NCBI GenBank assembly: GCA_900314745.1
Contig: OMWK01000002.1
Span: 1 to 64,000, forward strand
Source: an uncultured Eubacteriales bacterium
Lineage (GTDB): Bacteria > Bacillota > Clostridia > Saccharofermentanales > Saccharofermentanaceae
Length of the DNA: 64,000 nt
Reading direction: 5' to 3'
This document shows positions 1-64,000 of the stretch, piece after piece. The notes under the pieces are model-generated. The model made no database searches, was not told the DNA's origin, and saw only the letters and a list, made by a program, of their open reading frames with translations. Positions within the stretch are counted from its first letter, which is position 1, and each line of letters opens with the position of its first letter. A program made the translations under genes and the position numbers.

Positions 1-2
1 CG

Positions 3-533
3 GGCGTTGATGTTCAGATCCTGAATCCCGATTCCGACGGCATCGGCGAGTTCATTGCCAAGGGTGACAACGTATTCATGGGGTACTACGAGGATCCCGA
101 AGCTACTGCAGAGGCTCTCGACAGCAACGGTTACTATCACACAGGCGATCTTGGATACATCGACAAGAACGGATTCTGCATCATCACGGGACGTAAGAAG
201 AACGTCATCATTGCTTCTAACGGCAAGAATGTTTTCCCTGAGGAGATAGAATACCTGCTGTCACTCGATGACAGGGTAGCCGAGAGTGTCGTAACCGGAA
301 TCCATGACGAGAAGAAGGATGACATCATCATCGTTGCTACTATCTTCCCGGATATGGACTGGGTAGAGCAGAACCTAGGCAAGGACGCGACAGACGAGCA
401 AATCCAGAAGGAACTCGAGGATGCCGTGGATAAGGTTAACGACAAGCTCGTAAACTACAAGAAGATCAAGAAGACGGTTCTCCGTAAGGAAGAATTCGAG
501 AAGAATACGTCGCGCAAGATCAAGAGGTATTAA
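3..533 (+). CDS. Long-chain acyl-CoA synthetase (AMP-forming), C-terminal part
   Basis: This is the last 176 codons of an AMP-forming fatty acyl-CoA ligase; the gene begins before the window. Such enzymes activate fatty acids with ATP and CoA through an acyl-adenylate. The adenylate-forming core motif HTGDLGYID appears around base 138, followed by the hinge GRKKNVI and the sequence NGKNVFPEEIE, which is typical of the long-chain (FadD/ACSL) branch. The chain ends in TSRKIKRY, matching the C-terminal motif that carries the catalytic lysine. The next gene, tldD, starts two bases after the stop, so the two are probably co-transcribed. The family call is firm; chain-length preference cannot be judged from this fragment. 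Confidence 0.88.
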   Translation, partial: GVDVQILNPDSDGIGEFIAKGDNVFMGYYEDPEATAEALDSNGYYHTGDLGYIDKNGFCIITGRKKNVIIASNGKNVFPEEIEYLLSLDDRVAESVVTGIHDEKKDDIIIVATIFPDMDWVEQNLGKDATDEQIQKELEDAVDKVNDKLVNYKKIKKTVLRKEEFEKNTSRKIKRY

Positions 534-535
534 AA

Positions 536-1921
536 TTGTTAAGTGATACATCAGCTTCAAGAATAATAGAAGCGGCGATGAGCGGTAATGCCGACTTTGC
601 CGAGATCTTTGAAGAGGAACTTAAGTCATCTTCCGTCGGATTACTGAACGGCAAGACAACAAGAGCATCTTCCGGCATCAATTACGGCGTTGGAATAAGA
701 CTCATGGCGGGAACAAATGTCGTCTATGTCTACACCTGCGATAAGTCCGAGGAAGCACTCATAAAGCTCGCTAAGGAAGCATCAGCAGCATTGAAGGGAG
801 GGAAGAGCGCAGATATCAAAAACCTCGAGGCGCTAAGTAAATCATCGCCCTCAATTCTTAATATCGATCCGCTCACTGTCTCTAAGAAGCAGAATATCGA
901 TTTTCTCCGTGAAGCGTCTGATTATGCAATGAATTATGATGAACTGATCACGCAGGCAGCGGCTTCATATTCCACATCCAACAGGGTCATTCATATCGTT
1001 AACAGCTTGGGCTTCAATAAGGAAGAATCCCAGACAAGAATCAGGATCTCCGTTGAGGCTGTTGCTTCCAAGGGCAACGAGAAGCAGACCGGACGCATTG
1101 CTCCCGGAACGATGAGAGGATATGAGTTCATTAATGAGTATCCGATCATAGATAAGACAAGGGACTGCTGTGAGACTGCTATCCGCATGATCAATGCAGG
1201 TTATGCTCCTTCCGGGAAGATGCCTGTTGTAATAGGCAACGGATTCGGCGGAGTAATATTCCACGAAGCGTGCGGTCACGCGCTTGAATCAACCGCAGTC
1301 GGCATTAAGGCTTCATGCTTTACCGATAAGCTCGGTCAAAGGATCGCATCCGATGTCGTTTCCGCCCGCGACAACGCAAGAATAGAAGGGGAGTGGGGCT
1401 CATATTTTACTGATGATACAGGAAGAGAGTCCTCTGATCTTCAGCTTATCGAGAACGGTATCTGCAAGAATTATCTCGTAGATGATCTCGGTGCCAGAAG
1501 AATGGGCTGTGAGCCTACAGGCTGCGGCAGAAGACAGGACTTCACATATGCTCCGACTTCAAGAATGAGCAACACTTATATCGAGAACGGCAAGGATGAT
1601 CCCAAGGATATTATCGCTGATACGGAATACGGACTTTACTGCTCGAAGATGGGCGGCGGTTCCGTGGATACTGCTACAGGTGAATTTAACTTCGCTGCCG
1701 AGGAAGCCTTCATGATAAGAAACGGCAAAATTGCTGAGCCTGTAAGAGGCGCTACATTGATCGGTAAGGGACAGGAGATACTCCTTAACATCGACAGAGT
1801 CGGCAATGACCTTGAGCTTGCAGCCGGCATGTGCGGCTCCATCTCAGGCGGCGTTCCCGTAACTGTAGGTCAGCCTACAATAAGAGTATCCTCGATACTA
1901 GTCGGCGGAAGGGAGGCCTGA
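536..1921 (+). CDS. tldD: TldD family metalloprotease
   Basis: 461 residues, the usual TldD size (about 480 in E. coli). TldD forms a heterodimeric zinc protease with TldE/PmbA that cleaves small unfolded peptides and processes some modified peptides. The zinc motif HEACGH (HExxxH) is visible at about residue 242, preceded by GFGGVIF. The end of the protein is Gly-rich (CGSISGGVPV) as in the family. Translation probably starts at TTG 536, with an AAGAGG ribosome site ending about eight bases upstream and two bases after the acyl-CoA synthetase stop; a TTG start is uncommon in this window. The partner gene follows three bases later. Substrate is unknown, and no peptide precursor gene is visible nearby. 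Confidence 0.93.
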   Translation: MLSDTSASRIIEAAMSGNADFAEIFEEELKSSSVGLLNGKTTRASSGINYGVGIRLMAGTNVVYVYTCDKSEEALIKLAKEASAALKGGKSADIKNLEALSKSSPSILNIDPLTVSKKQNIDFLREASDYAMNYDELITQAAASYSTSNRVIHIVNSLGFNKEESQTRIRISVEAVASKGNEKQTGRIAPGTMRGYEFINEYPIIDKTRDCCETAIRMINAGYAPSGKMPVVIGNGFGGVIFHEACGHALESTAVGIKASCFTDKLGQRIASDVVSARDNARIEGEWGSYFTDDTGRESSDLQLIENGICKNYLVDDLGARRMGCEPTGCGRRQDFTYAPTSRMSNTYIENGKDDPKDIIADTEYGLYCSKMGGGSVDTATGEFNFAAEEAFMIRNGKIAEPVRGATLIGKGQEILLNIDRVGNDLELAAGMCGSISGGVPVTVGQPTIRVSSILVGGREA

Positions 1922-1923
1922 TC

Positions 1924-3309
1924 ATGGATATCGAATTTCAGAAGAAATACATAAAGGACCTCATTGATAAGGCGATTGAATACGGTTTTGAAGAAGCAGA
2001 AGCATGCTTCATGAGTTCGTCATCTATGGAGATTAACATTCTTAACGGCGAAGTCTCTTCCTATGAGAATTCAACTATGCAGGGAGTAGGCTTCAGAGGG
2101 AAGAAGAATGGCCAGATGGGCGGTTCCTTCACATCTTCGCCCGACGAAGATGGTATGAACTTCATGCTGAAGACCGCTATGGAGAACTGTGAGGTTCTGG
2201 ATGATGAGGATGAGGAATTCATTTACTGCGATCCTGATCACGCACACCTCGAGAGCATACAGTTAAGCGGTACTTACGATAAGAATACATACGATAAGTT
2301 CGCTTCAGTAGGACTTAAGCTTGAGAAGGACATTCTTGCTTTGTCGCCTCTTATTAAGGCGGTTGATTATCTTTCAGTCTCATGCGGAACGGGTCCTTCA
2401 GTTTCTGTAAACTCCAAGGGACTTTACTCGTACAAGGATTCCGATTACATAAGCATCTTTGCCGAGGCAAGAGCCGAGAAAGACGGAGTTGTAAAGACCG
2501 GCGGACACTACTGGTTCGGGAACGACATCGACAAGTTTGATCACGATAAATTCCTAAGCAAGCTTCAGAAGAAGCTTCTGTCCAAGTTCGGCGGTTCTTC
2601 CGTTGAATCCGGTGAGTACAAGGTAATCTTTGACAGCGAGGCTTTTGTCTCCCTGTTAAGTACCTTCATGAGTAATTTCTCATCATATTCGATGCAGAAG
2701 GGACTCTCGCTTCTCGCAGGCAAAGAGGGAGAAGTTATCGCTTCCGATCTTTTCACCATGAGAGAAGAACCCATGTATGACAAGGCATTGCTTAAGTTTC
2801 CTTTCGATTCCGAGGGCGTTCTTACTAAGTCCAAGGCTCTCATAGACAAAGGTGTCTTCGTAAAGGCTCTCTACAACCTTAAGACAGCACACAAGGCAGG
2901 GACGGAATCCACTGGAAACGGCTTTAAGGGCGCTTTCTCGGCACCTGTCGGCGTCGGCATAACTAACGTCGTCATCACCCCCGGCGAAAAGGATTTTGAC
3001 GCACTCTGCAAGTGGATTAAGGACGGCATTTACTTAACGGAACTTAACGGACTTCATGCAGGAGTCAACAAGATAAGCGGAGACTTCTCGCTTTTCTGCG
3101 AGGGCTTCCTTATCAAAGACGGCAAGATCAGCCGTCCGGTAGAACAGATTACCGTTGCGGATAACTTCTATGATGTTTTGAAGAAGATTATCGCAACAGG
3201 TAGTGATACAATAGCTGTGCCTGAAGGAAAGGGAGAGTATTTCTGTCCTTCGGTTGTAATTAGTAAAATGAATATCTCGGGAGATCTCGAGGAAGAAGGA
3301 GAAGCATAA
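1924..3309 (+). CDS. pmbA: TldE/PmbA family protein, partner of TldD
   Basis: 461 residues, homologous to TldD but without the HExxxH motif, as expected for the TldE/PmbA subunit that shapes the substrate channel of the heterodimer. The N terminus (GFEEAEACFMSSSSMEI) and a C-terminal segment around SGDFSLFCEGFLIKDG are typical. An open frame continues upstream to 1831, but ATG 1924 was chosen because it lies just after the tldD stop (1919-1921), has GGAGG-like purines (GGAAGGGAGG) immediately upstream, and begins the conserved domain. The stop TAA overlaps the ATG of the next gene by one base, so tldD, pmbA and the sulfhydrylase gene form one operon. Confidence 0.92.
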   Translation: MDIEFQKKYIKDLIDKAIEYGFEEAEACFMSSSSMEINILNGEVSSYENSTMQGVGFRGKKNGQMGGSFTSSPDEDGMNFMLKTAMENCEVLDDEDEEFIYCDPDHAHLESIQLSGTYDKNTYDKFASVGLKLEKDILALSPLIKAVDYLSVSCGTGPSVSVNSKGLYSYKDSDYISIFAEARAEKDGVVKTGGHYWFGNDIDKFDHDKFLSKLQKKLLSKFGGSSVESGEYKVIFDSEAFVSLLSTFMSNFSSYSMQKGLSLLAGKEGEVIASDLFTMREEPMYDKALLKFPFDSEGVLTKSKALIDKGVFVKALYNLKTAHKAGTESTGNGFKGAFSAPVGVGITNVVITPGEKDFDALCKWIKDGIYLTELNGLHAGVNKISGDFSLFCEGFLIKDGKISRPVEQITVADNFYDVLKKIIATGSDTIAVPEGKGEYFCPSVVISKMNISGDLEEEGEA

Positions 3310-4583
3310 TGAGCAGCATTGATACCAAGTGTTTACATGCAGGCTATGAGCCCGGTAACGGAGAACCCAGACAGGTACCGATCTATCAGAGTACTACATG
3401 GAAATATAACACCTCCGATGATATGGGTAAGTTATTTGACCTTGAAGCATCAGGTTATTTCTATACAAGACTTCAGAATCCCACTAATGATTTTGTAGCC
3501 AATAAGCTTTGTGCGATGGAAGGCGGATATGCCGGAATGCTCACATCATCCGGACAGGCTGCAAATTTCTTTGCCGTATTCAATATCTGCGAGGCAGGAG
3601 ATCATTTCATAGCATCATCATCAATCTACGGCGGAACATACAATCTCTTCGGCGTAACAATGAAGAAAATGGGCATCGAGTGCACATTCGTTGACCAGTC
3701 ACTGTCTTATGATGAACTCTCCAAGTACTTCAAGCCCAACACAAAGTGCGTATTCGGTGAGACTATCACTAATCCTACTGTTAATATTCTCGATATTGAG
3801 AAGTTCGCCAAGCTCGCTCACGATCACGGCGTACCGCTCATCATCGACAACACATTCGCAACACCCGTTAACTGCCGTCCTTTCGAGTGGGGCTGCGACA
3901 TCGTAACTCATTCAACAACAAAGTACATTGACGGACACGCTTCATCAGTCGGCGGTGCTATCATCGACAGCGGCAACTTCGACTGGATGGCTCACGCTGA
4001 TAAGTTCCCGGGCCTTACAACACCTGACGAGTCTTATCACGGAATCACATATGCAACTAAGTTCGGTAAGGGCGCTTATATCACAAAGGCTACAGCTCAG
4101 CTTATGAGAGACTTCGGATGCATTCAGGCTCCTCAGAACGCTTATTACATTCAGTTGGGTCTCGAGTCTCTTGCAGTACGTGTAAGAAGACACTGTGAGA
4201 ATGCTCAGAAGGTTGCTGAGTATCTCGCATCCGATGACAGGATCGCATGGGTTAATTATCCCGGTCTTAAGACTGATGCCAATTATGAACTCGCTCAGAA
4301 GTATTGTCCTAACGGCACTTGCGGCGTTCTCTGCTTCGGCGTTAAGGGCGGCCGTGAGACATCTATCAAGTTCATGGATTCACTGAAGTTCGCAACTATT
4401 GCAACACACGTTGCAGACTGTAAGACACTTCTTTTACATCCTGCATCACACACACACAGACAGCTCACTGATGAGCAGCTTAAGGAGGCGGGCATTGCTC
4501 CTGACCTCATCAGATTCAGTGTAGGTCTCGAGGATCCTGACGATATCATCAACGATATCAAGCAGGCTCTGGATAAGGTCTGA
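3309..4583 (+). CDS. metY: O-acetylhomoserine sulfhydrylase (Cys/Met PLP enzyme)
   Basis: 424 residues. A pyridoxal-phosphate enzyme of the Cys/Met metabolism family, of the longer MetY type that condenses O-acetyl-L-homoserine with sulfide or methanethiol to give homocysteine or methionine. The PLP lysine is in STTKYIDGHASSVGGA at about residue 204. Other hallmarks are YTRLQNPTND, TSSGQAA, an IDNTFATP aspartate and a C-terminal SHTHRQL...IRFSVGLED stretch. The 424-residue length separates it from cystathionine gamma-synthase or lyase (about 380). The one-base overlap with pmbA suggests translational coupling, although no biochemical link to TldD/E is obvious. No SAM or T-box riboswitch is seen, since the gene has no leader of its own. 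Confidence 0.93.
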   Translation: MSSIDTKCLHAGYEPGNGEPRQVPIYQSTTWKYNTSDDMGKLFDLEASGYFYTRLQNPTNDFVANKLCAMEGGYAGMLTSSGQAANFFAVFNICEAGDHFIASSSIYGGTYNLFGVTMKKMGIECTFVDQSLSYDELSKYFKPNTKCVFGETITNPTVNILDIEKFAKLAHDHGVPLIIDNTFATPVNCRPFEWGCDIVTHSTTKYIDGHASSVGGAIIDSGNFDWMAHADKFPGLTTPDESYHGITYATKFGKGAYITKATAQLMRDFGCIQAPQNAYYIQLGLESLAVRVRRHCENAQKVAEYLASDDRIAWVNYPGLKTDANYELAQKYCPNGTCGVLCFGVKGGRETSIKFMDSLKFATIATHVADCKTLLLHPASHTHRQLTDEQLKEAGIAPDLIRFSVGLEDPDDIINDIKQALDKV

Positions 4584-4604
4584 CGAACTTTACGGAGTTA
4601 ATTA

Positions 4605-4916
4605 ATGAAACGTTTTATAACGATATTTACGGCATTAACTCTCTGCGTCTGCCTTTGTGCATGTGGTGATACGACTGAAACCTCAGTAACCGTTGAATCC
4701 ACAGCAGCGGCTATAGTTGAATCAACCGAAGCTTCCACTGAAACTGCTGCGGTAATCACCGAAGTGACAGAAGAGACTATGGAGACCGAGGCTGTTACCG
4801 AGACTTCGGAAACAGCAATAGAGACTTCTGAAGAAAGCGAAGCAACAACAGCCGCAACTTTGGCTCCCGCAGATCCTGACGACGGGTGTCTCGGCGATGA
4901 TTTTCTGCTTAACTGA
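4605..4916 (+). CDS. Small Thr/Glu-rich lipoprotein
   Basis: 103 residues. The N terminus MKRFITIFTALTLCVCLCAC is a lipoprotein signal: charged start, hydrophobic core and the lipobox LCAC, so the mature protein would be anchored through the last Cys. The rest is low-complexity, almost entirely Thr, Glu, Ser, Ala and Val with repeated TE/ET pairs, ending in DDGCLGDDFLLN. It resembles a flexible acidic cell-surface linker and has no recognisable domain. A CGGAG ribosome site precedes ATG 4605. The stop TGA overlaps the ATG of the transglutaminase gene, so the two are translationally coupled. I do not recognise a function. Confidence 0.75.
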   Translation: MKRFITIFTALTLCVCLCACGDTTETSVTVESTAAAIVESTEASTETAAVITEVTEETMETEAVTETSETAIETSEESEATTAATLAPADPDDGCLGDDFLLN

Positions 4917-5818
4917 TGAAGACAGGAATTAATAAGCTTATATCTGTTTTCATTATGCTGGTTATGATAACCTGCATGTCTGTTAACGTATTCGCTGACG
5001 TTAATGATGATGCCTCACGCAACGAAGATAGCGTTCGTTCTTTTGTAGAAAGACTATATGCTTATTGCCTTGAAAGAGAAGCTGACCCGGAAGGTCTTAA
5101 CAATTGGGCAACTGCTCTGATCAATAATGATACCGGAGGACTTGAGACTGCACGAGGTTTCTTCAACAGCACTGAATTCATCGCAAGGGATCTTAACAAT
5201 ACAGATTTTATAAGAGTCTGCTACAACACTTTACTTGACAGAGCACCCGATGAAGACGGCCTGTCCTATTGGGTAGCTTTGCTTGACAACAATGAACAGA
5301 CACGGGACAGTATAGTAGATATGTTCTGTCATTCGCAGGAATTCATCGGTTTATGCGATCAGTATGGAATTATAAACAGCCTGCCTGACCCGAGAGTCAC
5401 ATACCCCGAAGCCTGCGCAGTCCTGGACCTGGTAGGATGGGACTTAAGAGCAGCTTACGACTGGACCCGCGATAACATAACCTATGTACGTGATATCAAC
5501 GTTGATCATCGTTATACTTCCAGACAACTAGCCCACAGAGGTTTCTCGGAAGGTAATGGGAACTGTTTTGTCTTCTCAGCCTGTTTCTATGAACTGGCCT
5601 GTGCGCTTGGCTATGATGCGCATCAGATTACAGGCCACATCACCAGAAGTACAGGACTCGTTGTCATCCATTCATGGGTCGAGATTGATATAGACGGCAC
5701 TACATGGGTTTTCGATCCTGAATTCGAATACGTGGACAAGGAACACAGAGACGGCTGGTACTTCCAATACGGAAGACCCCGCACATTTGTGTACCAGGAT
5801 ATAACCAGAATGAATTGA
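4916..5818 (+). CDS. Secreted DUF4214 - transglutaminase-like protein
   Basis: 300 residues. A signal peptide covers about residues 1-28 (hydrophobic core, then NVFADVND). Residues 40-160 match DUF4214, a repeat seen in extracellular bacterial proteins, with paired copies (LEREADPEGLNNW and LDRAPDEDGLSYW, each followed by a Phe-rich helix). Residues 165-290 form a transglutaminase-like core with a complete Cys-His-Asp triad: C217 in GNGNCFVF, H252 in HSWVEI and D267 in FDPEF. It may be a peptidase, amidase or cross-linking enzyme acting outside the membrane. It overlaps the lipoprotein gene by one base, and the acyltransferase gene starts one base after it, which suggests a joint role in envelope or surface-polymer modification. 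The substrate is unknown. Confidence 0.85.
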   Translation: MKTGINKLISVFIMLVMITCMSVNVFADVNDDASRNEDSVRSFVERLYAYCLEREADPEGLNNWATALINNDTGGLETARGFFNSTEFIARDLNNTDFIRVCYNTLLDRAPDEDGLSYWVALLDNNEQTRDSIVDMFCHSQEFIGLCDQYGIINSLPDPRVTYPEACAVLDLVGWDLRAAYDWTRDNITYVRDINVDHRYTSRQLAHRGFSEGNGNCFVFSACFYELACALGYDAHQITGHITRSTGLVVIHSWVEIDIDGTTWVFDPEFEYVDKEHRDGWYFQYGRPRTFVYQDITRMN

Positions 5819-5819
5819 T

Positions 5820-6824
5820 ATGAAAGAAAAAGATCTAAGACTTAGTAATGTCCGCGCTTTTTCATGCATCGCAATTGTGGTCCTGCATACTTTCTTTGCA
5901 GCGTCAGTATCATTTGAATATGGATCCATCTCATATATCATCTGCATTGTGATCCGTAACCTTATGTTATGGGCAGTTCCTTGTTTTATGATGGTAACCG
6001 GTGCTTTGCTTCTTGATCCTGCAAGGACGGTAAACTATAAGAAAGTATTCGGAAAATACATTCCGAGGATGCTGACAGCACTTGTTATCTTTAGTGTTAT
6101 ATTTAAGCTAATCGACATCATATTGGGTCTTGATCCGCTTGAGACTGCAGTAACCGACACTATTAAAGAAATACTGACAGGGAAGGGACAATGGGCTCAC
6201 ATGTGGTATCTATATACCATGACGGCGCTTTACCTTATTATTCCGCTGTTACGTCCCTTTGCGGAACACGCTTCGAAAAGGGAGATAATTGCAGTCATGA
6301 TCATTATGATCATATTTCTGTCACTGATTCCGTTTATAACGGGATTGGCTGGATTCGATTCAGGTTTCTATATTCCAATATATACAATCTATCCTTTGTT
6401 TCTTCTTCTTGGTTTTTTCCTTCACTATAAATACTTTGATTATCAAAGTATTATAATAATTACGATAGTAGGGTATTTAGTAGGGATAACAGCTTTCACA
6501 TTGAAGTACATCAATAATGACGATGAACTGCTCAAGGGGCTTGTAAGCAATTATGCATTTCCTTTAACCATTATTGGATCGATAGGAATGTTCATGATTC
6601 TAAGGAGATTAAGAATCAGCAAAAAAATCATCAATCTGATCGATGAGAATTCATTTGGAATATATCTGATCCATATGATACCGTTGAAGCTGATAATGAA
6701 TTATATACACCCGGAAAAATTCGGATTATTGTTTGTGATTATAATAGCAGTAGGTGTATTCATTAGTTCTCTGATAATTACTGCTTTGCTTAAGAAAATC
6801 CCGGGGATCAGCAAAATCCTTTAA
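5820..6824 (+). CDS. Acyltransferase 3 family membrane protein
   Basis: 334 residues with about ten predicted membrane segments. The N terminus (LRLSNVRAFSCIAIVVLHTF) has the Arg and membrane-embedded His of the acyltransferase 3 family, whose members O-acetylate surface sugars or peptidoglycan using a cytosolic acyl donor. This version lacks the fused SGNH domain found in some relatives. It is the third gene of the operon with the lipoprotein and transglutaminase. The coding sequence is visibly more AT-rich than its neighbours, with runs such as ATTATAATAATTACGATA, possibly a sign of transfer or only of its hydrophobic codons. A 21-bp perfect palindrome lies inside it (see 6431). Confidence 0.87.
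   Translation: MKEKDLRLSNVRAFSCIAIVVLHTFFAASVSFEYGSISYIICIVIRNLMLWAVPCFMMVTGALLLDPARTVNYKKVFGKYIPRMLTALVIFSVIFKLIDIILGLDPLETAVTDTIKEILTGKGQWAHMWYLYTMTALYLIIPLLRPFAEHASKREIIAVMIIMIIFLSLIPFITGLAGFDSGFYIPIYTIYPLFLLLGFFLHYKYFDYQSIIIITIVGYLVGITAFTLKYINNDDELLKGLVSNYAFPLTIIGSIGMFMILRRLRISKKIINLIDENSFGIYLIHMIPLKLIMNYIHPEKFGLLFVIIIAVGVFISSLIITALLKKIPGISKIL
6431..6451. repeat. 21-bp perfect palindrome inside the acyltransferase gene
   Basis: ATACTTTGAT, a central T, then ATCAAAGTAT: a perfect 10+1+10 dyad. The 19 bases at 6434-6452 recur exactly at 38648-38666, upstream of the carboxyltransferase operon, where they look like an operator. Within a coding region the function is doubtful. Confidence 0.6.
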
Positions 6825-6876
6825 AATCATTCAATCCCGCAGAATACTTCGTTCATCGGTCCCTGAACTACCTCTT

Positions 6877-6912
6877 CCTAATTCACCAAAATTGTAATTA
6901 TACCGAATTAGG
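6877..6912. repeat. AT-rich inverted repeat between convergent genes
   Basis: CCTAATTC (6877-6884) and GAATTAGG (6905-6912) face each other across a 20-base spacer in the 121-base gap between the convergent acyltransferase and VanZ genes. On the + strand it is followed by TGTATATAAAAA. It may act as a weak terminator, but the stem is AT-rich and the loop long, so this is uncertain. Confidence 0.3.
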
Positions 6913-6945
6913 TGTATATAAAAATGAAGATATTTATATGGGTAA

Positions 6946-7488
6946 CTACTCGTACCTTACCTCATTGCTTCCGATGTACTTCAGGTAAATCGTGAATATG
7001 ATTCTTATGATTATAAGAACAATTACTACACCGATTGCATCGATCAGAACATCTCTGATGTTCCCGTCACGTCCTTCGATGAAAAGCTGATGATACTCAT
7101 CACAAACAGATGTCAGCATCGACATCCATAATGTGATAACGATGTACATCTCGTTATCAGACTTGATAAGTTTTACCGGACTCTCTGCATAAGATTTTAT
7201 AAAAGATATTTTATTAGTGAATCTTGCCGATAAGAATATCAGAACAGTCAGTACCGAGTACTCAATTACGTGTACGACCTTACGCAGGACCAAATCAGTT
7301 ATGATATTCTCTCCAAACAGAAGTTCAATGTACTTAAGCGCAGCTGTACTTCTCTCAGTTGAAGCAGTACCATTCTCAGATGAAAGGAAAAAAATCAGGA
7401 CTACCCAAATGGCCGTAAGAGCCCAGCACAATATCGCTGCGAACAAATTAGATAATGAGATATCCTTGGACTGTATTCCGTTCTTCAT
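6946..7488 (-). CDS. VanZ-like membrane protein
   Basis: 180 residues with four hydrophobic segments and the VanZ-family signature: a Lys/His pair in RKVVHVIEYSVL around residue 68 and the acidic segment CDEYHQLFIEGRDGNIRDVLIDAIG near residue 128, given here as two joined pieces (CDEYHQLF and IEGRDGNIRDVLIDAIG). The family is named for teicoplanin resistance, but most chromosomal members have unknown envelope roles, and there is no vanA-type cluster here. It begins one base after the smpB stop and is probably the last gene of the operon that starts at the CorA-like gene. Confidence 0.85.
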   Translation of the reverse strand: MKNGIQSKDISLSNLFAAILCWALTAIWVVLIFFLSSENGTASTERSTAALKYIELLFGENIITDLVLRKVVHVIEYSVLTVLIFLSARFTNKISFIKSYAESPVKLIKSDNEMYIVITLWMSMLTSVCDEYHQLFIEGRDGNIRDVLIDAIGVVIVLIIIRIIFTIYLKYIGSNEVRYE

Positions 7489-7489
7489 C

Positions 7490-7969
7490 TTATCGCCTTT
7501 GCCTGTTATTATTCTTGATTGCTCTGTCTATCTCTCTTTTTGCCTGCTTTGCGGCTTCGACATCACGCTTATCGTAATTCTTCTTACCCCTTGCAAGACC
7601 TATCTCGAATTTAACCCTTCCGTCTTTAAAATAACACTTTGTGGGTACAAGCGTAAGACCGTCGAGTTTGATCTTAGAGAAGAGTCTTATGATCTCCTTC
7701 TTATGCATGAGAAGCTTCCTGGTTCTCATGGGATCAAGGCTGACAAAAGTGTTTCCATGATCATAAGGACTGATATTAACTCCGATAAGGAATATCTCTC
7801 CCGCCTTTACGGTTACATATGCATCACGAAGGTTGATCTTACCTGCGCGAATACTCTTGACCTCAGTACCTGCGAGGACTATTCCGCATTCGTATCTTTC
7901 TTCTATAAAGTAATCATGATAAGCCTTCTTATTCTCGGCTATTATTTTTATTCCCTTTTCCTTAGGCAT
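7490..7969 (-). CDS. smpB: SsrA-binding protein SmpB
   Basis: 159 residues, the normal SmpB length. SmpB binds the tRNA-like part of tmRNA and brings it to stalled ribosomes for trans-translation. Characteristic pieces are ENKKAYHDYFIEERYECGIVL near the start, given here as ENKKAYHDYFI, then GTEVKSIRAGKINLRDAYV and SPYDHGN, and a basic Lys/Arg-rich tail (KREIDRAIKNNNRQRR) that folds into the mRNA channel. An AGGAG ribosome site precedes ATG 7969, eight bases after the tsaD stop. The tmRNA gene itself (ssrA), often next to smpB, is not in this window. Confidence 0.97.
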   Translation of the reverse strand: MPKEKGIKIIAENKKAYHDYFIEERYECGIVLAGTEVKSIRAGKINLRDAYVTVKAGEIFLIGVNISPYDHGNTFVSLDPMRTRKLLMHKKEIIRLFSKIKLDGLTLVPTKCYFKDGRVKFEIGLARGKKNYDKRDVEAAKQAKREIDRAIKNNNRQRR

Positions 7970-7977
7970 ATATTCTC

Positions 7978-8997
7978 CTAGAGTTTAAGCGACGGAACTG
8001 CATTTAATGACAGATCATCCCTTCTGCCGTTAATATACTCAAAATATCCGGCAGAAGCTATCATGGCTGCATTATCCGTGCAAAGCCGCAGCTTCGGATA
8101 GTATAGCTCAATATCATGCGCCGATGAAGCCTCATCAAAAGCGCGTCTCAGGAAGGAATTGGCTGACACCCCTCCTGCCAGGCAGACCTTGCGCACACCA
8201 GTGGCATTTACCGCTTTCATTGTGTTGTCACAAAGTATCTTCGCGATATGATGCTGATAGGAAGCTGCAAAGTCCTTAATATCGATCTCTTCGCCCTTCT
8301 GCTTTGACTGATTTATGATATTCAGGGCATTTGTCTTGATTCCCGAGAATGAGAAATCCAAAGTGTCGCCCATATGGCTGGTGGCAAAGGAATAAGCACT
8401 GATGTCTCCTCCCTGCCCCGCCTTATCCATCTTAGGTCCTCCTGGGTAGCCGAGTCCGATAACTCTAGCAATCTTATCAATCGCTTCACCCGCCGCATCA
8501 TCGCGGGTCCTTCCTAAGATCTCCAATTCAGTATAGGACTTAACATGAACAATCTGAGTATTTCCCCCGCTTACACAAAGGCATAAGAACTCAGGCTCAA
8601 GTTCCGGAAAACAAAGATAATTGGCACAGATATGACCGTGAAGATGATTAACACCTACAAGCGGCAGTCCGGTTGCTGCGCATATTCCCTTGGCGGCAGA
8701 CAATCCTACAAGCAAAGCTCCTACAAGTCCGGGGCCGTACGTTACTGCAACGGCATCAACATCTTTAAGACTGATTCCTGCTTCCTTCAGCGCCGTCTCA
8801 ATGCATGGATATACGGCATCAACATGCATACGGGATGCAAGCTCGGGAACTACACCTCCGTACTGCTCATGGAAGTCCGCCTGGGATGCAATGATATCAC
8901 TCATTATAATTCGTCCGTTCTTGACAACAGAACAGGCTGTCTCATCACATGATGATTCTATTCCAAGAATAATCGTATCTTTACTCATACCAACCAT
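7978..8997 (-). CDS. tsaD: tRNA N6-threonylcarbamoyladenosine transferase TsaD
   Basis: 339 residues. TsaD transfers the threonylcarbamoyl group to A37 of ANN-decoding tRNAs, acting with TsaB, TsaC and TsaE. The N terminus ILGIESSCDETACSVV, the metal-binding NHLHGH (His pair near residue 110), CVSGGNTQIV and CLAGGVSANSFLRR are diagnostic. The first ATG (8997) overlaps the stop of the upstream gene by one base; the ATG three codons later (MSKD, 8988) is an equally possible start. TsaB and TsaE genes are not nearby. The gene sits between the hydrolase-fold gene and smpB, grouping two translation-quality functions in one operon. Confidence 0.96.
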   Translation of the reverse strand: MVGMSKDTIILGIESSCDETACSVVKNGRIIMSDIIASQADFHEQYGGVVPELASRMHVDAVYPCIETALKEAGISLKDVDAVAVTYGPGLVGALLVGLSAAKGICAATGLPLVGVNHLHGHICANYLCFPELEPEFLCLCVSGGNTQIVHVKSYTELEILGRTRDDAAGEAIDKIARVIGLGYPGGPKMDKAGQGGDISAYSFATSHMGDTLDFSFSGIKTNALNIINQSKQKGEEIDIKDFAASYQHHIAKILCDNTMKAVNATGVRKVCLAGGVSANSFLRRAFDEASSAHDIELYYPKLRLCTDNAAMIASAGYFEYINGRRDDLSLNAVPSLKL

Positions 8998-10025
8998 TAT
9001 ATAAAATACGACTGCATAAATCGCATTATCGTATCTATGTACTCGTCTTTACCCATTCTGAAGGACTCCAGATAACCGGCACCAGGAATCATCCTCGACA
9101 CAGTGAGACTGGAATTAAGGCGGTTACGCTCCTCCACAATCTGTGTTATCTTATCAGCTCCGATGAAGGTATCATGTCCTCCGTAGATTATGCAAACCGG
9201 CATCTGAAGACGCGATATCTCGGCGACAAGATTTACCGAGTTTGATTCGCCGGCGGAGATCCTTATGGCATAAGGAACGAAACTCTTGGTTATGCTTCCG
9301 AGGAACTCAGTCTGCTCAACCGAAGCCGTTATATAATCATCGGAATTCTTAGCAGGTGAATCAAATATCATTCCAATTACATAGGATCTGTCGAATCCAA
9401 GCTTAAGAATATCCTCGGGATAGTCATTCAATTCTGATTCCGTAAGTCCTGATTCAGGAAGCTTATCATAGGCAAGCATTGTTGATGTACATCCTGTTCC
9501 GATACCATACAGAACAACATTGGTCGTTACTGAGATAGACCTTACCTGTGCTATCGCGCCTATAACATCCTGCCATTCAAGATATCCGTAGTTGCAGACA
9601 TCGCCTTCTGATTCACCGCTGTTTCTCTGATCGAACAGAAATACGTTGTAATTATTGTCGAGAAGATTCTCTACGAGGTCTACCATGTTTACACCAAAAG
9701 GCAGACGGTTGGATCCCGCATTATGTACGACAATTACCGTGGTTATCGGATTATCACATTTAAAGAACCATCCCGAGAGATTAGTCTGTCCGTCAAAAGA
9801 CTCAAACGAACAGGTCGAATACGAAGGAAGAATGTTCGAAGGGACATTTGATACCGAGGTTTTCTCAATGCTCATTAGGTGGTTTGAAGATGAGATCGTA
9901 AGTACAACAAAGAAAATAAGAACTGCAGCAAGAATGCTTAATATGAGCGCGGATCTAACGATGAATCCTGAACCGCCCCTCCTCTTTCTTCTGTCGTCTG
10001 CTACCTGTTGAAATCCAGAGGTCAT
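8997..10025 (-). CDS. Membrane-anchored alpha/beta-hydrolase fold protein, catalytic residues lost
   Basis: 342 residues. A single membrane helix (about residues 22-44) follows a basic N terminus (DRRKRRGG), leaving an outward-facing alpha/beta-hydrolase domain. The fold is recognisable from VVHNAGSNR (oxyanion strand), FDQRNSGESEG and IIYGGHDTFIGADKI. However, the nucleophile elbow, normally GxSxG, reads GIGTG (residues 174-178), so the serine position is Gly, and the histidine position, normally GAGH, reads GAGYLES (Tyr318). The acidic residue D285 is kept. It may therefore be a non-catalytic, binding-type member. It lies between the CorA-like gene (five bases) and tsaD (one-base overlap). 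The function is unknown. Confidence 0.8.
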   Translation of the reverse strand: MTSGFQQVADDRRKRRGGSGFIVRSALILSILAAVLIFFVVLTISSSNHLMSIEKTSVSNVPSNILPSYSTCSFESFDGQTNLSGWFFKCDNPITTVIVVHNAGSNRLPFGVNMVDLVENLLDNNYNVFLFDQRNSGESEGDVCNYGYLEWQDVIGAIAQVRSISVTTNVVLYGIGTGCTSTMLAYDKLPESGLTESELNDYPEDILKLGFDRSYVIGMIFDSPAKNSDDYITASVEQTEFLGSITKSFVPYAIRISAGESNSVNLVAEISRLQMPVCIIYGGHDTFIGADKITQIVEERNRLNSSLTVSRMIPGAGYLESFRMGKDEYIDTIMRFMQSYFI

Positions 10026-10030
10026 ATCCT

Positions 10031-11008
10031 TTACAAAATACTCTTCTTCTTAAGAATATAAGCCGTCAAAACTACGCTCAAAATACAGGAAGTCAGAATC
10101 GAGATAAATGGCATCGGCTGGGAAATGAATTCCTCATCCCACGGCATCGGAAAATTCTGACCGAAGAAACATCCGATAAGATCAGGTATCGTCAGAACGA
10201 TGGTTGCGGCAGCAAGCACCTTCATTATGTCGTTCATGTTGTTAGAAATGATCGAAGCATAAGCATCGGTTGTAGTGCTTACGATGTTCGCATATACGTC
10301 TGACATCTCATGAGCCTGCTTATACTCGATTACAACATCTTCAAGAAGATCCTCATCTTCCTCATAAAGCTTGATGGTACGTCCCCTCATAAGCTTCTCA
10401 AGAACTGCCTCATTGGACTTCAATGATGACGAGAAGTATACTAGTGACTTACTAAGCTCAAGACGCTTATATAGTTCCTTGTTGGATACGGCCTTCTCAA
10501 GCTCATTCTCTGAGACCTCGAGGGTCTTATCGATAAAGCGCAAAAGTCTCAAGTACTCTCTTGCAACGGCATAGAGTATCTGAATCGTAAAGCGCGTTCT
10601 GTAAGGTATATAGAGATCCCTGATTCTGTTCTCAATGAAATGATCGAGTATCGAAGTCTGCTTCAGTGAAACCGTAATGATATTCTTATTCGTAAGAACA
10701 ATACCGAGAGGCGTCGTCTCGTAAATAACGCTCTCATTCTCCCTGATCGTATAAGGAATGTCGACGATGACAAGAACCGTGCCTGTATCATCATCGTAGT
10801 CGATACGAGGTCTCTCCTCTTCGTCCAAAGGATATCTTAAGAATTCCTGCGGAACATTAAGCTCTGTCTCGATACGGGATATCTCAGCTTCAGTCGGTGA
10901 ATACAGATTTACCCAGCAGTCATCAGTAATTACATCTGTCTCAGTGGTCCTGTATATAAATCGGGAGGCTGTCTTGCTTACTTCTCTTGATGTGTAAATA
11001 TCGAGCAT
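10031..11008 (-). CDS. CorA-family divalent cation transporter
   Basis: 325 residues with the CorA layout: a long cytoplasmic N-terminal part, a long helix rich in Glu/Leu/Lys (about residues 150-240), and two C-terminal membrane helices ending in the basic tail KKKSIL. Family members carry Mg2+, Co2+ or Zn2+. The selectivity signature after the first membrane helix, normally GMN, reads GQN here (residues 283-285, in FFGQNFPMPW), so substrate should not be assumed to be magnesium. The start ATG 11008 has a GGGAGG ribosome site, and a TATAAT box lies at 11050-11055. It is the first gene of the operon that continues through tsaD, smpB and vanZ. Confidence 0.88.
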   Translation of the reverse strand: MLDIYTSREVSKTASRFIYRTTETDVITDDCWVNLYSPTEAEISRIETELNVPQEFLRYPLDEEERPRIDYDDDTGTVLVIVDIPYTIRENESVIYETTPLGIVLTNKNIITVSLKQTSILDHFIENRIRDLYIPYRTRFTIQILYAVAREYLRLLRFIDKTLEVSENELEKAVSNKELYKRLELSKSLVYFSSSLKSNEAVLEKLMRGRTIKLYEEDEDLLEDVVIEYKQAHEMSDVYANIVSTTTDAYASIISNNMNDIMKVLAAATIVLTIPDLIGCFFGQNFPMPWDEEFISQPMPFISILTSCILSVVLTAYILKKKSIL

Positions 11009-11049
11009 AGTAAACCTCCCTTCATCGAAGTGAATCAGGTTATTTTATC

Positions 11050-11055
11050 ATTATA
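11050..11055 (-). promoter_or_regulatory. Probable -10 box for the CorA-tsaD-smpB operon
   Basis: The minus strand reads TATAAT here, with transcription expected to start around 11043 and a leader of about 35 bases carrying GGGAGG before ATG 11008. No convincing -35 box is seen at the usual distance. Confidence 0.55.
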
Positions 11056-11074
11056 ATATGCTGAATTCTACCCC

Positions 11075-11578
11075 TCAGGAGATACCGGAAGAACCGAACC
11101 CGCCGCCTCTGTCTTCGCCGATGTCCCTGACACTATCGACAAACTCAATGTCGGCGTATTCAACCTTGTTTATTACCATCTGAGCAATACGGTCGCCCTT
11201 CTTAATTAGGTACGTTCCATGCTTGCAGCCCTTGTCATTCAAAGTGAAAGGAGCTTCCTCGGAGGCATCCTCGCGCTGTGAGGCGTTATAGATGATTACG
11301 TTGACTTCATCACGGTAACCGCAGTCTATGGTACCGGGAGTATTGGGAACTCTTAATAAAGTCTTCAGGGATATGCCGCTTCTCGGTCTGATCTGCACCT
11401 CATATCCGTAAGGGATAGCCATCTTAAGACCTGTCGGAACCAGCACGCTGCATCCGGGCTTAACAAGAACATCCTCGCAGGAGTAAAGGTCCATGCCTGC
11501 ATCTCCGTCGTTTGCGTACTTGGGTGTTACCGCATTATCCCTGCACTTCTCGATAGGAAGCTTAATTCTCTCGCTCAT
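11075..11578 (-). CDS. dut: dUTP diphosphatase
   Basis: 167 residues. A trimeric dUTPase that hydrolyses dUTP to dUMP and pyrophosphate. Motifs in order: DAGMDLYS (motif 1), RPRSGISLK (motif 2), NTPGTIDCGYRDEV (motif 3 with the catalytic Asp), KKGDRIAQMVI (motif 4) and the Gly-rich C-terminal RGGGFGSSG (motif 5). It is slightly longer than the usual 145-150 residues because of an insertion around NASQREDASEEAP. It begins one base after the U32 peptidase stop and is the last gene of the purL-rsmA-zapA-U32-dut run. Confidence 0.96.
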   Translation of the reverse strand: MSERIKLPIEKCRDNAVTPKYANDGDAGMDLYSCEDVLVKPGCSVLVPTGLKMAIPYGYEVQIRPRSGISLKTLLRVPNTPGTIDCGYRDEVNVIIYNASQREDASEEAPFTLNDKGCKHGTYLIKKGDRIAQMVINKVEYADIEFVDSVRDIGEDRGGGFGSSGIS

Positions 11579-11579
11579 C

Positions 11580-13814
11580 TCATACCTCCGTATAACATTT
11601 GATCACGTTGTATCCCATCATGGCGGCTTCGCTGCATGCGCCGTCATCGAAAATAAACTTAGCGGGACCGTAAATTGTACTCGAACAATCCATAGGATGC
11701 GTTATGACCTTAACATCAGGTCCTTCCTCCTGCTTCATGACAAAGGCTCCTCTTCCCTTGCATGCGCTGCACGAAGATGCATTTCTTCCCACGGGACAGA
11801 AATCAGACTGCATCCAAGGTACAAGTCCTCCGCAGTGAAGGTAGACGGATCCCGCGGCACCTGCCTTTCGAAGCATATTAAGAGCATCAGAAGGAGACTT
11901 CTCATAAGACATGAAGACCTCTCCCCTCTGCTTAAGAACATATTTCAATGATTCCGTGTTATATACATTCGTGTCAGCCGTAGGAGCGAACCTTATATCC
12001 TTAATCGAGTCAAACCTGGAACCCGAATCATCGTGACAAAAATCAGGCTTTACAAGCATCATCTCACGGCCGGTATCAGCTATCAGCGAATCGATTATCT
12101 TTCTTTTGTTCTCGACAAGGTAATCGTAGACGGAAAATGCATATATGTCGGCATCGGCAAAATCAGTGTCAGATGAGACCGAAGGATAAAACCGAAGAAC
12201 CTTCACGGAACCCTCTTCAGAAGAAATTCCAGAAGCTGTGTCACCGATGAAGAACTCCTCAACCGCGATGTGTCCAGATTCATTAAGGATCTCTGATGAG
12301 AGCATCTCAAGAACACCGCGTCTTAATTCGTTTATGTCCTTAACCGAACAATGCGCATTGTCAGCACCTGACAGATAGACGCTGTCGACGGTAAACGCCG
12401 TGCTTCCGGTCTTACAAAGCTGCTCCTCAATCCTCGATTCAGGCAACACACTTCTGCCTTCACTTAATTCGTAACTTAACTCGTCTTCTGCACAGACATC
12501 CTGCCAGGGTCCTTCAGTTACCCTCGCGAAGGCCTTGATCAATCCGTCGGAAGAAGCATCAAAAGTAAGTTCGATATGTGTCTTGCCGTAAGTCGCGCTT
12601 CCCTCACTGAAATCGTGATTCATAAGATATACGCCGACATCGTCAGGAAGCTCCTTAATTGCTGAAGGATGCAGACCCTTTACTACATAATTGCCCTTAA
12701 ACTGCGATACCTTGCCAACGGGGAAAGACTTCAATTCGCCCTTCTTATCCCTTAACGACAGATAATCGCCTCTGGAAGGCTCCACAGCACTCTTGGAAGG
12801 TCTGATGGTAATCGTACCCTCCTTACAGTCGCGAAGCGTAATCTTGCCTATTCTGAGGCCGAATTTGCCGACATAGTCACCAGAGAGAAGTTCCGGGTCC
12901 TTTCTGCCTGTCAGATACTGAGTCGTGAAGCTTCCGCCGCGGTTGAAATTGACGAGAAGTTCCTTCTCGCACTCATCCATTAACTCATCTGTCAAAGAGC
13001 CCTCATAATAAGCATCGATAACCTTGCGGTACGCCCTTACTGCAGTCTCGACATAGTCCTTGTCCCTCATTCTTCCCTCGATCTTAAGGGAAGCGACGCC
13101 GGCATCGATGAGATCCGGCACAAGACGCAGGGCACTTCTGTCCTTGGGTGAAATCAGATGACCGGAAGTTAAGATCTTGCCGTTATTCGACAGCTCATAA
13201 TTCTGTCTGCAGGGCTGGGCACAAAGTCCCCTGTTTCCGGATCTTGTGCCGCTCTTATTCATTGATGAGAACAGGCACAATCCCGATGTGCATATGCATA
13301 CTGCACCGTGAACGAACACCTCAGTCTCCATATTAATCCTGGAAGCTTCTCGTACCCTGTCTGATATTTCCTTAAGGGATAATTCTCTCGGCAATACGAC
13401 ACGTGTAAAGCCTATTCCCCTAAGCGAACGAAGCTTGTCTTTGTTATATACATTCATCTGTGTTGAAGCATGAAGAGGTATCATCGGGTACTTCTCGTGA
13501 ATCCTTAAAGCAAGTCCCGTATCCTGAACGAGTATGGCATCAACACCGTTGTTATATGCTTCTCTTGCAACCTCGACGGCTTCATCGAGCTCATTATCAT
13601 CAACAAGCGTATTAAGGGTCAGATGAACAAATACGGACCTCTCGTGAGCATAAGCACAGCACTCCGACAGATCATCCATCGTGAGGTTTGCCGCATTCAT
13701 ACGCGCGTTATAAAGATCTATGCCGCAGTAAATGGCGTCAGCACCGGCGTCTACGGCTTTCTTGAATATTTCCCTGTTGCCGGCCGGAGCCAGCAACTCA
13801 ATTCTCTTTCTCAT
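11580..13814 (-). CDS. U32 family peptidase / RNA hydroxylation-type protein
   Basis: 744 residues, the long form of peptidase family U32. Members were called collagenases, but the characterised RlhA and TrhP proteins are involved in hydroxylating 23S rRNA or tRNA. Visible: LLAPAGNREIFKKAVDAGADAIYCG at the start (given as LLAPAGNREIFKKAVDAG), then ASTQMNVYN, the Cys-rich GLCLFSS...GNRGLCAQPCR region (about residues 178-205), and KIEGRMRDKDYV. The C-terminal part has another Cys group (DFCPVGRNASSCSACKGRG) consistent with an iron-sulfur site. It overlaps zapA by 17 bases. The zapA-U32 pairing is common in Firmicutes. Which RNA it acts on, if any, is not shown. Confidence 0.88.
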   Translation of the reverse strand: MRKRIELLAPAGNREIFKKAVDAGADAIYCGIDLYNARMNAANLTMDDLSECCAYAHERSVFVHLTLNTLVDDNELDEAVEVAREAYNNGVDAILVQDTGLALRIHEKYPMIPLHASTQMNVYNKDKLRSLRGIGFTRVVLPRELSLKEISDRVREASRINMETEVFVHGAVCICTSGLCLFSSMNKSGTRSGNRGLCAQPCRQNYELSNNGKILTSGHLISPKDRSALRLVPDLIDAGVASLKIEGRMRDKDYVETAVRAYRKVIDAYYEGSLTDELMDECEKELLVNFNRGGSFTTQYLTGRKDPELLSGDYVGKFGLRIGKITLRDCKEGTITIRPSKSAVEPSRGDYLSLRDKKGELKSFPVGKVSQFKGNYVVKGLHPSAIKELPDDVGVYLMNHDFSEGSATYGKTHIELTFDASSDGLIKAFARVTEGPWQDVCAEDELSYELSEGRSVLPESRIEEQLCKTGSTAFTVDSVYLSGADNAHCSVKDINELRRGVLEMLSSEILNESGHIAVEEFFIGDTASGISSEEGSVKVLRFYPSVSSDTDFADADIYAFSVYDYLVENKRKIIDSLIADTGREMMLVKPDFCHDDSGSRFDSIKDIRFAPTADTNVYNTESLKYVLKQRGEVFMSYEKSPSDALNMLRKAGAAGSVYLHCGGLVPWMQSDFCPVGRNASSCSACKGRGAFVMKQEEGPDVKVITHPMDCSSTIYGPAKFIFDDGACSEAAMMGYNVIKCYTEV

Positions 13815-14346
13815 TTGCTAAAAGCTCCATGGGAGTAGGTTCAGGTCTCTCTTCTTCGAGATTTGCCTTCTGCTGATAATACATGAGTTCAGTCTTCAGA
13901 TTGGAATTCTCATCCTTAAGAGAAAGAATCCTGTCGCATGCATCAATAAGAGCAAGTGCGTTTATCTTGGAATTGGAAAGTCCGGGATTATTCTCCTTGG
14001 TATTGCTGAGTATGTCGTTAGTAAGAGCAGCGATCTTCCTTATACGGGCTTCACTGATGTTCTCGGTGCATCCGAGAAGGTACATATTGCCGTTAATCTC
14101 AACTGAGACTCTCTTGGATTCGCACTTCTCTTCCTTCTGTGATCTTCTAAGGCTCTCGCGCCTGGCGATCTTCTCATCAAGTGTAGGCTTAGGCTGTTCC
14201 TTGGTAACTTCCTTGCTCATTCCCTTATATCTTTGCTCATAATTCGCCATAAGCGGAAGATCTTCGGCAGAAACCTTAGCTGAAGACTTCTTCTTCATCG
14301 ATTTATCTGAATATTTACTCATGATACTCTGGGATGATTTCTTCAT
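13798..14346 (-). CDS. zapA: Cell division protein ZapA-like
   Basis: 182 residues. The central part (about residues 75-160) matches ZapA, which binds FtsZ and bundles protofilaments at mid-cell: the beta strands KRVSVEINGNMYLLGCTE, the helix ISEARIRKIAALTND and a C-terminal coiled coil (DACDRILSLKDENSNLK). Unlike short ZapA proteins (about 90 residues) it has an extra N-terminal, basic and Ser/Lys-rich extension. A GTG lies six bases upstream, but ATG 14346 has GAGG seven bases before it and is preferred. It ends inside the start of the U32 gene (17-base overlap) and follows rsmA closely. Confidence 0.82.
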   Translation of the reverse strand: MKKSSQSIMSKYSDKSMKKKSSAKVSAEDLPLMANYEQRYKGMSKEVTKEQPKPTLDEKIARRESLRRSQKEEKCESKRVSVEINGNMYLLGCTENISEARIRKIAALTNDILSNTKENNPGLSNSKINALALIDACDRILSLKDENSNLKTELMYYQQKANLEEERPEPTPMELLANEKEN

Positions 14347-14357
14347 TTGCACACCTC

Positions 14358-15146
14358 TTAAGCCTGATCCTTAACTATTATAGCATTATAAAGTTCAAGA
14401 AACTTCTCAGGCGTTATCTGCTCCGCCCTGATGTCTTCCGGCAGGCCTAGATCACTAAGTTTCCCGCTTAATTCCTTCACGTTGTTGATGAGTTTCTTCC
14501 TTCTCATGGAAAACGCCCTGTTAAGAAACCTTACAAGCCCTTCCGACAGCTCGTTCCCGCCTCTTGTAAGGCTTATCACGCAGGATGTCGTATTCGGCGA
14601 AGGGATGAAGCAGTTTCTCGGCACCGTAAACTCCTTTACCATCCTGCCGTAAAGCGAACACAGGATTGAGAGCGGCCCGTACTGCTTGGTTCCGACCTCG
14701 GCGAAGAGCCTTTGCAGTGCATCCTCTTCCACCATGAACACCATCTTCCTCGCATTAACGCACTCAGCGAAAAGCTTCTTCATGATATCCGTCATAACAT
14801 AATAAGGCAGGTTGCTGACGACAACATCGATATTGGAAGCATCATACGAATTAAGCTTAAGAAAATCGGAAGATATGACGTTTGCCTTAAGCTTTAATTC
14901 TTCCTCAAGAAACGATACGAGCCTCTTATCGATCTCAACCACCGTAAGTGAATCGGATGCTTCGGACAAAGGAACCGACAGGCTCCCGAGCCCCGGACCT
15001 ATCTCAAGAACTCTGTCACAGCTTCCGATCTCACAAAGATCAACGATGTTATTTATGATTTCTTCATCACACAAAAAGTTTTGCCCGAACTTTAATTCGG
15101 GCATAAAACCTTTCTGCTTAATTAGAGCGAGCCTGTCTTCGATCAT
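14358..15146 (-). CDS. rsmA: 16S rRNA A1518/A1519 dimethyltransferase
   Basis: 262 residues. RsmA (KsgA) uses SAM to dimethylate two adjacent adenines in helix 45 of 16S rRNA, a late step in small-subunit assembly. The order LKFGQNFLCDEEIINNIV, LEIGPGLGSLSVPL (SAM motif I), VVEID, and the catalytic NLPYYV (motif IV) is diagnostic. The C-terminal helical domain with FSMRRKKLINNVK is present. It starts two bases after the purL stop. The upstream position of purL and the downstream zapA are not functionally linked to it, so this is probably an operon of convenience. Confidence 0.96.
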   Translation of the reverse strand: MIEDRLALIKQKGFMPELKFGQNFLCDEEIINNIVDLCEIGSCDRVLEIGPGLGSLSVPLSEASDSLTVVEIDKRLVSFLEEELKLKANVISSDFLKLNSYDASNIDVVVSNLPYYVMTDIMKKLFAECVNARKMVFMVEEDALQRLFAEVGTKQYGPLSILCSLYGRMVKEFTVPRNCFIPSPNTTSCVISLTRGGNELSEGLVRFLNRAFSMRRKKLINNVKELSGKLSDLGLPEDIRAEQITPEKFLELYNAIIVKDQA

Positions 15147-15148
15147 TA

Positions 15149-18100
15149 TCAGAGGAAGTAACTTACGCCTGACTCGAAGATCTTCTGATCCTTAACACCC
15201 GGGATATTGAGTGTAAGGTCTGTATCATAACGCTCTGAGTGTCCCATCTTACCGAAGACTCTTCCGTCAGGTGACAGAATACCCTCAATGGCGGAATCAG
15301 AACCGTTAGGATTGTAATCTGTTGAGATAGAAGGATTGAAGTCCTCATCAACGTAGCATGTAGCGATCTGACCCTGTGAAGCGAGCTTCCTGATCATGTC
15401 ATCGGAAGCTACGAATCTTCCCTCACCGTGTGATACGGGGATTGAGAATACTTCGCCCGGATTAACCTTCGTAAGCCAGGGGCTGTTGTTGGACATGATC
15501 TTTGTCTTTACATAAACGCTCTGGTGACGTCCTATGTTGTTGAATGTAAGTGTAGGATCCTCATCAGAGAGCTCCTTGATATCGCCGTAAGGAACGAGAC
15601 CGAGTTTGATCAAAGCCTGGAAACCGTTGCAGATACCGAGCATTAGACCGTCTCTGTTGAACAGGAGATCTCTTACGGCCTCGGTTACGTACTGGTTCCT
15701 GAATGCAGCCGCAAGGAACTTAGCAGAACCTTCAGGCTCGTCACCTGCTGAGAATCCGCCCGGGAGCATGATGATGTTGCTCTCATTGATCTTGGAAGCA
15801 AGAGTCTTCAGTGAATCCGTAATTGCTTCGGATGTTCTGTTCCTGATAACGAATACTTCAGGAGCAGCGCCCGCCTTCTCGAATGCTCTGGCTGTATCAT
15901 ATTCACAGTTTGTTCCAGGGAATACGGGAATGATGACCTTGGGCTTAGCACCCTTAAGAACACCGGGAGCTGCCTTGAATGTCTTATCCGTCTTGTAAGG
16001 CTCAACCTTAATGTTCATCGTTGCTTCTGCTGCGAATGTCGGGAAGATCTTCTCGAGCTTGCCGGCATAACTTAATGCGGCAGCACCGCCAAGAGCCTGC
16101 TGATCCTTATATCCGAATACAGGTCTGTTAGTTGTCTCACCGAGATACTTTCCGCCTGTCATCTTGATCTTGTCGATGGCATTTGCATCATTGGGAACTG
16201 CAACGATAACTGCACCGAATGTCCTTGAGAAGAGCTCTTCCTCAGTAAGATCCTTATCGAAAACAAAACCAAGTCCGTTACCGAAGCACATCTGAGCTAC
16301 TCTTGCAGCTACACCGGCGCCCCTTACTACAGCTGCGTTTATAAGTTCCTTACGAGACTGAAGCTCCTTCAATGCCTTGAAGACACGGAGAACATGATCC
16401 TTCTTGTAATAGCCGAGACCGTTTCTTGCAGCCTTGATAAGATAGAGCTTCTGGCCTGCATTCTTAACTGTAGCCGTAACGATTTTATCGGTAGTAGTCA
16501 TACCTACTGCAAATGATACGAGCGTCGGAGGTACATGGATATCATTGAACGTACCGCTCATCGAATCCTTACCGCCAATGGAAGCCGTACCGAAGTCAAG
16601 CTGTGCCTGATATGCACCGAGCAGCGCCTGGAAAGGCTTGCCCCATGTGGAAGGCTCACCCATTCTCTCGAAGTATTCCTGGAAAGTAAGACGTGCCTTG
16701 GAAGGATCAACACCCATACATGCGATCTTAAGGAGTGATTCAACTACTGCATGATAGGAACCAGCATAAGGATTCCACTCAGTAAAGTAAGGATCAAAAC
16801 CGTAAGTCATAACAGAGCAGTCATGTGTCGTACCGTGACCTACGGGAATCTTGGCAGCCATACCTTCCTCGGGTGATGTCTGATAAGCGCCGCCGTAAGG
16901 CATTACAACCGTTGCAGCACCGATAGTTGAGTCGAATCTCTGTGTAAGACCGAGTCTTGAGCATCCGTCGAGTGATGAGAGCGCACCGTTCAATGACTTA
17001 TTGAAGTCGCCCTTAACATAAGAAGGAAGCGGTGTATCAATATAAGCGTCAGCAAGCGAAGGAGCAGTAACTTCAACCTTTGTAAACTGCTTTGCACCGT
17101 TGGTGTCGATAAACTCTCTTGCGATATTAACTATGACATTGCCGTTCCAGGTCATCTTCATGACGGGCTCTTCGGTAACCTTTGCAACAACAGTTGCTTC
17201 AAGGTTCTCGATGTCGGCATACTTCATGAACTTATCAAGATCTTCGGGATGAACGACTACAGCCATTCTCTCCTGGGACTCAGAGATTGCGATCTCAGTA
17301 CCGTCAAGACCGTCATACTTCTTCGGAACCTTATCAAGATCGATCTCGAGACCAGAAGCGAGCTCACCGATAGCTACGGATACACCGCCTGCACCAAAGT
17401 CATTACATCTGATGATGAGCTTTGTAACCTCAGGATTTCTGAACAGTCTCTGAAGCTTTCTCTCTGTCGGAGGATTACCCTTCTGAACCTCAGAACCGCA
17501 TGTAACTACGGAAGCCGTATTGTGAGCCTTGGATGAACCTGTGGCACCGCCGATACCGTCTCTTCCTGTTCTTCCGCCGAGAAGCACGATGATGTCTCCC
17601 GGCTGAGGTCTCTCTCTTACGATATTAGAAGCGGGAGCAGCACCTACAACGGCACCGATCTCCATTCTCTTTGCAACGTAACCCGGATGATAGATCTCAT
17701 CAACCTGACCTGTTGCAAGACCGATCTGGTTGCCGTATGAGCTGTAGCCTGCAGCTGCGGTTCTTACGATCTTCTTCTGTGAGAGCTTACCCTCGAGCGT
17801 CATAGAAACAGGAACAGTCGGGTCTCCGGCACCTGTTACACGCATTGCCTGGTATACATAGGATCTTCCTGAGAGCGGGTCTCTTATAGCTCCGCCAAGA
17901 CATGTTGCAGCACCGCCGAAAGGCTCAATCTCCGTAGGATGGTTATGAGTCTCATTCTTGAACATGAAGATGTAATCCTGATCCTCACCGTCAACCTTGA
18001 TCCTTATCTTGATGGAGCATGCGTTGATCTCTTCGGACTCGTCGAGATCATCGAGCTTGCCGTCCTTCTTGAGCTTCCTTGCTGCCATTGTGGCAATGTC

Positions 18101-18928
18101 CATGAGACAGATATGCTTCTTGTCGATCCTGTCACCGTAAATGTCCTTACGGGTCTCAAGATAATCGCTGTAAGTTTTCTTAATCTGCTCCGTGAGCTCA
18201 TCGTCGCCGTCAAATTTGATATCTGTAAGCTCAGTGAGGAAGGTTGTATGTCTGCAGTGATCAGACCAGTATGTATCAAGAACCCTGATCTCAGTAACCG
18301 TAGGATTCCTCTTCAGAGTCTTGAAATAATCCTGTGTAAACTTGATATCTGCAAAGCTCATTGCAAGACCCATAGATGTTCTCAATGACTCGAGACCGCT
18401 GTCATCGAGGTCTGTAAAGTCGCCTATTGTCTCGACAGCAGTCGGGATGTCGTACTTATCCTCGAGAGTCTCGGGCTTCTCGGATGAAGCCTCACGGCAC
18501 TCTACGGGGTTAATGAGATACTTTCTGATTGCATTCTTCTGATCATCGGTCAAGGAACCGTAGAAGGCTACGACCTTGGCAGTCTTTACGATGGGTCTCT
18601 CCTTCTGAGTCAGGAACTGGATGCACTGGGCAGCTGAATCAGCACGCTGGTCATACTGACCGGGAAGCGATTCAATGTTCAAAACAAAGCAGCTGTCACC
18701 AAGATCAACCTTCTCATCATAAACATCGTCTACGGGAGGCTCTGAGAATACAACTGACTTGGCATTCTCGTATTCTTCGTCTGTTATCCCGGATACATCA
18801 TATCTGTTGATAACACGAACATTCGTCAATGTCTTGATATCGAGGTCAGCTGATACATCATGGAGTATGCCTTTGGCCTCAACGGCAAAATCGGATTTCT
18901 TCTCAGAAAGTATTCTTCTTACGGACAT
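15149..18928 (-). CDS. purL: Phosphoribosylformylglycinamidine synthase, single-chain form
   Basis: 1259 residues. Catalyses the fourth step of purine synthesis: FGAR plus glutamine plus ATP to FGAM. The synthetase half contains TYWSDHCRHTTF, FKNETHNHPTEIEPFGGAATC (as FKNETHNHPTEIEP) and GGRTGRDGIGGAT. The C-terminal glutaminase domain carries FPGTNCEYDTARAF, the nucleophile in LGICNGFQ, and SHGEGRF. The N-terminal part differs from E. coli PurL and matches the Clostridia/Streptococcus type. An AAAGGGG ribosome site precedes ATG 18928. No other pur genes are in the window, so purL is separated from the usual cluster. It lies 37 bases after htpG. Confidence 0.96.
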   Translation of the reverse strand: MSVRRILSEKKSDFAVEAKGILHDVSADLDIKTLTNVRVINRYDVSGITDEEYENAKSVVFSEPPVDDVYDEKVDLGDSCFVLNIESLPGQYDQRADSAAQCIQFLTQKERPIVKTAKVVAFYGSLTDDQKNAIRKYLINPVECREASSEKPETLEDKYDIPTAVETIGDFTDLDDSGLESLRTSMGLAMSFADIKFTQDYFKTLKRNPTVTEIRVLDTYWSDHCRHTTFLTELTDIKFDGDDELTEQIKKTYSDYLETRKDIYGDRIDKKHICLMDIATMAARKLKKDGKLDDLDESEEINACSIKIRIKVDGEDQDYIFMFKNETHNHPTEIEPFGGAATCLGGAIRDPLSGRSYVYQAMRVTGAGDPTVPVSMTLEGKLSQKKIVRTAAAGYSSYGNQIGLATGQVDEIYHPGYVAKRMEIGAVVGAAPASNIVRERPQPGDIIVLLGGRTGRDGIGGATGSSKAHNTASVVTCGSEVQKGNPPTERKLQRLFRNPEVTKLIIRCNDFGAGGVSVAIGELASGLEIDLDKVPKKYDGLDGTEIAISESQERMAVVVHPEDLDKFMKYADIENLEATVVAKVTEEPVMKMTWNGNVIVNIAREFIDTNGAKQFTKVEVTAPSLADAYIDTPLPSYVKGDFNKSLNGALSSLDGCSRLGLTQRFDSTIGAATVVMPYGGAYQTSPEEGMAAKIPVGHGTTHDCSVMTYGFDPYFTEWNPYAGSYHAVVESLLKIACMGVDPSKARLTFQEYFERMGEPSTWGKPFQALLGAYQAQLDFGTASIGGKDSMSGTFNDIHVPPTLVSFAVGMTTTDKIVTATVKNAGQKLYLIKAARNGLGYYKKDHVLRVFKALKELQSRKELINAAVVRGAGVAARVAQMCFGNGLGFVFDKDLTEEELFSRTFGAVIVAVPNDANAIDKIKMTGGKYLGETTNRPVFGYKDQQALGGAAALSYAGKLEKIFPTFAAEATMNIKVEPYKTDKTFKAAPGVLKGAKPKVIIPVFPGTNCEYDTARAFEKAGAAPEVFVIRNRTSEAITDSLKTLASKINESNIIMLPGGFSAGDEPEGSAKFLAAAFRNQYVTEAVRDLLFNRDGLMLGICNGFQALIKLGLVPYGDIKELSDEDPTLTFNNIGRHQSVYVKTKIMSNNSPWLTKVNPGEVFSIPVSHGEGRFVASDDMIRKLASQGQIATCYVDEDFNPSISTDYNPNGSDSAIEGILSPDGRVFGKMGHSERYDTDLTLNIPGVKDQKIFESGVSYFL

Positions 18929-18965
18929 TTACGGGTTCCCCTTTGAAATTTATATCGTTATTTTA

Positions 18966-20894
18966 TCAGATGTTGTCAGCCGATTTTGCCAACAATTCGT
19001 TATTATACTTAAGAAATCTTGAGAGTCCTTCACTGTCAAGCGTTCCGTGGGCGAGTTCAGCCTGGTCAAAGATGTGTCTTGCAAGTCTGTCTGTCTCTTC
19101 TTTCTTGGTTCCCATGGACTCAAGTGCACGGAGTTTGCCGATGAGAGGACTGTCTGTATTTACAACAAGTTCAGTCTTAACCGGGAAGAGCTCATCGAGA
19201 TTCATGGGCTCCTTACCAGCCGCCTTATTCATGGCATTCATCTTCTCATACTGCTTTCTCATATCCTGCATACGTCTGTTCAGCTCGGATTCCATGATGA
19301 GAGCAGGCATGGACAAAGCACCAAGAGCCTTCGCACTTACCTCGAGCTTATCGTCGCCCAAAGCTGCACGGAAGAAATCCCTGAGCTTGTTTCTTGTCTC
19401 GTCGTCGCTGTCCTCACCTGTAAGGTCGGCATCGACTCGCTTGAATCTCAAGTCCTGATACTTGTACTCGAGGAATGATATGAAGTTATCATCGATCATC
19501 TCATCGAGAACGATGACGTCGAATCCTTCGTTCTTAGCCATCTCAACGTAAGCTGCCTGTGCAACCTTATCGTTGGTGTATCTTACCTGCTTCTTCTTCG
19601 CTGTAAGCTCATCCATCGTAAGATGCTTGCCGTCAACAGTCTTAAACAGGCAGATCTTGTTTACCTTATCGTAGAACTTCTCTTCCTTCATCATTCCGTA
19701 CTTAACGAATACGGAGATGTCGGACCAGTAAGCCTCGTAGGCCTCCCTGTCATTCTTGTAAAGCTCATTAAGCTTATCGGAAACCTTCTTGATGATGTGC
19801 CTTGACAGCTTCTTAACATACTCATCCTGCTGCAAAGCGGAACGTGAAACGTTAAGAGGGAGATCAGAACAGTCAAGGCAGCCCTGCAGAAGGAACAGGA
19901 AATCAGGAATTATCTCTTCGATGTTATCTGCTACGAATACCTGATGATTGTAGATCTTGATACGTCCTTCAAGAGACTGGTAAACATTGTCTGTCTTGGG
20001 GAAATAAAGGATACCCTGCAAAGTGAACGGATAATCCATATTAAGGTGTATCCAGAACAGAGGATCATATCCGTCGTTAAACACGCTGTGGTAGAAGGAT
20101 TTGTATTCGTCATCAGTGCACTCCGAAGGCTTCTTGAGCCACAGAGGTGCCTTGTTGTTAATGGGAGAATATAAGATATCGGAAGGCTTGAACTCCTCAC
20201 CCTTCTCCTCTGCTTCCTTCTTTCTCTTCTCCTCGGCCTCCTCGTGAAGCCTGTCAGCCTTAACATCAATGAAGAAGATGTCTACGGGTACGAAGGAACA
20301 GTACTTTCGAAGTGTCATGCGAAGTGTAGCCGTGTCGAAGATCTTCTGTGCTTCCTCGGAGAGATAGAGAGTGATGGATGTACCGCGGGTAGTCCTGGAA
20401 GAAGGCTCAATCGTGAACTCCATTCCGTCCTCAGAGGTCCAGGATACGGCTTCCGCACCCTCCTCGAAGCTTAATGTATCGATCTTAACCTTATCTGCAA
20501 CCATGAAAGCCGAGTAGAAACCGAGACCGAAATGGCCGATGATTCCGGACTTGTCCGTGGACTGCTCCTGATACTTGGTAACGAAGTCCAAAGCTCCGGA
20601 GAAAGCGATCTGATTGATGTACTTATCGATCTCCTCGGCTGTCATACCGATTCCGTTATCCTCGAATACGATCGTCTTTGCATCGTCATCGTAGATAACG
20701 TTGATCTTGTAGTCTTCGCCGTCGGCAATATTAGCCTTGCCGAGTTCAACCAGTCTTTTAAGCTTAGCCACTGCATCAGCGCAGTTGGACACCAGCTCTC
20801 TTACGAATATGTCCTGATCTGAATAAAGCCACTGTCTGATTACGGGAAATATATTCTCCGTAGTAACTGATACTTTGCCGCTTCTGCTTTCCAT
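18966..20894 (-). CDS. htpG: Hsp90-family chaperone HtpG
   Basis: 642 residues. An ATP-dependent dimeric cytosolic chaperone. The N-terminal GHKL ATPase shows FVRELVSNCADAVAKLKR (the Asn that binds Mg-ATP), VFEDNGIGMT, GIIGHFGLGFYSAFMV and TRGTSITLYL. The middle domain (LWLKKPSECTDDEY, LPLNVSRSALQQ with the catalytic Arg) and C-terminal dimer domain are complete. The motif usually reads NASDA; here it is NCADA. A GGAGG ribosome site precedes ATG 20894. It starts 26 bases after the class IV aminotransferase gene, so the two are probably co-transcribed. No CIRCE element is visible upstream. Confidence 0.97.
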   Translation of the reverse strand: MESRSGKVSVTTENIFPVIRQWLYSDQDIFVRELVSNCADAVAKLKRLVELGKANIADGEDYKINVIYDDDAKTIVFEDNGIGMTAEEIDKYINQIAFSGALDFVTKYQEQSTDKSGIIGHFGLGFYSAFMVADKVKIDTLSFEEGAEAVSWTSEDGMEFTIEPSSRTTRGTSITLYLSEEAQKIFDTATLRMTLRKYCSFVPVDIFFIDVKADRLHEEAEEKRKKEAEEKGEEFKPSDILYSPINNKAPLWLKKPSECTDDEYKSFYHSVFNDGYDPLFWIHLNMDYPFTLQGILYFPKTDNVYQSLEGRIKIYNHQVFVADNIEEIIPDFLFLLQGCLDCSDLPLNVSRSALQQDEYVKKLSRHIIKKVSDKLNELYKNDREAYEAYWSDISVFVKYGMMKEEKFYDKVNKICLFKTVDGKHLTMDELTAKKKQVRYTNDKVAQAAYVEMAKNEGFDVIVLDEMIDDNFISFLEYKYQDLRFKRVDADLTGEDSDDETRNKLRDFFRAALGDDKLEVSAKALGALSMPALIMESELNRRMQDMRKQYEKMNAMNKAAGKEPMNLDELFPVKTELVVNTDSPLIGKLRALESMGTKKEETDRLARHIFDQAELAHGTLDSEGLSRFLKYNNELLAKSADNI

Positions 20895-20920
20895 ATAAAT
20901 GCCTCCGTGTTGTATATAAA

Positions 20921-21778
20921 TTAGCGTTTTGCCGCAACGATGTAATCGTCGGCAATGCGTTGATAACTGTGCTGTATCTTCCTTAAAAGATCGTTATTGC
21001 AGGAATTAAGCTCATGTCCGTCTATGTATCTTACCGGCAATATGTCAAAAGGCGTGCTCGATACGAACATAGAAGCGTTCTTATCCTTAAGAATCTCATC
21101 GAGAGTAAACATTCCGTACTTAAGAGTAGCGCCGGCCTCAGAAAGCGCCTTCATTACGCGGTTCCTGGTAATGCCGAGCAGGATCTTGTCATCGGGGGCG
21201 GAATAAACAACTCCGTCAAGAATGACAAAAAGATTGGACTTGCTGCCTTCGTAAAGCCTGCCCTCATTGTCGGTAAGGATTACTTCATACGGATTTCCGT
21301 ATTCATTCTTCTCGCCAAACTTAGAAGCTACCGCAGCCTTATAATCGCCGCGGAAAACCTTGATGTTGGGTGCAACTCTCTCCCACTTGAGCGTAAGGGA
21401 ATTAATACCCTCCTCGAAAAGCTTCTCACCGGGGATGTTTGCCTCACAAACATGAATGAGAAGGTGGCTCTTAGTAAGAACGATTCTCAGCGAACCGTCA
21501 AGATCAGGATCAAAATCCTTGATGAAAGCATAACTTTGGTCAATGATGCCGTTTATGTCGACTTCGAAGTTCTCGATACCCGCAACGGATTTACGAAGTC
21601 TTGCAAGATGATCTTCAAAAAAGAGCGGAATGCCGCATTTTACCCTTAAAGTCTCATAGTAAGTAACTTCGTCTGTAGGGACGAGAAGCTGCTTTGCTTC
21701 CTGACTGTCACTTGATATCTTGTTTCCGTCGTAATAATAGAAACTTCCGACCGGACTTTCTAACAAAGGATAAGCCAT
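20921..21778 (-). CDS. Class IV PLP aminotransferase
   Basis: 285 residues. The fold type IV family includes branched-chain aminotransferase, D-amino acid transaminase and 4-amino-4-deoxychorismate lyase. Visible: YYETLRVKCGIPLFFEDHL, the PLP lysine probably in FRGDYKAAVASK, and the conserved LYEGSKSNLFVI...LLGITRNRVMKAL segment. The usual E(A)xxSN motif is present as EGSKSN. Length and sequence do not let me choose between these activities. The start ATG 21778 has AGGAG upstream, and an extended -10 promoter lies at 21814-21822. It leads the aminotransferase-htpG-purL run. Confidence 0.85.
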   Translation of the reverse strand: MAYPLLESPVGSFYYYDGNKISSDSQEAKQLLVPTDEVTYYETLRVKCGIPLFFEDHLARLRKSVAGIENFEVDINGIIDQSYAFIKDFDPDLDGSLRIVLTKSHLLIHVCEANIPGEKLFEEGINSLTLKWERVAPNIKVFRGDYKAAVASKFGEKNEYGNPYEVILTDNEGRLYEGSKSNLFVILDGVVYSAPDDKILLGITRNRVMKALSEAGATLKYGMFTLDEILKDKNASMFVSSTPFDILPVRYIDGHELNSCNNDLLRKIQHSYQRIADDYIVAAKR

Positions 21779-21813
21779 AAACTTAAAACTCCTGATTGGT
21801 TTATAACTTATCT

Positions 21814-21822
21814 ATAATATCA
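21814..21822 (-). promoter_or_regulatory. Extended -10 promoter before the aminotransferase gene
   Basis: The minus strand reads TGATATTAT, an extended -10 box (TGn plus TATTAT), two bases past the end of the STAS-kinase gene. It would give a leader of about 30 bases with AGGAG before ATG 21778. Confidence 0.55.
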
Positions 21823-21823
21823 C

Positions 21824-23002
21824 TTAATGCGTATTGAGAGAATCTACTTTATTAATAAGAAGAGACAAATGTTCGACCGTATGTCTTATGCGCAGCTCCT
21901 TAAGCTCGGGCCTGGTCATACCTGCTGTCACCACACGGTCGAGGAAACGGATATAACCCAGAAGCTTTATCTTATTCTCCTGAAATTTAATCTCTTCTTT
22001 AGTCAGGCCTTCAAAATACAGATGCAGAATACGATTCCAAAGATCGTCACACACACCGTCAGTTAACCCCATAAAGCGAATGGAGTTATCAGGTTCATCC
22101 TCGTTATAGGCCCTGTAAGCCACAAAAAGAGCCTGAAGATCAAATACAGGGTCACCGGTACTTATCGAATCCATATCAATGAAGAGCGGTTCATCATCGG
22201 TAAGCATCACGTTCTTCAGGTGAGGATCTCCGTGTACGACATGATAATCATCAGGCATAGCATGAATCTTATCTTTGATAGCTCCGGCGATGTCATCCGG
22301 AATTACAGTCTTAAGAGCGTCGATGTACCCGATAAACAATTCTTTGGCAGAAGGGAAATCCTTGGGGTTTACTTCAACTCTATGGACTTTCTTAAGAAGA
22401 TTAACGTACTCTTCAGAGACAGAAGCGATCTTATCGGGATCATTTACGAGAATGTCATTCATGCTTTTGGCTCTTATAAGTTCAAATACAGAACCGTACC
22501 CCGCTCCGACCTTGACTATCTCATAACTGATCGCCGTTGGAACCCCCTTAATGAATGCCTGCCTCGCAAGATTTCTCTCATTCACGATACCGTCGAGGCA
22601 ATCAGGGCTGTCATAAACCTTAACAACATTATCATCATCCAGCCTGTAGACTGTTCCGACCGCTCCTTTGCCGATGACTTCGCATCCGGATATGTCTATA
22701 GTCTTCATCTTCCTCTCAACATTGAGAAGAGTTGTAAAGCCGGTCATATCGAGTATCGTATAAAGATCGGGGCCGACATTAATAATAGTCAGAGGAGAAT
22801 CTAAATCCAAGGATATCTTATAAAAAACACGAAGACCGGAACTTGAGACATATTCCACATTAGAGGCGTCAATAACGAGTTCCCTGCCCTCTGCATTCTC
22901 AAGGATCTTATAAAACTCAATCTCGATCTCACGTGAATTATTAGTCGTGATCTTACCTTCGGGACTAGCTATTATCCTGTTGCCTTCTATTCTGGTGTTC
23001 AT
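21824..23002 (-). CDS. STAS domain fused to an aminoglycoside-phosphotransferase-like kinase
   Basis: 392 residues in two parts. Residues 1-100 are a STAS domain of the anti-sigma-factor antagonist type, with the phosphorylatable serine region VEYVSSSGLRVF (residues 49-60). Residues 105-350 are an APH/choline-kinase-like domain: Gly-rich loop GKGAVGTVYR (111-120), ATP lysine K128 in VVKVY, catalytic HGDPHLKN (257-264) and metal-binding FIDMDS (274-279). All catalytic residues appear intact. The kinase could act on a small molecule or on a protein such as the STAS domain. TTGGAGG precedes ATG 23002. It is divergent from the helicase gene and sits 45 bases before the aminotransferase gene. The physiological role is unknown. 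Confidence 0.85.
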   Translation of the reverse strand: MNTRIEGNRIIASPEGKITTNNSREIEIEFYKILENAEGRELVIDASNVEYVSSSGLRVFYKISLDLDSPLTIINVGPDLYTILDMTGFTTLLNVERKMKTIDISGCEVIGKGAVGTVYRLDDDNVVKVYDSPDCLDGIVNERNLARQAFIKGVPTAISYEIVKVGAGYGSVFELIRAKSMNDILVNDPDKIASVSEEYVNLLKKVHRVEVNPKDFPSAKELFIGYIDALKTVIPDDIAGAIKDKIHAMPDDYHVVHGDPHLKNVMLTDDEPLFIDMDSISTGDPVFDLQALFVAYRAYNEDEPDNSIRFMGLTDGVCDDLWNRILHLYFEGLTKEEIKFQENKIKLLGYIRFLDRVVTAGMTRPELKELRIRHTVEHLSLLINKVDSLNTH

Positions 23003-23021
23003 ACAAGATCCTCCAATTACT

Positions 23022-23034
23022 ATTATAAATTATA
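23022..23034 (-). promoter_or_regulatory. Two overlapping -10 boxes for the STAS-kinase gene
   Basis: The minus strand holds TATAAT at 23029-23034 and again at 23022-23027, just upstream of the ribosome site TTGGAGG. Only the upstream copy leaves room for a leader containing the ribosome site. Confidence 0.45.
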
Positions 23035-23061
23035 TCGGATTACGAACAACGATAAGAATTG

Positions 23062-23067
23062 TATAAT
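23062..23067 (+). promoter_or_regulatory. -10 box of a probably leaderless helicase mRNA
   Basis: TATAAT lies here, exactly six bases before ATG 23074. No Shine-Dalgarno sequence is present. The expected start point of transcription is the A of the ATG. Confidence 0.55.
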
Positions 23068-23073
23068 CGTATT

Positions 23074-25458
23074 ATGAAATCTATAAGCATCTCAGTAACA
23101 GCGCTGGCTAGATTTGTATCCCGCACAGGCAACCTGTCATCAGCGGGTTCATTCTCTTCCGTCTCGGGTATTGAAGGCACTATGCTTCACAAGAGAATAT
23201 TCGCAGATCTTCGCAAGGAATACGGAGACGAATTCGAGACTGAACACAGGTTCTCGCACATATATTCCTATGAAGATCCTGAGGTGTCACTGCAGCTGGA
23301 GGTCGGAGGCAGATCGGACATATTATTCGATAAAGACCAGGAAGGTCTTCCCCATATCATTGAGATAAAATCCTTCAATTCAGGCAAGAATCAGTATGAG
23401 AAGCTTGTACATTCGGATCATGAGGCTCAGCTTAAGATCTATTCGGCATTGTATTTCCTCGATAATCCCGACATCGAAGAGATGAATATCACATTAAGGT
23501 ATGTGAACATAACGTCGCTTGAATTCTTCGAGAAGACAGAGAGGATCAAGCGCGCCGACGCCCTCGTCATCTACGAGGACCACGTCATAACCTATATCGG
23601 CTTCATAAGTAAGCTTCTTCAGTATGACGACAATCTGTATAAGAGCATTCGAGAGATGAAGTTCCCTTATGAACACATGAGAAGCGGTCAGAAGGAACTC
23701 ATGAGAAGTGTTCTCGGAAGCTTAAGCTGCGACGAGATTCTTTTCGCGCTGGCACCGACAGGAACCGGTAAAACCATAAGCGTGCTCTACCCTGCCGTCA
23801 AAGGCCTGCTTCGCAACAAATACGACAAGATCTTTTACCTTACGGCAAAGACGCAGACGCGTATAGTCGCAGCGAAAGCCCTGAACGACATGCGTAAAAG
23901 CGGGCTTCTCATTAGATCCATAACCCTTAAATCCAAGGAGCAGATGTGCCTTCTTAACAGGAAGTGCGATACCAAGGGATGCATCTACGCCGAAGGCTAT
24001 TATGACCGCCTGATACCTGCCTTAAGCGAGCTTCTTACAAACGACGAGCTCACACCTGAGCTCATAACTTCCGTTGCGGTCAAGTACAGGATATGCCCGC
24101 ACGAATTAAGCCTTGATGCAATGAATTACTGCACGGTTATAATCGGCGACTACAATCATGCATTTGATCCCAGAGTCTCGCTTATCAGGGCTTTTGCAGG
24201 CGAGGATTCGTGGCGCAACGCCATTTTGATCGATGAGGCGCACAACATGGTGGACCGCTCAAGAACGATGTTCTCGGCAAGTTTAAGTAAATCTCTTATC
24301 GACCGTATGGCTGAATCATTCAAAGGCAGAGACCCGAGAACCGAAGGATTCATCGCGCAGGCCGGAAACTATTTTGAGAAGATACGCGAACATCTGACTT
24401 CAGGGCATTCTGCACTAACTTCACTCGAGAAAATAGATGAACGCGATACATTGCGCACCGAATCGTTCGAAGGCACCACAAAAAGAACGCTGAATCTTTA
24501 TACGATGCTATGGAGATCCATAAGAGTTCTGATGCCGCTTATTGACCTTATCGAGCAGGGTCCTGTAAGGGATACGGCACTCGAGTATTTCTTCGAGACG
24601 AGATTCTTCCTTACAATATTCGAACAGGAATATGACGACAGCTACATAACGACATTTAATCTTGAAGGCGGAGATGTAAGAGTTGATCTCGTATGCCTTG
24701 ATGCATCGGAGAAGATCAGATCAAGGATAGAGAACATCTACCCTACCGTATTCTTCTCGGCTACCCTCTCGCCTTACGAATACTACCGCAACATCCTTGT
24801 CGGCAAGAACTGCGAGTGTACAAGACACATTGAGCTTGCATCCCCGTTCCCGGCTGAGAACCTGGAGATTATCATCGACACATCGATCAACACATCTTAT
24901 AAATACCGCGTTCAGACTCTTCCCGCACTTGGCAAGAGAATCTATGACGAGCTTAAGCACAGACGCGGGAACTACATGGTCTTCCTTCCCTCATTCGAGT
25001 ATCTGGAAATGACCTGTAAATATGTGACCGACCTTCTTAAGGAGCGTTCGGACCTTAAGGTTATCAAGCAGAAGCCTAACATGAATGAGATTGAGAAGAA
25101 CGAGTATCTCGAATGCTTTGATTCCGCATATGACGGACTTCTCATCGGTTTCGCGGTATTGGGCGGTCATTTCGGAGAAGGAATCGACCTTGCGGGAGAG
25201 AAATTATCGGGCGTAGTCATCGTCGGTGTAGGCATTCCCAAGGTCACGCCCGAACGTCAGATACTGTCCAACTACTATTCCGAGAAATTCGGTGACGGAT
25301 TCGCATTCGCATACAGATTTCCCGGCTGGGAGAAGGTTCTACAGGCTGTCGGAAGAGTCATTAGAACTGAAGAGGACACGGGATTTGCACTGCTCATCGA
25401 CGAGAGGCTTGATAATCCTGAATATATGTCACTGTTCCCCGACAACTGGAAGATCTAA
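23074..25458 (+). CDS. XPD/DinG-type iron-sulfur DNA helicase with N-terminal nuclease-like domain
   Basis: 794 residues. A superfamily 2 helicase of the XPD/Rad3/DinG group. Walker A is APTGTGKT (about residue 226), the DEAH box is LIDEAHNMVDRS (about 384), and motif VI is QAVGRVIRTEED (about 755). Four cysteines between motifs Ia and II (C292, C298, C303, C341) fit the iron-sulfur cluster of XPD. The first 130 residues contain GGRSDILFD and HIIEIKS, the D...ExK pattern of PD-(D/E)XK nucleases, like Cas4/AddB-type domains. A TTG start at 23059 is possible, but ATG 23074 begins the conserved part. The 3' end overlaps recO tail-to-tail by 30 bases. Its likely role is in DNA repair. Confidence 0.87.
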   Translation: MKSISISVTALARFVSRTGNLSSAGSFSSVSGIEGTMLHKRIFADLRKEYGDEFETEHRFSHIYSYEDPEVSLQLEVGGRSDILFDKDQEGLPHIIEIKSFNSGKNQYEKLVHSDHEAQLKIYSALYFLDNPDIEEMNITLRYVNITSLEFFEKTERIKRADALVIYEDHVITYIGFISKLLQYDDNLYKSIREMKFPYEHMRSGQKELMRSVLGSLSCDEILFALAPTGTGKTISVLYPAVKGLLRNKYDKIFYLTAKTQTRIVAAKALNDMRKSGLLIRSITLKSKEQMCLLNRKCDTKGCIYAEGYYDRLIPALSELLTNDELTPELITSVAVKYRICPHELSLDAMNYCTVIIGDYNHAFDPRVSLIRAFAGEDSWRNAILIDEAHNMVDRSRTMFSASLSKSLIDRMAESFKGRDPRTEGFIAQAGNYFEKIREHLTSGHSALTSLEKIDERDTLRTESFEGTTKRTLNLYTMLWRSIRVLMPLIDLIEQGPVRDTALEYFFETRFFLTIFEQEYDDSYITTFNLEGGDVRVDLVCLDASEKIRSRIENIYPTVFFSATLSPYEYYRNILVGKNCECTRHIELASPFPAENLEIIIDTSINTSYKYRVQTLPALGKRIYDELKHRRGNYMVFLPSFEYLEMTCKYVTDLLKERSDLKVIKQKPNMNEIEKNEYLECFDSAYDGLLIGFAVLGGHFGEGIDLAGEKLSGVVIVGVGIPKVTPERQILSNYYSEKFGDGFAFAYRFPGWEKVLQAVGRVIRTEEDTGFALLIDERLDNPEYMSLFPDNWKI

Positions 25459-26115
25459 TTTAAGGATCGGATCGGGTATATCCTTTTCGAGCTGGACGCG
25501 AAGGTAATCCAGAGTAAAACCTCTAAGTACGCTTATGTCCTCTTCCTCAAGCTTCATGGCAAAGACCTTGCTCTCAGGGTTCTGACCGATGTAATCCAGA
25601 ATGCCGTAATGCCTCTGGCTAAGTCTGTGCCTACCGCCTGCAGCAGATACGCATTCGGATGCTTTCGCAGCAAGTCCCAAATTCCACATTAGCTTCCAGT
25701 TAAAAAGTATCATCACGGAAAGATAATCATTCTTATTCACCGACAGCGAGTAGAAAGAATAGATCGCGAGCTCATATGTGTCGCGCGCATTATCACTCTG
25801 CATAACGGACCAGCTTAAACAATCGGCGATATGGCCCGCCACCGCCATAGCCTCAAGACTCTCCATTATCCCGGTATTCCCGGATATGACGCTGCCCTCT
25901 TTAAGATAATAGAATCCGTGTGATACCGAGACAACAAACTCGCAGTACGAGAACGGAACGGAAGCAAAGGAGAACCTAGACGCCTTGCCTGATACGCCCT
26001 TAACGCAGATTGATACGATACCCATGTCTTTGGTAAGAACGGATATCATTCTGTCTTTCTCTTTATACTCTGAGGTCTTAAGTATGATTCCCTTAAACTT
26101 ATAAGGATCAGACAT
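25429..26115 (-). CDS. recO: DNA repair protein RecO
   Basis: 228 residues from ATG 26115. RecO works with RecR (and RecF) to load RecA onto SSB-coated single-stranded DNA. The N-terminal OB-fold begins KFKGIILKTSEYKEKDRMISVLT, shown here as KFKGIILKTSEYKEKD, followed by the helical domain; the LFNWKLMWNLG and YLRVQLEKDI segments fit the family. The zinc-binding cysteines seen in many Gram-positive RecO proteins are mostly absent (only SECVSAAGG remains). ATG 26121 two codons upstream is also possible; neither has a clear ribosome site, which fits translational coupling with the overlapping ybeY-era gene (stop at 26108). It is the last gene of the pnp operon. Confidence 0.92.
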   Translation of the reverse strand: MSDPYKFKGIILKTSEYKEKDRMISVLTKDMGIVSICVKGVSGKASRFSFASVPFSYCEFVVSVSHGFYYLKEGSVISGNTGIMESLEAMAVAGHIADCLSWSVMQSDNARDTYELAIYSFYSLSVNKNDYLSVMILFNWKLMWNLGLAAKASECVSAAGGRHRLSQRHYGILDYIGQNPESKVFAMKLEEEDISVLRGFTLDYLRVQLEKDIPDPILKLDLPVVGEQ

Positions 26116-27628
26116 TGTCATCTTCAGATCTGAAGCCGTAACTTCTGAGAAGAGTATCATTATTCTTCCAGTCTTCCCTTACCTTAACAAAGAGCTCGAG
26201 GTAGACCTTGCAGCCGACGAGACGCTCGATATTGATCCTCGAGGAAGTACCGATACGCTTGATCATCTGACCGCCCTTGCCGATGATGATCGCTTTATGA
26301 GATTCCTTCTCGCAGACTATCGTAGCCTTGATGACAATGCACTTTCTGTCGTATTCATCCTTGGCATCATCCTCATACTTCTCTTCAAACGAATCGATCT
26401 CTACAGCAGTTCCATGGGGAATCTCCTGATCCACAAAATGCAGTATCTGCTCACGGATAAGCTCTGCCGATATCGTCCTCTCGGACTGATCCGTCATATA
26501 CTCGGAATCGAAGAGCCTCGGCCCCTCGGGAAGAAGCCCCGACAGAATGTTAAGAAGAACATATACATTATCGCCGGTCTTCGCGGAGATCGGGACTATA
26601 TCCACAAAATCATAGAGTTCAGAATACGAACCGATTATGGGAAGAAGGCTCTCCTTGCTGACATCGTCCGATTTATTAACTGCGAGTACAACCTTCTTGT
26701 TGTTCTCCTTGCAAAGCTCAAGAAGCTTCTTCTCAACGGCACCCGGAGTACTGAATCTTCCGTCAACTATGAAGAGTACGGCATCCGCATTCTTCGCACT
26801 CGAGAAGCTGTTTCCGACCATAATCTTACCGAGTTTATTACTCGGATTGTGAACGCCGGGTGTATCGGTAAAGATAATCTGGGTGTCATCTGTATTATAG
26901 ATGGACCTGATGTTTGTACGGGTCGTCTGAGGCTTATGAGATACTATGGCAACCTTCATTCCCGTGATGTAATTGATGAATGTGGACTTACCTACATTAG
27001 GTCTTCCGAGAATGGATACATAGCCGCAGTGAGCAGCAATCGAGCCCGCAGGATAAGCGATGTTGTCTTCCTGATGATTTGTAAGTTCGCTTTCTTCATC
27101 ACCTATGGCAAGTCCTATGTCGCTCATAAGCTCCTTCTGAGCCTTGATCATCCTCTTCTCGTCACTCTCATTTATGTGATCGTATCCTATAAGATGCAGG
27201 AGTGAATGAGCCGTCAGGAAAGCTATCTCGCGCTCGATTGAGTGTCCGTACTTATCCGCATTATTATATGCCTCATCAGGATTGATGAGAATGTCACCGA
27301 GATTAAGGATCTTGTTGCCGTCCTCATCAAACTCGAAGTCGATAACCGAATCCTTGTCCACAAGGTTTCCGTTATTCATATCAAGTATCGGGAAAGAAAG
27401 AACATCTGTAGTCTTATCTATCCCTCTTTGTTCGTTATTTTCCTCTCTCATCTCATCCGAACCGATGAAAGTCAAAGTGGCATACGCATTCTCCATGATT
27501 GCCAAAGGAATGTCCTTCGCATATGAACGCATCTCAAATGCCTCTGCAAGCTTAATCAGATAGGGCTTCCATGAATCGATCTTCGATTCATCCAATCCCG
27601 TACAGTCATTTATTATCTCTATTCTCAT
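26108..27628 (-). CDS. YbeY-Era fusion: rRNA maturation endonuclease joined to ribosome-assembly GTPase
   Basis: 506 residues in one uninterrupted frame. Residues 1-165 are YbeY, with the zinc-binding motif HSLLHLIGYDH (H141, H145, H151). Residues 172-198 are a Glu/Asn-rich linker. From about residue 200 the sequence is a complete Era: GRPNVGKS (208-215), the switch region QTTRTNI, DTPG (255-258), NKSD (318-321), SAKTG (348-352) and the C-terminal KH domain with GKGGQMIKRIG (450-460). YbeY trims 16S rRNA 3' ends and Era binds the same region, so the fusion joins partners in one step. In most Firmicutes dgkA and cdd separate these two genes; both are missing here. It overlaps pgpH by four bases and recO by eight. 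Confidence 0.95.
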   Translation of the reverse strand: MRIEIINDCTGLDESKIDSWKPYLIKLAEAFEMRSYAKDIPLAIMENAYATLTFIGSDEMREENNEQRGIDKTTDVLSFPILDMNNGNLVDKDSVIDFEFDEDGNKILNLGDILINPDEAYNNADKYGHSIEREIAFLTAHSLLHLIGYDHINESDEKRMIKAQKELMSDIGLAIGDEESELTNHQEDNIAYPAGSIAAHCGYVSILGRPNVGKSTFINYITGMKVAIVSHKPQTTRTNIRSIYNTDDTQIIFTDTPGVHNPSNKLGKIMVGNSFSSAKNADAVLFIVDGRFSTPGAVEKKLLELCKENNKKVVLAVNKSDDVSKESLLPIIGSYSELYDFVDIVPISAKTGDNVYVLLNILSGLLPEGPRLFDSEYMTDQSERTISAELIREQILHFVDQEIPHGTAVEIDSFEEKYEDDAKDEYDRKCIVIKATIVCEKESHKAIIIGKGGQMIKRIGTSSRINIERLVGCKVYLELFVKVREDWKNNDTLLRSYGFRSEDDNV

Positions 27629-29679
27629 TGAGGATACTGTATCCTTTCGTGTAATGTTCCGGCATAAACTCTCTTGAAGGCAATTACGATCTTCTCAAGA
27701 TCGTCAAAAGAGAGTCCGGAATTAATGAGCTGATCCTGGTCAATCTTATCCTTAATAAGCCTTCTTACGAGCTTCTCGATCTCATCGGCGTCAGTAAGCT
27801 TATTGGACCTTATGGCGGCTTCTGCCGTATCCGATATCATGACTACTGCAGATTCCTTCGAACTCGGTATCCTGCCCTCATACTTGAACATATTGACGTC
27901 AGGTGCAGGGAGTCCCTTCTCCTCGGCTTCCTTACATGCCTTATAGTAGAAATATCCGGGATATGTCGTTCCGTGATGCTCTTCGATTATCCTTACAAAT
28001 GACTCCGGAAGATGATACTTCCTCGCGAGCTTTACGCCGTCCTTGGTATGGGAAGTAATTATGCTTACGCTCTCCATGACAGGAAGATCGTTATGGGGGT
28101 TATATCCGTCAGATTGATTCTCCGTAAAGAAGTTAGGATTCTCGAGTTTACCAATATCGTGGAAGTAACTTGCAACTCTGCAGAAGAGCGAATCGGCACC
28201 GATGGCATCAGCAGCGGCATCAGCAAGGGATGCGACCATCATAGAGTGGCTGTAAGTACCCGGAGCTTCAAGGAAGAGCCTCTTAAGAAGAGGATTGCCG
28301 GGCTGTGAGAGTTCGATGAGCTTAACAGGCGATACAACCTTGGAGAAAAGCTCAACGATAGGCATTACACCGATGGCAAGGATAATAGACAGCAGCACTG
28401 ATACGCCGGTCCATACGCCTGACTCAATGAAGTTCTGAAGCGTAGCCGAGAATATCGAATTATAGCTGATAACTGACAGTACGCATGCGAGCGAAGGAAC
28501 AATGATAAGGCTCGCACTGTTATAAGAACGATTCTTCCTGCCCGCGATGGCTCCGGTAACAACAATGCCTACTGCAGATACATAGACGAATTCGGCATCA
28601 AAATTATAAAGCGGCCAGACCATCAAAGTCTCTATGAAGGACAGTATGATACCGTCTCTTGTGCCAAGGTAAGTGGCTACAATGGTAGTGAAGAACAGCG
28701 TCACTATTATCATCGCGGAGAATTCTGCGAGATACACTGAAGCAAGGATAGGAATGATGAACGTTATGACGATCATGTAGAAGATTCTCATGTCAGGGAA
28801 CGTATCCGTCTCCTTACGCACAAAATACACTACCGTGATCAATGACAGGATCGTTATGTATGCGGCAATTCTCGCGAAGATCAGAAGGTCTGTCGTATCA
28901 CTTCTTACGAGTTCGAGATCGACAAGGTTCTGATATATGTGTTCGGTTACGACATCACCGGAAGATACGATCTTGGTACCCTTATCAACGGTAATGGGGG
29001 CATTCATTGCAACAAGGTAAGCATTAGCAGCAGCTTCGTCCGTGGCATCCACGTCGAAGACGGAGTTAGGTGTCAGAAGGCACTTAAGGATCGTACGCAC
29101 GGCCTCGGAGTATGAAGCAAACTCGGAATAATTCTCAATGAACCCGTCAATGCTGGAATCGATCTGAATGTTAAGCGTATCGGAGTTAACATTGTCCATC
29201 ATTATAATCTCAGCCATGGATACGGACTTATCCTCGATAAAGTTGAATGTCGAACTAGACATCGTAACAAAGACATCGAGCGTCTGATCATCGGGAATAC
29301 TCGTGAATTCCGACTGAAGCTGAAGCTTCATCTGCGCATAAGTATTGTCCCAGTCATCTGCGAGAACTCCGTACATATTGAATCTGTGATATCTTGCTTC
29401 TCTTACAATCGAGAAGAACAGCTCAACATTCGTAACGCTCTGAGATGACAGATCCTCTGAACGGATGAAGATAGGGCTAACGGAATTTCTCGCGAGCACC
29501 GCCTCATATTCAGTCTGATAAGTATCGACAAAGCTTCTCTGGGCATAGATATCTATATTGGATACCGAACCGACGGAAAGATCATAACTTACCGGCCTGT
29601 ATCCGTAGAATACAAGCAGTATGATGATGACCATACTCAGTATAGTTACAAAAATCTGCTGAAATGATGACTTATTCAT
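27625..29679 (-). CDS. pgpH: PgpH-type 7TM-HD phosphodiesterase (c-di-AMP)
   Basis: 684 residues. An N-terminal membrane helix, a large extracellular domain (about residues 35-260), seven membrane helices (about 265-460) and a cytosolic HD domain with [14 protein letters not shown] (about residue 515), [10 protein letters not shown] and EHHGTT. This is the layout of PgpH/YqfF, which hydrolyses the second messenger c-di-AMP. The family-typical position between phoH and ybeY is kept. Start ATG 29679 overlaps the phoH end by eight bases, and its stop overlaps the ybeY-era ATG by four. Confidence 0.94.
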
Positions 29680-30532
29680 ACGAATTCAACCTGTCTCTCT
29701 CCTCGTAGGCCGCTACAATCTTTCTGACAAGCGGATTTCTGACTATATCTGCATTCTCCAATGATACTATACTTATACCTTCAATATGTTCAAGTACGCT
29801 AATGGAATCGGCAAGACCGCTCTTGATGCCTCTCGGAAGGTCGATCTGCGTAAAATCACCGCAGACACAGGCCTTGCAGTTAAGACCGAGTCTTGTGAGG
29901 AACATCTTCATCTGCTCGCAGGTAGTATTCTGCGCCTCATCGAGCAGGACGAATGCATCATCAAGATTACGTCCTCTCATGAATGCGAGCGGAGACACTT
30001 CAATAAGGCCTTTCTCATAATACCTCTCGAAAAGCTCATTGCCGAGCAGCACTTCAAGAGCATCATAGATGGGTCTCATGTACGGGTTAACCTTCTCCTG
30101 AATGTCTCCCGGGAGGAAGCCGAGCTTCTCACCCGCTTCCACTGCCGGTCTTGTCAGAATGATCCTTGATACTTCATGTGCTCTGAAAGCCTTAACAGCC
30201 ATCGCAACTCCAAGGAAAGTCTTACCGGAACCCGCAGGACCCGAGCAGATAACAAGTTCGGACCTGTTGATCGAATCAACATAAAACTTCTGTCCGTATG
30301 TCTTGGGCTTAATGGTCCTGCCCGAAGGTGTCGTATATATAACAGGTGATTCTGATGTGATGAATTCCTCTATCGCCGCCAGAGCCATGTTAACGGAAGC
30401 TATGGTCTCACCTTCGATATCAACTGCACTATCAGTAAAATTCGCGGTACAGCCGTAGAATGAAGCTATGCCTTCGACATAACTGTTGATCTTACCTTCT
30501 TTGAAGATGTCATTCTCATAAAGGCTGTTCAT
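29672..30532 (-). CDS. phoH: PhoH family ATPase (YbeZ-type)
   Basis: 286 residues. A RecA-like P-loop ATPase with Walker A GPAGSGKT (about residue 98) and Walker [12 protein letters not shown] (about 195). PhoH/YbeZ proteins interact with YbeY and are thought to act as RNA helicases or remodellers in rRNA processing. Here the gene lies upstream of the ybeY-era fusion with pgpH between them, as in other Firmicutes. A short N-terminal domain precedes the ATPase. The start ATG 30532 has only weak purines upstream (GGTAAAATTGTGAT), so translation may be coupled to rluD, which ends 17 bases before. Confidence 0.94.
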
Positions 30533-30549
30533 ATCACAATTTTACCATA

Positions 30550-31464
30550 TTAAAGAGGTGTTAACCCCTTAAGGAGTTTCTCATAGTATTCGGGAAGTTC
30601 CGTCTCAAAATACAGTTCCTCTAAGGTCCTGGGATGAATGAATCTTATGGACTTGCTGTGAAGGCACTGTCCCTCAAGTCCGTATGAATTACGCTTGGGA
30701 GCGTAGAGCGGGTCACCGAATACCGGATGACCGATATAAGTCATGTGAGCTCTTATCTGATGGGTTCTTCCGGTCTCGAGTCTGACTTCAAGATCCGTTC
30801 CCTCCCTGTATCTTCCGACAACTTCAAAATGAGTTATCGACGGCTTGCCGTCATCGGTAACCGTCATCTTACGTCTGTCCTTCGACGAACGTCCTATCGG
30901 AGCATCAATCGTTCCGCTGTCTTCAGAGATGACACCGTATACGACTGTTCTGTAGATTCTCTCGATCTCATGTCTGCTCAACATGTCGGAGATCTTAATA
31001 TGCATCTCATTATTCTTAACGGCCATCATGACACCGGATGTATCCTTATCGATACGGTGAACGATACCGGGTCTTATTACGCCGTTAATGTCTGAAAGAT
31101 TACCTTCGCAGTGCGAAAGCAGTGCATTTACCAGAGTCTGATCATGGTGACCTGCGCCCGGATGAACGACCATTCCCTGAGGCTTGTTGATAATGATAAG
31201 ATCATCATCCTCATAAAGAATATCAAGAGGAATGTCCTGGGCAACGGTCTCGTCACTCATGGGTTCGGGGATGTCGACACAAACCTTGTCGCCTTCAGAA
31301 AGCTTGTATCCTGACTTCGTCACGGTCTTGCCGTTTACGGTTACCTTACCGTCTGCAATGAGACCGTTGAAATAGGATCTTGTATAAGAATCAATCCTTG
31401 AACTTATAAAGACATCGAGCCTGGACGGCTCATCCGCTACAAGTGATTTAATTCCGCTTACCAT
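30550..31464 (-). CDS. rluD: Ribosomal large-subunit pseudouridine synthase, RluA/RluD family
   Basis: 304 residues. An S4 RNA-binding domain (about residues 12-75: RLDVFISSRI, GKVTVNGKTV) precedes the catalytic domain. The catalytic aspartate lies in VHRIDKDTSGVM (about residue 140), which is HRLDKDTSG in most homologues. Other marks are INKPQGMVVHPG, GRTHQIRAHM and a VFGDPLY segment. RluD makes pseudouridines in helix 69 of 23S rRNA, but the family has paralogues with other targets, so the exact site is inferred. It overlaps lspA by seven bases, the usual lspA-rluD pairing. Confidence 0.92.
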   Translation of the reverse strand: MVSGIKSLVADEPSRLDVFISSRIDSYTRSYFNGLIADGKVTVNGKTVTKSGYKLSEGDKVCVDIPEPMSDETVAQDIPLDILYEDDDLIIINKPQGMVVHPGAGHHDQTLVNALLSHCEGNLSDINGVIRPGIVHRIDKDTSGVMMAVKNNEMHIKISDMLSRHEIERIYRTVVYGVISEDSGTIDAPIGRSSKDRRKMTVTDDGKPSITHFEVVGRYREGTDLEVRLETGRTHQIRAHMTYIGHPVFGDPLYAPKRNSYGLEGQCLHSKSIRFIHPRTLEELYFETELPEYYEKLLKGLTPL

Positions 31465-31961
31465 ACTTTCTCAGCTTTCTTAGGAAGGAATATCATAATG
31501 GCGATCAGCATGATCGTGCCGATTACGGCACAGATGTCTGCCACGTTAAATATCGGGAATGTATAACTTCCAAAATCGAATCTGATGAAATCAACAACAT
31601 AACGGAGTCTGATCCTGTCAATGAGGTTGCCAATTGCACCTGCAAACAGTAGTGCCAGCGATATCGAGATAAGATATTCTTCAACTCGTACAGACTTTAT
31701 CAGAAATACGAATACCACAACAGACAAAATAGCTGAGAACCCTGACAATACATAAATTCCCCATGCCTTATCTGCAAGAAACGAGAATGCGCTTCCCGTA
31801 TTCTGAACATAATAGAATGTCAGGAAGTTATTGATAAGAGCCTCTCCGTGATGAAGAGGAAAAGATGACACAATCAGATACTTTGTCAGTTGGTCAATAC
31901 CGATCATGGCTGCGATAAAGATCATAAGCACCGCAGTTATAACACTCTTGTTCTTACTCAT
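31458..31961 (-). CDS. lspA: Lipoprotein signal peptidase II
   Basis: 167 residues from ATG 31961, with four membrane helices. LspA cleaves the signal peptide of prolipoproteins after lipid attachment. The two catalytic aspartates are in NLIDRIRLRYVVDFI and FNVADICAVIG; the N-terminal IDQLTKYLI is also typical. The frame is open further upstream to 32006, but ATG 31961 overlaps the ymdB stop by only eight bases and starts the conserved protein. Substrates are visible in this window: four proteins with lipoboxes (4605, 40757, 54993, 56326). Confidence 0.95.
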   Translation of the reverse strand: MSKNKSVITAVLMIFIAAMIGIDQLTKYLIVSSFPLHHGEALINNFLTFYYVQNTGSAFSFLADKAWGIYVLSGFSAILSVVVFVFLIKSVRVEEYLISISLALLFAGAIGNLIDRIRLRYVVDFIRFDFGSYTFPIFNVADICAVIGTIMLIAIMIFLPKKAEKVW

Positions 31962-32730
31962 ATTCCGTAAATCTCCGAATCTTCGTACACTTTCCTTCAT
32001 TATCAATCTCGGCGATAATGCCGTTGATCATAGCAGGTCCCTCTGAAGGCTCATATCGGACCGATATCTTATCCTTAAGACGCCTGATTGATGTATCTAT
32101 ATCCATTCCGAGAACCGAATCAACGGAACCCGTCATTCCCGCATCCGTAATGTATCCCGTACCGCCGTCAAGAACCCTGCTGTCAGCTGTCTGAACGTGA
32201 GTATGAGTACCGACGACAACGGATACCCTTCCGGCAAGATAATATCCCAATGCGCACTTCTCGCTAGTGGTCTCACTGTGATAATCAAGCAGAATGGAAT
32301 TAATGCCCATGCCGTTGATCTCGCCAATCAGCCTGTCAGCAGCCTCAAAGGGATTATCACCTGAAGGGATGATGTTTATCTGTCCCAGAAGGTTAATGAC
32401 AGCGAGCTTCATGCCGTTCTTCTGAACAACGACAATGTCCTTACCGGGCCAGCTCTTTACATTAGCCGGACGAACAACATAATCAAGCTTATCTATCTTA
32501 CCTAAGAATTCATAATTCGAGAACGAGTGATTGCCGAGGGTTATGACATCTGCCCCCAGCGCCTTAAGTTCAGAGCAAATCTTCTCACTGCAGCCAAGGC
32601 CGTGCGTACTGTTCTCGGCATTAATTACACAGAAATCTATCCCGTTAGAAGATAAAAAGCCGGGAAGGATGGCCTTCAAAGCCCTCCTCCCCGAACTTCC
32701 TACAACATCACCTATGAAACAGAGTCTCAA
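31954..32730 (-). CDS. ymdB: YmdB-type metallophosphoesterase
   Basis: 258 residues. A TIGR00282 family calcineurin-like phosphoesterase; B. subtilis YmdB hydrolyses 2',3'-cyclic nucleotides and affects RNA turnover and biofilm switching. Dimetal ligands are visible in LCFIGDVVGSSG, INAENSTHG, LGNHSF, YHSETTSEK and GTHTHVQTAD. The usual GNHTWD motif is GNHSFS here, but the metal-binding Asn and His are kept. It overlaps pnp by four bases and lspA by eight, placing a cyclic nucleotide phosphodiesterase directly downstream of PNPase. Confidence 0.92.
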   Translation of the reverse strand: MRLCFIGDVVGSSGRRALKAILPGFLSSNGIDFCVINAENSTHGLGCSEKICSELKALGADVITLGNHSFSNYEFLGKIDKLDYVVRPANVKSWPGKDIVVVQKNGMKLAVINLLGQINIIPSGDNPFEAADRLIGEINGMGINSILLDYHSETTSEKCALGYYLAGRVSVVVGTHTHVQTADSRVLDGGTGYITDAGMTGSVDSVLGMDIDTSIRRLKDKISVRYEPSEGPAMINGIIAEIDNEGKCTKIRRFTEYE

Positions 32731-34967
32731 AACTCGATTCTTCTTCCTTTACGATCTGAACCATCGTCGTTGCCGTCGTGGTCTCTTCTGTTTCTGTTGC
32801 CGTTGAAGCCGCCGTTTCTTCTCTCACGGTTAGGTCTGCCCTCACGTCTTCTGGGCTCTTCCTCTACATAGCCCTCAGGCTTAGGCAGGCAGTCTCTGAT
32901 GGAAAGGTTAAGTCTTCCCTGGCTGTCGATCTCGATGAGCTTAACGTGAACCTGATCACCCTCATGGAGAACATCTTCAACCTTCTCAACTCTGTTCCAA
33001 GCCATCTTGGAGATATGAACGAGACCTTCCTTACCAGGCAGGAACTCAACGAATGCACCGAAGTCCATAAGTCTGGTAACTACACCGTCGAACTCCTCGC
33101 CTACTTCAGGATCAGAGATAATGCCGTTGATGATTTTCTGAGCCTTATCAGCAGCCTCCATGTCAGGAGTGGAGATATAGAGCTTACCGTCATCCTCGAT
33201 GTTGATGTCAGCACCTGTGTCAGCGATGATCTTGTTGATGACCTTTCCGCCGGAACCGATAACCTCACGGATCTTATCAACAGGGATCTGCATGGAGATG
33301 ATCCTCGGAGCATAAGGAGAAAGCTCCTTACGAGGCTCGGGAATACAAGGAAGGATAACATCATTGATGATCTGAAGTCTTCCCTTATGTGTCATCTCGA
33401 ATGCCTTTCTGATGATATCGAGTGAGAGACCTTCAACCTTGATGTCAACCTGGATGGATGTGATACCTTCTGTTGTACCTGCAACCTTGAAGTCCATGTC
33501 ACCGAAGAAGTCCTCGATGCCCTGAATATCCATGAAAACCAGGAAGTCATTGTCATCGTTCTCATTTACGATAAGACCTGAAGAAATACCGGCAACAGGT
33601 CTCTTGATCGGAACGCCTGCCGCCATGAGTGACAGTGTGGATGCACATACGGAACCCTGTGATGTGGAACCGTTACTCATTGTGATCTCAGATACTGTTC
33701 TGATTGCATAAGGGAACTCCTCCTCAGAAGGAAGAACAGGAATGAGGGATCTCTCAGCAAGAGCACCGTGACCGATCTCTCTTCTTCCGGGAGATCTTGA
33801 AGGCTTAGCCTCACCTGTGGAGTAACCGGGCATATTGTAGTGATGGATGTATCTCTTTGATGTCTGCTCGTCGATACCCTCCATCTTCTGAGCCTCTGCA
33901 AGAGGAGCGAGAGTACAGATATTCATAACCTGTGTCTGACCTCTCTGGAAATAAGCGGAACCATGAACTCTAGGGATAACATCTACTGCAGCTGATAAAG
34001 GTCTGATCTCGTCAAGAGCTCTTCCGTCTACTCTCTTGTGCTCACGGAAAAGATAATCTCTTACAACCTTCTTCTCGAGCTTATAAACTGCATCTGCAGC
34101 CCATGAGGAAAGACCTTCCTCCTTCTCCTCGAGCATTGCTGCGATCTCAGCCTGAAGAGCATCAACCTTAGCGTCTCTCTCTTCCTTATCAACTGCGAGA
34201 ACAGCCTCACGCATCTTGTCCCATGCGAACTCCTTAACAGCTGCAAATACCTCTTCAGGAACGTCTGCGGACTCGTATGTGAACTTAGGCTTGCCGATCT
34301 CGGCTACGATTGAATTGATGAACTCACAGATCTTCTTGATCTCTTCGTGACCCTCTGCAATAGCATTGAGCATAACGTCATCAGGAACTTCGTTTGCACC
34401 TGCCTCAACCATGCAGATCTTGGAGAGAGTACCTGCGAGAGTTACATACATCTGGCTCTTCTCTCTCTGCTCAAGTGTAGGGTTGATGATTGTCTTGCCG
34501 TCGATAAGACCGAGTACAACGCCGCCGATAGGTCCCTTCCACGGGATATCGGAAATAGCGATAGCAATTGATGTACCGATCATTGCAGCGATCTCAGGTG
34601 AACAGTCGGGATCAACTGACATTACGAGGTTGTTGACGGCTACATCGTTTCTCAGATCCTTAGGGAACAGAGGACGGATAGGCCTGTCGATTACACGTGA
34701 TGTAAGGATAGCCTTCTCACCGGGTCTTCCCTCTCTCTTAAGAAAGCCTCCGGGAATCTTACCTACTGCATACATCTTCTCCTCAAAGTCAACGGAAAGA
34801 GGGAAAAAGTCGATTCCTTCTCTAGGCTGCTTGGAAGCTGTAGCTGTTGAAAGAACGGTTGTATCACCATAAGAAACCAGCGCTGCACCGTTCGCAAACT
34901 GACCGATAAGACCTGTCTTAACAACAAACGGTCTACCGGCGATCTCAGTTCTGAAAATCTTCTCCAT
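32727..34967 (-). CDS. pnp: Polynucleotide phosphorylase
   Basis: 746 residues. PNPase is a trimeric 3'-to-5' phosphorolytic exoribonuclease of mRNA decay. It has two RNase PH domains (first around PGGFLKREGRP, second around YFQRGQTQVM and TSQGSVCASTL), the KH domain (VIGSGGKVINKI, about residue 567) and an S1 domain (VTRLMDFGAFVEFLPGKEGLVH region). It ends in an unusual tail rich in Arg, Gly and Asn (GGFNGNRNRRDHDG), which may bind RNA or protein partners. AAGGAGG lies nine bases before ATG 34967. The gene heads a 9.5-kb operon and has a structured leader (see 34977-35065). Confidence 0.97.
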   Translation of the reverse strand: MEKIFRTEIAGRPFVVKTGLIGQFANGAALVSYGDTTVLSTATASKQPREGIDFFPLSVDFEEKMYAVGKIPGGFLKREGRPGEKAILTSRVIDRPIRPLFPKDLRNDVAVNNLVMSVDPDCSPEIAAMIGTSIAIAISDIPWKGPIGGVVLGLIDGKTIINPTLEQREKSQMYVTLAGTLSKICMVEAGANEVPDDVMLNAIAEGHEEIKKICEFINSIVAEIGKPKFTYESADVPEEVFAAVKEFAWDKMREAVLAVDKEERDAKVDALQAEIAAMLEEKEEGLSSWAADAVYKLEKKVVRDYLFREHKRVDGRALDEIRPLSAAVDVIPRVHGSAYFQRGQTQVMNICTLAPLAEAQKMEGIDEQTSKRYIHHYNMPGYSTGEAKPSRSPGRREIGHGALAERSLIPVLPSEEEFPYAIRTVSEITMSNGSTSQGSVCASTLSLMAAGVPIKRPVAGISSGLIVNENDDNDFLVFMDIQGIEDFFGDMDFKVAGTTEGITSIQVDIKVEGLSLDIIRKAFEMTHKGRLQIINDVILPCIPEPRKELSPYAPRIISMQIPVDKIREVIGSGGKVINKIIADTGADINIEDDGKLYISTPDMEAADKAQKIINGIISDPEVGEEFDGVVTRLMDFGAFVEFLPGKEGLVHISKMAWNRVEKVEDVLHEGDQVHVKLIEIDSQGRLNLSIRDCLPKPEGYVEEEPRRREGRPNRERRNGGFNGNRNRRDHDGNDDGSDRKGRRIEF

Positions 34968-34976
34968 TGAAGAATT

Positions 34977-35065
34977 CCTCCTTGTAAAAATAGATTTGTG
35001 TTTGTAAGGAGGTAGTTCGTAGACTCACGATCCGTATCAAACCGGGGCGTCAGTCTACACACTAC
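34977..35065 (-). promoter_or_regulatory. Structured pnp leader: long hairpin plus anti-Shine-Dalgarno
   Basis: Two structures can be read on the minus strand. First, arms at 35061-35065/35012-35016, 35052-35058/35019-35025 and 35048-35050/35027-35029 pair to make a 15-bp stem interrupted by a 2x2 loop and one mismatch, with an 18-base loop. Second, CCTCCTT (35006-35012) is the exact complement of the pnp ribosome site AAGGAGG (34977-34983), across a 22-base loop. The two share one base (35012). In E. coli, pnp is autoregulated through a leader stem-loop cut by RNase III; a similar control is likely here but is inferred. Confidence 0.6.
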
Positions 35066-35073
35066 TCTCCCAT

Positions 35074-35103
35074 AAAAAAACACGGTCTGAAGAGCAGACC
35101 GTG
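35074..35103 (-). terminator. Rho-independent terminator of the carboxyltransferase operon
   Basis: On the minus strand CACGGTCTG, loop CTCTT, CAGACCGTG (9-bp perfect stem, 35081-35103), then seven T residues (35074-35080). It lies 24 bases after the stop of the carboxyltransferase gene. Confidence 0.9.
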
Positions 35104-35106
35104 ATA

Positions 35107-35135
35107 ATTATATATAAATAAAAGGAATTAGTCCA
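35107..35135 (-). promoter_or_regulatory. Probable pnp promoter overlapping the end of the upstream gene
   Basis: The minus strand has TGGACT (35130-35135), a 17-base spacer, then TATAAT (35107-35112). The start point would fall near 35100, at the outer edge of the upstream terminator stem, giving a pnp leader of about 130 bases. Confidence 0.5.
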
Positions 35136-36519
35136 CCCAGTCGACAGTAATCTCTTTTACTTCCTCGACATGATCCCTCTTCTTAAGAAAATCGGGAGCG
35201 ACCTGCGGGAACAGCGCACACAGCAGAACATCCTCTTCCGACTTTGCTATATCCTTCACACTATCGCGAAGTGAATCCATCTCGTTGGCAAGAAGATCGG
35301 CAGGCCTTACAGTAATAGGTGCCTCATCTCCTATGGCCATCTTTCTGATCTCTTCATTAACCTCACCCGGAAGCTTGCCGTAATCACCGTGCAGCAACAT
35401 CTTTGACTCCTTGGTAAAGCTCTTATAGCGTCCCATGAGAACGTTAAGAACAGCCTGAGATCCGACGATCTGCGATGTAGGCGTTACAAGCGGAGGGTAA
35501 CCGAAATCCTTACGTACTACAGGAACCTCAGCTAGAACTTCCTCATACTTATCCTCGGCTCCTGCCTGCTTAAGCTGTGAAAGAAGGTTCGAGAGCATTC
35601 CTCCGGGAACCTGATACAGCAAAGTATTCGGATCGGTTCTTAATACCTTCGGGTTGAGGATTCCCTCATCCTGCATCTTCTGCGCCACACCCTTGAAGTG
35701 ACCTGCAGCCTTTGCAAGATTCTTAAGATCAAGTCCTGTATCCCTGGGGGTTCCCTTGAAGGCAGCAACCAAAGACTCGGTAGCGGGCTGTGAAGTACCT
35801 CCGGCAAGAGGACTTAATGCACAGTCGATTATATCTACGCCTGCAAGTGCAGCTGCGTAATATACCATCGAACCTGTACCGGTTGTGTTATGTGTGTGAA
35901 GGTGTATAGGAAGGCTTACCTTCTCCTTCAGCTTGCTGACAAGAGAATAGATCTCGTTAGGAAGAAGGAGATTTGCCATATCCTTGATGCAGATAACATC
36001 AGCGCCCATCTGCTCCAAGGTAACTGCCTGATTGATGAAATACTCCTCGCTGTGAACCGGGCTCGTAGTATATGAGAGCGCGGCTTCAACAGTACCGCCG
36101 TACTTCTTGACGCACTTCATCGCCATCTCCATGTTACGGACATCGTTAAGTGCATCGAATATCCTTACTACATCGATTCCGTTCTCTACTGACTTTCTGC
36201 AGAAACTGTCCACAACGTCATCAGCATAATGGCGGTAGCCGAGAAGATTCTGTGCACGAAGAAGCATCTGAAGCTTCGTCTTCGGCATCGCCTTACGGAG
36301 GATTCGAAGTCTCTCCCACGGATCCTCATTAAGGAATCTCATGCAAGCATCGAAGGTGGCACCGCCCCAGCACTCTATGGACCAGTAGCCCATGTTGTCG
36401 AGCAGCTCACACGCAGGAAGCATGTCCTCGAGCTTCATTCTCGTCGCAGCCTGGGACTGGTGTGCGTCTCTTAAAATCGTATCTGTGATCCAAAGCTTCT
36501 TGGAAGGCATCTCAAGCAT
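35128..36519 (-). CDS. Carboxyltransferase subunit, OadA / transcarboxylase 5S type
   Basis: 463 residues. A TIM-barrel enzyme of the family shared by pyruvate carboxylase, oxaloacetate decarboxylase alpha and the 5S subunit of transcarboxylase. It moves CO2 between oxaloacetate/pyruvate and carboxybiotin. Seen: WITDTILRDAHQSQAATRM (metal-binding Asp and biotin pocket), RAQNLLGYRHYADD, KDMANLL with the carbamylated-type lysine, and HLHTHNTTGTG metal ligands. It lacks a fused biotin domain; the carrier is the next upstream gene. ATG 36519 was chosen (GGAG seven bases upstream); an open frame extends to 36549 inside the carrier gene. It is the last gene of the operon and is followed by a terminator. 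Confidence 0.9.
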   Translation of the reverse strand: MLEMPSKKLWITDTILRDAHQSQAATRMKLEDMLPACELLDNMGYWSIECWGGATFDACMRFLNEDPWERLRILRKAMPKTKLQMLLRAQNLLGYRHYADDVVDSFCRKSVENGIDVVRIFDALNDVRNMEMAMKCVKKYGGTVEAALSYTTSPVHSEEYFINQAVTLEQMGADVICIKDMANLLLPNEIYSLVSKLKEKVSLPIHLHTHNTTGTGSMVYYAAALAGVDIIDCALSPLAGGTSQPATESLVAAFKGTPRDTGLDLKNLAKAAGHFKGVAQKMQDEGILNPKVLRTDPNTLLYQVPGGMLSNLLSQLKQAGAEDKYEEVLAEVPVVRKDFGYPPLVTPTSQIVGSQAVLNVLMGRYKSFTKESKMLLHGDYGKLPGEVNEEIRKMAIGDEAPITVRPADLLANEMDSLRDSVKDIAKSEEDVLLCALFPQVAPDFLKKRDHVEEVKEITVDWVD

Positions 36520-36523
36520 ATCT

Positions 36524-36886
36524 TTACTCCACCTCGAAAAGCGCGTCACCCTTTGCCACAGCCTGACCGCCGGTTACATAGAGAGCCTTTACGACACCGT
36601 CCTTAGGAGCAGTAATGTCGTTCTCCATCTTCATGGCTTCAAGAACTACAACGGAATCTCCGGCCTTTACCGTATCGCCTTCCTTAACGTTAACCTTAAG
36701 AATAGTTCCGGGCATGGGACTTACTGTGGCACCTTTTGGAGCCGCAGCAGGTGTAGCCTTGGATACAGGTGCGGGTGCAGGCTTAGAAACCTTGGAAGGA
36801 GCCTTAGCAACAGGCGCGGAACCATCCATGAGCTCCACATCCATCTCGTATTCTTTGCCGTTGACAGTTATCTTGTACTTACTCAT
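36524..36886 (-). CDS. Biotin carrier protein of the carboxyltransferase
   Basis: 120 residues. The C-terminal biotinyl domain has the biotinylation motif EAMKMEN with K86. The N terminus ([17 protein letters not shown]) is followed by an Ala/Pro-rich hinge (residues 27-50), a usual arrangement in the gamma/1.3S-type carriers of decarboxylases and transcarboxylase. It carries carboxybiotin between the two carboxyltransferase subunits encoded on either side. It lies three bases after the 60-residue gene and four bases before the 5S-type gene. Confidence 0.93.
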
Positions 36887-36889
36887 TTC

Positions 36890-37072
36890 TTACTCTCCCA
36901 ACTGATACTTTACGTAGCTTATATTGTTATCTTCAATGTACTTAGCAAGGCCGGATTTACGGACCTCATGAAAGTTGCTTATACGAAGGTTTTTTACATT
37001 CGTTCCGAGCTCTTCCGCAATGCAGGCAGCTGCCATGGCAACTATCATTTCTTTTGATAATTCTTCAGACAT
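36890..37072 (-). CDS. Small protein resembling the C-terminal part of decarboxylase gamma/epsilon subunits
   Basis: 60 residues. The sequence EMIVAMAAACIAEELGTNVKN, shown as EMIVAMAAACIAEELG, followed by LRISNFHEVRKSG, resembles the soluble C-terminal segment of OadG/MmdD proteins (pattern VxAIAAAxAAYLG followed by a basic stretch) and stand-alone MmdE. It has no membrane helix of its own. Such segments help hold the decarboxylase or transcarboxylase complex together. A GGAGG ribosome site (AAGGAGGTAAG) precedes ATG 37072. Its place between the 12S-type and carrier genes supports a structural subunit. The assignment is by pattern and position and is moderately sure. Confidence 0.7.
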   Translation of the reverse strand: MSEELSKEMIVAMAAACIAEELGTNVKNLRISNFHEVRKSGLAKYIEDNNISYVKYQLGE

Positions 37073-37083
37073 GACTTACCTCC

Positions 37084-38637
37084 TTAAAGCGGGATGTTGC
37101 CGTGCTTTTTATACGGCATCAAAGGCTCATCCTTATCCTCGAGAAGCTCAAGTGCGGATACGATCTTCTCCCTTGTCTCCTCTGGTCTTATAACAGCATC
37201 AACAAACCCACGCTCAGCTGCAACATAAGGATTCATGAACTTGTCGTTATACTCATCGATAAGCTCTGCCCTCTTGGCATCCTTATCTTCAGCTGCCTCG
37301 ATCGCCTTACGGCCGATTATTGAAACCGCACCGGACGCACCCATAACTGCAATCTCAGCTATAGGCCATGCATAAACGAGATCAGCAGCAAGGCCTTTCG
37401 AGTTCATGGCAATGTAAGCACCGCCGTAAGCCTTACGCATAATGACAGAAATCTTCGGCACCGTAGCTTCGGAGTATGCATAAAGCATCTTCGCGCCGTG
37501 TCTGATAATGCCGCCGTGCTCCTGTGTTCTTCCCGGCATAAAAGCAGGAACGTCGATCAGGGTTACAAGCGGGATATTGAAGCAGTCACAGAATCTGATG
37601 AAGCGCGCTGCCTTATCGGAAGAATCTATCTCAAGAGAACCTGCAATGTAGTTACTCTGGTTAGCAACGATACCAACAGTCTTGCCTTCGATCCTTGCAA
37701 AACCGACAACGATATTGCAGGCAAAATTCTCCTGTACCTCCATGAAGGAATCGAGGTCAACAATGGAGTTTATAACATCCTTTACATTGTACGGAGCCTT
37801 AGAATCAGAAGGCACGATGTCAGCAAGAGATGCTGATTCATCAACCGTCGTTCCGGGAACCTCCATGGAATAATCGTCATTATTCTGAGGAAGATAACCG
37901 AGAAGCTTACGAACTCCGTTCAGACAGGAAAGATCATCGTCGTAAACAAAGTGAGCTACTCCCGATACACCGGAATGAACATCAGCGCCACCTAAGTCCT
38001 TCGCCGTGATCTCCTCACCTGTTACGGACTTTACTACAGAAGGTCCTGTTATGTACATCTGCGATGATTCACGTGTCATGAAGATATAGTCGCAGATTGC
38101 AGGTGAATAGCATGCACCGCCTGCGCAGGGTCCCATGATCACAGAGATCTGAGGAATAACGCCGGAAGCCATTGTATTTCTGTAAAAGATATCACCGTAA
38201 CCGGAGAGTGAATCGATGCCTTCTTCGATCCTCGCTCCGCCGGAGTCATTGATGGAAATGAAGGGAACCTTGAGTTTCATTGCAAGATCCATAGCCTTAA
38301 CTATCTTCTGCGCATGTACTTCACCCAAAGAACCGCCGTTAACCGTAAAGTCCTGGCTTGATGCAACTGCCGTTCTGCCGTGGATCTTTCCATAACCCGT
38401 TATGACGCCGTCACCGGGAAGTCTCTTCTTATCCATGCCGAAGTCAGTTGCCCTTGAGGTCATCATGTCGTTGATCTCAACGAAAGTATCATCATCAAAC
38501 AAAGCTTCCATGCGCTCTCTTGCTGTGAGCTTACCTGAAGCGTGCTGCTTCTCAATTCGTGCTTCACCGCCTGACGCCATGACCACTGCTCTTTTACCGT
38601 CGAGCCGCTCTATTGCTCTGGTCCATTTCTCATCCAT
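37084..38637 (-). CDS. Acyl-CoA carboxyltransferase subunit, MmdA/PccB / transcarboxylase 12S type
   Basis: 517 residues. A two-domain crotonase-fold enzyme that moves CO2 between carboxybiotin and an acyl-CoA (acetyl-, propionyl- or their carboxylated forms). Seen: GSLGEVHAQKIVKAMDLA, ISINDSGGARIEEG, GPCAGGACYSPAI in the first domain and LIDVPAFMPGRTQEHGGIIRHGAK, shown as DVPAFMPGRTQEHGGI, plus KAYGGAYIAMNSK in the second. It is the first gene of a four-gene operon: 12S-type, 60-residue protein, biotin carrier, 5S-type. No membrane beta subunit (OadB/MmdB) and no biotin carboxylase are present, so the set resembles a soluble transcarboxylase. Acyl-CoA preference cannot be read with confidence. 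Confidence 0.92.
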   Translation of the reverse strand: MDEKWTRAIERLDGKRAVVMASGGEARIEKQHASGKLTARERMEALFDDDTFVEINDMMTSRATDFGMDKKRLPGDGVITGYGKIHGRTAVASSQDFTVNGGSLGEVHAQKIVKAMDLAMKLKVPFISINDSGGARIEEGIDSLSGYGDIFYRNTMASGVIPQISVIMGPCAGGACYSPAICDYIFMTRESSQMYITGPSVVKSVTGEEITAKDLGGADVHSGVSGVAHFVYDDDLSCLNGVRKLLGYLPQNNDDYSMEVPGTTVDESASLADIVPSDSKAPYNVKDVINSIVDLDSFMEVQENFACNIVVGFARIEGKTVGIVANQSNYIAGSLEIDSSDKAARFIRFCDCFNIPLVTLIDVPAFMPGRTQEHGGIIRHGAKMLYAYSEATVPKISVIMRKAYGGAYIAMNSKGLAADLVYAWPIAEIAVMGASGAVSIIGRKAIEAAEDKDAKRAELIDEYNDKFMNPYVAAERGFVDAVIRPEETREKIVSALELLEDKDEPLMPYKKHGNIPL

Positions 38638-38647
38638 AATAATATTC

Positions 38648-38671
38648 CTTTGATTATCAAAGTATTTGATA
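38648..38671. promoter_or_regulatory. FabT-like palindromic operator before the carboxyltransferase operon
   Basis: CTTTGAT-T-ATCAAAG (38648-38662) is a perfect 15-bp dyad, overlapped by TATCAAA-GTA-TTTGATA (38655-38671). The core TTTGATTATCAAA equals the published FabT (MarR-family) fatty-acid-synthesis operator of streptococci. It covers the region from the expected start point to the ribosome site of the operon. Confidence 0.6.
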
Positions 38672-38676
38672 GTCTT

Positions 38677-38704
38677 ATTATTGCACAGTTAGAATTTATT
38701 GCAA
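38677..38704 (-). promoter_or_regulatory. Possible promoter of the carboxyltransferase operon
   Basis: The minus strand has TTGCAA (38699-38704), a 16-base spacer and AATAAT (38677-38682). Transcription would start near 38670, at the edge of the FabT-like palindrome. Confidence 0.4.
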
Positions 38705-38712
38705 GTATCTTA

Positions 38713-38721
38713 TGCTAAAAT
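38713..38721 (+). promoter_or_regulatory. Extended -10 of a probably leaderless xer mRNA
   Basis: TGC followed by TAAAAT (38716-38721) lies exactly six bases before ATG 38728. There is no ribosome site. Transcription is expected to begin at the ATG. Confidence 0.55.
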
Positions 38722-38727
38722 CAATAC

Positions 38728-39702
38728 ATGATGACATTTGAGATTCTCGATCAGTATAGAAACTACATGTTGGCGGTTCTCGGCAGATCCGAACTTACTG
38801 TGACTGAATATACCTATGACATAGTCAATTTCTTCCGTTTCTATAAGCGTGACCGTGGTATCGTACCTAAGGATACCCCTCTTGAGGAGATCGATATCTC
38901 AGACATCACAGTGAAGGATATAAACAAAGTCACTTCCGACGATCTTCTCGTCTTCCTCATCTACTTAGGCCGCGAGAAGAAGCAGTCTAATGCTACCAGA
39001 GCCCGTCACATCGCATCCTTGAAGAGCTTCTTCAAATACTGTCATTCGAGAAAGCATCTTATAGATAACAATCCCGCTTACGATATCGAGACTCCGAAGA
39101 TCGGAAAGCGTCTCCCCAAGTACCTTACTCTCGATCAGAGCAAGGATCTTCTTAAGGCCGCCTATGAATCACCTTCCGAATACAATGAGCGTGATTACTG
39201 CATGCTTACTTTATTCCTTAACTGCGGACTTCGACTCGCGGAATTAAGAGGGATTGATCTTGATCATATTCACGATTCCGTACTTACCGTCATCGGTAAG
39301 GGGAATAAGGAAAGAACGATCTATCTAAATCAGGCGTGTCTTGATGCGATCTCAGACTGGCTTCCCAAGAGAGCGAACATGAAGATCAAGCCTTCACATC
39401 AGAAGGCCCTGTTTGTAAGCAAGAGAGGAACCAGGATCTCCGACGACATGATTCAGATAATAATCAAGAATCTTCTTATGCAGGCAGGCATCGATACAAG
39501 GGTGTATTCGGTCCATAAACTCCGTCATACGGCAGCTACTCTTATGTATAAGTACGGACATGTCGACATAAGAAATCTCCAGATGATTCTGGGACATCAG
39601 AGTGTCTCGACTACACAGATATATACACATGTTGACGATCAGCAGCTTCAGGATGCCGTCAACTCCAATCCGCTTTCAGGATTTGACCCCGATAAACAAT
39701 AG
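38728..39702 (+). CDS. Tyrosine recombinase, XerC/XerD-like
   Basis: 324 residues. An N-terminal SAM-like core-binding domain (residues 1-110) is followed by a catalytic domain with the conserved residues: Arg in LNCGLRLAELRGID, Lys in TVIGKGNKERTIYL, His-x-x-Arg in VHKLRHTAATL, His in ILGHQSVSTTQ and the nucleophile Tyr in IYTHV. XerC/D proteins resolve chromosome dimers at dif. No flanking repeats or cargo suggest an integrase of a mobile element, and the gene pairs with housekeeping ldhA 14 bases downstream. A second ATG immediately follows the first. The start has an unusual leaderless promoter (see 38713). Confidence 0.9.
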   Translation: MMTFEILDQYRNYMLAVLGRSELTVTEYTYDIVNFFRFYKRDRGIVPKDTPLEEIDISDITVKDINKVTSDDLLVFLIYLGREKKQSNATRARHIASLKSFFKYCHSRKHLIDNNPAYDIETPKIGKRLPKYLTLDQSKDLLKAAYESPSEYNERDYCMLTLFLNCGLRLAELRGIDLDHIHDSVLTVIGKGNKERTIYLNQACLDAISDWLPKRANMKIKPSHQKALFVSKRGTRISDDMIQIIIKNLLMQAGIDTRVYSVHKLRHTAATLMYKYGHVDIRNLQMILGHQSVSTTQIYTHVDDQQLQDAVNSNPLSGFDPDKQ

Positions 39703-39716
39703 CAGGAGGATTTATT

Positions 39717-40697
39717 ATGAAGATTGCTTTCTTTGATGTCAAAAGCTATGACCGTGAAGTCTTTGAGCCCAAGCTCAAGGCAGCGAAGATCCGCGCCAAG
39801 TTCTACGACACTAGGCTCGACGAAGAAGACGCAGTCCTTGCCAAAGGCTGTGATGCCGTTTGCGTATTCGTCAATGACGTTGTCAACAAGGCGGTCATTG
39901 ATCAGCTTAATGAGTACGGGATAAAGATAATCGCCTTAAGATGCGCAGGCTTCAATAATGTCGACTTCAAGTACGCTGCCGCGAAAGGAATTAAAGTTGT
40001 CAGAGTTCCTGCCTACTCCCCGTACGCCGTAGCAGAGCATGCCATGGCACTTCTGCTTACATCCACCCGTAAGATCCACAAGTCATACATAAGAACACGT
40101 GATTTCAATTTCTCTTTGCAGGGGCTCACGGGTTTTGACCTTTATGGCAAGACAGTCGGTGTAATAGGAACAGGTAAGATCGGACGCGTTTTCATAGACA
40201 TCAGCAAAGGATTCGGCATGAATGTAATTGCTTATGATAAATTCCCTTCCGACATCCCCGGGGTTGAATACAAGGCATTGGACGACATCTACAAGGAGGC
40301 TGATATCATCTCCTTCCACTGCCCTCTTACTGACGATACCCGACACATGTTTAACTTAGGAACATTAGGCAAGATTAAGCCCGGTGTCGTTATCATCAAT
40401 ACATCACGAGGCGCTCTTATAGATGCCGAAGCCCTGCTCGAGGGCATTAAGACCAAGAAGATCGGCGCCGCCTGTCTCGATGTTTACGAGGAGGAATCCG
40501 GTTACTTCTATGAGGACCTCTCAGGCAGCATCATCGACGATGACACATTAAGCAGACTAATCTCTATGCCTAACGTCATCGTCACTTCACACCAGGCTTT
40601 CCTTACAAAAGAAGCACTGGAGAACATAGCGACGACAACGATTGAGAACATCAGACAGATCGACTCGGGCGAAGAGTGTAAAAACATTGTTTCCTGA
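39717..40697 (+). CDS. ldhA: D-lactate dehydrogenase (2-hydroxyacid dehydrogenase family)
   Basis: 326 residues. An NAD-dependent D-isomer-specific 2-hydroxyacid dehydrogenase, most like fermentative D-LDH, which reduces pyruvate to D-lactate. Visible: IALRCAGFNNVD, PAYSPYAVAEHA, the NAD motif VGVIGTGKIGRVF, the catalytic Arg in INTSRGALID, the Glu in YEEESGYFYED and the His in SHQAFLT. CAGGAGG precedes ATG 39717. It is 14 bases downstream of the xer gene and ends before a bidirectional terminator. It may share the lactate/pyruvate pool with the carboxyltransferase operon next door. Confidence 0.92.
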   Translation: MKIAFFDVKSYDREVFEPKLKAAKIRAKFYDTRLDEEDAVLAKGCDAVCVFVNDVVNKAVIDQLNEYGIKIIALRCAGFNNVDFKYAAAKGIKVVRVPAYSPYAVAEHAMALLLTSTRKIHKSYIRTRDFNFSLQGLTGFDLYGKTVGVIGTGKIGRVFIDISKGFGMNVIAYDKFPSDIPGVEYKALDDIYKEADIISFHCPLTDDTRHMFNLGTLGKIKPGVVIINTSRGALIDAEALLEGIKTKKIGAACLDVYEEESGYFYEDLSGSIIDDDTLSRLISMPNVIVTSHQAFLTKEALENIATTTIENIRQIDSGEECKNIVS

Positions 40698-40700
40698 CGT

Positions 40701-40730
40701 AAAAAGGCCGGTTCAATAAGAACCGGTCTT
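40701..40730. terminator. Bidirectional terminator between ldhA and the serpin gene
   Basis: GGCCGGTTC (40706-40714), loop AATAA, GAACCGGTC (40720-40728): a 9-bp stem with one G-T pair. Five A residues at 40701-40705 give a T tract for the minus strand; the plus strand continues with the weaker TTACTTT. Confidence 0.8.
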
Positions 40731-40756
40731 ACTTTCCATTCCATCCCTTAATTACA

Positions 40757-42058
40757 TCAACCGTTATATGTACCGAGGAAGATAGGATTCATTGTAGAAG
40801 TATCAACAATCGCATATGCGAAAGGTCTGTCGCAGTATACATATCTGGCTTCATTTATTTCACCTGGCATCGCTGCTGCATCTTCCATTACAACAACTGT
40901 GGCAGCTGCGGCTCTCGTACCTTCACGGTCGAGTTCAATATGCGTATTATGAAGCACCTGACTGATGAATATATTATTCCCGCTGTCAGCCACACCGATT
41001 CCGGTAAAATCAGCAAGATCCTCATCAAAGGCATCCGTAACTCCCAAAGAAATAAGTACTTCAGAAAGACTAGTATCATAGTCATAATCAAACTCAGGAA
41101 TCTGTGTGTATACGTCATACTCTGAAGTCCTGCTGGCGATAAAGCTGTTATAGTCATCAACAGTAAAATCAGCAAGGAATTCGTTAGCACTGATGCTTTC
41201 ATCTATTGGAAGCATTACGAGCAAAGCATACTCTCCGCCCTCGTATACCTTGATAAATCCTGTTGCAACATCATTCTCGTAATAGTATTCTGAACCGTCA
41301 CAGAGCATATCCACATCGATCTCATCTCCTGCTGATGTGGTGAAAGTCATCTCACTAACCTGCCAATCCTCATAAGACTCTTCCCAATCTCCTTCAAATG
41401 CTATTGCATTAACGAGAACAGCAATAGTCTGAGGCCTTAACTGGTCCAGCACATGATCGATCATGCCGCTGGTGTGATCACTGATCCAGGAATTGATCTC
41501 GTCAACTGTCCCTGCATCAAATTCTTCAGCAATAGCCTCAGAATCAAAGGTATCTTCAATATATTCCTGATACTCGGGATTAAGACCGGATGACATTCTT
41601 AACTGATTCGTCCATACCGCATTTGCACAGTTGAATGAAACACCTTCAGAAGAATTGATGCGGTTCATCATATCAGCTGCAAAAGCCTGCTGCTCAAGCG
41701 GGTCTGAACCATTGGAGAACAGATTGGTAATCTGAGATAATGTGTCACCATTAGAACCAGCCGCAGCAAGATCCATAGCAATCATTATAGATGCAGGAGA
41801 CACCATTACATTCCTGTTGGAATCCTCAGAGGACAATACCTGTGCCATAAGACGGAATGAATAATCGTTATAGTCCGTACTGAAATCATCTTCCGAGTAT
41901 GAACATCTGGAAAGTTCATCATAATCGATACTGGTATTGAACAAATCGGGATCTGTCGGAAGCTGATCCTCTTCATCCGAAGTTACCTTGGAGCATCCGG
42001 AAAGAACCATCATGGATGCGATCATCATTGCTGTGAGTTTCTTTGTAAAAGTATTCAT
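40757..42058 (-). CDS. Lipoprotein serpin (serine protease inhibitor)
   Basis: 433 residues. A lipoprotein signal (residues 1-22, lipobox LSGC) anchors a full serpin domain, with NVMVSPASIMIAMDLAAAGSNGDT, shown as VMVSPASIMIAMDLAAAG, NCANAVWTNQ, and NAIAFEGDWEESY. The reactive-centre hinge EGTRAAAAT (residues 379-387) has the small residues required for loop insertion, so it should be inhibitory. Counting from the hinge Gly, P1-P1' are Ala394-Ala395, pointing to elastase- or subtilisin-like targets. The C terminus has the RPFAYAIVD and PIFLGTYN strands. AGGAGGG precedes ATG 42058. It may protect the cell surface from environmental or host proteases. Confidence 0.93.
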   Translation of the reverse strand: MNTFTKKLTAMMIASMMVLSGCSKVTSDEEDQLPTDPDLFNTSIDYDELSRCSYSEDDFSTDYNDYSFRLMAQVLSSEDSNRNVMVSPASIMIAMDLAAAGSNGDTLSQITNLFSNGSDPLEQQAFAADMMNRINSSEGVSFNCANAVWTNQLRMSSGLNPEYQEYIEDTFDSEAIAEEFDAGTVDEINSWISDHTSGMIDHVLDQLRPQTIAVLVNAIAFEGDWEESYEDWQVSEMTFTTSAGDEIDVDMLCDGSEYYYENDVATGFIKVYEGGEYALLVMLPIDESISANEFLADFTVDDYNSFIASRTSEYDVYTQIPEFDYDYDTSLSEVLISLGVTDAFDEDLADFTGIGVADSGNNIFISQVLHNTHIELDREGTRAAAATVVVMEDAAAMPGEINEARYVYCDRPFAYAIVDTSTMNPIFLGTYNG

Positions 42059-42113
42059 TTTCTTACCCTCCTACTCATAAGACGGGAATGATAAATGAAA
42101 GGTCACAAAAAAA

Positions 42114-42860
42114 TTATCCTCTTGTAGCAGAAGGCTCAACCGGATCCGTCTCAGCAATAATAGGAGCCAAATGGTCATAAGTCTCTTCGGCCTGCGTAGT
42201 CTCGTATACTGAAGCATCGGGATCATCAGGTGATACCTCGGCTGTTACCACATAATCCACATTAAGAGGATAATAGTCGAGAACAGCAACGTACTTATTC
42301 TGAAGATCGACGGATTCATAAACCGATGCCTCATTAAGCTCATTGTCATCTTTGTTGACCAATGTTATCGACACCGTACTTACAAGCCAGATAATGACGG
42401 CAAGAAGAACAAGCTGGATGGCAAGAAGCGGCGTAACCGGGAATACATCCATAACCTTCTGAACAGCCTTGGAAGGCTTGCCCTTCTTATTCTCAGATGA
42501 TATGAATTCAGCTACCTTATAACCGGTGGAATCAAGCTTGGATGTAATCTTCTCAAGCATTGAATTTCTAGTATATTCGTCAAGTGTTCTGGGTGCAAAA
42601 CTAAGATTCTCAGGAAGAGGATACTTCTCTACAATCTCTTCGGCATTCTTAAGAAGAATGTCTCCGAATACATAAAGCACATCTTCGCCCCTTATGGAGC
42701 TTCTCTGCTGATATGTCTCAATATATGACTTAACAATGGCGTTCTCTGTACGCGTTGTCTCCTTACATATGCCGTATGTAGAGGAATAAACCATGTCTAC
42801 AGTGCTGTTATAGAAGGCTTCGAAGTTCTCACGTGTCAGTTTACTATTCCACATATCCAT
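42114..42860 (-). CDS. Single-pass membrane protein with sigma-region-2-like cytoplasmic domain
   Basis: 248 residues from ATG 42860 (GGAGG eight bases upstream; the frame is open to 42896). Residues 8-75 (ENFEAFYNSTVDMVYSSTYG, then AIVKSYIETYQQ) recall region 2 of ECF sigma factors, but the usual AED and QE(T/V)F residues are mostly missing and no region 4 is seen. A membrane helix follows at about residues 150-172 (LLAIQLVLLAVIIWLVSTV), with a 75-residue acidic tail outside (SPDDPDASVYETTQAEETYD). It overlaps the Cache-MFS gene by 17 bases and ends a three-gene operon. The sigma resemblance is my reading and needs a profile search. Function unknown. Confidence 0.6.
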   Translation of the reverse strand: MDMWNSKLTRENFEAFYNSTVDMVYSSTYGICKETTRTENAIVKSYIETYQQRSSIRGEDVLYVFGDILLKNAEEIVEKYPLPENLSFAPRTLDEYTRNSMLEKITSKLDSTGYKVAEFISSENKKGKPSKAVQKVMDVFPVTPLLAIQLVLLAVIIWLVSTVSITLVNKDDNELNEASVYESVDLQNKYVAVLDYYPLNVDYVVTAEVSPDDPDASVYETTQAEETYDHLAPIIAETDPVEPSATRG

Positions 42861-44919
42861 CGTAATCGCCTCCTTCCCCTTCCGATGCAAGGTCATCGAT
42901 AAAGCTGGAAATATCCAGATTACCGTTTGGCTCCGGTTCTATAAGTTCAGCGTCAGTAGGCATCTCAGGGATCACTATCTCTTCAGGAGAATATGCTGTA
43001 ACAGGAGGCTGCTGCTCCTGAACATTCTTCCTGCGATTCTTACCCCTGGAAGAATTATCACTCTCATCTATCTTGCCGGAATACTGGGACATCGGATAAA
43101 TGAATGATACGAGGAAATAAACAATACTTAATGCTATGAAGACGATCCTCATGTCGAAGAACAGTGCAAGACCGTATACCGGCAATGACAGGAGCACGCC
43201 GGCTACAAAAGACATCTCCGATGCCTTTCGAAGGTTGTACTTGATCTTAAACCTCGAATTCGCGATGAGATACAGCACATAAAGATAATAGAAGTCGTGC
43301 AGACCGAGTCCGAGACCTACAAGAGCTACAGTAAAGACAAGCATCTTAGCCGTAGGCATGAGTGCAAAGAGTATGAGACCTATAAGCGATGCCAAGGATG
43401 ACAGTAGTACTCTGGTCCTGGATGACAGGGCATACGCCAGTCTCTCCTTGATTATGAATCCCGCGAACAGTGCGAAGAAAGCCGTTACAAGGTAATAGAA
43501 AGACGATGTCGCGAGTGAGATTCCGACTGTATCAAGGAAATCCGGTACAAATCCGAGAAGGAATGAGAACAGAACACCCATGCTGAAGAACGTGGATGCG
43601 AGGAATCTTCCGGAATACTTATCCGAGACGAGCTCAAGCCATCTGTTAACGGGAAGATAAGACTCCTTCGGAGGATTGTTGTCTCTCATGAAGTAGATGA
43701 TGCCAATGCAGGACATGATCATGATAGCTCCGCTTATTACGTTAACAACGAGCAGACCGAATCTCTCAAAACAGATTCCGGCAATAACGGCACCGACTGA
43801 AACGCCGAGGAAGTATCCGGAATACTGGATATTATGAATCTTCCTGTCTGAGAAATCCTCATAACCCAGTTTACCTGCATTAAGTCTGTAATCTCTTAAC
43901 GAATCGAGGGACATGCCGTAAGCAAATCCTATGAAAGGAATGAGAGCGATCGTTACCGGCATGATGTCGATGATGCCGGCAGCAAGGCTTAACATGTAGC
44001 CTACGCATGTCGTTACAAGAACTGCAATCCTGGTTGTGAGCTTAAACTTAAGCTCCTTCCTTATTGCAGACCCGCCGAAAAGCCCGATTACATACAGCAC
44101 AAGGCCGCCGATAATAAGAGCCTGTACGGCAAGTGAAGGCAGTTCAAGCTCAACTCCCGCATTCTTGATGTAATCAGGAATGATAACTGCAGTCATGACT
44201 GCACCCAAAGAGCAGAAGAATGACAGGAATGAGACGGCCTCAGTACCATACATAATGATGACGGGCACGTTGCCTGATATTCCGCGGCTCAATGTAGATA
44301 CGAACAGATTAAGTTCATAGATGATTATCGCCATCGCAATGGCTATCGAGATAATCGTGAATATCCAGCTTAACGACATACCGTTAACAGTGGAAACAAA
44401 ATCAGAATAAGGCATTCTGACCTCGAGTATGCCCGCTGAAGTATTCTCGGGAGAAATAATCGGGGCAATGGCGCATACATACTTAACGCCGTCATCTGTT
44501 CTGGTAGTGAAAGCCGCATGCTGCAGCTCGAAGCAGTTGTTGTATTCATCGCCTACGCCGGACAGATAATACTGCTCGGAACCGCTGTATTCAGAAGTTG
44601 TGCCGAGTCTCAGGAACGAATTGCCGGCCTTCGTATAGATATCGAATATGTAAGGCTTGCCTTCGGCATACTCATATACGGGAAGCGGGAAGCTCATTCC
44701 TTCCACTATTCTCGAGTGTCCGAGAGCCGTTGAACAGGATACGGCAAGTGATTCCATTGCCTCTGCCCTCTCGGTCTCAAGAACGACAACATAGTTATCG
44801 GTGAGGATATTACTCATGACCATGAGGACAACAAGAACGATAACAAAGCAATAACCTATAGTCGCGGCTACGCTCCTCTTCTCTTTCCTTCTCTTTATCT
44901 CAGCTGAATTACGGCTCAT
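42844..44919 (-). CDS. Cache-like sensor domain fused to an MFS-type transporter
   Basis: 691 residues. A basic N terminus, a membrane helix (about residues 18-40), an extracellular domain of about 135 residues (PYIFDIYTKAGNSFLRLGTT, then VKYVCAIAPIISPENTSAG, a Cache-like beta-sheet pattern), a second helix (about 183-203), then some 12 helices of major-facilitator type (GFAYGMSLDSLRDYR, FLGVSVGAVIAG) up to about residue 600, and an acidic cytosolic tail with a basic patch (RGKNRRKN). This looks like a transporter module that senses ligands or signals rather than a plain exporter. It overlaps the upstream sensor gene by four bases and the downstream sigma-like gene by 17. I do not know a characterised homologue. 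Confidence 0.7.
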   Translation of the reverse strand: MSRNSAEIKRRKEKRSVAATIGYCFVIVLVVLMVMSNILTDNYVVVLETERAEAMESLAVSCSTALGHSRIVEGMSFPLPVYEYAEGKPYIFDIYTKAGNSFLRLGTTSEYSGSEQYYLSGVGDEYNNCFELQHAAFTTRTDDGVKYVCAIAPIISPENTSAGILEVRMPYSDFVSTVNGMSLSWIFTIISIAIAMAIIIYELNLFVSTLSRGISGNVPVIIMYGTEAVSFLSFFCSLGAVMTAVIIPDYIKNAGVELELPSLAVQALIIGGLVLYVIGLFGGSAIRKELKFKLTTRIAVLVTTCVGYMLSLAAGIIDIMPVTIALIPFIGFAYGMSLDSLRDYRLNAGKLGYEDFSDRKIHNIQYSGYFLGVSVGAVIAGICFERFGLLVVNVISGAIMIMSCIGIIYFMRDNNPPKESYLPVNRWLELVSDKYSGRFLASTFFSMGVLFSFLLGFVPDFLDTVGISLATSSFYYLVTAFFALFAGFIIKERLAYALSSRTRVLLSSLASLIGLILFALMPTAKMLVFTVALVGLGLGLHDFYYLYVLYLIANSRFKIKYNLRKASEMSFVAGVLLSLPVYGLALFFDMRIVFIALSIVYFLVSFIYPMSQYSGKIDESDNSSRGKNRRKNVQEQQPPVTAYSPEEIVIPEMPTDAELIEPEPNGNLDISSFIDDLASEGEGGDYDGYVE

Positions 44920-45599
44920 AGCTTCCTCCCCATGCCTGATCCTGAACGGTGAATGAACTTAGGGATCAGAAGCTGAACGATATATACGAATATTCCGACG
45001 GCTACGGCAATGATGACGCACTTGAGGATCCTTCCTTCGAATGAATCACCCATGGCCTTAAGACCGTTGAAATTGCACTTATACTCAAATACTGCAACAC
45101 ATCTGCCTGTGGAATCAGCAACGGGAACAAGGACACTCTCAGAATTCTTGCCTTCAACAGTAGTAGGAAGATTATCGGCATTAAGCCACTCGGAGATATC
45201 CCTGCTTGCTACCTCAAATGTCTCAGGAGCATCAGGGCCCTGATTCATGAGGATCGAGAGATGACCGTCTGAATAATAGAACAGACCATAACTCTCGCTT
45301 GTATAAGACTTCGTTGATGTGTCCGACAACATCAGCGAGAGTACCTCATTGTACTTAACTGCAGCATCCTGGGGATTTGCAGCTATCTCATCACCGTCCA
45401 GAGTTCTTCTGACAACATCGCTTACGGATTCACACTTTGTATCCGCGATGGACTTGAACTCCTCTTCAAACTGAAGTCTCATGTGGTGAACGGCAAATGA
45501 TACGGAAAGTACGGAAAGCATTAACGAGACGATGATAAGGATCACCGTTCTGATAACTCTGTTAAGAACATCCGCCTGATTGGCAGTTCTGTTTTCCAT
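44916..45599 (-). CDS. Membrane protein with extracellular Cache-like domain
   Basis: 227 residues: helix at about 15-38, extracellular part at about 39-185, second helix at about 190-212 and a short basic end. The extracellular part shows SYGLFYYSDGHLSILMNQG, then SVLVPVADSTGRCVAVFEY, the paired beta strands of a PAS-like Cache domain, preceded by a helix (MRLQFEEEFKSIADTKCESV). No kinase, HAMP, GGDEF or methyl-accepting domain follows, so any signal must pass to partners. It is the first gene of the operon with the Cache-MFS and sigma-like genes. A GGGAG ribosome site precedes ATG 45599. Confidence 0.7.
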   Translation of the reverse strand: MENRTANQADVLNRVIRTVILIIVSLMLSVLSVSFAVHHMRLQFEEEFKSIADTKCESVSDVVRRTLDGDEIAANPQDAAVKYNEVLSLMLSDTSTKSYTSESYGLFYYSDGHLSILMNQGPDAPETFEVASRDISEWLNADNLPTTVEGKNSESVLVPVADSTGRCVAVFEYKCNFNGLKAMGDSFEGRILKCVIIAVAVGIFVYIVQLLIPKFIHRSGSGMGRKL

Positions 45600-45638
45600 C
45601 AGTTAATCGCTCCCGCATTCATTTTATTATCTCAAATC

Positions 45639-45647
45639 ATTATAACA
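45639..45647 (-). promoter_or_regulatory. Extended -10 promoter of the Cache-MFS operon
   Basis: The minus strand reads TGTTATAAT (TGn plus TATAAT), with transcription expected near 45632 and GGGAG at about 45610-45614. A TTGACT lies 20 bases upstream, too far to be an ideal -35. Confidence 0.6.
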
Positions 45648-45662
45648 CTAATAATACCAAAA

Positions 45663-47162
45663 TCAGTCAAGTGCGTTTACAAGATCCCTGAACAAGTCGC
45701 CTCTGTGCTCAAAATGCCTGAAATGATCATAACTCGTACCTATGGACGACAGTATTACGATCTCGCCGTCCTTTGCCATGGAACGGGCCATGTTAAGAGC
45801 CTTGTTAAGCTTATCCTCTACAGCCTGCTTTGTCTTTTGGAATTCATAAACCTCATTCTCGCCGTTCTCGATCTCCAGAAGCTCATACTGTCTTCCGTTG
45901 GATTCATTCGCGAGTATGTTCTTAACAAACTCGGCGTTAGTACCGTAAATGATTATCCTGTCGCAGACATTAAGGATAGCGTCTCCGAGACCTGTATAAT
46001 CGCACTTCTTATCCGCACCGCCGCAGATAAGGACACCCTTCTGCCCTCTTGACTTGAGGGCATTCATAGTATTGATGGTTCTGTTAGGTGACGTATCGAT
46101 AGATGAATTGTAGTACTTAACTCCGTCAAGCTCCCTTATGAACTCAATGCGGTGAGCAACACCCTTGAAGGTTCTCGCAACACCCTCGAAAGCCTCTTGG
46201 CTTACATAACCTGATGTAGCGAGTGCTGCCGCAAGATAATTCTCAACATTATGCCTGCCGGGGATAAGTATGTCTTTCTCATTAATAAGCTTTAAAGCGC
46301 CTTCGGGACCTTCGAGTGTAAGATATCCGTCTTCATCAAGATATGCGCATGTCTTAAGCTCTGTCTGACCGCTTCTCTTTGCTACAGACTCTGAAAGAGC
46401 AAAGTAAGATACGCTGCCTCTTGCAAGATCCTTCATCTTATATGTGATGTCACAGGCTGAATTAAGAACGACTCTTCCCGTCGGAGACTGATACTTGAAG
46501 ATATTGGTCTTGGCGGATATGTATTCATCGTAATCGGTATGGAAATCGAGATGATTAGGAGTGACGTTGGTAACAATAGCAACGTCAGCAGACGTTACAC
46601 AGTCCAGAAGCTGAAATGATGACAGTTCAAGCACAACCATGTCATCTTCTGTTATCTTCTCAACCTGATCAAGAAGAGGCGTTCCGATGTTTCCGCCGAT
46701 GTATACATTGTAACCCGATGCCTTAAGAAGCTCGCTTACAAGTGTTGTGGTCGTTGTCTTGCCGTCTGAACCCGTTACTGCAAATATCTTGGCAGGACAA
46801 AGATTCATGAACAGTTCCATCTCAGTGGTCAATACACTGCCGTTATTTCTAGCGGCAATAAGTTCAGGATTCGTATATCTCATCTTCGGTGTCTTGAACA
46901 CATACTCATAATGGGACTTCATGAGAAGATCGAGGTAATCCCTGCCCAATGACCAGTTGATCTTAATTCCGTCCTTATCAAAATCAGACCTCGTCTTAAG
47001 GATGGAAGGATCATCTTCCTCGAGTCTGTCAAAGGCGGTTACTTCAGCACCGAGCTTATAGAGCCATCTTATGAGCGGAACATTCGAGATTCCTACTCCG
47101 ATAACTGCAGCCCTCTTGCCCTTTATGCTGTTCTTAAAATCATCAAGCTTTATATTAGTCAT
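45663..47162 (-). CDS. murD: UDP-N-acetylmuramoylalanine--D-glutamate ligase
   Basis: 499 residues. MurD adds D-glutamate to UDP-MurNAc-L-Ala in the cytosol during peptidoglycan precursor synthesis. The N-terminal Rossmann part starts RAAVIGVGISNVPLIRWL; the ATP site is TGSDGKTTTTTL (about residue 130); LELSSFQL and NVTPNHLDFH follow, with the carbamylated-lysine region in SAKTNIF, and the C-terminal domain has ICGGADKKCDY. It is somewhat longer than E. coli MurD (438) owing to an extended N terminus and loops. It lies outside the usual dcw cluster, 11 bases after an ABC exporter gene. GAGAGG precedes ATG 47162. Confidence 0.95.
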   Translation of the reverse strand: MTNIKLDDFKNSIKGKRAAVIGVGISNVPLIRWLYKLGAEVTAFDRLEEDDPSILKTRSDFDKDGIKINWSLGRDYLDLLMKSHYEYVFKTPKMRYTNPELIAARNNGSVLTTEMELFMNLCPAKIFAVTGSDGKTTTTTLVSELLKASGYNVYIGGNIGTPLLDQVEKITEDDMVVLELSSFQLLDCVTSADVAIVTNVTPNHLDFHTDYDEYISAKTNIFKYQSPTGRVVLNSACDITYKMKDLARGSVSYFALSESVAKRSGQTELKTCAYLDEDGYLTLEGPEGALKLINEKDILIPGRHNVENYLAAALATSGYVSQEAFEGVARTFKGVAHRIEFIRELDGVKYYNSSIDTSPNRTINTMNALKSRGQKGVLICGGADKKCDYTGLGDAILNVCDRIIIYGTNAEFVKNILANESNGRQYELLEIENGENEVYEFQKTKQAVEDKLNKALNMARSMAKDGEIVILSSIGTSYDHFRHFEHRGDLFRDLVNALD

Positions 47163-47173
47163 TTATGTACCTC

Positions 47174-48913
47174 TCATTCTTCCGTATATGAAGCATATAA
47201 TCTGCTGTAAAAACCGCCTTCAGCCATAAGTTCATCATGCGTGCCGATCTCGCTTATGCTGCCGTTCTCAACAACGACAATCATATCCGCATCGATAATG
47301 GTCGAAAGCCTGTGCGCTATTATTATACTCGTTCTTCCCTCAAGTAGTTCCTTAACGGCTTTCTGTATCTTCACTTCAGTCAGGATGTCTACCGAAGACG
47401 TGGCTTCATCAAGTATCAGGATTGACGGATCCGATGTCATCGCGCGGGTTATGCTCAGAAGCTGTCTTTGTCCGTCGGATATGTCATCCCTCGACTCGTC
47501 TATCATCTCATCGTATTTATTAGGGAGACGCCTGATGAATGAATCTGCTCCTGTGGTGACAGAAGAATCCCTGCAGTCCTCAAACGATGCCTCCGGTTTG
47601 CCAAAGCGGATATTCTCAACAATGGTATCATTCCTGAACCATGTATCCTGACTTACGGTTCCGATATAAGAACGAAGCGTATTTCTCGGAATATCGGCAA
47701 TATTCAAGCCGTTTACGAATATTGCTCCTGAATCAGGCTCGTAGAATCTCATCAGAAGATTGATTATCGTTGTTTTGCCGCAGCCTGTGGGACCTACAAT
47801 CGCACACGAACAGCCCGAATGCACCTTGAAGCTTATGTTGTTAAGAACGGGTTTGCCTTCAACATAAGAGAAAGTCACATTCCTGAATTCTATCTCGAAG
47901 TCGCCGTCAGGATTCCAAAGATCATCGGGGCTTAGGTTAAGATCATCTTTAAGTTCCTTCTCATCCAGAAAAATAAATATCCTCTCCAGGCAGGCAAATG
48001 AATCCGTAAGCTCTGTATATACTCCGGACAGATCGTTAAACGGCTTCATGAACTGATTGGCATATGCAAGAAGCGATGTTAATTCACCGACCGTAAGAAG
48101 CGATGCAATAACCATGTTTGATCCGAAGAAAGCGACTCCTGCATAAATAAGTGCATTTACAAATCTCGTGGACGGATTTGTAATCGATGACAGGAATACC
48201 GCGCGGCCCGTGATCTTCCTGTATTTATCATTGATCTCATTGAAGCTTCTGCATACCAGATCCTGCGTTCCGAATACATATCCCGATCTGAAATTGGAAG
48301 TCTGCTCGGTAATGAACGAAGTCTGCTGTGACCTTACCTCCGTCTGCTTCTTAAAAGACCTGAACGAGCCTCTGGATATAAGATTCGCCGTAATGAAAGA
48401 AACAGGGGTAAATATCAGGATGAACAAAGATATCCTTATGTCGATGAAGATCATGATACCAAGTGTAAATGCTATAGCGGTAAGGCCCGAGAAGAACTGA
48501 TTGAAGAACAGAATAAGTCCGTCACCAATAGTCTCGCAGTCACTTATGATCATGCTCTGCAAAGATCCGGCAGACGTCCTGTCTATATAGCTTAACGGGA
48601 GTCTTCCTATCTTGCCGTAAGCATCGTTACGAAGTCTCGCGATAGTATCGTATGAGATCTTATTGTTGATGATATTAAGCAGATACTGCGAGAGTGAAGC
48701 CCCGGCAGTAAGACACAGCATCATCAGAATGAACCTTCCAAGAACACCAAAATCAACTGAAGGAACAAAACTGTCGATTGCCTTACCTGCAAGATAAGGA
48801 ATAAACATCGCAAAAGATGAGTAGAGTACCGCCGCACCTACTGAGAGGATCATGAGCTTCCGGGAACTTCCGATATACCCTGACAAACGCTTAAGGAGAC
48901 TTCTCTTATTCAT
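47174..48913 (-). CDS. ABC exporter half-transporter with canonical Walker B
   Basis: 579 residues: six membrane helices (residues 1-320) and an ATPase domain. Walker A is GPTGCGKTT, Walker B ILILDEATSSVD (catalytic Glu present) and the switch His lies in IIAHRLSTI. The signature motif is degenerate: ISDGQRQ instead of LSGGQ. Together with the other half-transporter (48906) it should form a heterodimer with one consensus and one weak ATP site, as in BmrCD/TM287-288 type multidrug exporters. The two genes overlap by eight bases. murD follows 11 bases later. The substrate is not known; the setting suggests export of an envelope-related or toxic compound. Confidence 0.92.
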   Translation of the reverse strand: MNKRSLLKRLSGYIGSSRKLMILSVGAAVLYSSFAMFIPYLAGKAIDSFVPSVDFGVLGRFILMMLCLTAGASLSQYLLNIINNKISYDTIARLRNDAYGKIGRLPLSYIDRTSAGSLQSMIISDCETIGDGLILFFNQFFSGLTAIAFTLGIMIFIDIRISLFILIFTPVSFITANLISRGSFRSFKKQTEVRSQQTSFITEQTSNFRSGYVFGTQDLVCRSFNEINDKYRKITGRAVFLSSITNPSTRFVNALIYAGVAFFGSNMVIASLLTVGELTSLLAYANQFMKPFNDLSGVYTELTDSFACLERIFIFLDEKELKDDLNLSPDDLWNPDGDFEIEFRNVTFSYVEGKPVLNNISFKVHSGCSCAIVGPTGCGKTTIINLLMRFYEPDSGAIFVNGLNIADIPRNTLRSYIGTVSQDTWFRNDTIVENIRFGKPEASFEDCRDSSVTTGADSFIRRLPNKYDEMIDESRDDISDGQRQLLSITRAMTSDPSILILDEATSSVDILTEVKIQKAVKELLEGRTSIIIAHRLSTIIDADMIVVVENGSISEIGTHDELMAEGGFYSRLYASYTEE

Positions 48914-50636
48914 TCGAACTCTCCTCTTCCCTTTGAAGCCGTAAGAACTCCCGGTATTCGTCTGAACTGCTCTTAAGTTCAGAGTGTGTTCCTATGGCTG
49001 ATATCCTGCCGTTATCTATGAAGATTATCCTGTCGCAGTTCTTTACCGTACGTATCTTCTGAGACACGATGATCACCGTAGGCGGATTGGATAATGTGTT
49101 CAGGTTCTTAAGAAACCTTCTCTCCGTTCCTGCATCAAGTGCCGAAGTCGAATCATCAAGTATAAGAAGGCCCGGCCTTCCTGCGATCGCACGTGCTATT
49201 CCAATCCTCTGCTTCTGTCCGCCGGAAAGACCGGTTCCGTTCGAGCGAACTTCATACAACAGCCCCTCATTCTTAGATGCGGTAACATCATCCGTACAGG
49301 AGATTGAGACTGCTTCATCGAGGTCCTTATCACTTATCCACTCACGACCCAATGTTATGTTATAAGCAATTGTGCCCGTGAACATCAGGGCCTTCTGAAG
49401 ACAAAGTCCTATCGCTCTTGATATTGACTTACGGGAGTATTCATCGATAGGATTTCCGTCTATAAGGACAGTACCTGAAGTCACATTATAAAGTCCTGAG
49501 GCAATCTGTCCTATCGTTGACTTACCGGAACCCGTCTTACCGATTACACCTATCTTCTCTCCCGGCTTAACAGCAAAACTTACATCAGTAAGCGTGTCCT
49601 CATTGCTTCCGTAATACCTGAAAGAAACATTACAAAACTCGAGTGAATGTGCTTTCGAGGGGTCCTCAAAAGACAGCGCGCCTCCTGTGGCATCGTCAGG
49701 CATCTCAAGTATCTTCTCCACCCTGCCCGCGCACGCTATCGCACGGCTGACAGTTATTATGAGATTCGCAAGCTTAATGAGCTCAACAAGAATCTGGGAC
49801 ATGTAGTTATAAAGGGCGACAACCTGTCCCTGAGACAATGCACCCGTGCTGACGTTAACACCGCCCCTGTAAATCAGAAGGCATATCGCGAGATTGATTA
49901 TGAGAAATGTCAGCGGATTAAGATAAGACGATATCTTCGCAGCTTTCTTCTGCATAAGGTTAAGATGATCGCTCTCATTCTTAAACCACCCGTAATCGTC
50001 GGTCGTCCTGTTATACCCGCGAATTACACGCACACCTGTAAGGCCGTTTCCGGCATGTGCCGCAAGCGTATCGAGCCCTTCCCTCGTTTTCTTGTACGCT
50101 GGAATCGCAGACTTCATGTTAAAGGAGACAACAAGTCCCAGGAAAAGCACGCAAATAACGGATATCATCGCCATCCTGACACTGATGGTAAGTGCCATTA
50201 TGACTGCGCCAAACACAATGAACGGCGACCTTAGAAGAAGTCTCAGGAAAAGGTTGATTCCGGCCTGTATCTGGTTTACGTCGGAAGTAAGGCTCGTAAC
50301 TATCCCGGAGGAACCGAGTTTCTCGTAATCCGTGACGGAGAGCCTCTCAATCTTATTGAAGAGGTCCCTTCTGACATCACTTGAGATACCTGCGGCAGCC
50401 TGCGCGGCAAAATACTGCGCGAAGATGGCACACACGAAGCCTGTCACGGCGAAAAGCAACAGTAGAAGCACTCGCTTCTGTATATATACGCTGTCTTCGG
50501 AAGGAATACCGTTATCGATGATATCCGCAATAACCAAAGGTACTATCAGCTCAAATGCCGCCTCAGAAAGCTTGAATAAAGGGCTGAGAATCGATTTGAG
50601 CTTATAGTTTCCGAAGTATCGCAGAACCGTCTTCAT
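48906..50636 (-). CDS. ABC exporter half-transporter with degenerate catalytic residues
   Basis: 576 residues, same layout as its partner. Walker A is GKTGSGKST, the signature is canonical (LSGGQKQR), but Walker B ends LLILDDSTSALD (Asp in place of catalytic Glu) and the switch His is Gln (IVSQKIRTV). In the heterodimer its Walker motifs face the degenerate signature of the partner, so all weak elements sit in the same ATP site, as known for asymmetric exporters. The start ATG 50636 is seven bases after the amidohydrolase stop, with no clear ribosome site, so translation may be coupled. Confidence 0.92.
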   Translation of the reverse strand: MKTVLRYFGNYKLKSILSPLFKLSEAAFELIVPLVIADIIDNGIPSEDSVYIQKRVLLLLLFAVTGFVCAIFAQYFAAQAAAGISSDVRRDLFNKIERLSVTDYEKLGSSGIVTSLTSDVNQIQAGINLFLRLLLRSPFIVFGAVIMALTISVRMAMISVICVLFLGLVVSFNMKSAIPAYKKTREGLDTLAAHAGNGLTGVRVIRGYNRTTDDYGWFKNESDHLNLMQKKAAKISSYLNPLTFLIINLAICLLIYRGGVNVSTGALSQGQVVALYNYMSQILVELIKLANLIITVSRAIACAGRVEKILEMPDDATGGALSFEDPSKAHSLEFCNVSFRYYGSNEDTLTDVSFAVKPGEKIGVIGKTGSGKSTIGQIASGLYNVTSGTVLIDGNPIDEYSRKSISRAIGLCLQKALMFTGTIAYNITLGREWISDKDLDEAVSISCTDDVTASKNEGLLYEVRSNGTGLSGGQKQRIGIARAIAGRPGLLILDDSTSALDAGTERRFLKNLNTLSNPPTVIIVSQKIRTVKNCDRIIFIDNGRISAIGTHSELKSSSDEYREFLRLQREEESSNE

Positions 50637-50642
50637 TTACGA

Positions 50643-51902
50643 TCAGGCTAACTGTGACAGTAATTCAGCGCACTTCTTACGCGTCTCGTCAAAGTCAATT
50701 GTTGTAAACTCGCCGTTCTCATAGAGAATACGGCCGTCGATCATAGTCATCTTTACGCAGGAATTATCAGCACTGTAAACGATATTGCGGACGATGTTAT
50801 TCTCAGGCTGCATCGACGGTTTATTCATGTCGATCATGATGATATCTGCCTTCTTGCCCGGTGCAAGAACATCGCAGTCCGTAAGGCCCATGCAAAGAGC
50901 GCCGTCTGAAGTTCCTGCCTTAAGTATCTTAAACGGATCGACCGCTGCCGCATTATCCGTAAGTACGTTAGACAGCACAGTATCAAGATACATCTCACGG
51001 AACATCGAAAGGCTGTTGTTGGAGCCTGCGCCGTCTGTTCCGATGGCGATCTTCATATCCTCATTAATGAACTTGTATACAGGTGTGATACCGCTCGCAA
51101 GCTTCAAGTTTGAGCATGCATTGAATACAGACCAGAGACCCTTCTTCTTAAATAACTCCCTGTCCTCATCGGTAAACCATACGCAGTGGAAGCCGCCGCC
51201 GCCGAAGTCGTATATGCCGAGCTTGTCAAAAAGGACCGCGGGAGTTACTCCGTAGCGCTCCTTACAGCCTTCCACCTCAGCCTGGGTCTCTGAAATGTGG
51301 ACAAAGACGGGAGCCTCATACTTATGGGCAAGGGCCGCTACCTTCTTAAGATTATCCTCGCATGTCGTATATTCGGCATGGAAACCGTAAATATAGGATA
51401 CGAGCGGGTCATAGGAATTGAACTTATTGTAGTTCTCCTCAAGAAGATCCATTCCGCCGAAATCATTTGCATCATCGACACTTACATAACGGAATCCGGT
51501 CTCCACTGCTGCTCTTGCCGATTCTATCCTCTTGGGATACATATCAAAACATGCCGTAATTCCGCCTGCAAGATACTCTGCATAAGCAAGCTTTGTGAAC
51601 CAGTAGATATGTTCCAAAGTAAGCTTTGCTTCCCTTGGGAAAATGGCCTTATATAACCAGTCGTGAAGAGAATAATCATCTGCCAGAGATCTCGAGAATG
51701 TCATGGCGGAATGAGTATGGGCATTCTTAAGACCGGGCATCAGAAGATTGCCCTTACAGTCTATTTCCCTGTCAAAGGGTTTATCCGAAGGCTTTGACTG
51801 ACCAATGTATTCAATCTTCTTATCAGCAGTCCATAACTCACCTTCAAGGACCGTGTTATCAGACATTGTAAGTATTCTGGCATTGTAGAAACGTATCCTC
51901 AT
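50643..51902 (-). CDS. Amidohydrolase, methylthioadenosine/S-adenosylhomocysteine deaminase-like
   Basis: 419 residues. A metal-dependent amidohydrolase of the MtaD/TrzA/SsnA group; members deaminate adenosine derivatives, guanine or atrazine-like rings. The metal ligands are complete: HTH in LKNAHTHSAM (about residue 62), His in FVHISETQAEVE, His in GGFHCVW, and Asp in IGTDGAGSNNSLSMF (about residue 288). CAGGAG precedes ATG 51902. It lies between M18 aminopeptidase and the ABC genes. MtaD-like activity would fit SAM salvage (metY is elsewhere in the window), but the exact substrate is uncertain. Confidence 0.85.
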   Translation of the reverse strand: MRIRFYNARILTMSDNTVLEGELWTADKKIEYIGQSKPSDKPFDREIDCKGNLLMPGLKNAHTHSAMTFSRSLADDYSLHDWLYKAIFPREAKLTLEHIYWFTKLAYAEYLAGGITACFDMYPKRIESARAAVETGFRYVSVDDANDFGGMDLLEENYNKFNSYDPLVSYIYGFHAEYTTCEDNLKKVAALAHKYEAPVFVHISETQAEVEGCKERYGVTPAVLFDKLGIYDFGGGGFHCVWFTDEDRELFKKKGLWSVFNACSNLKLASGITPVYKFINEDMKIAIGTDGAGSNNSLSMFREMYLDTVLSNVLTDNAAAVDPFKILKAGTSDGALCMGLTDCDVLAPGKKADIIMIDMNKPSMQPENNIVRNIVYSADNSCVKMTMIDGRILYENGEFTTIDFDETRKKCAELLSQLA

Positions 51903-51914
51903 AAAAAACTCCTG

Positions 51915-53339
51915 TCAGATATTCTCGATAAAAGCCTTATATGCCAAATATGTATAGTAAAGATCGATCTTGGAAATGACCTCGTAAGGCGCGTGCATTG
52001 ACCACACGGGAATTCCGGCATCGATAACCGACATTCCGTACTTAGCCATATATGCAGAGATGGTTCCGCCGCCGCCGACATCTACCTTACCAAGCTCGCC
52101 CGTCTGCCATGGAATACTGTTCTTATCAAATACTCTGGTGATCTCAGATACAAAGTCGCCTGTAGCTTCACTTGATCCGCTCTTTCCTCTTGCACCGGTA
52201 TATTTCTCAAGCTTAATGCCGTGAGACATGAACGCAGTATTACGCTTCTCATATACATTCGCGTACTTGGGATCGTAAGCTGTGGAAACATCTGTGGAAA
52301 GCATCCTGGAAGCAGCGATTACCTTACGGTACTTAAGCATGTCAAGACTGCCGTCTCCGGACTTTGCCACGATCTCCATAAGGAAATTCTCGTACAGTAC
52401 GGACTGCGCACCGGAATTAGCGTAAGATCCGATCTCCTCTTTATCCGTAAGCATTGTTATACAGGTCTTAGCAGGCTTCTCCTGAGCAAGCAGAGCCATG
52501 AGAGCAGGATATGCACATACTTTGTCATCATGTCCGTAGCCTGCAATGAAAGCTCTGTCGAAGCCGACATCTCTTGCCTTAACAGCAGGAACAACTTCAA
52601 GCTCTCCTGTTACGAAGTCTTTCTCGACAATACCGTACTTATCGTTTAGGAACTTAAGGATATTAGCCTTAAAAGGCTCCTTAACGTTGGCATCCTTCTT
52701 CTTGCTGTCAAGCGGCATACCGCCAATAACAAGATTCAGCTCCTCACCCGTTACGATATCAGACGCCCTCTTGTTGTCTTTATCAAGATGAGGCAGAAGA
52801 TCCGTGATGTAGAAGATCGGATCGGATTCATCTTCACCTACGGTAATCTTGTGCTTAACACCGTCTCTTGTATAGATAACACCGTGAATGGCAAGCGGGA
52901 TCGTAGTCCACTGATACTTCTTGATACCGCCGTAATAGTGAGTCTTGAAGTATACTGCCTCATTATCCTCATAGATAGGATTCGGCTTAAGATCGAGTCT
53001 GGGCGAGTCGATATGAGCACCGAGAATATTGAAGCCTTCGCTTACATCCTTCTTACCGATAACGGCCATAATAAGACCCTTATCCTTGATGCTCGCGTAC
53101 ACCTTATCGCCTGCCTTGAGCTTCTTCTTGGACTCTATATCAACAAATCCGAGTGAAGCAGCAGCCTCGATGGAATTCTCGGTAAACTCCCTCTCGGTCT
53201 TGCTTCTGTCAAGGAAAGCCTTGTAGTCCTCAGCGTAAGCCATGCAGGCTTCGAGATCGGACTTGGAAATGCCGTCATAAAGATTAGGATACTTAGCAAA
53301 GAGCTCCGAATCCTTCTTAGATTGCTTCTTATCAGCCAT
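51915..53339 (-). CDS. M18 family aminopeptidase
   Basis: 474 residues. A zinc aminopeptidase of the aspartyl aminopeptidase / aminopeptidase I family, forming large cytosolic dodecamers. All metal-binding and catalytic residues are visible: NILGAHIDSPRLD, GYGHDDKVCAYPALMAL, DKEEIGSYANSGAQS (general base Glu pair), STDVSTAYDP and WSMHAPYEV. AGGAGAGG precedes ATG 53339. It starts 17 bases after the PP2C-like gene and is followed 12 bases later by the amidohydrolase. Probably housekeeping peptide turnover. Confidence 0.94.
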   Translation of the reverse strand: MADKKQSKKDSELFAKYPNLYDGISKSDLEACMAYAEDYKAFLDRSKTEREFTENSIEAAASLGFVDIESKKKLKAGDKVYASIKDKGLIMAVIGKKDVSEGFNILGAHIDSPRLDLKPNPIYEDNEAVYFKTHYYGGIKKYQWTTIPLAIHGVIYTRDGVKHKITVGEDESDPIFYITDLLPHLDKDNKRASDIVTGEELNLVIGGMPLDSKKKDANVKEPFKANILKFLNDKYGIVEKDFVTGELEVVPAVKARDVGFDRAFIAGYGHDDKVCAYPALMALLAQEKPAKTCITMLTDKEEIGSYANSGAQSVLYENFLMEIVAKSGDGSLDMLKYRKVIAASRMLSTDVSTAYDPKYANVYEKRNTAFMSHGIKLEKYTGARGKSGSSEATGDFVSEITRVFDKNSIPWQTGELGKVDVGGGGTISAYMAKYGMSVIDAGIPVWSMHAPYEVISKIDLYYTYLAYKAFIENI

Positions 53340-53356
53340 AAATGCCTCTCCTGAAA

Positions 53357-54868
53357 TTAGACTGCGGATTCCTCTACCGGAGCAGATTCAGCCGCTGCAG
53401 CACTCTGTATAGCTTCAGTCGCCAGCGAATCAGGCTCACCTGCATTCGGATCGGAATCAGCTACGAACTCGTAATCACCTGTTCCGGAACCGTCATCAAC
53501 AGGCTGTCCGGCAGGCTCTGCAGGTCCCTCATCCGTAAGGTTAACGGACAGTACATAACCTGTTACGCCGCTCGTTGTTGATATCTTGGTATAAGAACCT
53601 TCCTCGGACAATACGGCTACCTCTTCACCGGCGTTAAGACTTGCAATTGCATTGCTGTCTGTGGAAGCCTGTGAGAAGACTGCGGTTCCGTCAGCTCTTA
53701 CATACATGATCTCATCTACTACAACCTCACTCGAATTCACGGAAGAGAAATCGAGAAGTCCCTTGAAATAGAAGATCAGCAGCATAGAACCGAAGCCGAG
53801 GGCTGCGCATACGAGGAAGATAATAAGAGTGCGGATAATCGTCTTAACTGCAGTATTACTCTTCTTGGGCTTATCGAAGATCTCCTCTGAAGGTTCATAA
53901 GAAGAATGCTTAACCTCGTTCTTTGCATTGAAGACCGTGGTCTCGGCAGACTTGGTGTCATTTGAGAAACTTGCGAAAGGATCTCCGTTATCAACGAAAG
54001 GACTCTCCTCCGGCACCTCGGGCTCTGCTGCCTTTGCAGCCATTACCGCATCACCGGGAAGGATCAGTGTGGATTCAATCTCAACGATTGCAAAAGAAAG
54101 ACCGTACTTAACTCCGATAGTTCCTGCTGCATTGATGAGCTCATGAGCCTTTGCCTCTGTTGACATTGGACGTACAAGAATGCCGTTCCTGTTCTTGGCG
54201 GGCATGAGCTTGGAAATACCGATACCCATAAGGCAGAGACTGTCGTTGTCCTTAAGCTTAAGGTGAACCTTCTTATCAGGTACAACGGGACCGTCCTGAG
54301 GCATCTTGCCGAGATACTGCGTAAGTGTGAATCTGTCGGGATGATTAGCCTCTTCAGCCGCAGTGATAGCACCCATCTGAACATATCTGTGTGCAACAGT
54401 CTGATCATCAGTAAGAGCCATGATCTTGCCGTCTCTTACAAGAACAGCCTTGGTGTTACCGATATGAGTGATCCTCAATGTATCACCTTCGATAACTGCC
54501 ATTGTCATTGAAGTTCTCAGGGGCTGTCCGCCGTGGGAAACAATGAAGTTGCAGACATGAACATTAAGGATGTTTACAACCTGATTTGTAAATGACTCAA
54601 AATCGAGAACCGGCTGACCCTGAGCATTGGATACTATATTAGAAAGTTCCTGATTGAGCTCGATATTAAGAAGAGCCGCATTTGTATCAGGTCCCTGAGT
54701 AGAGAACATTGCTACTACCTGGATAGGTGAAGTTGATCTCGCTGTTCTGATGAACTCACCCGGGAAATCAGCCATTGTTCTGTAGAGTGTATGGAAGAAA
54801 ATATTCTCCTGAGGCTGATTAGGCACCAGGTTGGTCTCCAGTATACATGTTGAAACAGTCTTACTCAT
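53357..54868 (-). CDS. PP2C-like pseudophosphatase with membrane helix and extracellular SH3b domain
   Basis: 503 residues. Residues 1-265 resemble a PP2C/PrpC phosphatase: TSMTMAVIEGDTLRITHIGN (first 20 residues of that strand pair), KAVLVRDGKIMALTDDQTV, YVQMGAIT, then HPDRFTLTQYLG. But the metal-binding aspartates are missing: the first DG motif is replaced by FSTQGPDT, GDSR reads GNTK (137-140), and the late D/N pair reads CLMGIGIS. Residues 343-369 are a membrane helix, followed by an SH3b domain outside (about 386-446, MYVRADGTAVF to VTGYVLSVNL) and an acidic tail. It may bind phosphoproteins inside and wall material outside. It heads an operon that ends with murD. Confidence 0.75.
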   Translation of the reverse strand: MSKTVSTCILETNLVPNQPQENIFFHTLYRTMADFPGEFIRTARSTSPIQVVAMFSTQGPDTNAALLNIELNQELSNIVSNAQGQPVLDFESFTNQVVNILNVHVCNFIVSHGGQPLRTSMTMAVIEGDTLRITHIGNTKAVLVRDGKIMALTDDQTVAHRYVQMGAITAAEEANHPDRFTLTQYLGKMPQDGPVVPDKKVHLKLKDNDSLCLMGIGISKLMPAKNRNGILVRPMSTEAKAHELINAAGTIGVKYGLSFAIVEIESTLILPGDAVMAAKAAEPEVPEESPFVDNGDPFASFSNDTKSAETTVFNAKNEVKHSSYEPSEEIFDKPKKSNTAVKTIIRTLIIFLVCAALGFGSMLLIFYFKGLLDFSSVNSSEVVVDEIMYVRADGTAVFSQASTDSNAIASLNAGEEVAVLSEEGSYTKISTTSGVTGYVLSVNLTDEGPAEPAGQPVDDGSGTGDYEFVADSDPNAGEPDSLATEAIQSAAAAESAPVEESAV

Positions 54869-54905
54869 GTGTTACTCCGTTTGCATATTAAAATTTAACT
54901 AACCC

Positions 54906-54934
54906 ATTATATATAAAAATACCCGTTAAGACAA
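54906..54934 (-). promoter_or_regulatory. Promoter of the PP2C-like operon, embedded in a terminator
   Basis: The minus strand has TTGTCT (54929-54934), a 17-base spacer and TATAAT (54906-54911). The -35 lies inside the hairpin of the upstream terminator and the -10 just past its T tract. A CGGAG ribosome site precedes ATG 54868. Confidence 0.55.
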
Positions 54935-54951
54935 AATGTCATAACGGGTAT
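54914..54951 (-). terminator. Rho-independent terminator after the DUF3048 gene
   Basis: ATACCCGTTA (54919-54928) pairs with TAACGGGTAT (54942-54951); an A-A mismatch and an inner GACA/TGTC add four pairs around an AAA loop. On the minus strand five T residues follow (54914-54918). Confidence 0.88.
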
Positions 54952-54992
54952 TTCAAAAATATCAAATAAATACGATATTTAAGCCGGGCTTA

Positions 54993-56204
54993 TCAGAGAC
55001 TTGCAGTGATAGTTGTCTGACTCTCCATATCGTTGTCAACAACGCAGATATAGGAACGTCCGCGGTTAACTTCAACTTCCTGTCCGTTCTCATTGTAAAT
55101 GACAATGGGATCTACGGGAGAAGGCTTGCTCCATGTGATCGGGATGATTCTTCCTTCAGATACATACCATCCTTCACCGCCGTCCTCGAGGTAAGCGTCA
55201 ATTGTCGTATCACCGTGAGGCTGGATGTTGGCATAGAGAACGAATACGTTTGTGAATGAGATCTGTGTACCTGTTGTTTCATCGATCTGAGGATTGCCGT
55301 ACTCGGACTTGGAGTAAAGACCTGTAAGAGGATCATATGTGAAAAGTGCATCAGGGTTTGTACCTGAGAAATATACATTGATCTGCTCACAGGGATCACC
55401 TGTTGCAATATCAGCAGAATTGCCGGGTACGAAGTTGAAGAGCATTCTGTCTTCAGTATTTGTCATTGAGATTTCGTTGTACTCGATAGCCTCAAGAATG
55501 TGTCTGCCGTCTGTAACTGCTGTATGCTCAATGGCTCTCTGAGACTTCCATACTGCATCTCTCCAGAAGAAGAGTCCGTCAGGAAGATCTACATAACCGT
55601 CAGCATAGTTAGCGGAGCTGTAAACACCGGCACTGCAGGAGTTACCATCGATATGGTCGATTCCATATGCAGAAATATGATCAGGAACTCTTGCATTACG
55701 TCCGAAGTGGATGAATACGGAGTTGTTTCCTGCTGCAAGATCCGTGGAAAGGATTCTCGCAGATCTTAAGGAACCGATCTCGGGGATTGTATTTACATCA
55801 GCAAATAAAGCCAAAAGCCTTGTCTGTCCGCCCTCTGTCTGATACTCATAAATCGCATCAGCAGCAGAGATACCTCTCTGAGGGATAGCGGCATGGCTGT
55901 TGTTAATTACTACAGCTACTGAACGTAAGCCTACATTAGCAGGGTCCATTGTCTGAAGACCTGTAATGGGGTTTACGGCCATGGGATTGGAAGGATCAAA
56001 CAATGCATCATCGGAAAGCACGGGAGCCATTGTGGTCTCAGCTGCTGTAGCCTCCGTTGCAGGTATTGATTCCTCAGAAGCTACGGGTGCCTGTGTTGTC
56101 TCAGCGGTTACCTGTGTTGTTTCTTCCGCCGTCTTGGAGCAAGCTCCCGCAGGCAGAGCCATTGCAGCAACAAGAAGAGCTGCCGTAATCTTCTTATAAT
56201 TCAT
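54993..56204 (-). CDS. DUF3048 (YerB-like) lipoprotein
   Basis: 403 residues. A lipoprotein signal (lipobox AGAC at about residue 22) is followed by a Thr/Glu/Ala-rich spacer (TQVTAETTQAPVASEES) and the DUF3048 domain: NPITGLQ, RSVAVVINNSHAAIPQRGIS, ADAIYEYQTEGGQTR, LFADVNTIPEIGSLRSAR, FIHFGRNARVPDHIS. B. subtilis YerB has this architecture and no established enzymatic role. A C-terminal strand region includes WYVSEGRIIPITWSK. The gene has its own extended -10 promoter with a hairpin at the start of the leader, and it is followed by a strong terminator, so it is monocistronic. Confidence 0.9.
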   Translation of the reverse strand: MNYKKITAALLVAAMALPAGACSKTAEETTQVTAETTQAPVASEESIPATEATAAETTMAPVLSDDALFDPSNPMAVNPITGLQTMDPANVGLRSVAVVINNSHAAIPQRGISAADAIYEYQTEGGQTRLLALFADVNTIPEIGSLRSARILSTDLAAGNNSVFIHFGRNARVPDHISAYGIDHIDGNSCSAGVYSSANYADGYVDLPDGLFFWRDAVWKSQRAIEHTAVTDGRHILEAIEYNEISMTNTEDRMLFNFVPGNSADIATGDPCEQINVYFSGTNPDALFTYDPLTGLYSKSEYGNPQIDETTGTQISFTNVFVLYANIQPHGDTTIDAYLEDGGEGWYVSEGRIIPITWSKPSPVDPIVIYNENGQEVEVNRGRSYICVVDNDMESQTTITASL

Positions 56205-56227
56205 TTCACACCTCGCAAATGTTGAGA

Positions 56228-56247
56228 TTAGCCTTAAATCAGGCTAA
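56228..56247 (-). promoter_or_regulatory. Hairpin at the 5' end of the DUF3048 mRNA
   Basis: TTAGCCT and AGGCTAA pair perfectly (7 bp) around a six-base loop. It begins at about the expected start of transcription and may stabilise the message. Confidence 0.4.
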
Positions 56248-56251
56248 ATTC

Positions 56252-56260
56252 ATTATAGCA
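56252..56260 (-). promoter_or_regulatory. Extended -10 promoter of the DUF3048 gene
   Basis: The minus strand reads TGCTATAAT (TGn plus TATAAT). Expected start of transcription is near 56245, leaving a leader of about 40 bases. No good -35 is seen. Confidence 0.6.
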
Positions 56261-56325
56261 TCGAGCATAATTACCAATATTTGTATTATGTTACAAGATT
56301 ATGTTATGCGCCGTATTAAAGTTTA

Positions 56326-57492
56326 TTAAGTCTCACTATTCTGCCATTCAAGGTATTGACTGTATGTCATGGCATAGTCAGAGCCCTTCATCATGGATTC
56401 GAGAATAACGTAAGCTATGCAGTTTATCCTTATCTGAAGAAGGTCTCCTTCTTCATTAACCTTGAACTGATCGAGAAGCATTGATGAATCCAGAGGCGTC
56501 GATCTTACCATGCCGCCGAACTCCTGAAGATTAAGGTTCTTACTGTCCTTCATCTCCTCCATGCTGTCGAAGAAATAATCCGCACTGTCAAAATATACGA
56601 CTGGAATATTCATCTCATCAAAAGGCACGTAATCGGACTTATTAGCCGACACCTCGCGGTATATATCGTCAAATCCGTCACCGTTAAGATCAGTGATAAC
56701 GCCTGACTCGTTGTAATACAGACTGAATCCGTACTGTGAATAAAGGAGGCTGTCATAGACAACGTCATAAGCCTGATATAGCTTCCTTCTCATCTGATAC
56801 TTCTGACTCATGAGAAGCGAATTGTATCCGGCGGAAGCATAGACTTTGTCTCCGCCGTAAATGCTGTCAATACAGTACATGCAGTCTATGGAGCCTGCAA
56901 CCTCCTCCGTAAGAGAGCTTACAAAGGCTCTGGCACCTGCATAATTGTCGTTACCCGCACCAAAAGCAACAAGAATAACGTCGAAAGAAAGATCCTCGTA
57001 ATTCTTGATCTGCTCAGCGATCGTAAGCAGACAGCCGATTCCCGAAGCATTATCGGAGATACCGTCATATGAATAGGAAGGATCCACCTGATCAGCCGAG
57101 AAAGCATCGTCATAATGCGCACCTATGACTATTGTTCTTCGTACCTCCTGGGGATTGCCGTAATCATCGAGCGAGAAGAATCCCCTTCCGGAAATATTAA
57201 CTATATAGTTGGCGGATGTTCCTCCATAAAGATTGGTGAAGTCCTGCTTGGATACTTCATAACCCAGTTCTTCAAATTTGGATCTTATGTATTCGCCGGC
57301 CTGCGCTTCTTCAGCCGAGTATGCGCGGCGGTAAGGATAAAGTGATGCGAATTCACGCGCTATGTCAGCACCGTAAGTCCCGTAATCTGCCTGAAGTGCA
57401 ACTTCATCACCGTCTCCTGAACAGGAACATAACGGGATGACAAAAAAGATAAAGGAAAAGACCAAAGCCCATAATCTGATCAGTTTTCTCAT
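56326..57492 (-). CDS. M28-like lipoprotein, probably lacking peptidase activity
   Basis: 388 residues. A lipoprotein signal (lipobox LCSC, C24) precedes an M28 aminopeptidase-like domain. The first ligands are there: H126 in IGAHYDD, D147 in GISDNASG and D209 in CIDSIYGG. But the catalytic and metal-binding Glu-Glu pair, normally in EExGLxGS, reads GNDNYAGA (G180, N181), and the last ligand His, normally SDHxPF, is Tyr288 in SDYVPF. A calcium-loop-like insert, DLNGDGFDD, sits at 268-276. It is likely a binding or inactive member. It overlaps the AroB-like gene by four bases and is translated with it. Confidence 0.82.
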   Translation of the reverse strand: MRKLIRLWALVFSFIFFVIPLCSCSGDGDEVALQADYGTYGADIAREFASLYPYRRAYSAEEAQAGEYIRSKFEELGYEVSKQDFTNLYGGTSANYIVNISGRGFFSLDDYGNPQEVRRTIVIGAHYDDAFSADQVDPSYSYDGISDNASGIGCLLTIAEQIKNYEDLSFDVILVAFGAGNDNYAGARAFVSSLTEEVAGSIDCMYCIDSIYGGDKVYASAGYNSLLMSQKYQMRRKLYQAYDVVYDSLLYSQYGFSLYYNESGVITDLNGDGFDDIYREVSANKSDYVPFDEMNIPVVYFDSADYFFDSMEEMKDSKNLNLQEFGGMVRSTPLDSSMLLDQFKVNEEGDLLQIRINCIAYVILESMMKGSDYAMTYSQYLEWQNSET

Positions 57493-58550
57493 TCTGAAGC
57501 TCCTTCTGAACCGGAGCTTATAACTTCAAGTCTTCTTCGGAATATCTCTGTAGCTTCAGCCGTATTCATCTTCTTAACGACCCACTTCCTGGGTTCATCG
57601 TCATTCATATCAACAATCTCGATTTCATTATTACCGTTTCTTCTCATATTCTCATTAAGTATCCTCATTATGGATTTGGAGGATACGCCCTCAAGACTTA
57701 CGGGAAGCCCGAGGATATCATAAATCTTGGCAAGAGGTCCTCTGCTTCTATCCTCTACGCAGCTTATGAGACTTAATGCAAGAGCCTCTCCCTCAGAATA
57801 ATTCATAAACCTGAAGTAGCCCTCGATTGCAGATGCCATCTCGTCTCCGAGACTCAAAAGCTTGGGAGACACCTCAAATATCTGGTGCCTGAGTAAATAT
57901 GAATGATTAAGGAATTCCCTTACATTTCCGTTCTTAACAAGCTCGATGAGAATATTGAGATTACCGAGTATGCCAAGTCTTATTATGTCAGCGTATCCGT
58001 TATGCTTGATCTTATCCGGCACCGTCTTAAGATACGAAGGGTCTATAATAACCGCATCCGGCTTAAACGGAACGGAGATGGCATTCTTAAGCTTCTTCGA
58101 ATTAAGATATGCTTTCTTCGCAACAGCGCCTTCATACATTGAATCCGGAGTTGTGGGGATAGCAATGAAATTAATACCGCCGTCAAAGACCGCAGCGCAA
58201 AATCCTGTAACATCGAGGATTCCGCCGCCTCCCAAGGCAATAAGCCAGTCATTTCTTCCAAACCCGAAGTCAACAAGATATTCATAGACTGACATAGCCT
58301 CAGCAAGGCCCTTCTGCCCTCCCGCACATTCAACAGGGATCAGAACAGGCTTAACACCGCGCGCAAGGAACTGCTCCTCGAATTTGTTATAGTAATATCC
58401 GCTTACAATCCTGTCGGAGACAATTGCGATCTTGACGGACTCAGGATCAGCTCTCTTCCTGCCGTCAAATATCAATGCAGATGTGAATCTGTCGGCTTCT
58501 CCCGTCCCGCAATAGCAATTATAGGGCGTATCAGTCTTCAAAATATCCAT
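57489..58550 (-). CDS. AroB-like protein (dehydroquinate synthase fold) without metal ligands
   Basis: 353 residues. The nucleotide part WLIALGGGGILDVTGFCAA (101-119) and IPTTPDSMYEGAVAKK (131-146) align with 3-dehydroquinate synthase and related cyclases. The zinc ligands do not: the Glu of GxAExIK is D188 in GYADIIR, the first His of GHTFGHAIE is replaced in GDEMASAIE (S240), and the His of HGEAVAxG is E253 in SEGEALAL. The enzyme is therefore either inactive or works by another chemistry. It starts from a leaderless-type promoter and is coupled to the M28-like lipoprotein gene. A true aroB should lie elsewhere in the genome. Confidence 0.75.
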   Translation of the reverse strand: MDILKTDTPYNCYCGTGEADRFTSALIFDGRKRADPESVKIAIVSDRIVSGYYYNKFEEQFLARGVKPVLIPVECAGGQKGLAEAMSVYEYLVDFGFGRNDWLIALGGGGILDVTGFCAAVFDGGINFIAIPTTPDSMYEGAVAKKAYLNSKKLKNAISVPFKPDAVIIDPSYLKTVPDKIKHNGYADIIRLGILGNLNILIELVKNGNVREFLNHSYLLRHQIFEVSPKLLSLGDEMASAIEGYFRFMNYSEGEALALSLISCVEDRSRGPLAKIYDILGLPVSLEGVSSKSIMRILNENMRRNGNNEIEIVDMNDDEPRKWVVKKMNTAEATEIFRRRLEVISSGSEGASE

Positions 58551-58556
58551 ATATAG

Positions 58557-58607
58557 ATAATACCACTTTTAACTGAAATAGCATCTGCCAAACCAAAGTG
58601 GTAGAAT
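58557..58607. promoter_or_regulatory. Divergent promoters in a 9-bp inverted repeat (AroB-like / gltX)
   Basis: TACCACTTT (58561-58569) and AAAGTGGTA (58595-58603) are perfect inverted arms. Each arm leads into an extended -10: on the minus strand TGGTATTAT (58557-58565), six bases before the AroB-like ATG, and on the plus strand TGGTAGAAT (58599-58607), about 35 bases before the gltX ATG. Confidence 0.55.
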
Positions 58608-58641
58608 ATTTGAGTTTATTTTAATAAGAAAGGCAAACAAT

Positions 58642-60111
58642 ATGCATATCAGGACAAGATTCGCACCTTCTCCTACAGGATTCATGCATGTCGGTAATCT
58701 GAGAACCGCTCTTTATGAGTTTCTTACCGCCAGGCACGAGAACGGTACATTTGTATTAAGGATCGAGGATACAGACCAGGAGCGTTACGTTGAAGGCGCA
58801 ACAGACGTTATCTACAACACGTTAAAGATTGCGGGCATCACACACGATGAGGGTCCGGATGTCGGAGGCGAATACGGCCCTTATGTACAAAGCGAGCGTA
58901 AGGATATGTATAAACCTTATGCCGAGCAGCTTGTTAAAGAAGGCAAGGCATATTACTGCTTCTGCACCAAGGAAAGACTCGACGAGATCCGTAAGAACGC
59001 ACCCGAAGGCACTGTAGTAGGTTACGACAGACACTGCCGCAACTTATCCGCCGAAGAGGTTGAAGCCAATCTTAAGGCCGGTATCCCCTACGTTATCAGA
59101 CAGAAGATGCCTGTTGAAGGAGAGTCGACTTATCACGATCTGGTTTATGGTGACATAACCATCAAGAACGATGAGCTCGATGACCAGATCCTCATTAAGG
59201 CAGACGGCTTCCCCACATATAATTTTGCCAACGTCATCGATGACCACTCAATGGGCATCACACACGTTGTAAGAGGATCTGAGTATCTGTCATCAACACC
59301 TAAGTACAATGCTCTCTACGAAGCATTCGGCTGGGATATCCCCACATACATCCATCTTCCCCTCATCAACGGCAAGAGCGTTGATGAGAACGGAAATGTG
59401 ACTGTCTCCAAGCTTTCCAAGAGACACGGAAGCACAGGCTTCATGGATCTTATAAATGAAGGATTCCTGCCTCAGGCAATCATCAACTACATTGCACTTC
59501 TCGGCTGGTGTCCCGCGGGCGAATACGAGAACCGCGAGATCTTCTCCATGGACGAGCTCATCAAGGCATTCGATATCAACGGAATATCCAAGTCCCCTTC
59601 AGTATTCGATTACGACAAGCTCGAGTGGATGAACGGCGAGTACATCAAGCTCATGGGTTCTGATGAGTTCCTCAGTAATGCAAAGCCCTTCTATGATGAA
59701 CTCGGCATCAAGGAAGACATGTACGCACTCCTCGAGGAGATCTTAAAGCCCAGGATCACTCGTTTTACACAGATCACTGAGAAGCTCTCATTCCTTAAGG
59801 CATACGAGCAGTTCGACCTTTCGCTTTTCGAGCATAAGAAGAGCAAGTCCACAATCGAGTCTTCCAAGGCAATTCTCGGCGATGTCATCCCTCTACTTTC
59901 CGAGTGCAATTGGGACAGAGAGACGATAACCGACGTCATCACGGGTTATGCCGCCCAGAAGGAATACAAGAACGCACTTGTTATGTGGCCCGTAAGAATC
60001 GCGGCAGCAGGCGTTGCAGTTACTCCCGGCGGATGTGCTGAAGTACTTCTCCTTCTCGGCAAGGACGAATCAATGAGAAGACTTAACGAAGCATACAGCC
60101 GTTTGGGATAA
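58642..60111 (+). CDS. gltX: Glutamyl-tRNA synthetase
   Basis: 489 residues. A class I synthetase that charges tRNA-Glu. The HIGH-type motif is APSPTGFMHVGNLRTAL at the start and the KMSKS-type motif is VSKLSKRHGS (about residue 257). LRIEDTDQERYVEGA and VRGSEYLSSTPKY are typical of bacterial GluRS. AAGAAAGG lies eight bases before ATG 58642. glnS follows 15 bases later, so this organism has both enzymes and may not need GluRS to mischarge tRNA-Gln. Confidence 0.97.
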   Translation: MHIRTRFAPSPTGFMHVGNLRTALYEFLTARHENGTFVLRIEDTDQERYVEGATDVIYNTLKIAGITHDEGPDVGGEYGPYVQSERKDMYKPYAEQLVKEGKAYYCFCTKERLDEIRKNAPEGTVVGYDRHCRNLSAEEVEANLKAGIPYVIRQKMPVEGESTYHDLVYGDITIKNDELDDQILIKADGFPTYNFANVIDDHSMGITHVVRGSEYLSSTPKYNALYEAFGWDIPTYIHLPLINGKSVDENGNVTVSKLSKRHGSTGFMDLINEGFLPQAIINYIALLGWCPAGEYENREIFSMDELIKAFDINGISKSPSVFDYDKLEWMNGEYIKLMGSDEFLSNAKPFYDELGIKEDMYALLEEILKPRITRFTQITEKLSFLKAYEQFDLSLFEHKKSKSTIESSKAILGDVIPLLSECNWDRETITDVITGYAAQKEYKNALVMWPVRIAAAGVAVTPGGCAEVLLLLGKDESMRRLNEAYSRLG

Positions 60112-60126
60112 GAACAGGAGATAAAC

Positions 60127-61794
60127 ATGGCAGAAAGCAAACATTTTATTCACGAGATAATTGACGAAGAACTTAAAGAGGGCGGCAGATGCTACGGCAA
60201 GAAGGTACACACCCGCTTCCCGCCCGAGCCTAACGGCTACCTTCACATTGGACACGCCAAGGCGCTCGAGATCGACTTCGGAACGGCAGAGCTTTACGGC
60301 GGAATCTGCAACCTCCGTATGGATGACACGAATCCTACCAAGGAAGACGAGGAGTTCGTAGATGCCATCAAGGAAGACATCCACTGGCTCGGACACGACT
60401 GGGAAGACAGATTCTACTATGCTTCCGACTATTTCGATAAGATGTACGAATTCGCAGTCGAGCTCATCAAGAAGGGTCTTGCTTACGTTTGTGAACTCAC
60501 TCCCGAACAGATGAAGGAAATGCGCGGCGACACATCCACTCCCGCACAGAGCCCCTACAGAGACAGACCCATCGAGGAATCACTCGAGCTTTTTGAGAAG
60601 ATGAAGAACGGTGAGATTGAAGAAGGCAAGATGACACTCCGTGCCAAGATCGACCTCGCTTCGGGCAACTTCAACATGAGAGATCCCGTTATCTACAGAA
60701 TAAACCGACTTCCCCACCACAGAACGGGAAACAAGTGGTGCATCTACCCCATGTACGACTTCGCTCATCCTATTGAGGATGCTCTTGAAGGCATCACACA
60801 TTCCCTCTGCTCCCTCGAATTCGAGAATCACCGCCCCCTTTACGACTGGGTGGTAAACAACATCTCCGTTGAGACAAAGCCCCGTCAGATTGAGTTCGCG
60901 CGTCTCGGCATAACAAGAACGGTTCTTTCCAAGAGAAAGCTCAGAAACCTTATCGAGAACGGATATGTAACAGGCTGGGACGATCCCAGAATGCCTACTC
61001 TCTGCGGTTTAAGAAGACGCGGTTACACACCTGAGGCCATTAGGGAATTCCACAGACAGAACGGTGTTTCCAAGGTTAATTCCGTTGTCGAGTATGCTTT
61101 CCTCGAGTACTGCTTAAGAGAAGACCTTAACAGGCGTGCCAACAGAGCGATGGCTGTTCTTCACCCCATCAGGCTTATTATCGATAACTACCCTGATGAT
61201 AAAACCGAGGTATTTACTGTCGAGAACAACCCCGAGGATGAGAGCGCAGGTACAAGAGAAGTAACATTCTCCAAGAATCTCTGGATTGATGCAGAGGACT
61301 TCATGGAAGTTCCCGAGAAGAAGTACTTCAGACTCTTCCCCGGTAATGAAGTAAGACTTAAGTCTGCATATGTCATCAAGTGCACAGGCTGCGACAAGGA
61401 TGAGAACGGCAACGTAATTGCAGTTCACGCCGAGTACGATACAGAAAGCCGCGGCGGCAATACTGCAGACGGCAGAAGGATCAAGGCTACTATTCACTGG
61501 GTAGACCAGAATACGGCAGTTGATGCAGAGATCAGACTTTACGATCAGCTCTTCACCATCGATGAGCCTGACCTTGCTGATGTCAATTATCTAGACTTTA
61601 TCAACAAGGATTCGCTTGTAGTAATCAAAGATGCCAAGGTTGAGGCTTCCCTGAAGAATGCAGGAAGTGATGACCGTTACCAGTTCTTAAGAGTCGGTTA
61701 CTTCTGCGCAGATAACAAGGATTCTTCACCCGAGCATCTTGTATTTAACAGAGCTGTATCTTTGAAGGACAGTTATAAACCCGGAAACAATTAA
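60127..61794 (+). CDS. glnS: Glutaminyl-tRNA synthetase
   Basis: 555 residues. A class I synthetase for tRNA-Gln. The HIGH motif is RFPPEPNGYLHIGHAKAL, the second motif is VLSKRKLRNLI (about residue 266), and NLRMDDTNP...EDIHWLG and the beta-barrel anticodon-binding half are complete. GlnRS is patchy among Firmicutes and is usually regarded as acquired from eukaryotes through other bacteria; many relatives use the GatCAB amidation route instead. ACAGGAG precedes ATG 60127. Its place directly after gltX suggests coordinated expression. Confidence 0.97.
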   Translation: MAESKHFIHEIIDEELKEGGRCYGKKVHTRFPPEPNGYLHIGHAKALEIDFGTAELYGGICNLRMDDTNPTKEDEEFVDAIKEDIHWLGHDWEDRFYYASDYFDKMYEFAVELIKKGLAYVCELTPEQMKEMRGDTSTPAQSPYRDRPIEESLELFEKMKNGEIEEGKMTLRAKIDLASGNFNMRDPVIYRINRLPHHRTGNKWCIYPMYDFAHPIEDALEGITHSLCSLEFENHRPLYDWVVNNISVETKPRQIEFARLGITRTVLSKRKLRNLIENGYVTGWDDPRMPTLCGLRRRGYTPEAIREFHRQNGVSKVNSVVEYAFLEYCLREDLNRRANRAMAVLHPIRLIIDNYPDDKTEVFTVENNPEDESAGTREVTFSKNLWIDAEDFMEVPEKKYFRLFPGNEVRLKSAYVIKCTGCDKDENGNVIAVHAEYDTESRGGNTADGRRIKATIHWVDQNTAVDAEIRLYDQLFTIDEPDLADVNYLDFINKDSLVVIKDAKVEASLKNAGSDDRYQFLRVGYFCADNKDSSPEHLVFNRAVSLKDSYKPGNN

Positions 61795-61806
61795 GGAGGA
61801 AAAGCT

Positions 61807-62571
61807 ATGACCATTTCAGAACTTAAGATCAGAGCCAAGGATGTACTCAAGTCATGCTATTGGATGGCTTTGCTTGCTACATTTCTCAACACCATTCTCG
61901 TATATGCTGTTGATGGTGTTGCTAGATCCATTACATCCCTCGGACAAGAGCAAATCGATTACCAGAGATATTTCGAGTACATTGCTGACGGCGACTATAC
62001 CAGAGCAGTTAATTATATCGAATCCGTGAACAGCAATCCTGTACTGTCACTTATCTCATATCTTCTCAGCATTGCAGTTACACTTTGCTTCACTAACATC
62101 CTGGTAGTAGGTTTGAAGAAGACGTTCATAAACGCAGGAAAGACACATAAAGTCGATATCGGTGACCTGTTCGTTCCGTTCAAGCATTACAAAGAAACAT
62201 TCAAGACAATGTTCTTCCATTTCCTGTACATCTTCCTGTGGTCACTTCTCTTCATAATCCCGGGTATTGTTAAGTCATATTCCTACTTTATGGTTCCCTT
62301 CATTGTAGCTGAGAACCCCAAGATCGATACGGCCAGGGCATTCGATATTTCCAAGAAGGCAATGGACGGTGAGAAGGCTGAATGCTTCCTCATGCACCTG
62401 TCATTCATCGGCTGGTATCTGTTGGGTCTGATTGCATGCTGCATCGGCATGTACTTCGTAGAGCCTTATCTCCAGGCTACAAACAACGAATTCTACTTGA
62501 AGGTTAAGAACAAGGCCCTCGCAAGCGGCATTGCCACACCTGAGGATTTCGGTGAAATGAACGTAATCTGA
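61807..62571 (+). CDS. DUF975 family membrane protein
   Basis: 254 residues with about six membrane segments. The N terminus SELKIRAKDVLKSCYWMALL, the central FKTMFFHFLYIFLWSLLFII and the motif SYFMVPFIVAENP followed by ARAFDISKKAMDGEKAECF are hallmarks of DUF975, an integral membrane family of unknown function common in Firmicutes. AAGGAGG precedes ATG 61807. It is the last gene of the gltX-glnS operon and is followed by a terminator. Confidence 0.9.
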   Translation: MTISELKIRAKDVLKSCYWMALLATFLNTILVYAVDGVARSITSLGQEQIDYQRYFEYIADGDYTRAVNYIESVNSNPVLSLISYLLSIAVTLCFTNILVVGLKKTFINAGKTHKVDIGDLFVPFKHYKETFKTMFFHFLYIFLWSLLFIIPGIVKSYSYFMVPFIVAENPKIDTARAFDISKKAMDGEKAECFLMHLSFIGWYLLGLIACCIGMYFVEPYLQATNNEFYLKVKNKALASGIATPEDFGEMNVI

Positions 62572-62615
62572 TAAGCTCCCAAGAGCATTGAGATTAACTG
62601 ATTAACAACAAGAGT

Positions 62616-62647
62616 AAAGGACGGTCATTGACCGTCCTTTATTATTT
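62616..62647. terminator. Bidirectional terminator between DUF975 and galM
   Basis: AAAGGACGGTC (62616-62626), loop ATT, GACCGTCCTTT (62630-62640): an 11-bp perfect stem, followed on the plus strand by ATTATTT. The stem's A/T ends give T runs on both strands. Confidence 0.85.
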
Positions 62648-62669
62648 ACGTTAATTGATAAAAATCTGA

Positions 62670-63791
62670 TTAGCAGAATCTGTAGCCGCAGACGTGATAA
62701 CAAGGTTCACCCGCATTGATAACAGGTGATTCAAACGAAGGAACATTTACGGCATTGGGATACATCTGAGCTTCTATGCAAAGTGCATCATAAGGCTTAT
62801 AAGAAGCACCATCCTTGAATCCGTCACCGCCCAAGTGATTGCCGCAGTAAAGCTGTACACCGGGAAGATCCGTCCATGTCTCCATAAGCCTTCCCGCTTC
62901 CTTATCCTCGAGAGATGCAACCAGAGCATAAGCACCGTTGTTCTTAAGGCAGAAGTTCTGATCTATGCCGTTGCTCTCACCTATCTGGGGATAAGTAAGA
63001 TCCAGACACTTTGACACGGGAGCACCCTCTCTGAAGTCGAAAGGCGTACCCTCAACATCAATGTATTCGCCGTTAGGGCATCTGTTGACCTTGAGTGTAA
63101 CCTTATCGCAGTCCATCGTTAAGATCTGGTGACCAACATTACCCTTATCGTGTCCTGCCAAGTTGAAATAAGCATGGTTAGTAGGAGCAAATACGGTCTT
63201 CTTATCTGAAAGGCCCATATAGATTATAGTGAACGTTCCGTCTGCACTGAAGTAATAAAGAACTTGAGTCTTAAGATTTCCGGGAAAACCGCACTCTCCG
63301 TCTGCTGAATCGCAGCATAGAAGAAGTGATTCATCGGAAGGCATCTTCATATCGTTATCACAAAGGCCCCTGATTCCGGAATTCTTAACATAGGCATAAG
63401 AATCTTCAGAAGAAAGAACCTTTGCAGCCCAGAATTTGTTCTGATAAGCCTTATCGCCTGTGTGAAGGTTATTGGTTCCGTCATTCTGAGGAAGGTTATA
63501 TGTAACTCCGTCTATTGTGAATGAAGCATCCGCGATTCTGTTCGCCGAACGTCCTACCACGGCACCGTGATTCGCACCGTCAGCAAGATAACCGTCAAGA
63601 TCCTTGGGACCCAAAACAACATCTGCCGTCTCCCCGTTCCTGTCAGGAACATAGAGCCTGAAGATTCTGGCTCCGTAGGTAAGTATCTCAGCCTTGAGAC
63701 CTCCCTCACCCGTTACCGTATACTTCTTGGATACATTATCATACTTTCCGGGAAATCTAACTGAAGGAAAGTTCTCGCTTACAATACTCAT
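62670..63791 (-). CDS. galM: Galactose mutarotase (aldose 1-epimerase)
   Basis: 373 residues from ATG 63791. Interconverts alpha and beta anomers of galactose or glucose, feeding the Leloir pathway. Visible: VVGRSANRIADASF, NLHTGDKAYQNKFW, the catalytic His in PTNHAYFNLAGHD and the catalytic Glu in ALCIEAQMYPNAVN, plus VQLYCGNHL. The frame is open to 63899, but that extension overlaps the neighbouring gene in another frame and is not mutarotase-like; ATG 63791 has AGAGAGG upstream. No other galactose genes are in the window. Confidence 0.94.
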   Translation of the reverse strand: MSIVSENFPSVRFPGKYDNVSKKYTVTGEGGLKAEILTYGARIFRLYVPDRNGETADVVLGPKDLDGYLADGANHGAVVGRSANRIADASFTIDGVTYNLPQNDGTNNLHTGDKAYQNKFWAAKVLSSEDSYAYVKNSGIRGLCDNDMKMPSDESLLLCCDSADGECGFPGNLKTQVLYYFSADGTFTIIYMGLSDKKTVFAPTNHAYFNLAGHDKGNVGHQILTMDCDKVTLKVNRCPNGEYIDVEGTPFDFREGAPVSKCLDLTYPQIGESNGIDQNFCLKNNGAYALVASLEDKEAGRLMETWTDLPGVQLYCGNHLGGDGFKDGASYKPYDALCIEAQMYPNAVNVPSFESPVINAGEPCYHVCGYRFC

Positions 63792-63822
63792 TACTTTTAT
63801 AACCTCTCTAACCGGATCAGAA

Positions 63823-64000
63823 TCAATCAGGAGCAACGGCAGGTTCAAAAGCAAGACGCTCTTCTTCAACCATTCTTCCTGCCACAGCCTCATCAGCAAG
63901 TCTGATCAGTTCCTGCTGACTGTCGAGTTTTACTTTACCACGAAGATCGAGTTTATGATAGTTACCATCAGGCAACAAATAAGTTGCGCGAATCGTATCA
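63823..64000 (-). CDS. C-terminal end of a probable polyphosphate kinase (PPK1)
   Basis: The last 58 codons of a gene that continues past the window, read on the minus strand and ending in TGA at 63823-63825. It reads DTIRATYLLPDGNYHKLDLR, then GKVKLDSQQELIRLADEAVA and an acidic end VEEERLAFEPAVAPD. The pattern DNxKAxxLQPDGxYxR...xSQExL is the usual C terminus of polyphosphate kinase 1, which makes polyphosphate from ATP. With so little sequence the call is tentative. galM starts 32 bases downstream and has its own ribosome site. Confidence 0.55.
   Translation of the reverse strand, partial: DTIRATYLLPDGNYHKLDLRGKVKLDSQQELIRLADEAVAGRMVEEERLAFEPAVAPD

Follow-up and report, generated by a model that had tools for sequence, protein, structure and literature searches.

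PhyR, a soluble alphaproteobacterial protein, joins sigma2 and sigma4 domains to a receiver, and its sigma-like domain binds the anti-sigma factor NepR. In it, a degenerate ECF-sigma-like domain acts by mimicry and not in transcription, and by analogy the same may hold for P3, the last of the three proteins (P1, P2 and P3) encoded by the operon described here. P3, however, is membrane-anchored, has sigma2 only and carries neither a receiver nor sigma4. ECF52/ECF53, IutY and the ECF sigma factors of 500–700 amino acids encoded in the same genomes as P3 resemble it in having a sigma region 2, a later transmembrane (TM) helix and an outer tail, and these long membrane ECF sigmas are the nearest sequence relatives of P3 found in our analysis. 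Unlike P3, which has lost both and stands in a fixed operon, these proteins retain region 4 and the residues that bind the core.

The other two proteins recall different systems. MFS proteins that act as sensors exist, and, as in the UhpC-type sensors, the MFS fold of P2 may report rather than, or besides, transport; UhpC, however, is not known to have outer Cache-like modules and acts via the UhpB kinase, whereas no kinase is linked to P1, P2 and P3. The lipoteichoic acid and glycerol-phosphate machinery of LtaS/LtaA and GacH also includes an MFS protein, and the ancestral form of our operon probably had a gene for an LtaS/GacH-like enzyme next to it; to our knowledge, LtaA has no Cache modules, unlike P2, and the enzyme gene was lost or moved in the clade of the window (the whole stretch of 64,000 nucleotides that was analysed). 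In Cache-domain receptors a TM helix leads into a long helix, followed by a PAS-like sheet and a second TM helix (PMC4822843), and P1 and P2 are predicted to be built alike. The outputs of these receptors are standard signalling domains and the main text of that paper mentions no transporter or MFS output, whereas the P2 module is joined to an MFS domain. A limited literature search found no paper on Cache-MFS fusions.

The operon and its signals in the window are as follows.

44916-45599, minus strand: P1, open reading frame of 227 amino acids
42844-44919, minus strand: P2, open reading frame of 691 amino acids
42114-42860, minus strand: P3, open reading frame of 248 amino acids, starting at the ortholog-conserved Met
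45639..45647, minus strand: extended -10 element TGTTATAAT of the operon promoter, from sequence, at a position conserved in orthologs
42869..42873, minus strand: GGAGG Shine-Dalgarno of P3, inside the P2 3' end, from sequence and an alignment of P2 C-termini

An earlier sequence-only reading had described three genes overlapping by 4 and 17 bases under an extended -10 promoter. All three open reading frames lie head to tail with exactly these overlaps (4 bases between P1 and P2, 17 between P2 and P3), and the -10 element was found 40–48 bases upstream of P1. Most orthologs keep a TATAAT-like box there, some 45 bases from P1, and the TGn extension occurs only in the window. The start Met of P3 (MDMW/MELW) is kept across orthologs, and the ATG at 42896, which lies upstream of this conserved start, was rejected as an alternative. 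The GGAGG lies eight bases upstream of the P3 start within the P2 reading frame, and a conserved “GG” near the P2 C-terminus is present because this Shine-Dalgarno sequence is encoded there; it was therefore rejected as a functional motif of P2. The same reading had asked whether the gene order is conserved in other genomes, scattered genes being a refutation, and order and strand are identical in every one of about 40 inspectable loci. The conserved three-gene set is far beyond chance.

P1 or P3 was present in 104 of about 115 sampled genomes of the window's family. An order-wide search of 188 genomes revealed P3 in 102 and P1 in 101, all of them in that family and distributed over five genera, and neither was found in the other families of the order. 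Both proteins were encoded in 99 genomes, on the same contig in 97 of these, and the few missing cases look like breaks in the assemblies. Orthologs were also found on 16 public contigs, titled Saccharofermentans sp., Clostridiales, uncultured Clostridia or Ruminococcaceae bacterium. Outside the family, the P3 profile had no match in a 398-genome sample of the phylum and the P1 profile none in a 391-genome sample of the class; the phylum, class and order sets are samples, and absence elsewhere holds for the sampled genomes. The operon is normally present in a single copy per genome. Due to this family-wide presence, and the lack of matches in the samples outside the family, we class it as a core locus of a single family rather than as an accessory or phage element.

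P1 consists of a TM helix, an outer Cache-like module with a PAS-like sheet (residues ~40–190), a second TM helix and a short basic tail, with no output domain. No Pfam family matched it above the cut-off and no Pfam Cache family matched it or its orthologs, so that its putative Cache assignment is by predicted topology. Weak or below-cut-off matches to a phage holin and to RXLR proteins were inconsistent across orthologs and were rejected. Residues F35, A36, H39, M40, R41, F44, E45 and E47 are deeply conserved, and the motif SFAVHHMR (VSFAxHHMR, within residues 33–47), situated where the first TM helix reaches the outer side, is nearly invariant across genera; it could be a metal, proton or interface site.

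In P2, a TM helix, an outer Cache-like module (residues ~40–180) and another TM helix precede a 12-helix MFS domain (residues ~215–615) and a cytosolic tail. The MFS domain was recognized in 39 of 39 orthologs, with Pfam MFS_1 matching P2 above the cut-off (5.8e-12), and the corresponding part of a modelled fused ortholog aligned with MFS transporters at Z of about 30 over about 380 residues. P2 thus has a 12-helix MFS fold, and substrate transport is putative. Its outer module matched sCache_3_3 below the cut-off, with 0.0013 in the ortholog of locus L034 and in three of 39 orthologs.

P1 and P2 form a single open frame of about 870–1100 amino acids in 19 of 55 loci. All outgroup genera have split genes and the fused loci make up one clade on the P3 tree (support 95, one change; none of 500 shuffles was as low), which indicates that the fusion arose once. 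This natural fusion in one clade argues that P1 and P2 are one unit and work together. The AF2 model of the fused L034 ortholog, built with a 72-row alignment that included the window's proteins, had a pLDDT of 86.8 and a pTM of 0.80. It shows two modules with long helices at residues 2–61 and 224–281, each continuing from a TM helix and followed by five to six strands and a further TM helix, with the 12 MFS helices after the modules. The outer modules of both P1 and P2 therefore have the Cache topology in this model (PMC4822843), and the C-terminal parts of the two modules align in register (E 0.016). A structure search with the fused model listed only MFS matches and is uninformative for the Cache modules; a viral structure library yielded MFS matches and, otherwise, weak Cache-like ones only.

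P3 starts with region 2 (residues ~1–86) and continues through a conserved helical linker with RxLDEYT...DS, a TM helix (~144–170), an outer YYPL, a variable linker and a terminal ATxG. Its N-terminus is placed in the cytosol by the positive-inside rule, as a Lys-rich stretch precedes the TM helix. In the AF2 model, pLDDT was mostly above 85 for residues ~10–110 and the TM helix was predicted at 144–170. The best 18 structures in the VIA alignment were all sigma factors or their transcription complexes (Z 5.2–9.1; the next had Z 4.2), led by E. coli sigmaE (Z 9.1, 2.0 Å over 81 residues). Foldseek alone was weak, its best sigma match being SigR (E 0.93). A profile of 50 P3 sequences matched a profile built from region 2 of the ECF sigmas that the same genomes encode, with E 1.1e-4 and a score of 25.9, the best of 100 column-shuffle controls scoring 17.6; this match required the deeper family, trimmed to region 2, and a genus-only alignment (A1–A4) gave none against the ECF profiles. 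The commonest NCBIfam match was a SigE-type sigma model (10 of 39 members, best 0.0013). The P3 profile also matched region 2 of two bona fide ECF sigmas (E 5.7e-5 and 1.2e-4), both with region 4 and a C-terminal extension comprising a membrane helix and a long outer part, which relates P3 to membrane-anchored ECF sigmas. Such ECF-type sigma factors are about 500–700 amino acids long, have both region 2 and region 4, and carry an outer tail besides a predicted membrane helix; they were located as follows.

L168:1-1848, minus strand: ECF-type sigma factor
L169:103-2184, minus strand: ECF-type sigma factor
L170:2087-3571, plus strand: ECF-type sigma factor

One of these is encoded in the window's own genome (G000, contig C26). 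Based on the fold, the profile match and the matches to membrane-anchored ECF sigmas, the N-terminus of P3 is a true, degenerate ECF sigma region 2.

Most of the domain assignments of the sequence-only reading have thus stood. It had proposed Cache-like outer domains in P1 and P2, and a sigma-region-2-like domain with one membrane helix in P3; the structure predictions contain both the Cache-like topology and the sigma-2 fold, the latter agreeing with the VIA, profile and NCBIfam results. Neither of the two outcomes that this reading had named as refuting it, predictions lacking a Cache or sigma-2 fold and scattered genes, was observed. The MFS domain of P2 was confirmed by Pfam and by fold, and the supposed charged cytosolic tail had to be redescribed as a fast-evolving low-complexity stretch (dN 0.27–0.64). 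The set had been called undescribed, in agreement with our finding that no named family covers P1 or P3 and that a limited literature search revealed no such set. The P1-P2 fusion, the LtaS/GacH-like neighbour and the invariant end of P3 were not visible to that reading. Overall, the set looks like an undescribed membrane signalling complex.

The features by which a sigma factor works are missing from P3. Region 4 had no Pfam match, and in the AF2 model region 2 is followed only by a short linker, the TM helix and the tail. At the positions assigned from the P3-ECF profile alignment, the conserved Gln of region 2.2 is replaced by a hydrophobic residue (Val/Ile/Leu) in 48 of 50 sequences, and the mean net charge of the DNA-facing stretch is -2.2 in P3 vs. 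+1.6 in the ECFs. In sigma factors these region 2 positions bind core polymerase and DNA. Since its sequence lacks region 4 as well as the residues that usually bind the core and contact DNA, P3 probably does not work as a sigma factor as it stands. Nevertheless, its region 2 is strongly constrained: dN was 0.027–0.037 in four of five ortholog pairs, the lowest or near lowest of the operon, and 0.14 in the fifth, compared with about 0.06–0.25 for P1 and the P2 domains (dS was near saturation, so that dN/dS ratios are rough). Such constraint without sigma function suggests a docking surface, and a sigma mimic or docking domain is the better reading of P3.

All 62 distinct complete P3 sequences end in [STK]ATxG after the variable linker, and a SAT[RS]G ending at the stop codon occurs once in the window's genome, in P3. 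The C-terminus is therefore specific and selected, and is a candidate tethered ligand, contact or protease mark; a genome-wide sorting signal was rejected, since the ending is unique to P3 in that genome. An HtrA-like protease of one genome ends in SATSG like many P3s, and this resemblance, which is not kept in relatives, was dismissed as chance.

We tentatively propose an envelope sensor complex in which P1 and P2 form the receptor unit and P3 is a tethered sigma mimic, a reading to which we give rather less than an even chance. P1 and P2 would be one membrane receptor, its MFS-type core of 12 helices bearing two outer Cache-like modules as sensors, and would sense an envelope-side ligand or state. 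P3 may assemble with them, perhaps via its outer tail, with the invariant ATxG end as tethered ligand or contact, and its sigma-2-like face might bind a partner that normally holds sigma region 2, for which an anti-sigma factor is the simplest candidate. A signal related to the envelope would then alter how this anti-sigma-type partner is held at the membrane and so change the amount of free sigma factor. This would resemble the sigma mimicry of PhyR, with the difference that the mimic is tethered to a receptor of transceptor-like kind. The transport-coupled sensor of the sequence-only reading, signalling to or holding a sigma-like protein, fits. Counting against mimicry, the sigma-2 fold can be reused for unrelated docking.

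A non-transcriptional role in envelope assembly is almost as likely. Of the 24 loci inspected, 11 have a co-directional gene for a phosphoglycerol transferase of LtaS/GacH-like type directly upstream of the operon, within about 110 bases. These loci come from four genera, with early branches of the window's genus among them. The enzyme matched Pfam Sulfatase (2.5e-37), and GacH and LtaS are its nearest solved structures. Examples are the following.

L077:4387-6918, LtaS/GacH-like phosphoglycerol transferase
L015:2623-5208, LtaS/GacH-like phosphoglycerol transferase
L093:4765-7347, LtaS/GacH-like phosphoglycerol transferase
L087:10360-12894, LtaS/GacH-like phosphoglycerol transferase

The link is probably ancestral, as it stays while the neighbourhood differs between genera. 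On the branches of the window's genus represented by L089, L090, L093, L014 and L015, the LtaS-like gene is kept and few other neighbours are common to other genera. The window's genome encodes only relatives of the enzyme that are about 30% identical, and a search of G029, a close relative that retains the operon, found no ortholog; the idea that LtaS is an obligate partner was therefore dropped. Further neighbours are an LCP-family gene (LytR_cpsA_psr) downstream in genus g20 and a Mur ligase gene upstream in the window. A serpin lipoprotein gene (Pfam Serpin 1.3e-73) follows P3 downstream on the same strand after 55 bases, a position that it keeps in the close relatives L002 and L005.

40757-42058, minus strand: serpin lipoprotein gene

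The neighbourhood favours a cell-envelope setting, and the old LtaS/GacH-like neighbour points to cell-envelope polymers; since its ortholog is missing from near relatives that keep the operon, the link is indirect. In an assembly or transport unit without any link to transcription, the MFS domain would move or flip an envelope precursor, the Cache-like modules would gate it, and the sigma-2 fold of P3, its polymerase and DNA features lost, would be a reused scaffold anchoring a cytosolic enzyme. The transferase, LCP and Mur ligase genes and the losses in P3 agree with this scenario, whereas the very strong constraint on P3 region 2, the retention of the operon in near relatives that lost the LtaS-like ortholog, and two sensor modules, which are unusual for a plain transporter, do not. 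Moreover, no acidic residue inside the MFS helices of P2 is near-invariant except E385 at the end of TM5, so that classical proton coupling is not favoured.

P1 and P2 could also be a sensor of the UhpC kind, in which case P3 would be no more than a membrane partner that this sensor needs to fold or to stay stable. The conserved gate-like residues of the MFS domain (R342, R345, H362, Q365, E385 and R386) and the precedent of sensor MFS proteins speak for such a role, but it leaves the strong constraint on the cytosolic sigma-2 part of P3 unexplained, and we consider it unlikely. That P3 is a membrane-tethered sigma factor, freed by proteolysis to reprogram RNA polymerase, is very unlikely: it is homologous to membrane-anchored ECF sigmas of sister genomes, its conserved outer C-terminus would be readable by a protease, and proteolytic release was shown for IutY and proposed for ECF52/53-type proteins (PMC8999054), but P3 lacks region 4 in sequence and model, its core-binding Gln is replaced and its DNA-facing stretch is acidic.

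The envelope sensor complex with a tethered sigma mimic can be extended to a more specific hypothesis, in which a transporter-fold receptor with two outer sensor modules would control transcription via a membrane-tethered degenerate sigma-2 mimic, the invariant outer C-terminus of the mimic being part of the switch; taken in full, this seems rather unlikely to us.

In conclusion, the operon is a core locus throughout a family of anaerobic bacteria common in rumen and gut, and two of its three proteins belong to no named family. Even without mimicry, the Cache-MFS fusion and the natural P1-P2 fusion offer a clean setting in which to study how a sensor is coupled to a transporter. Should P3 prove to be a sigma mimic, mimicry of this kind would exist at the membrane in Clostridia-class bacteria and be wired there to a receptor of MFS type, and the coupling of envelope state to transcription in these anaerobes would become directly testable.
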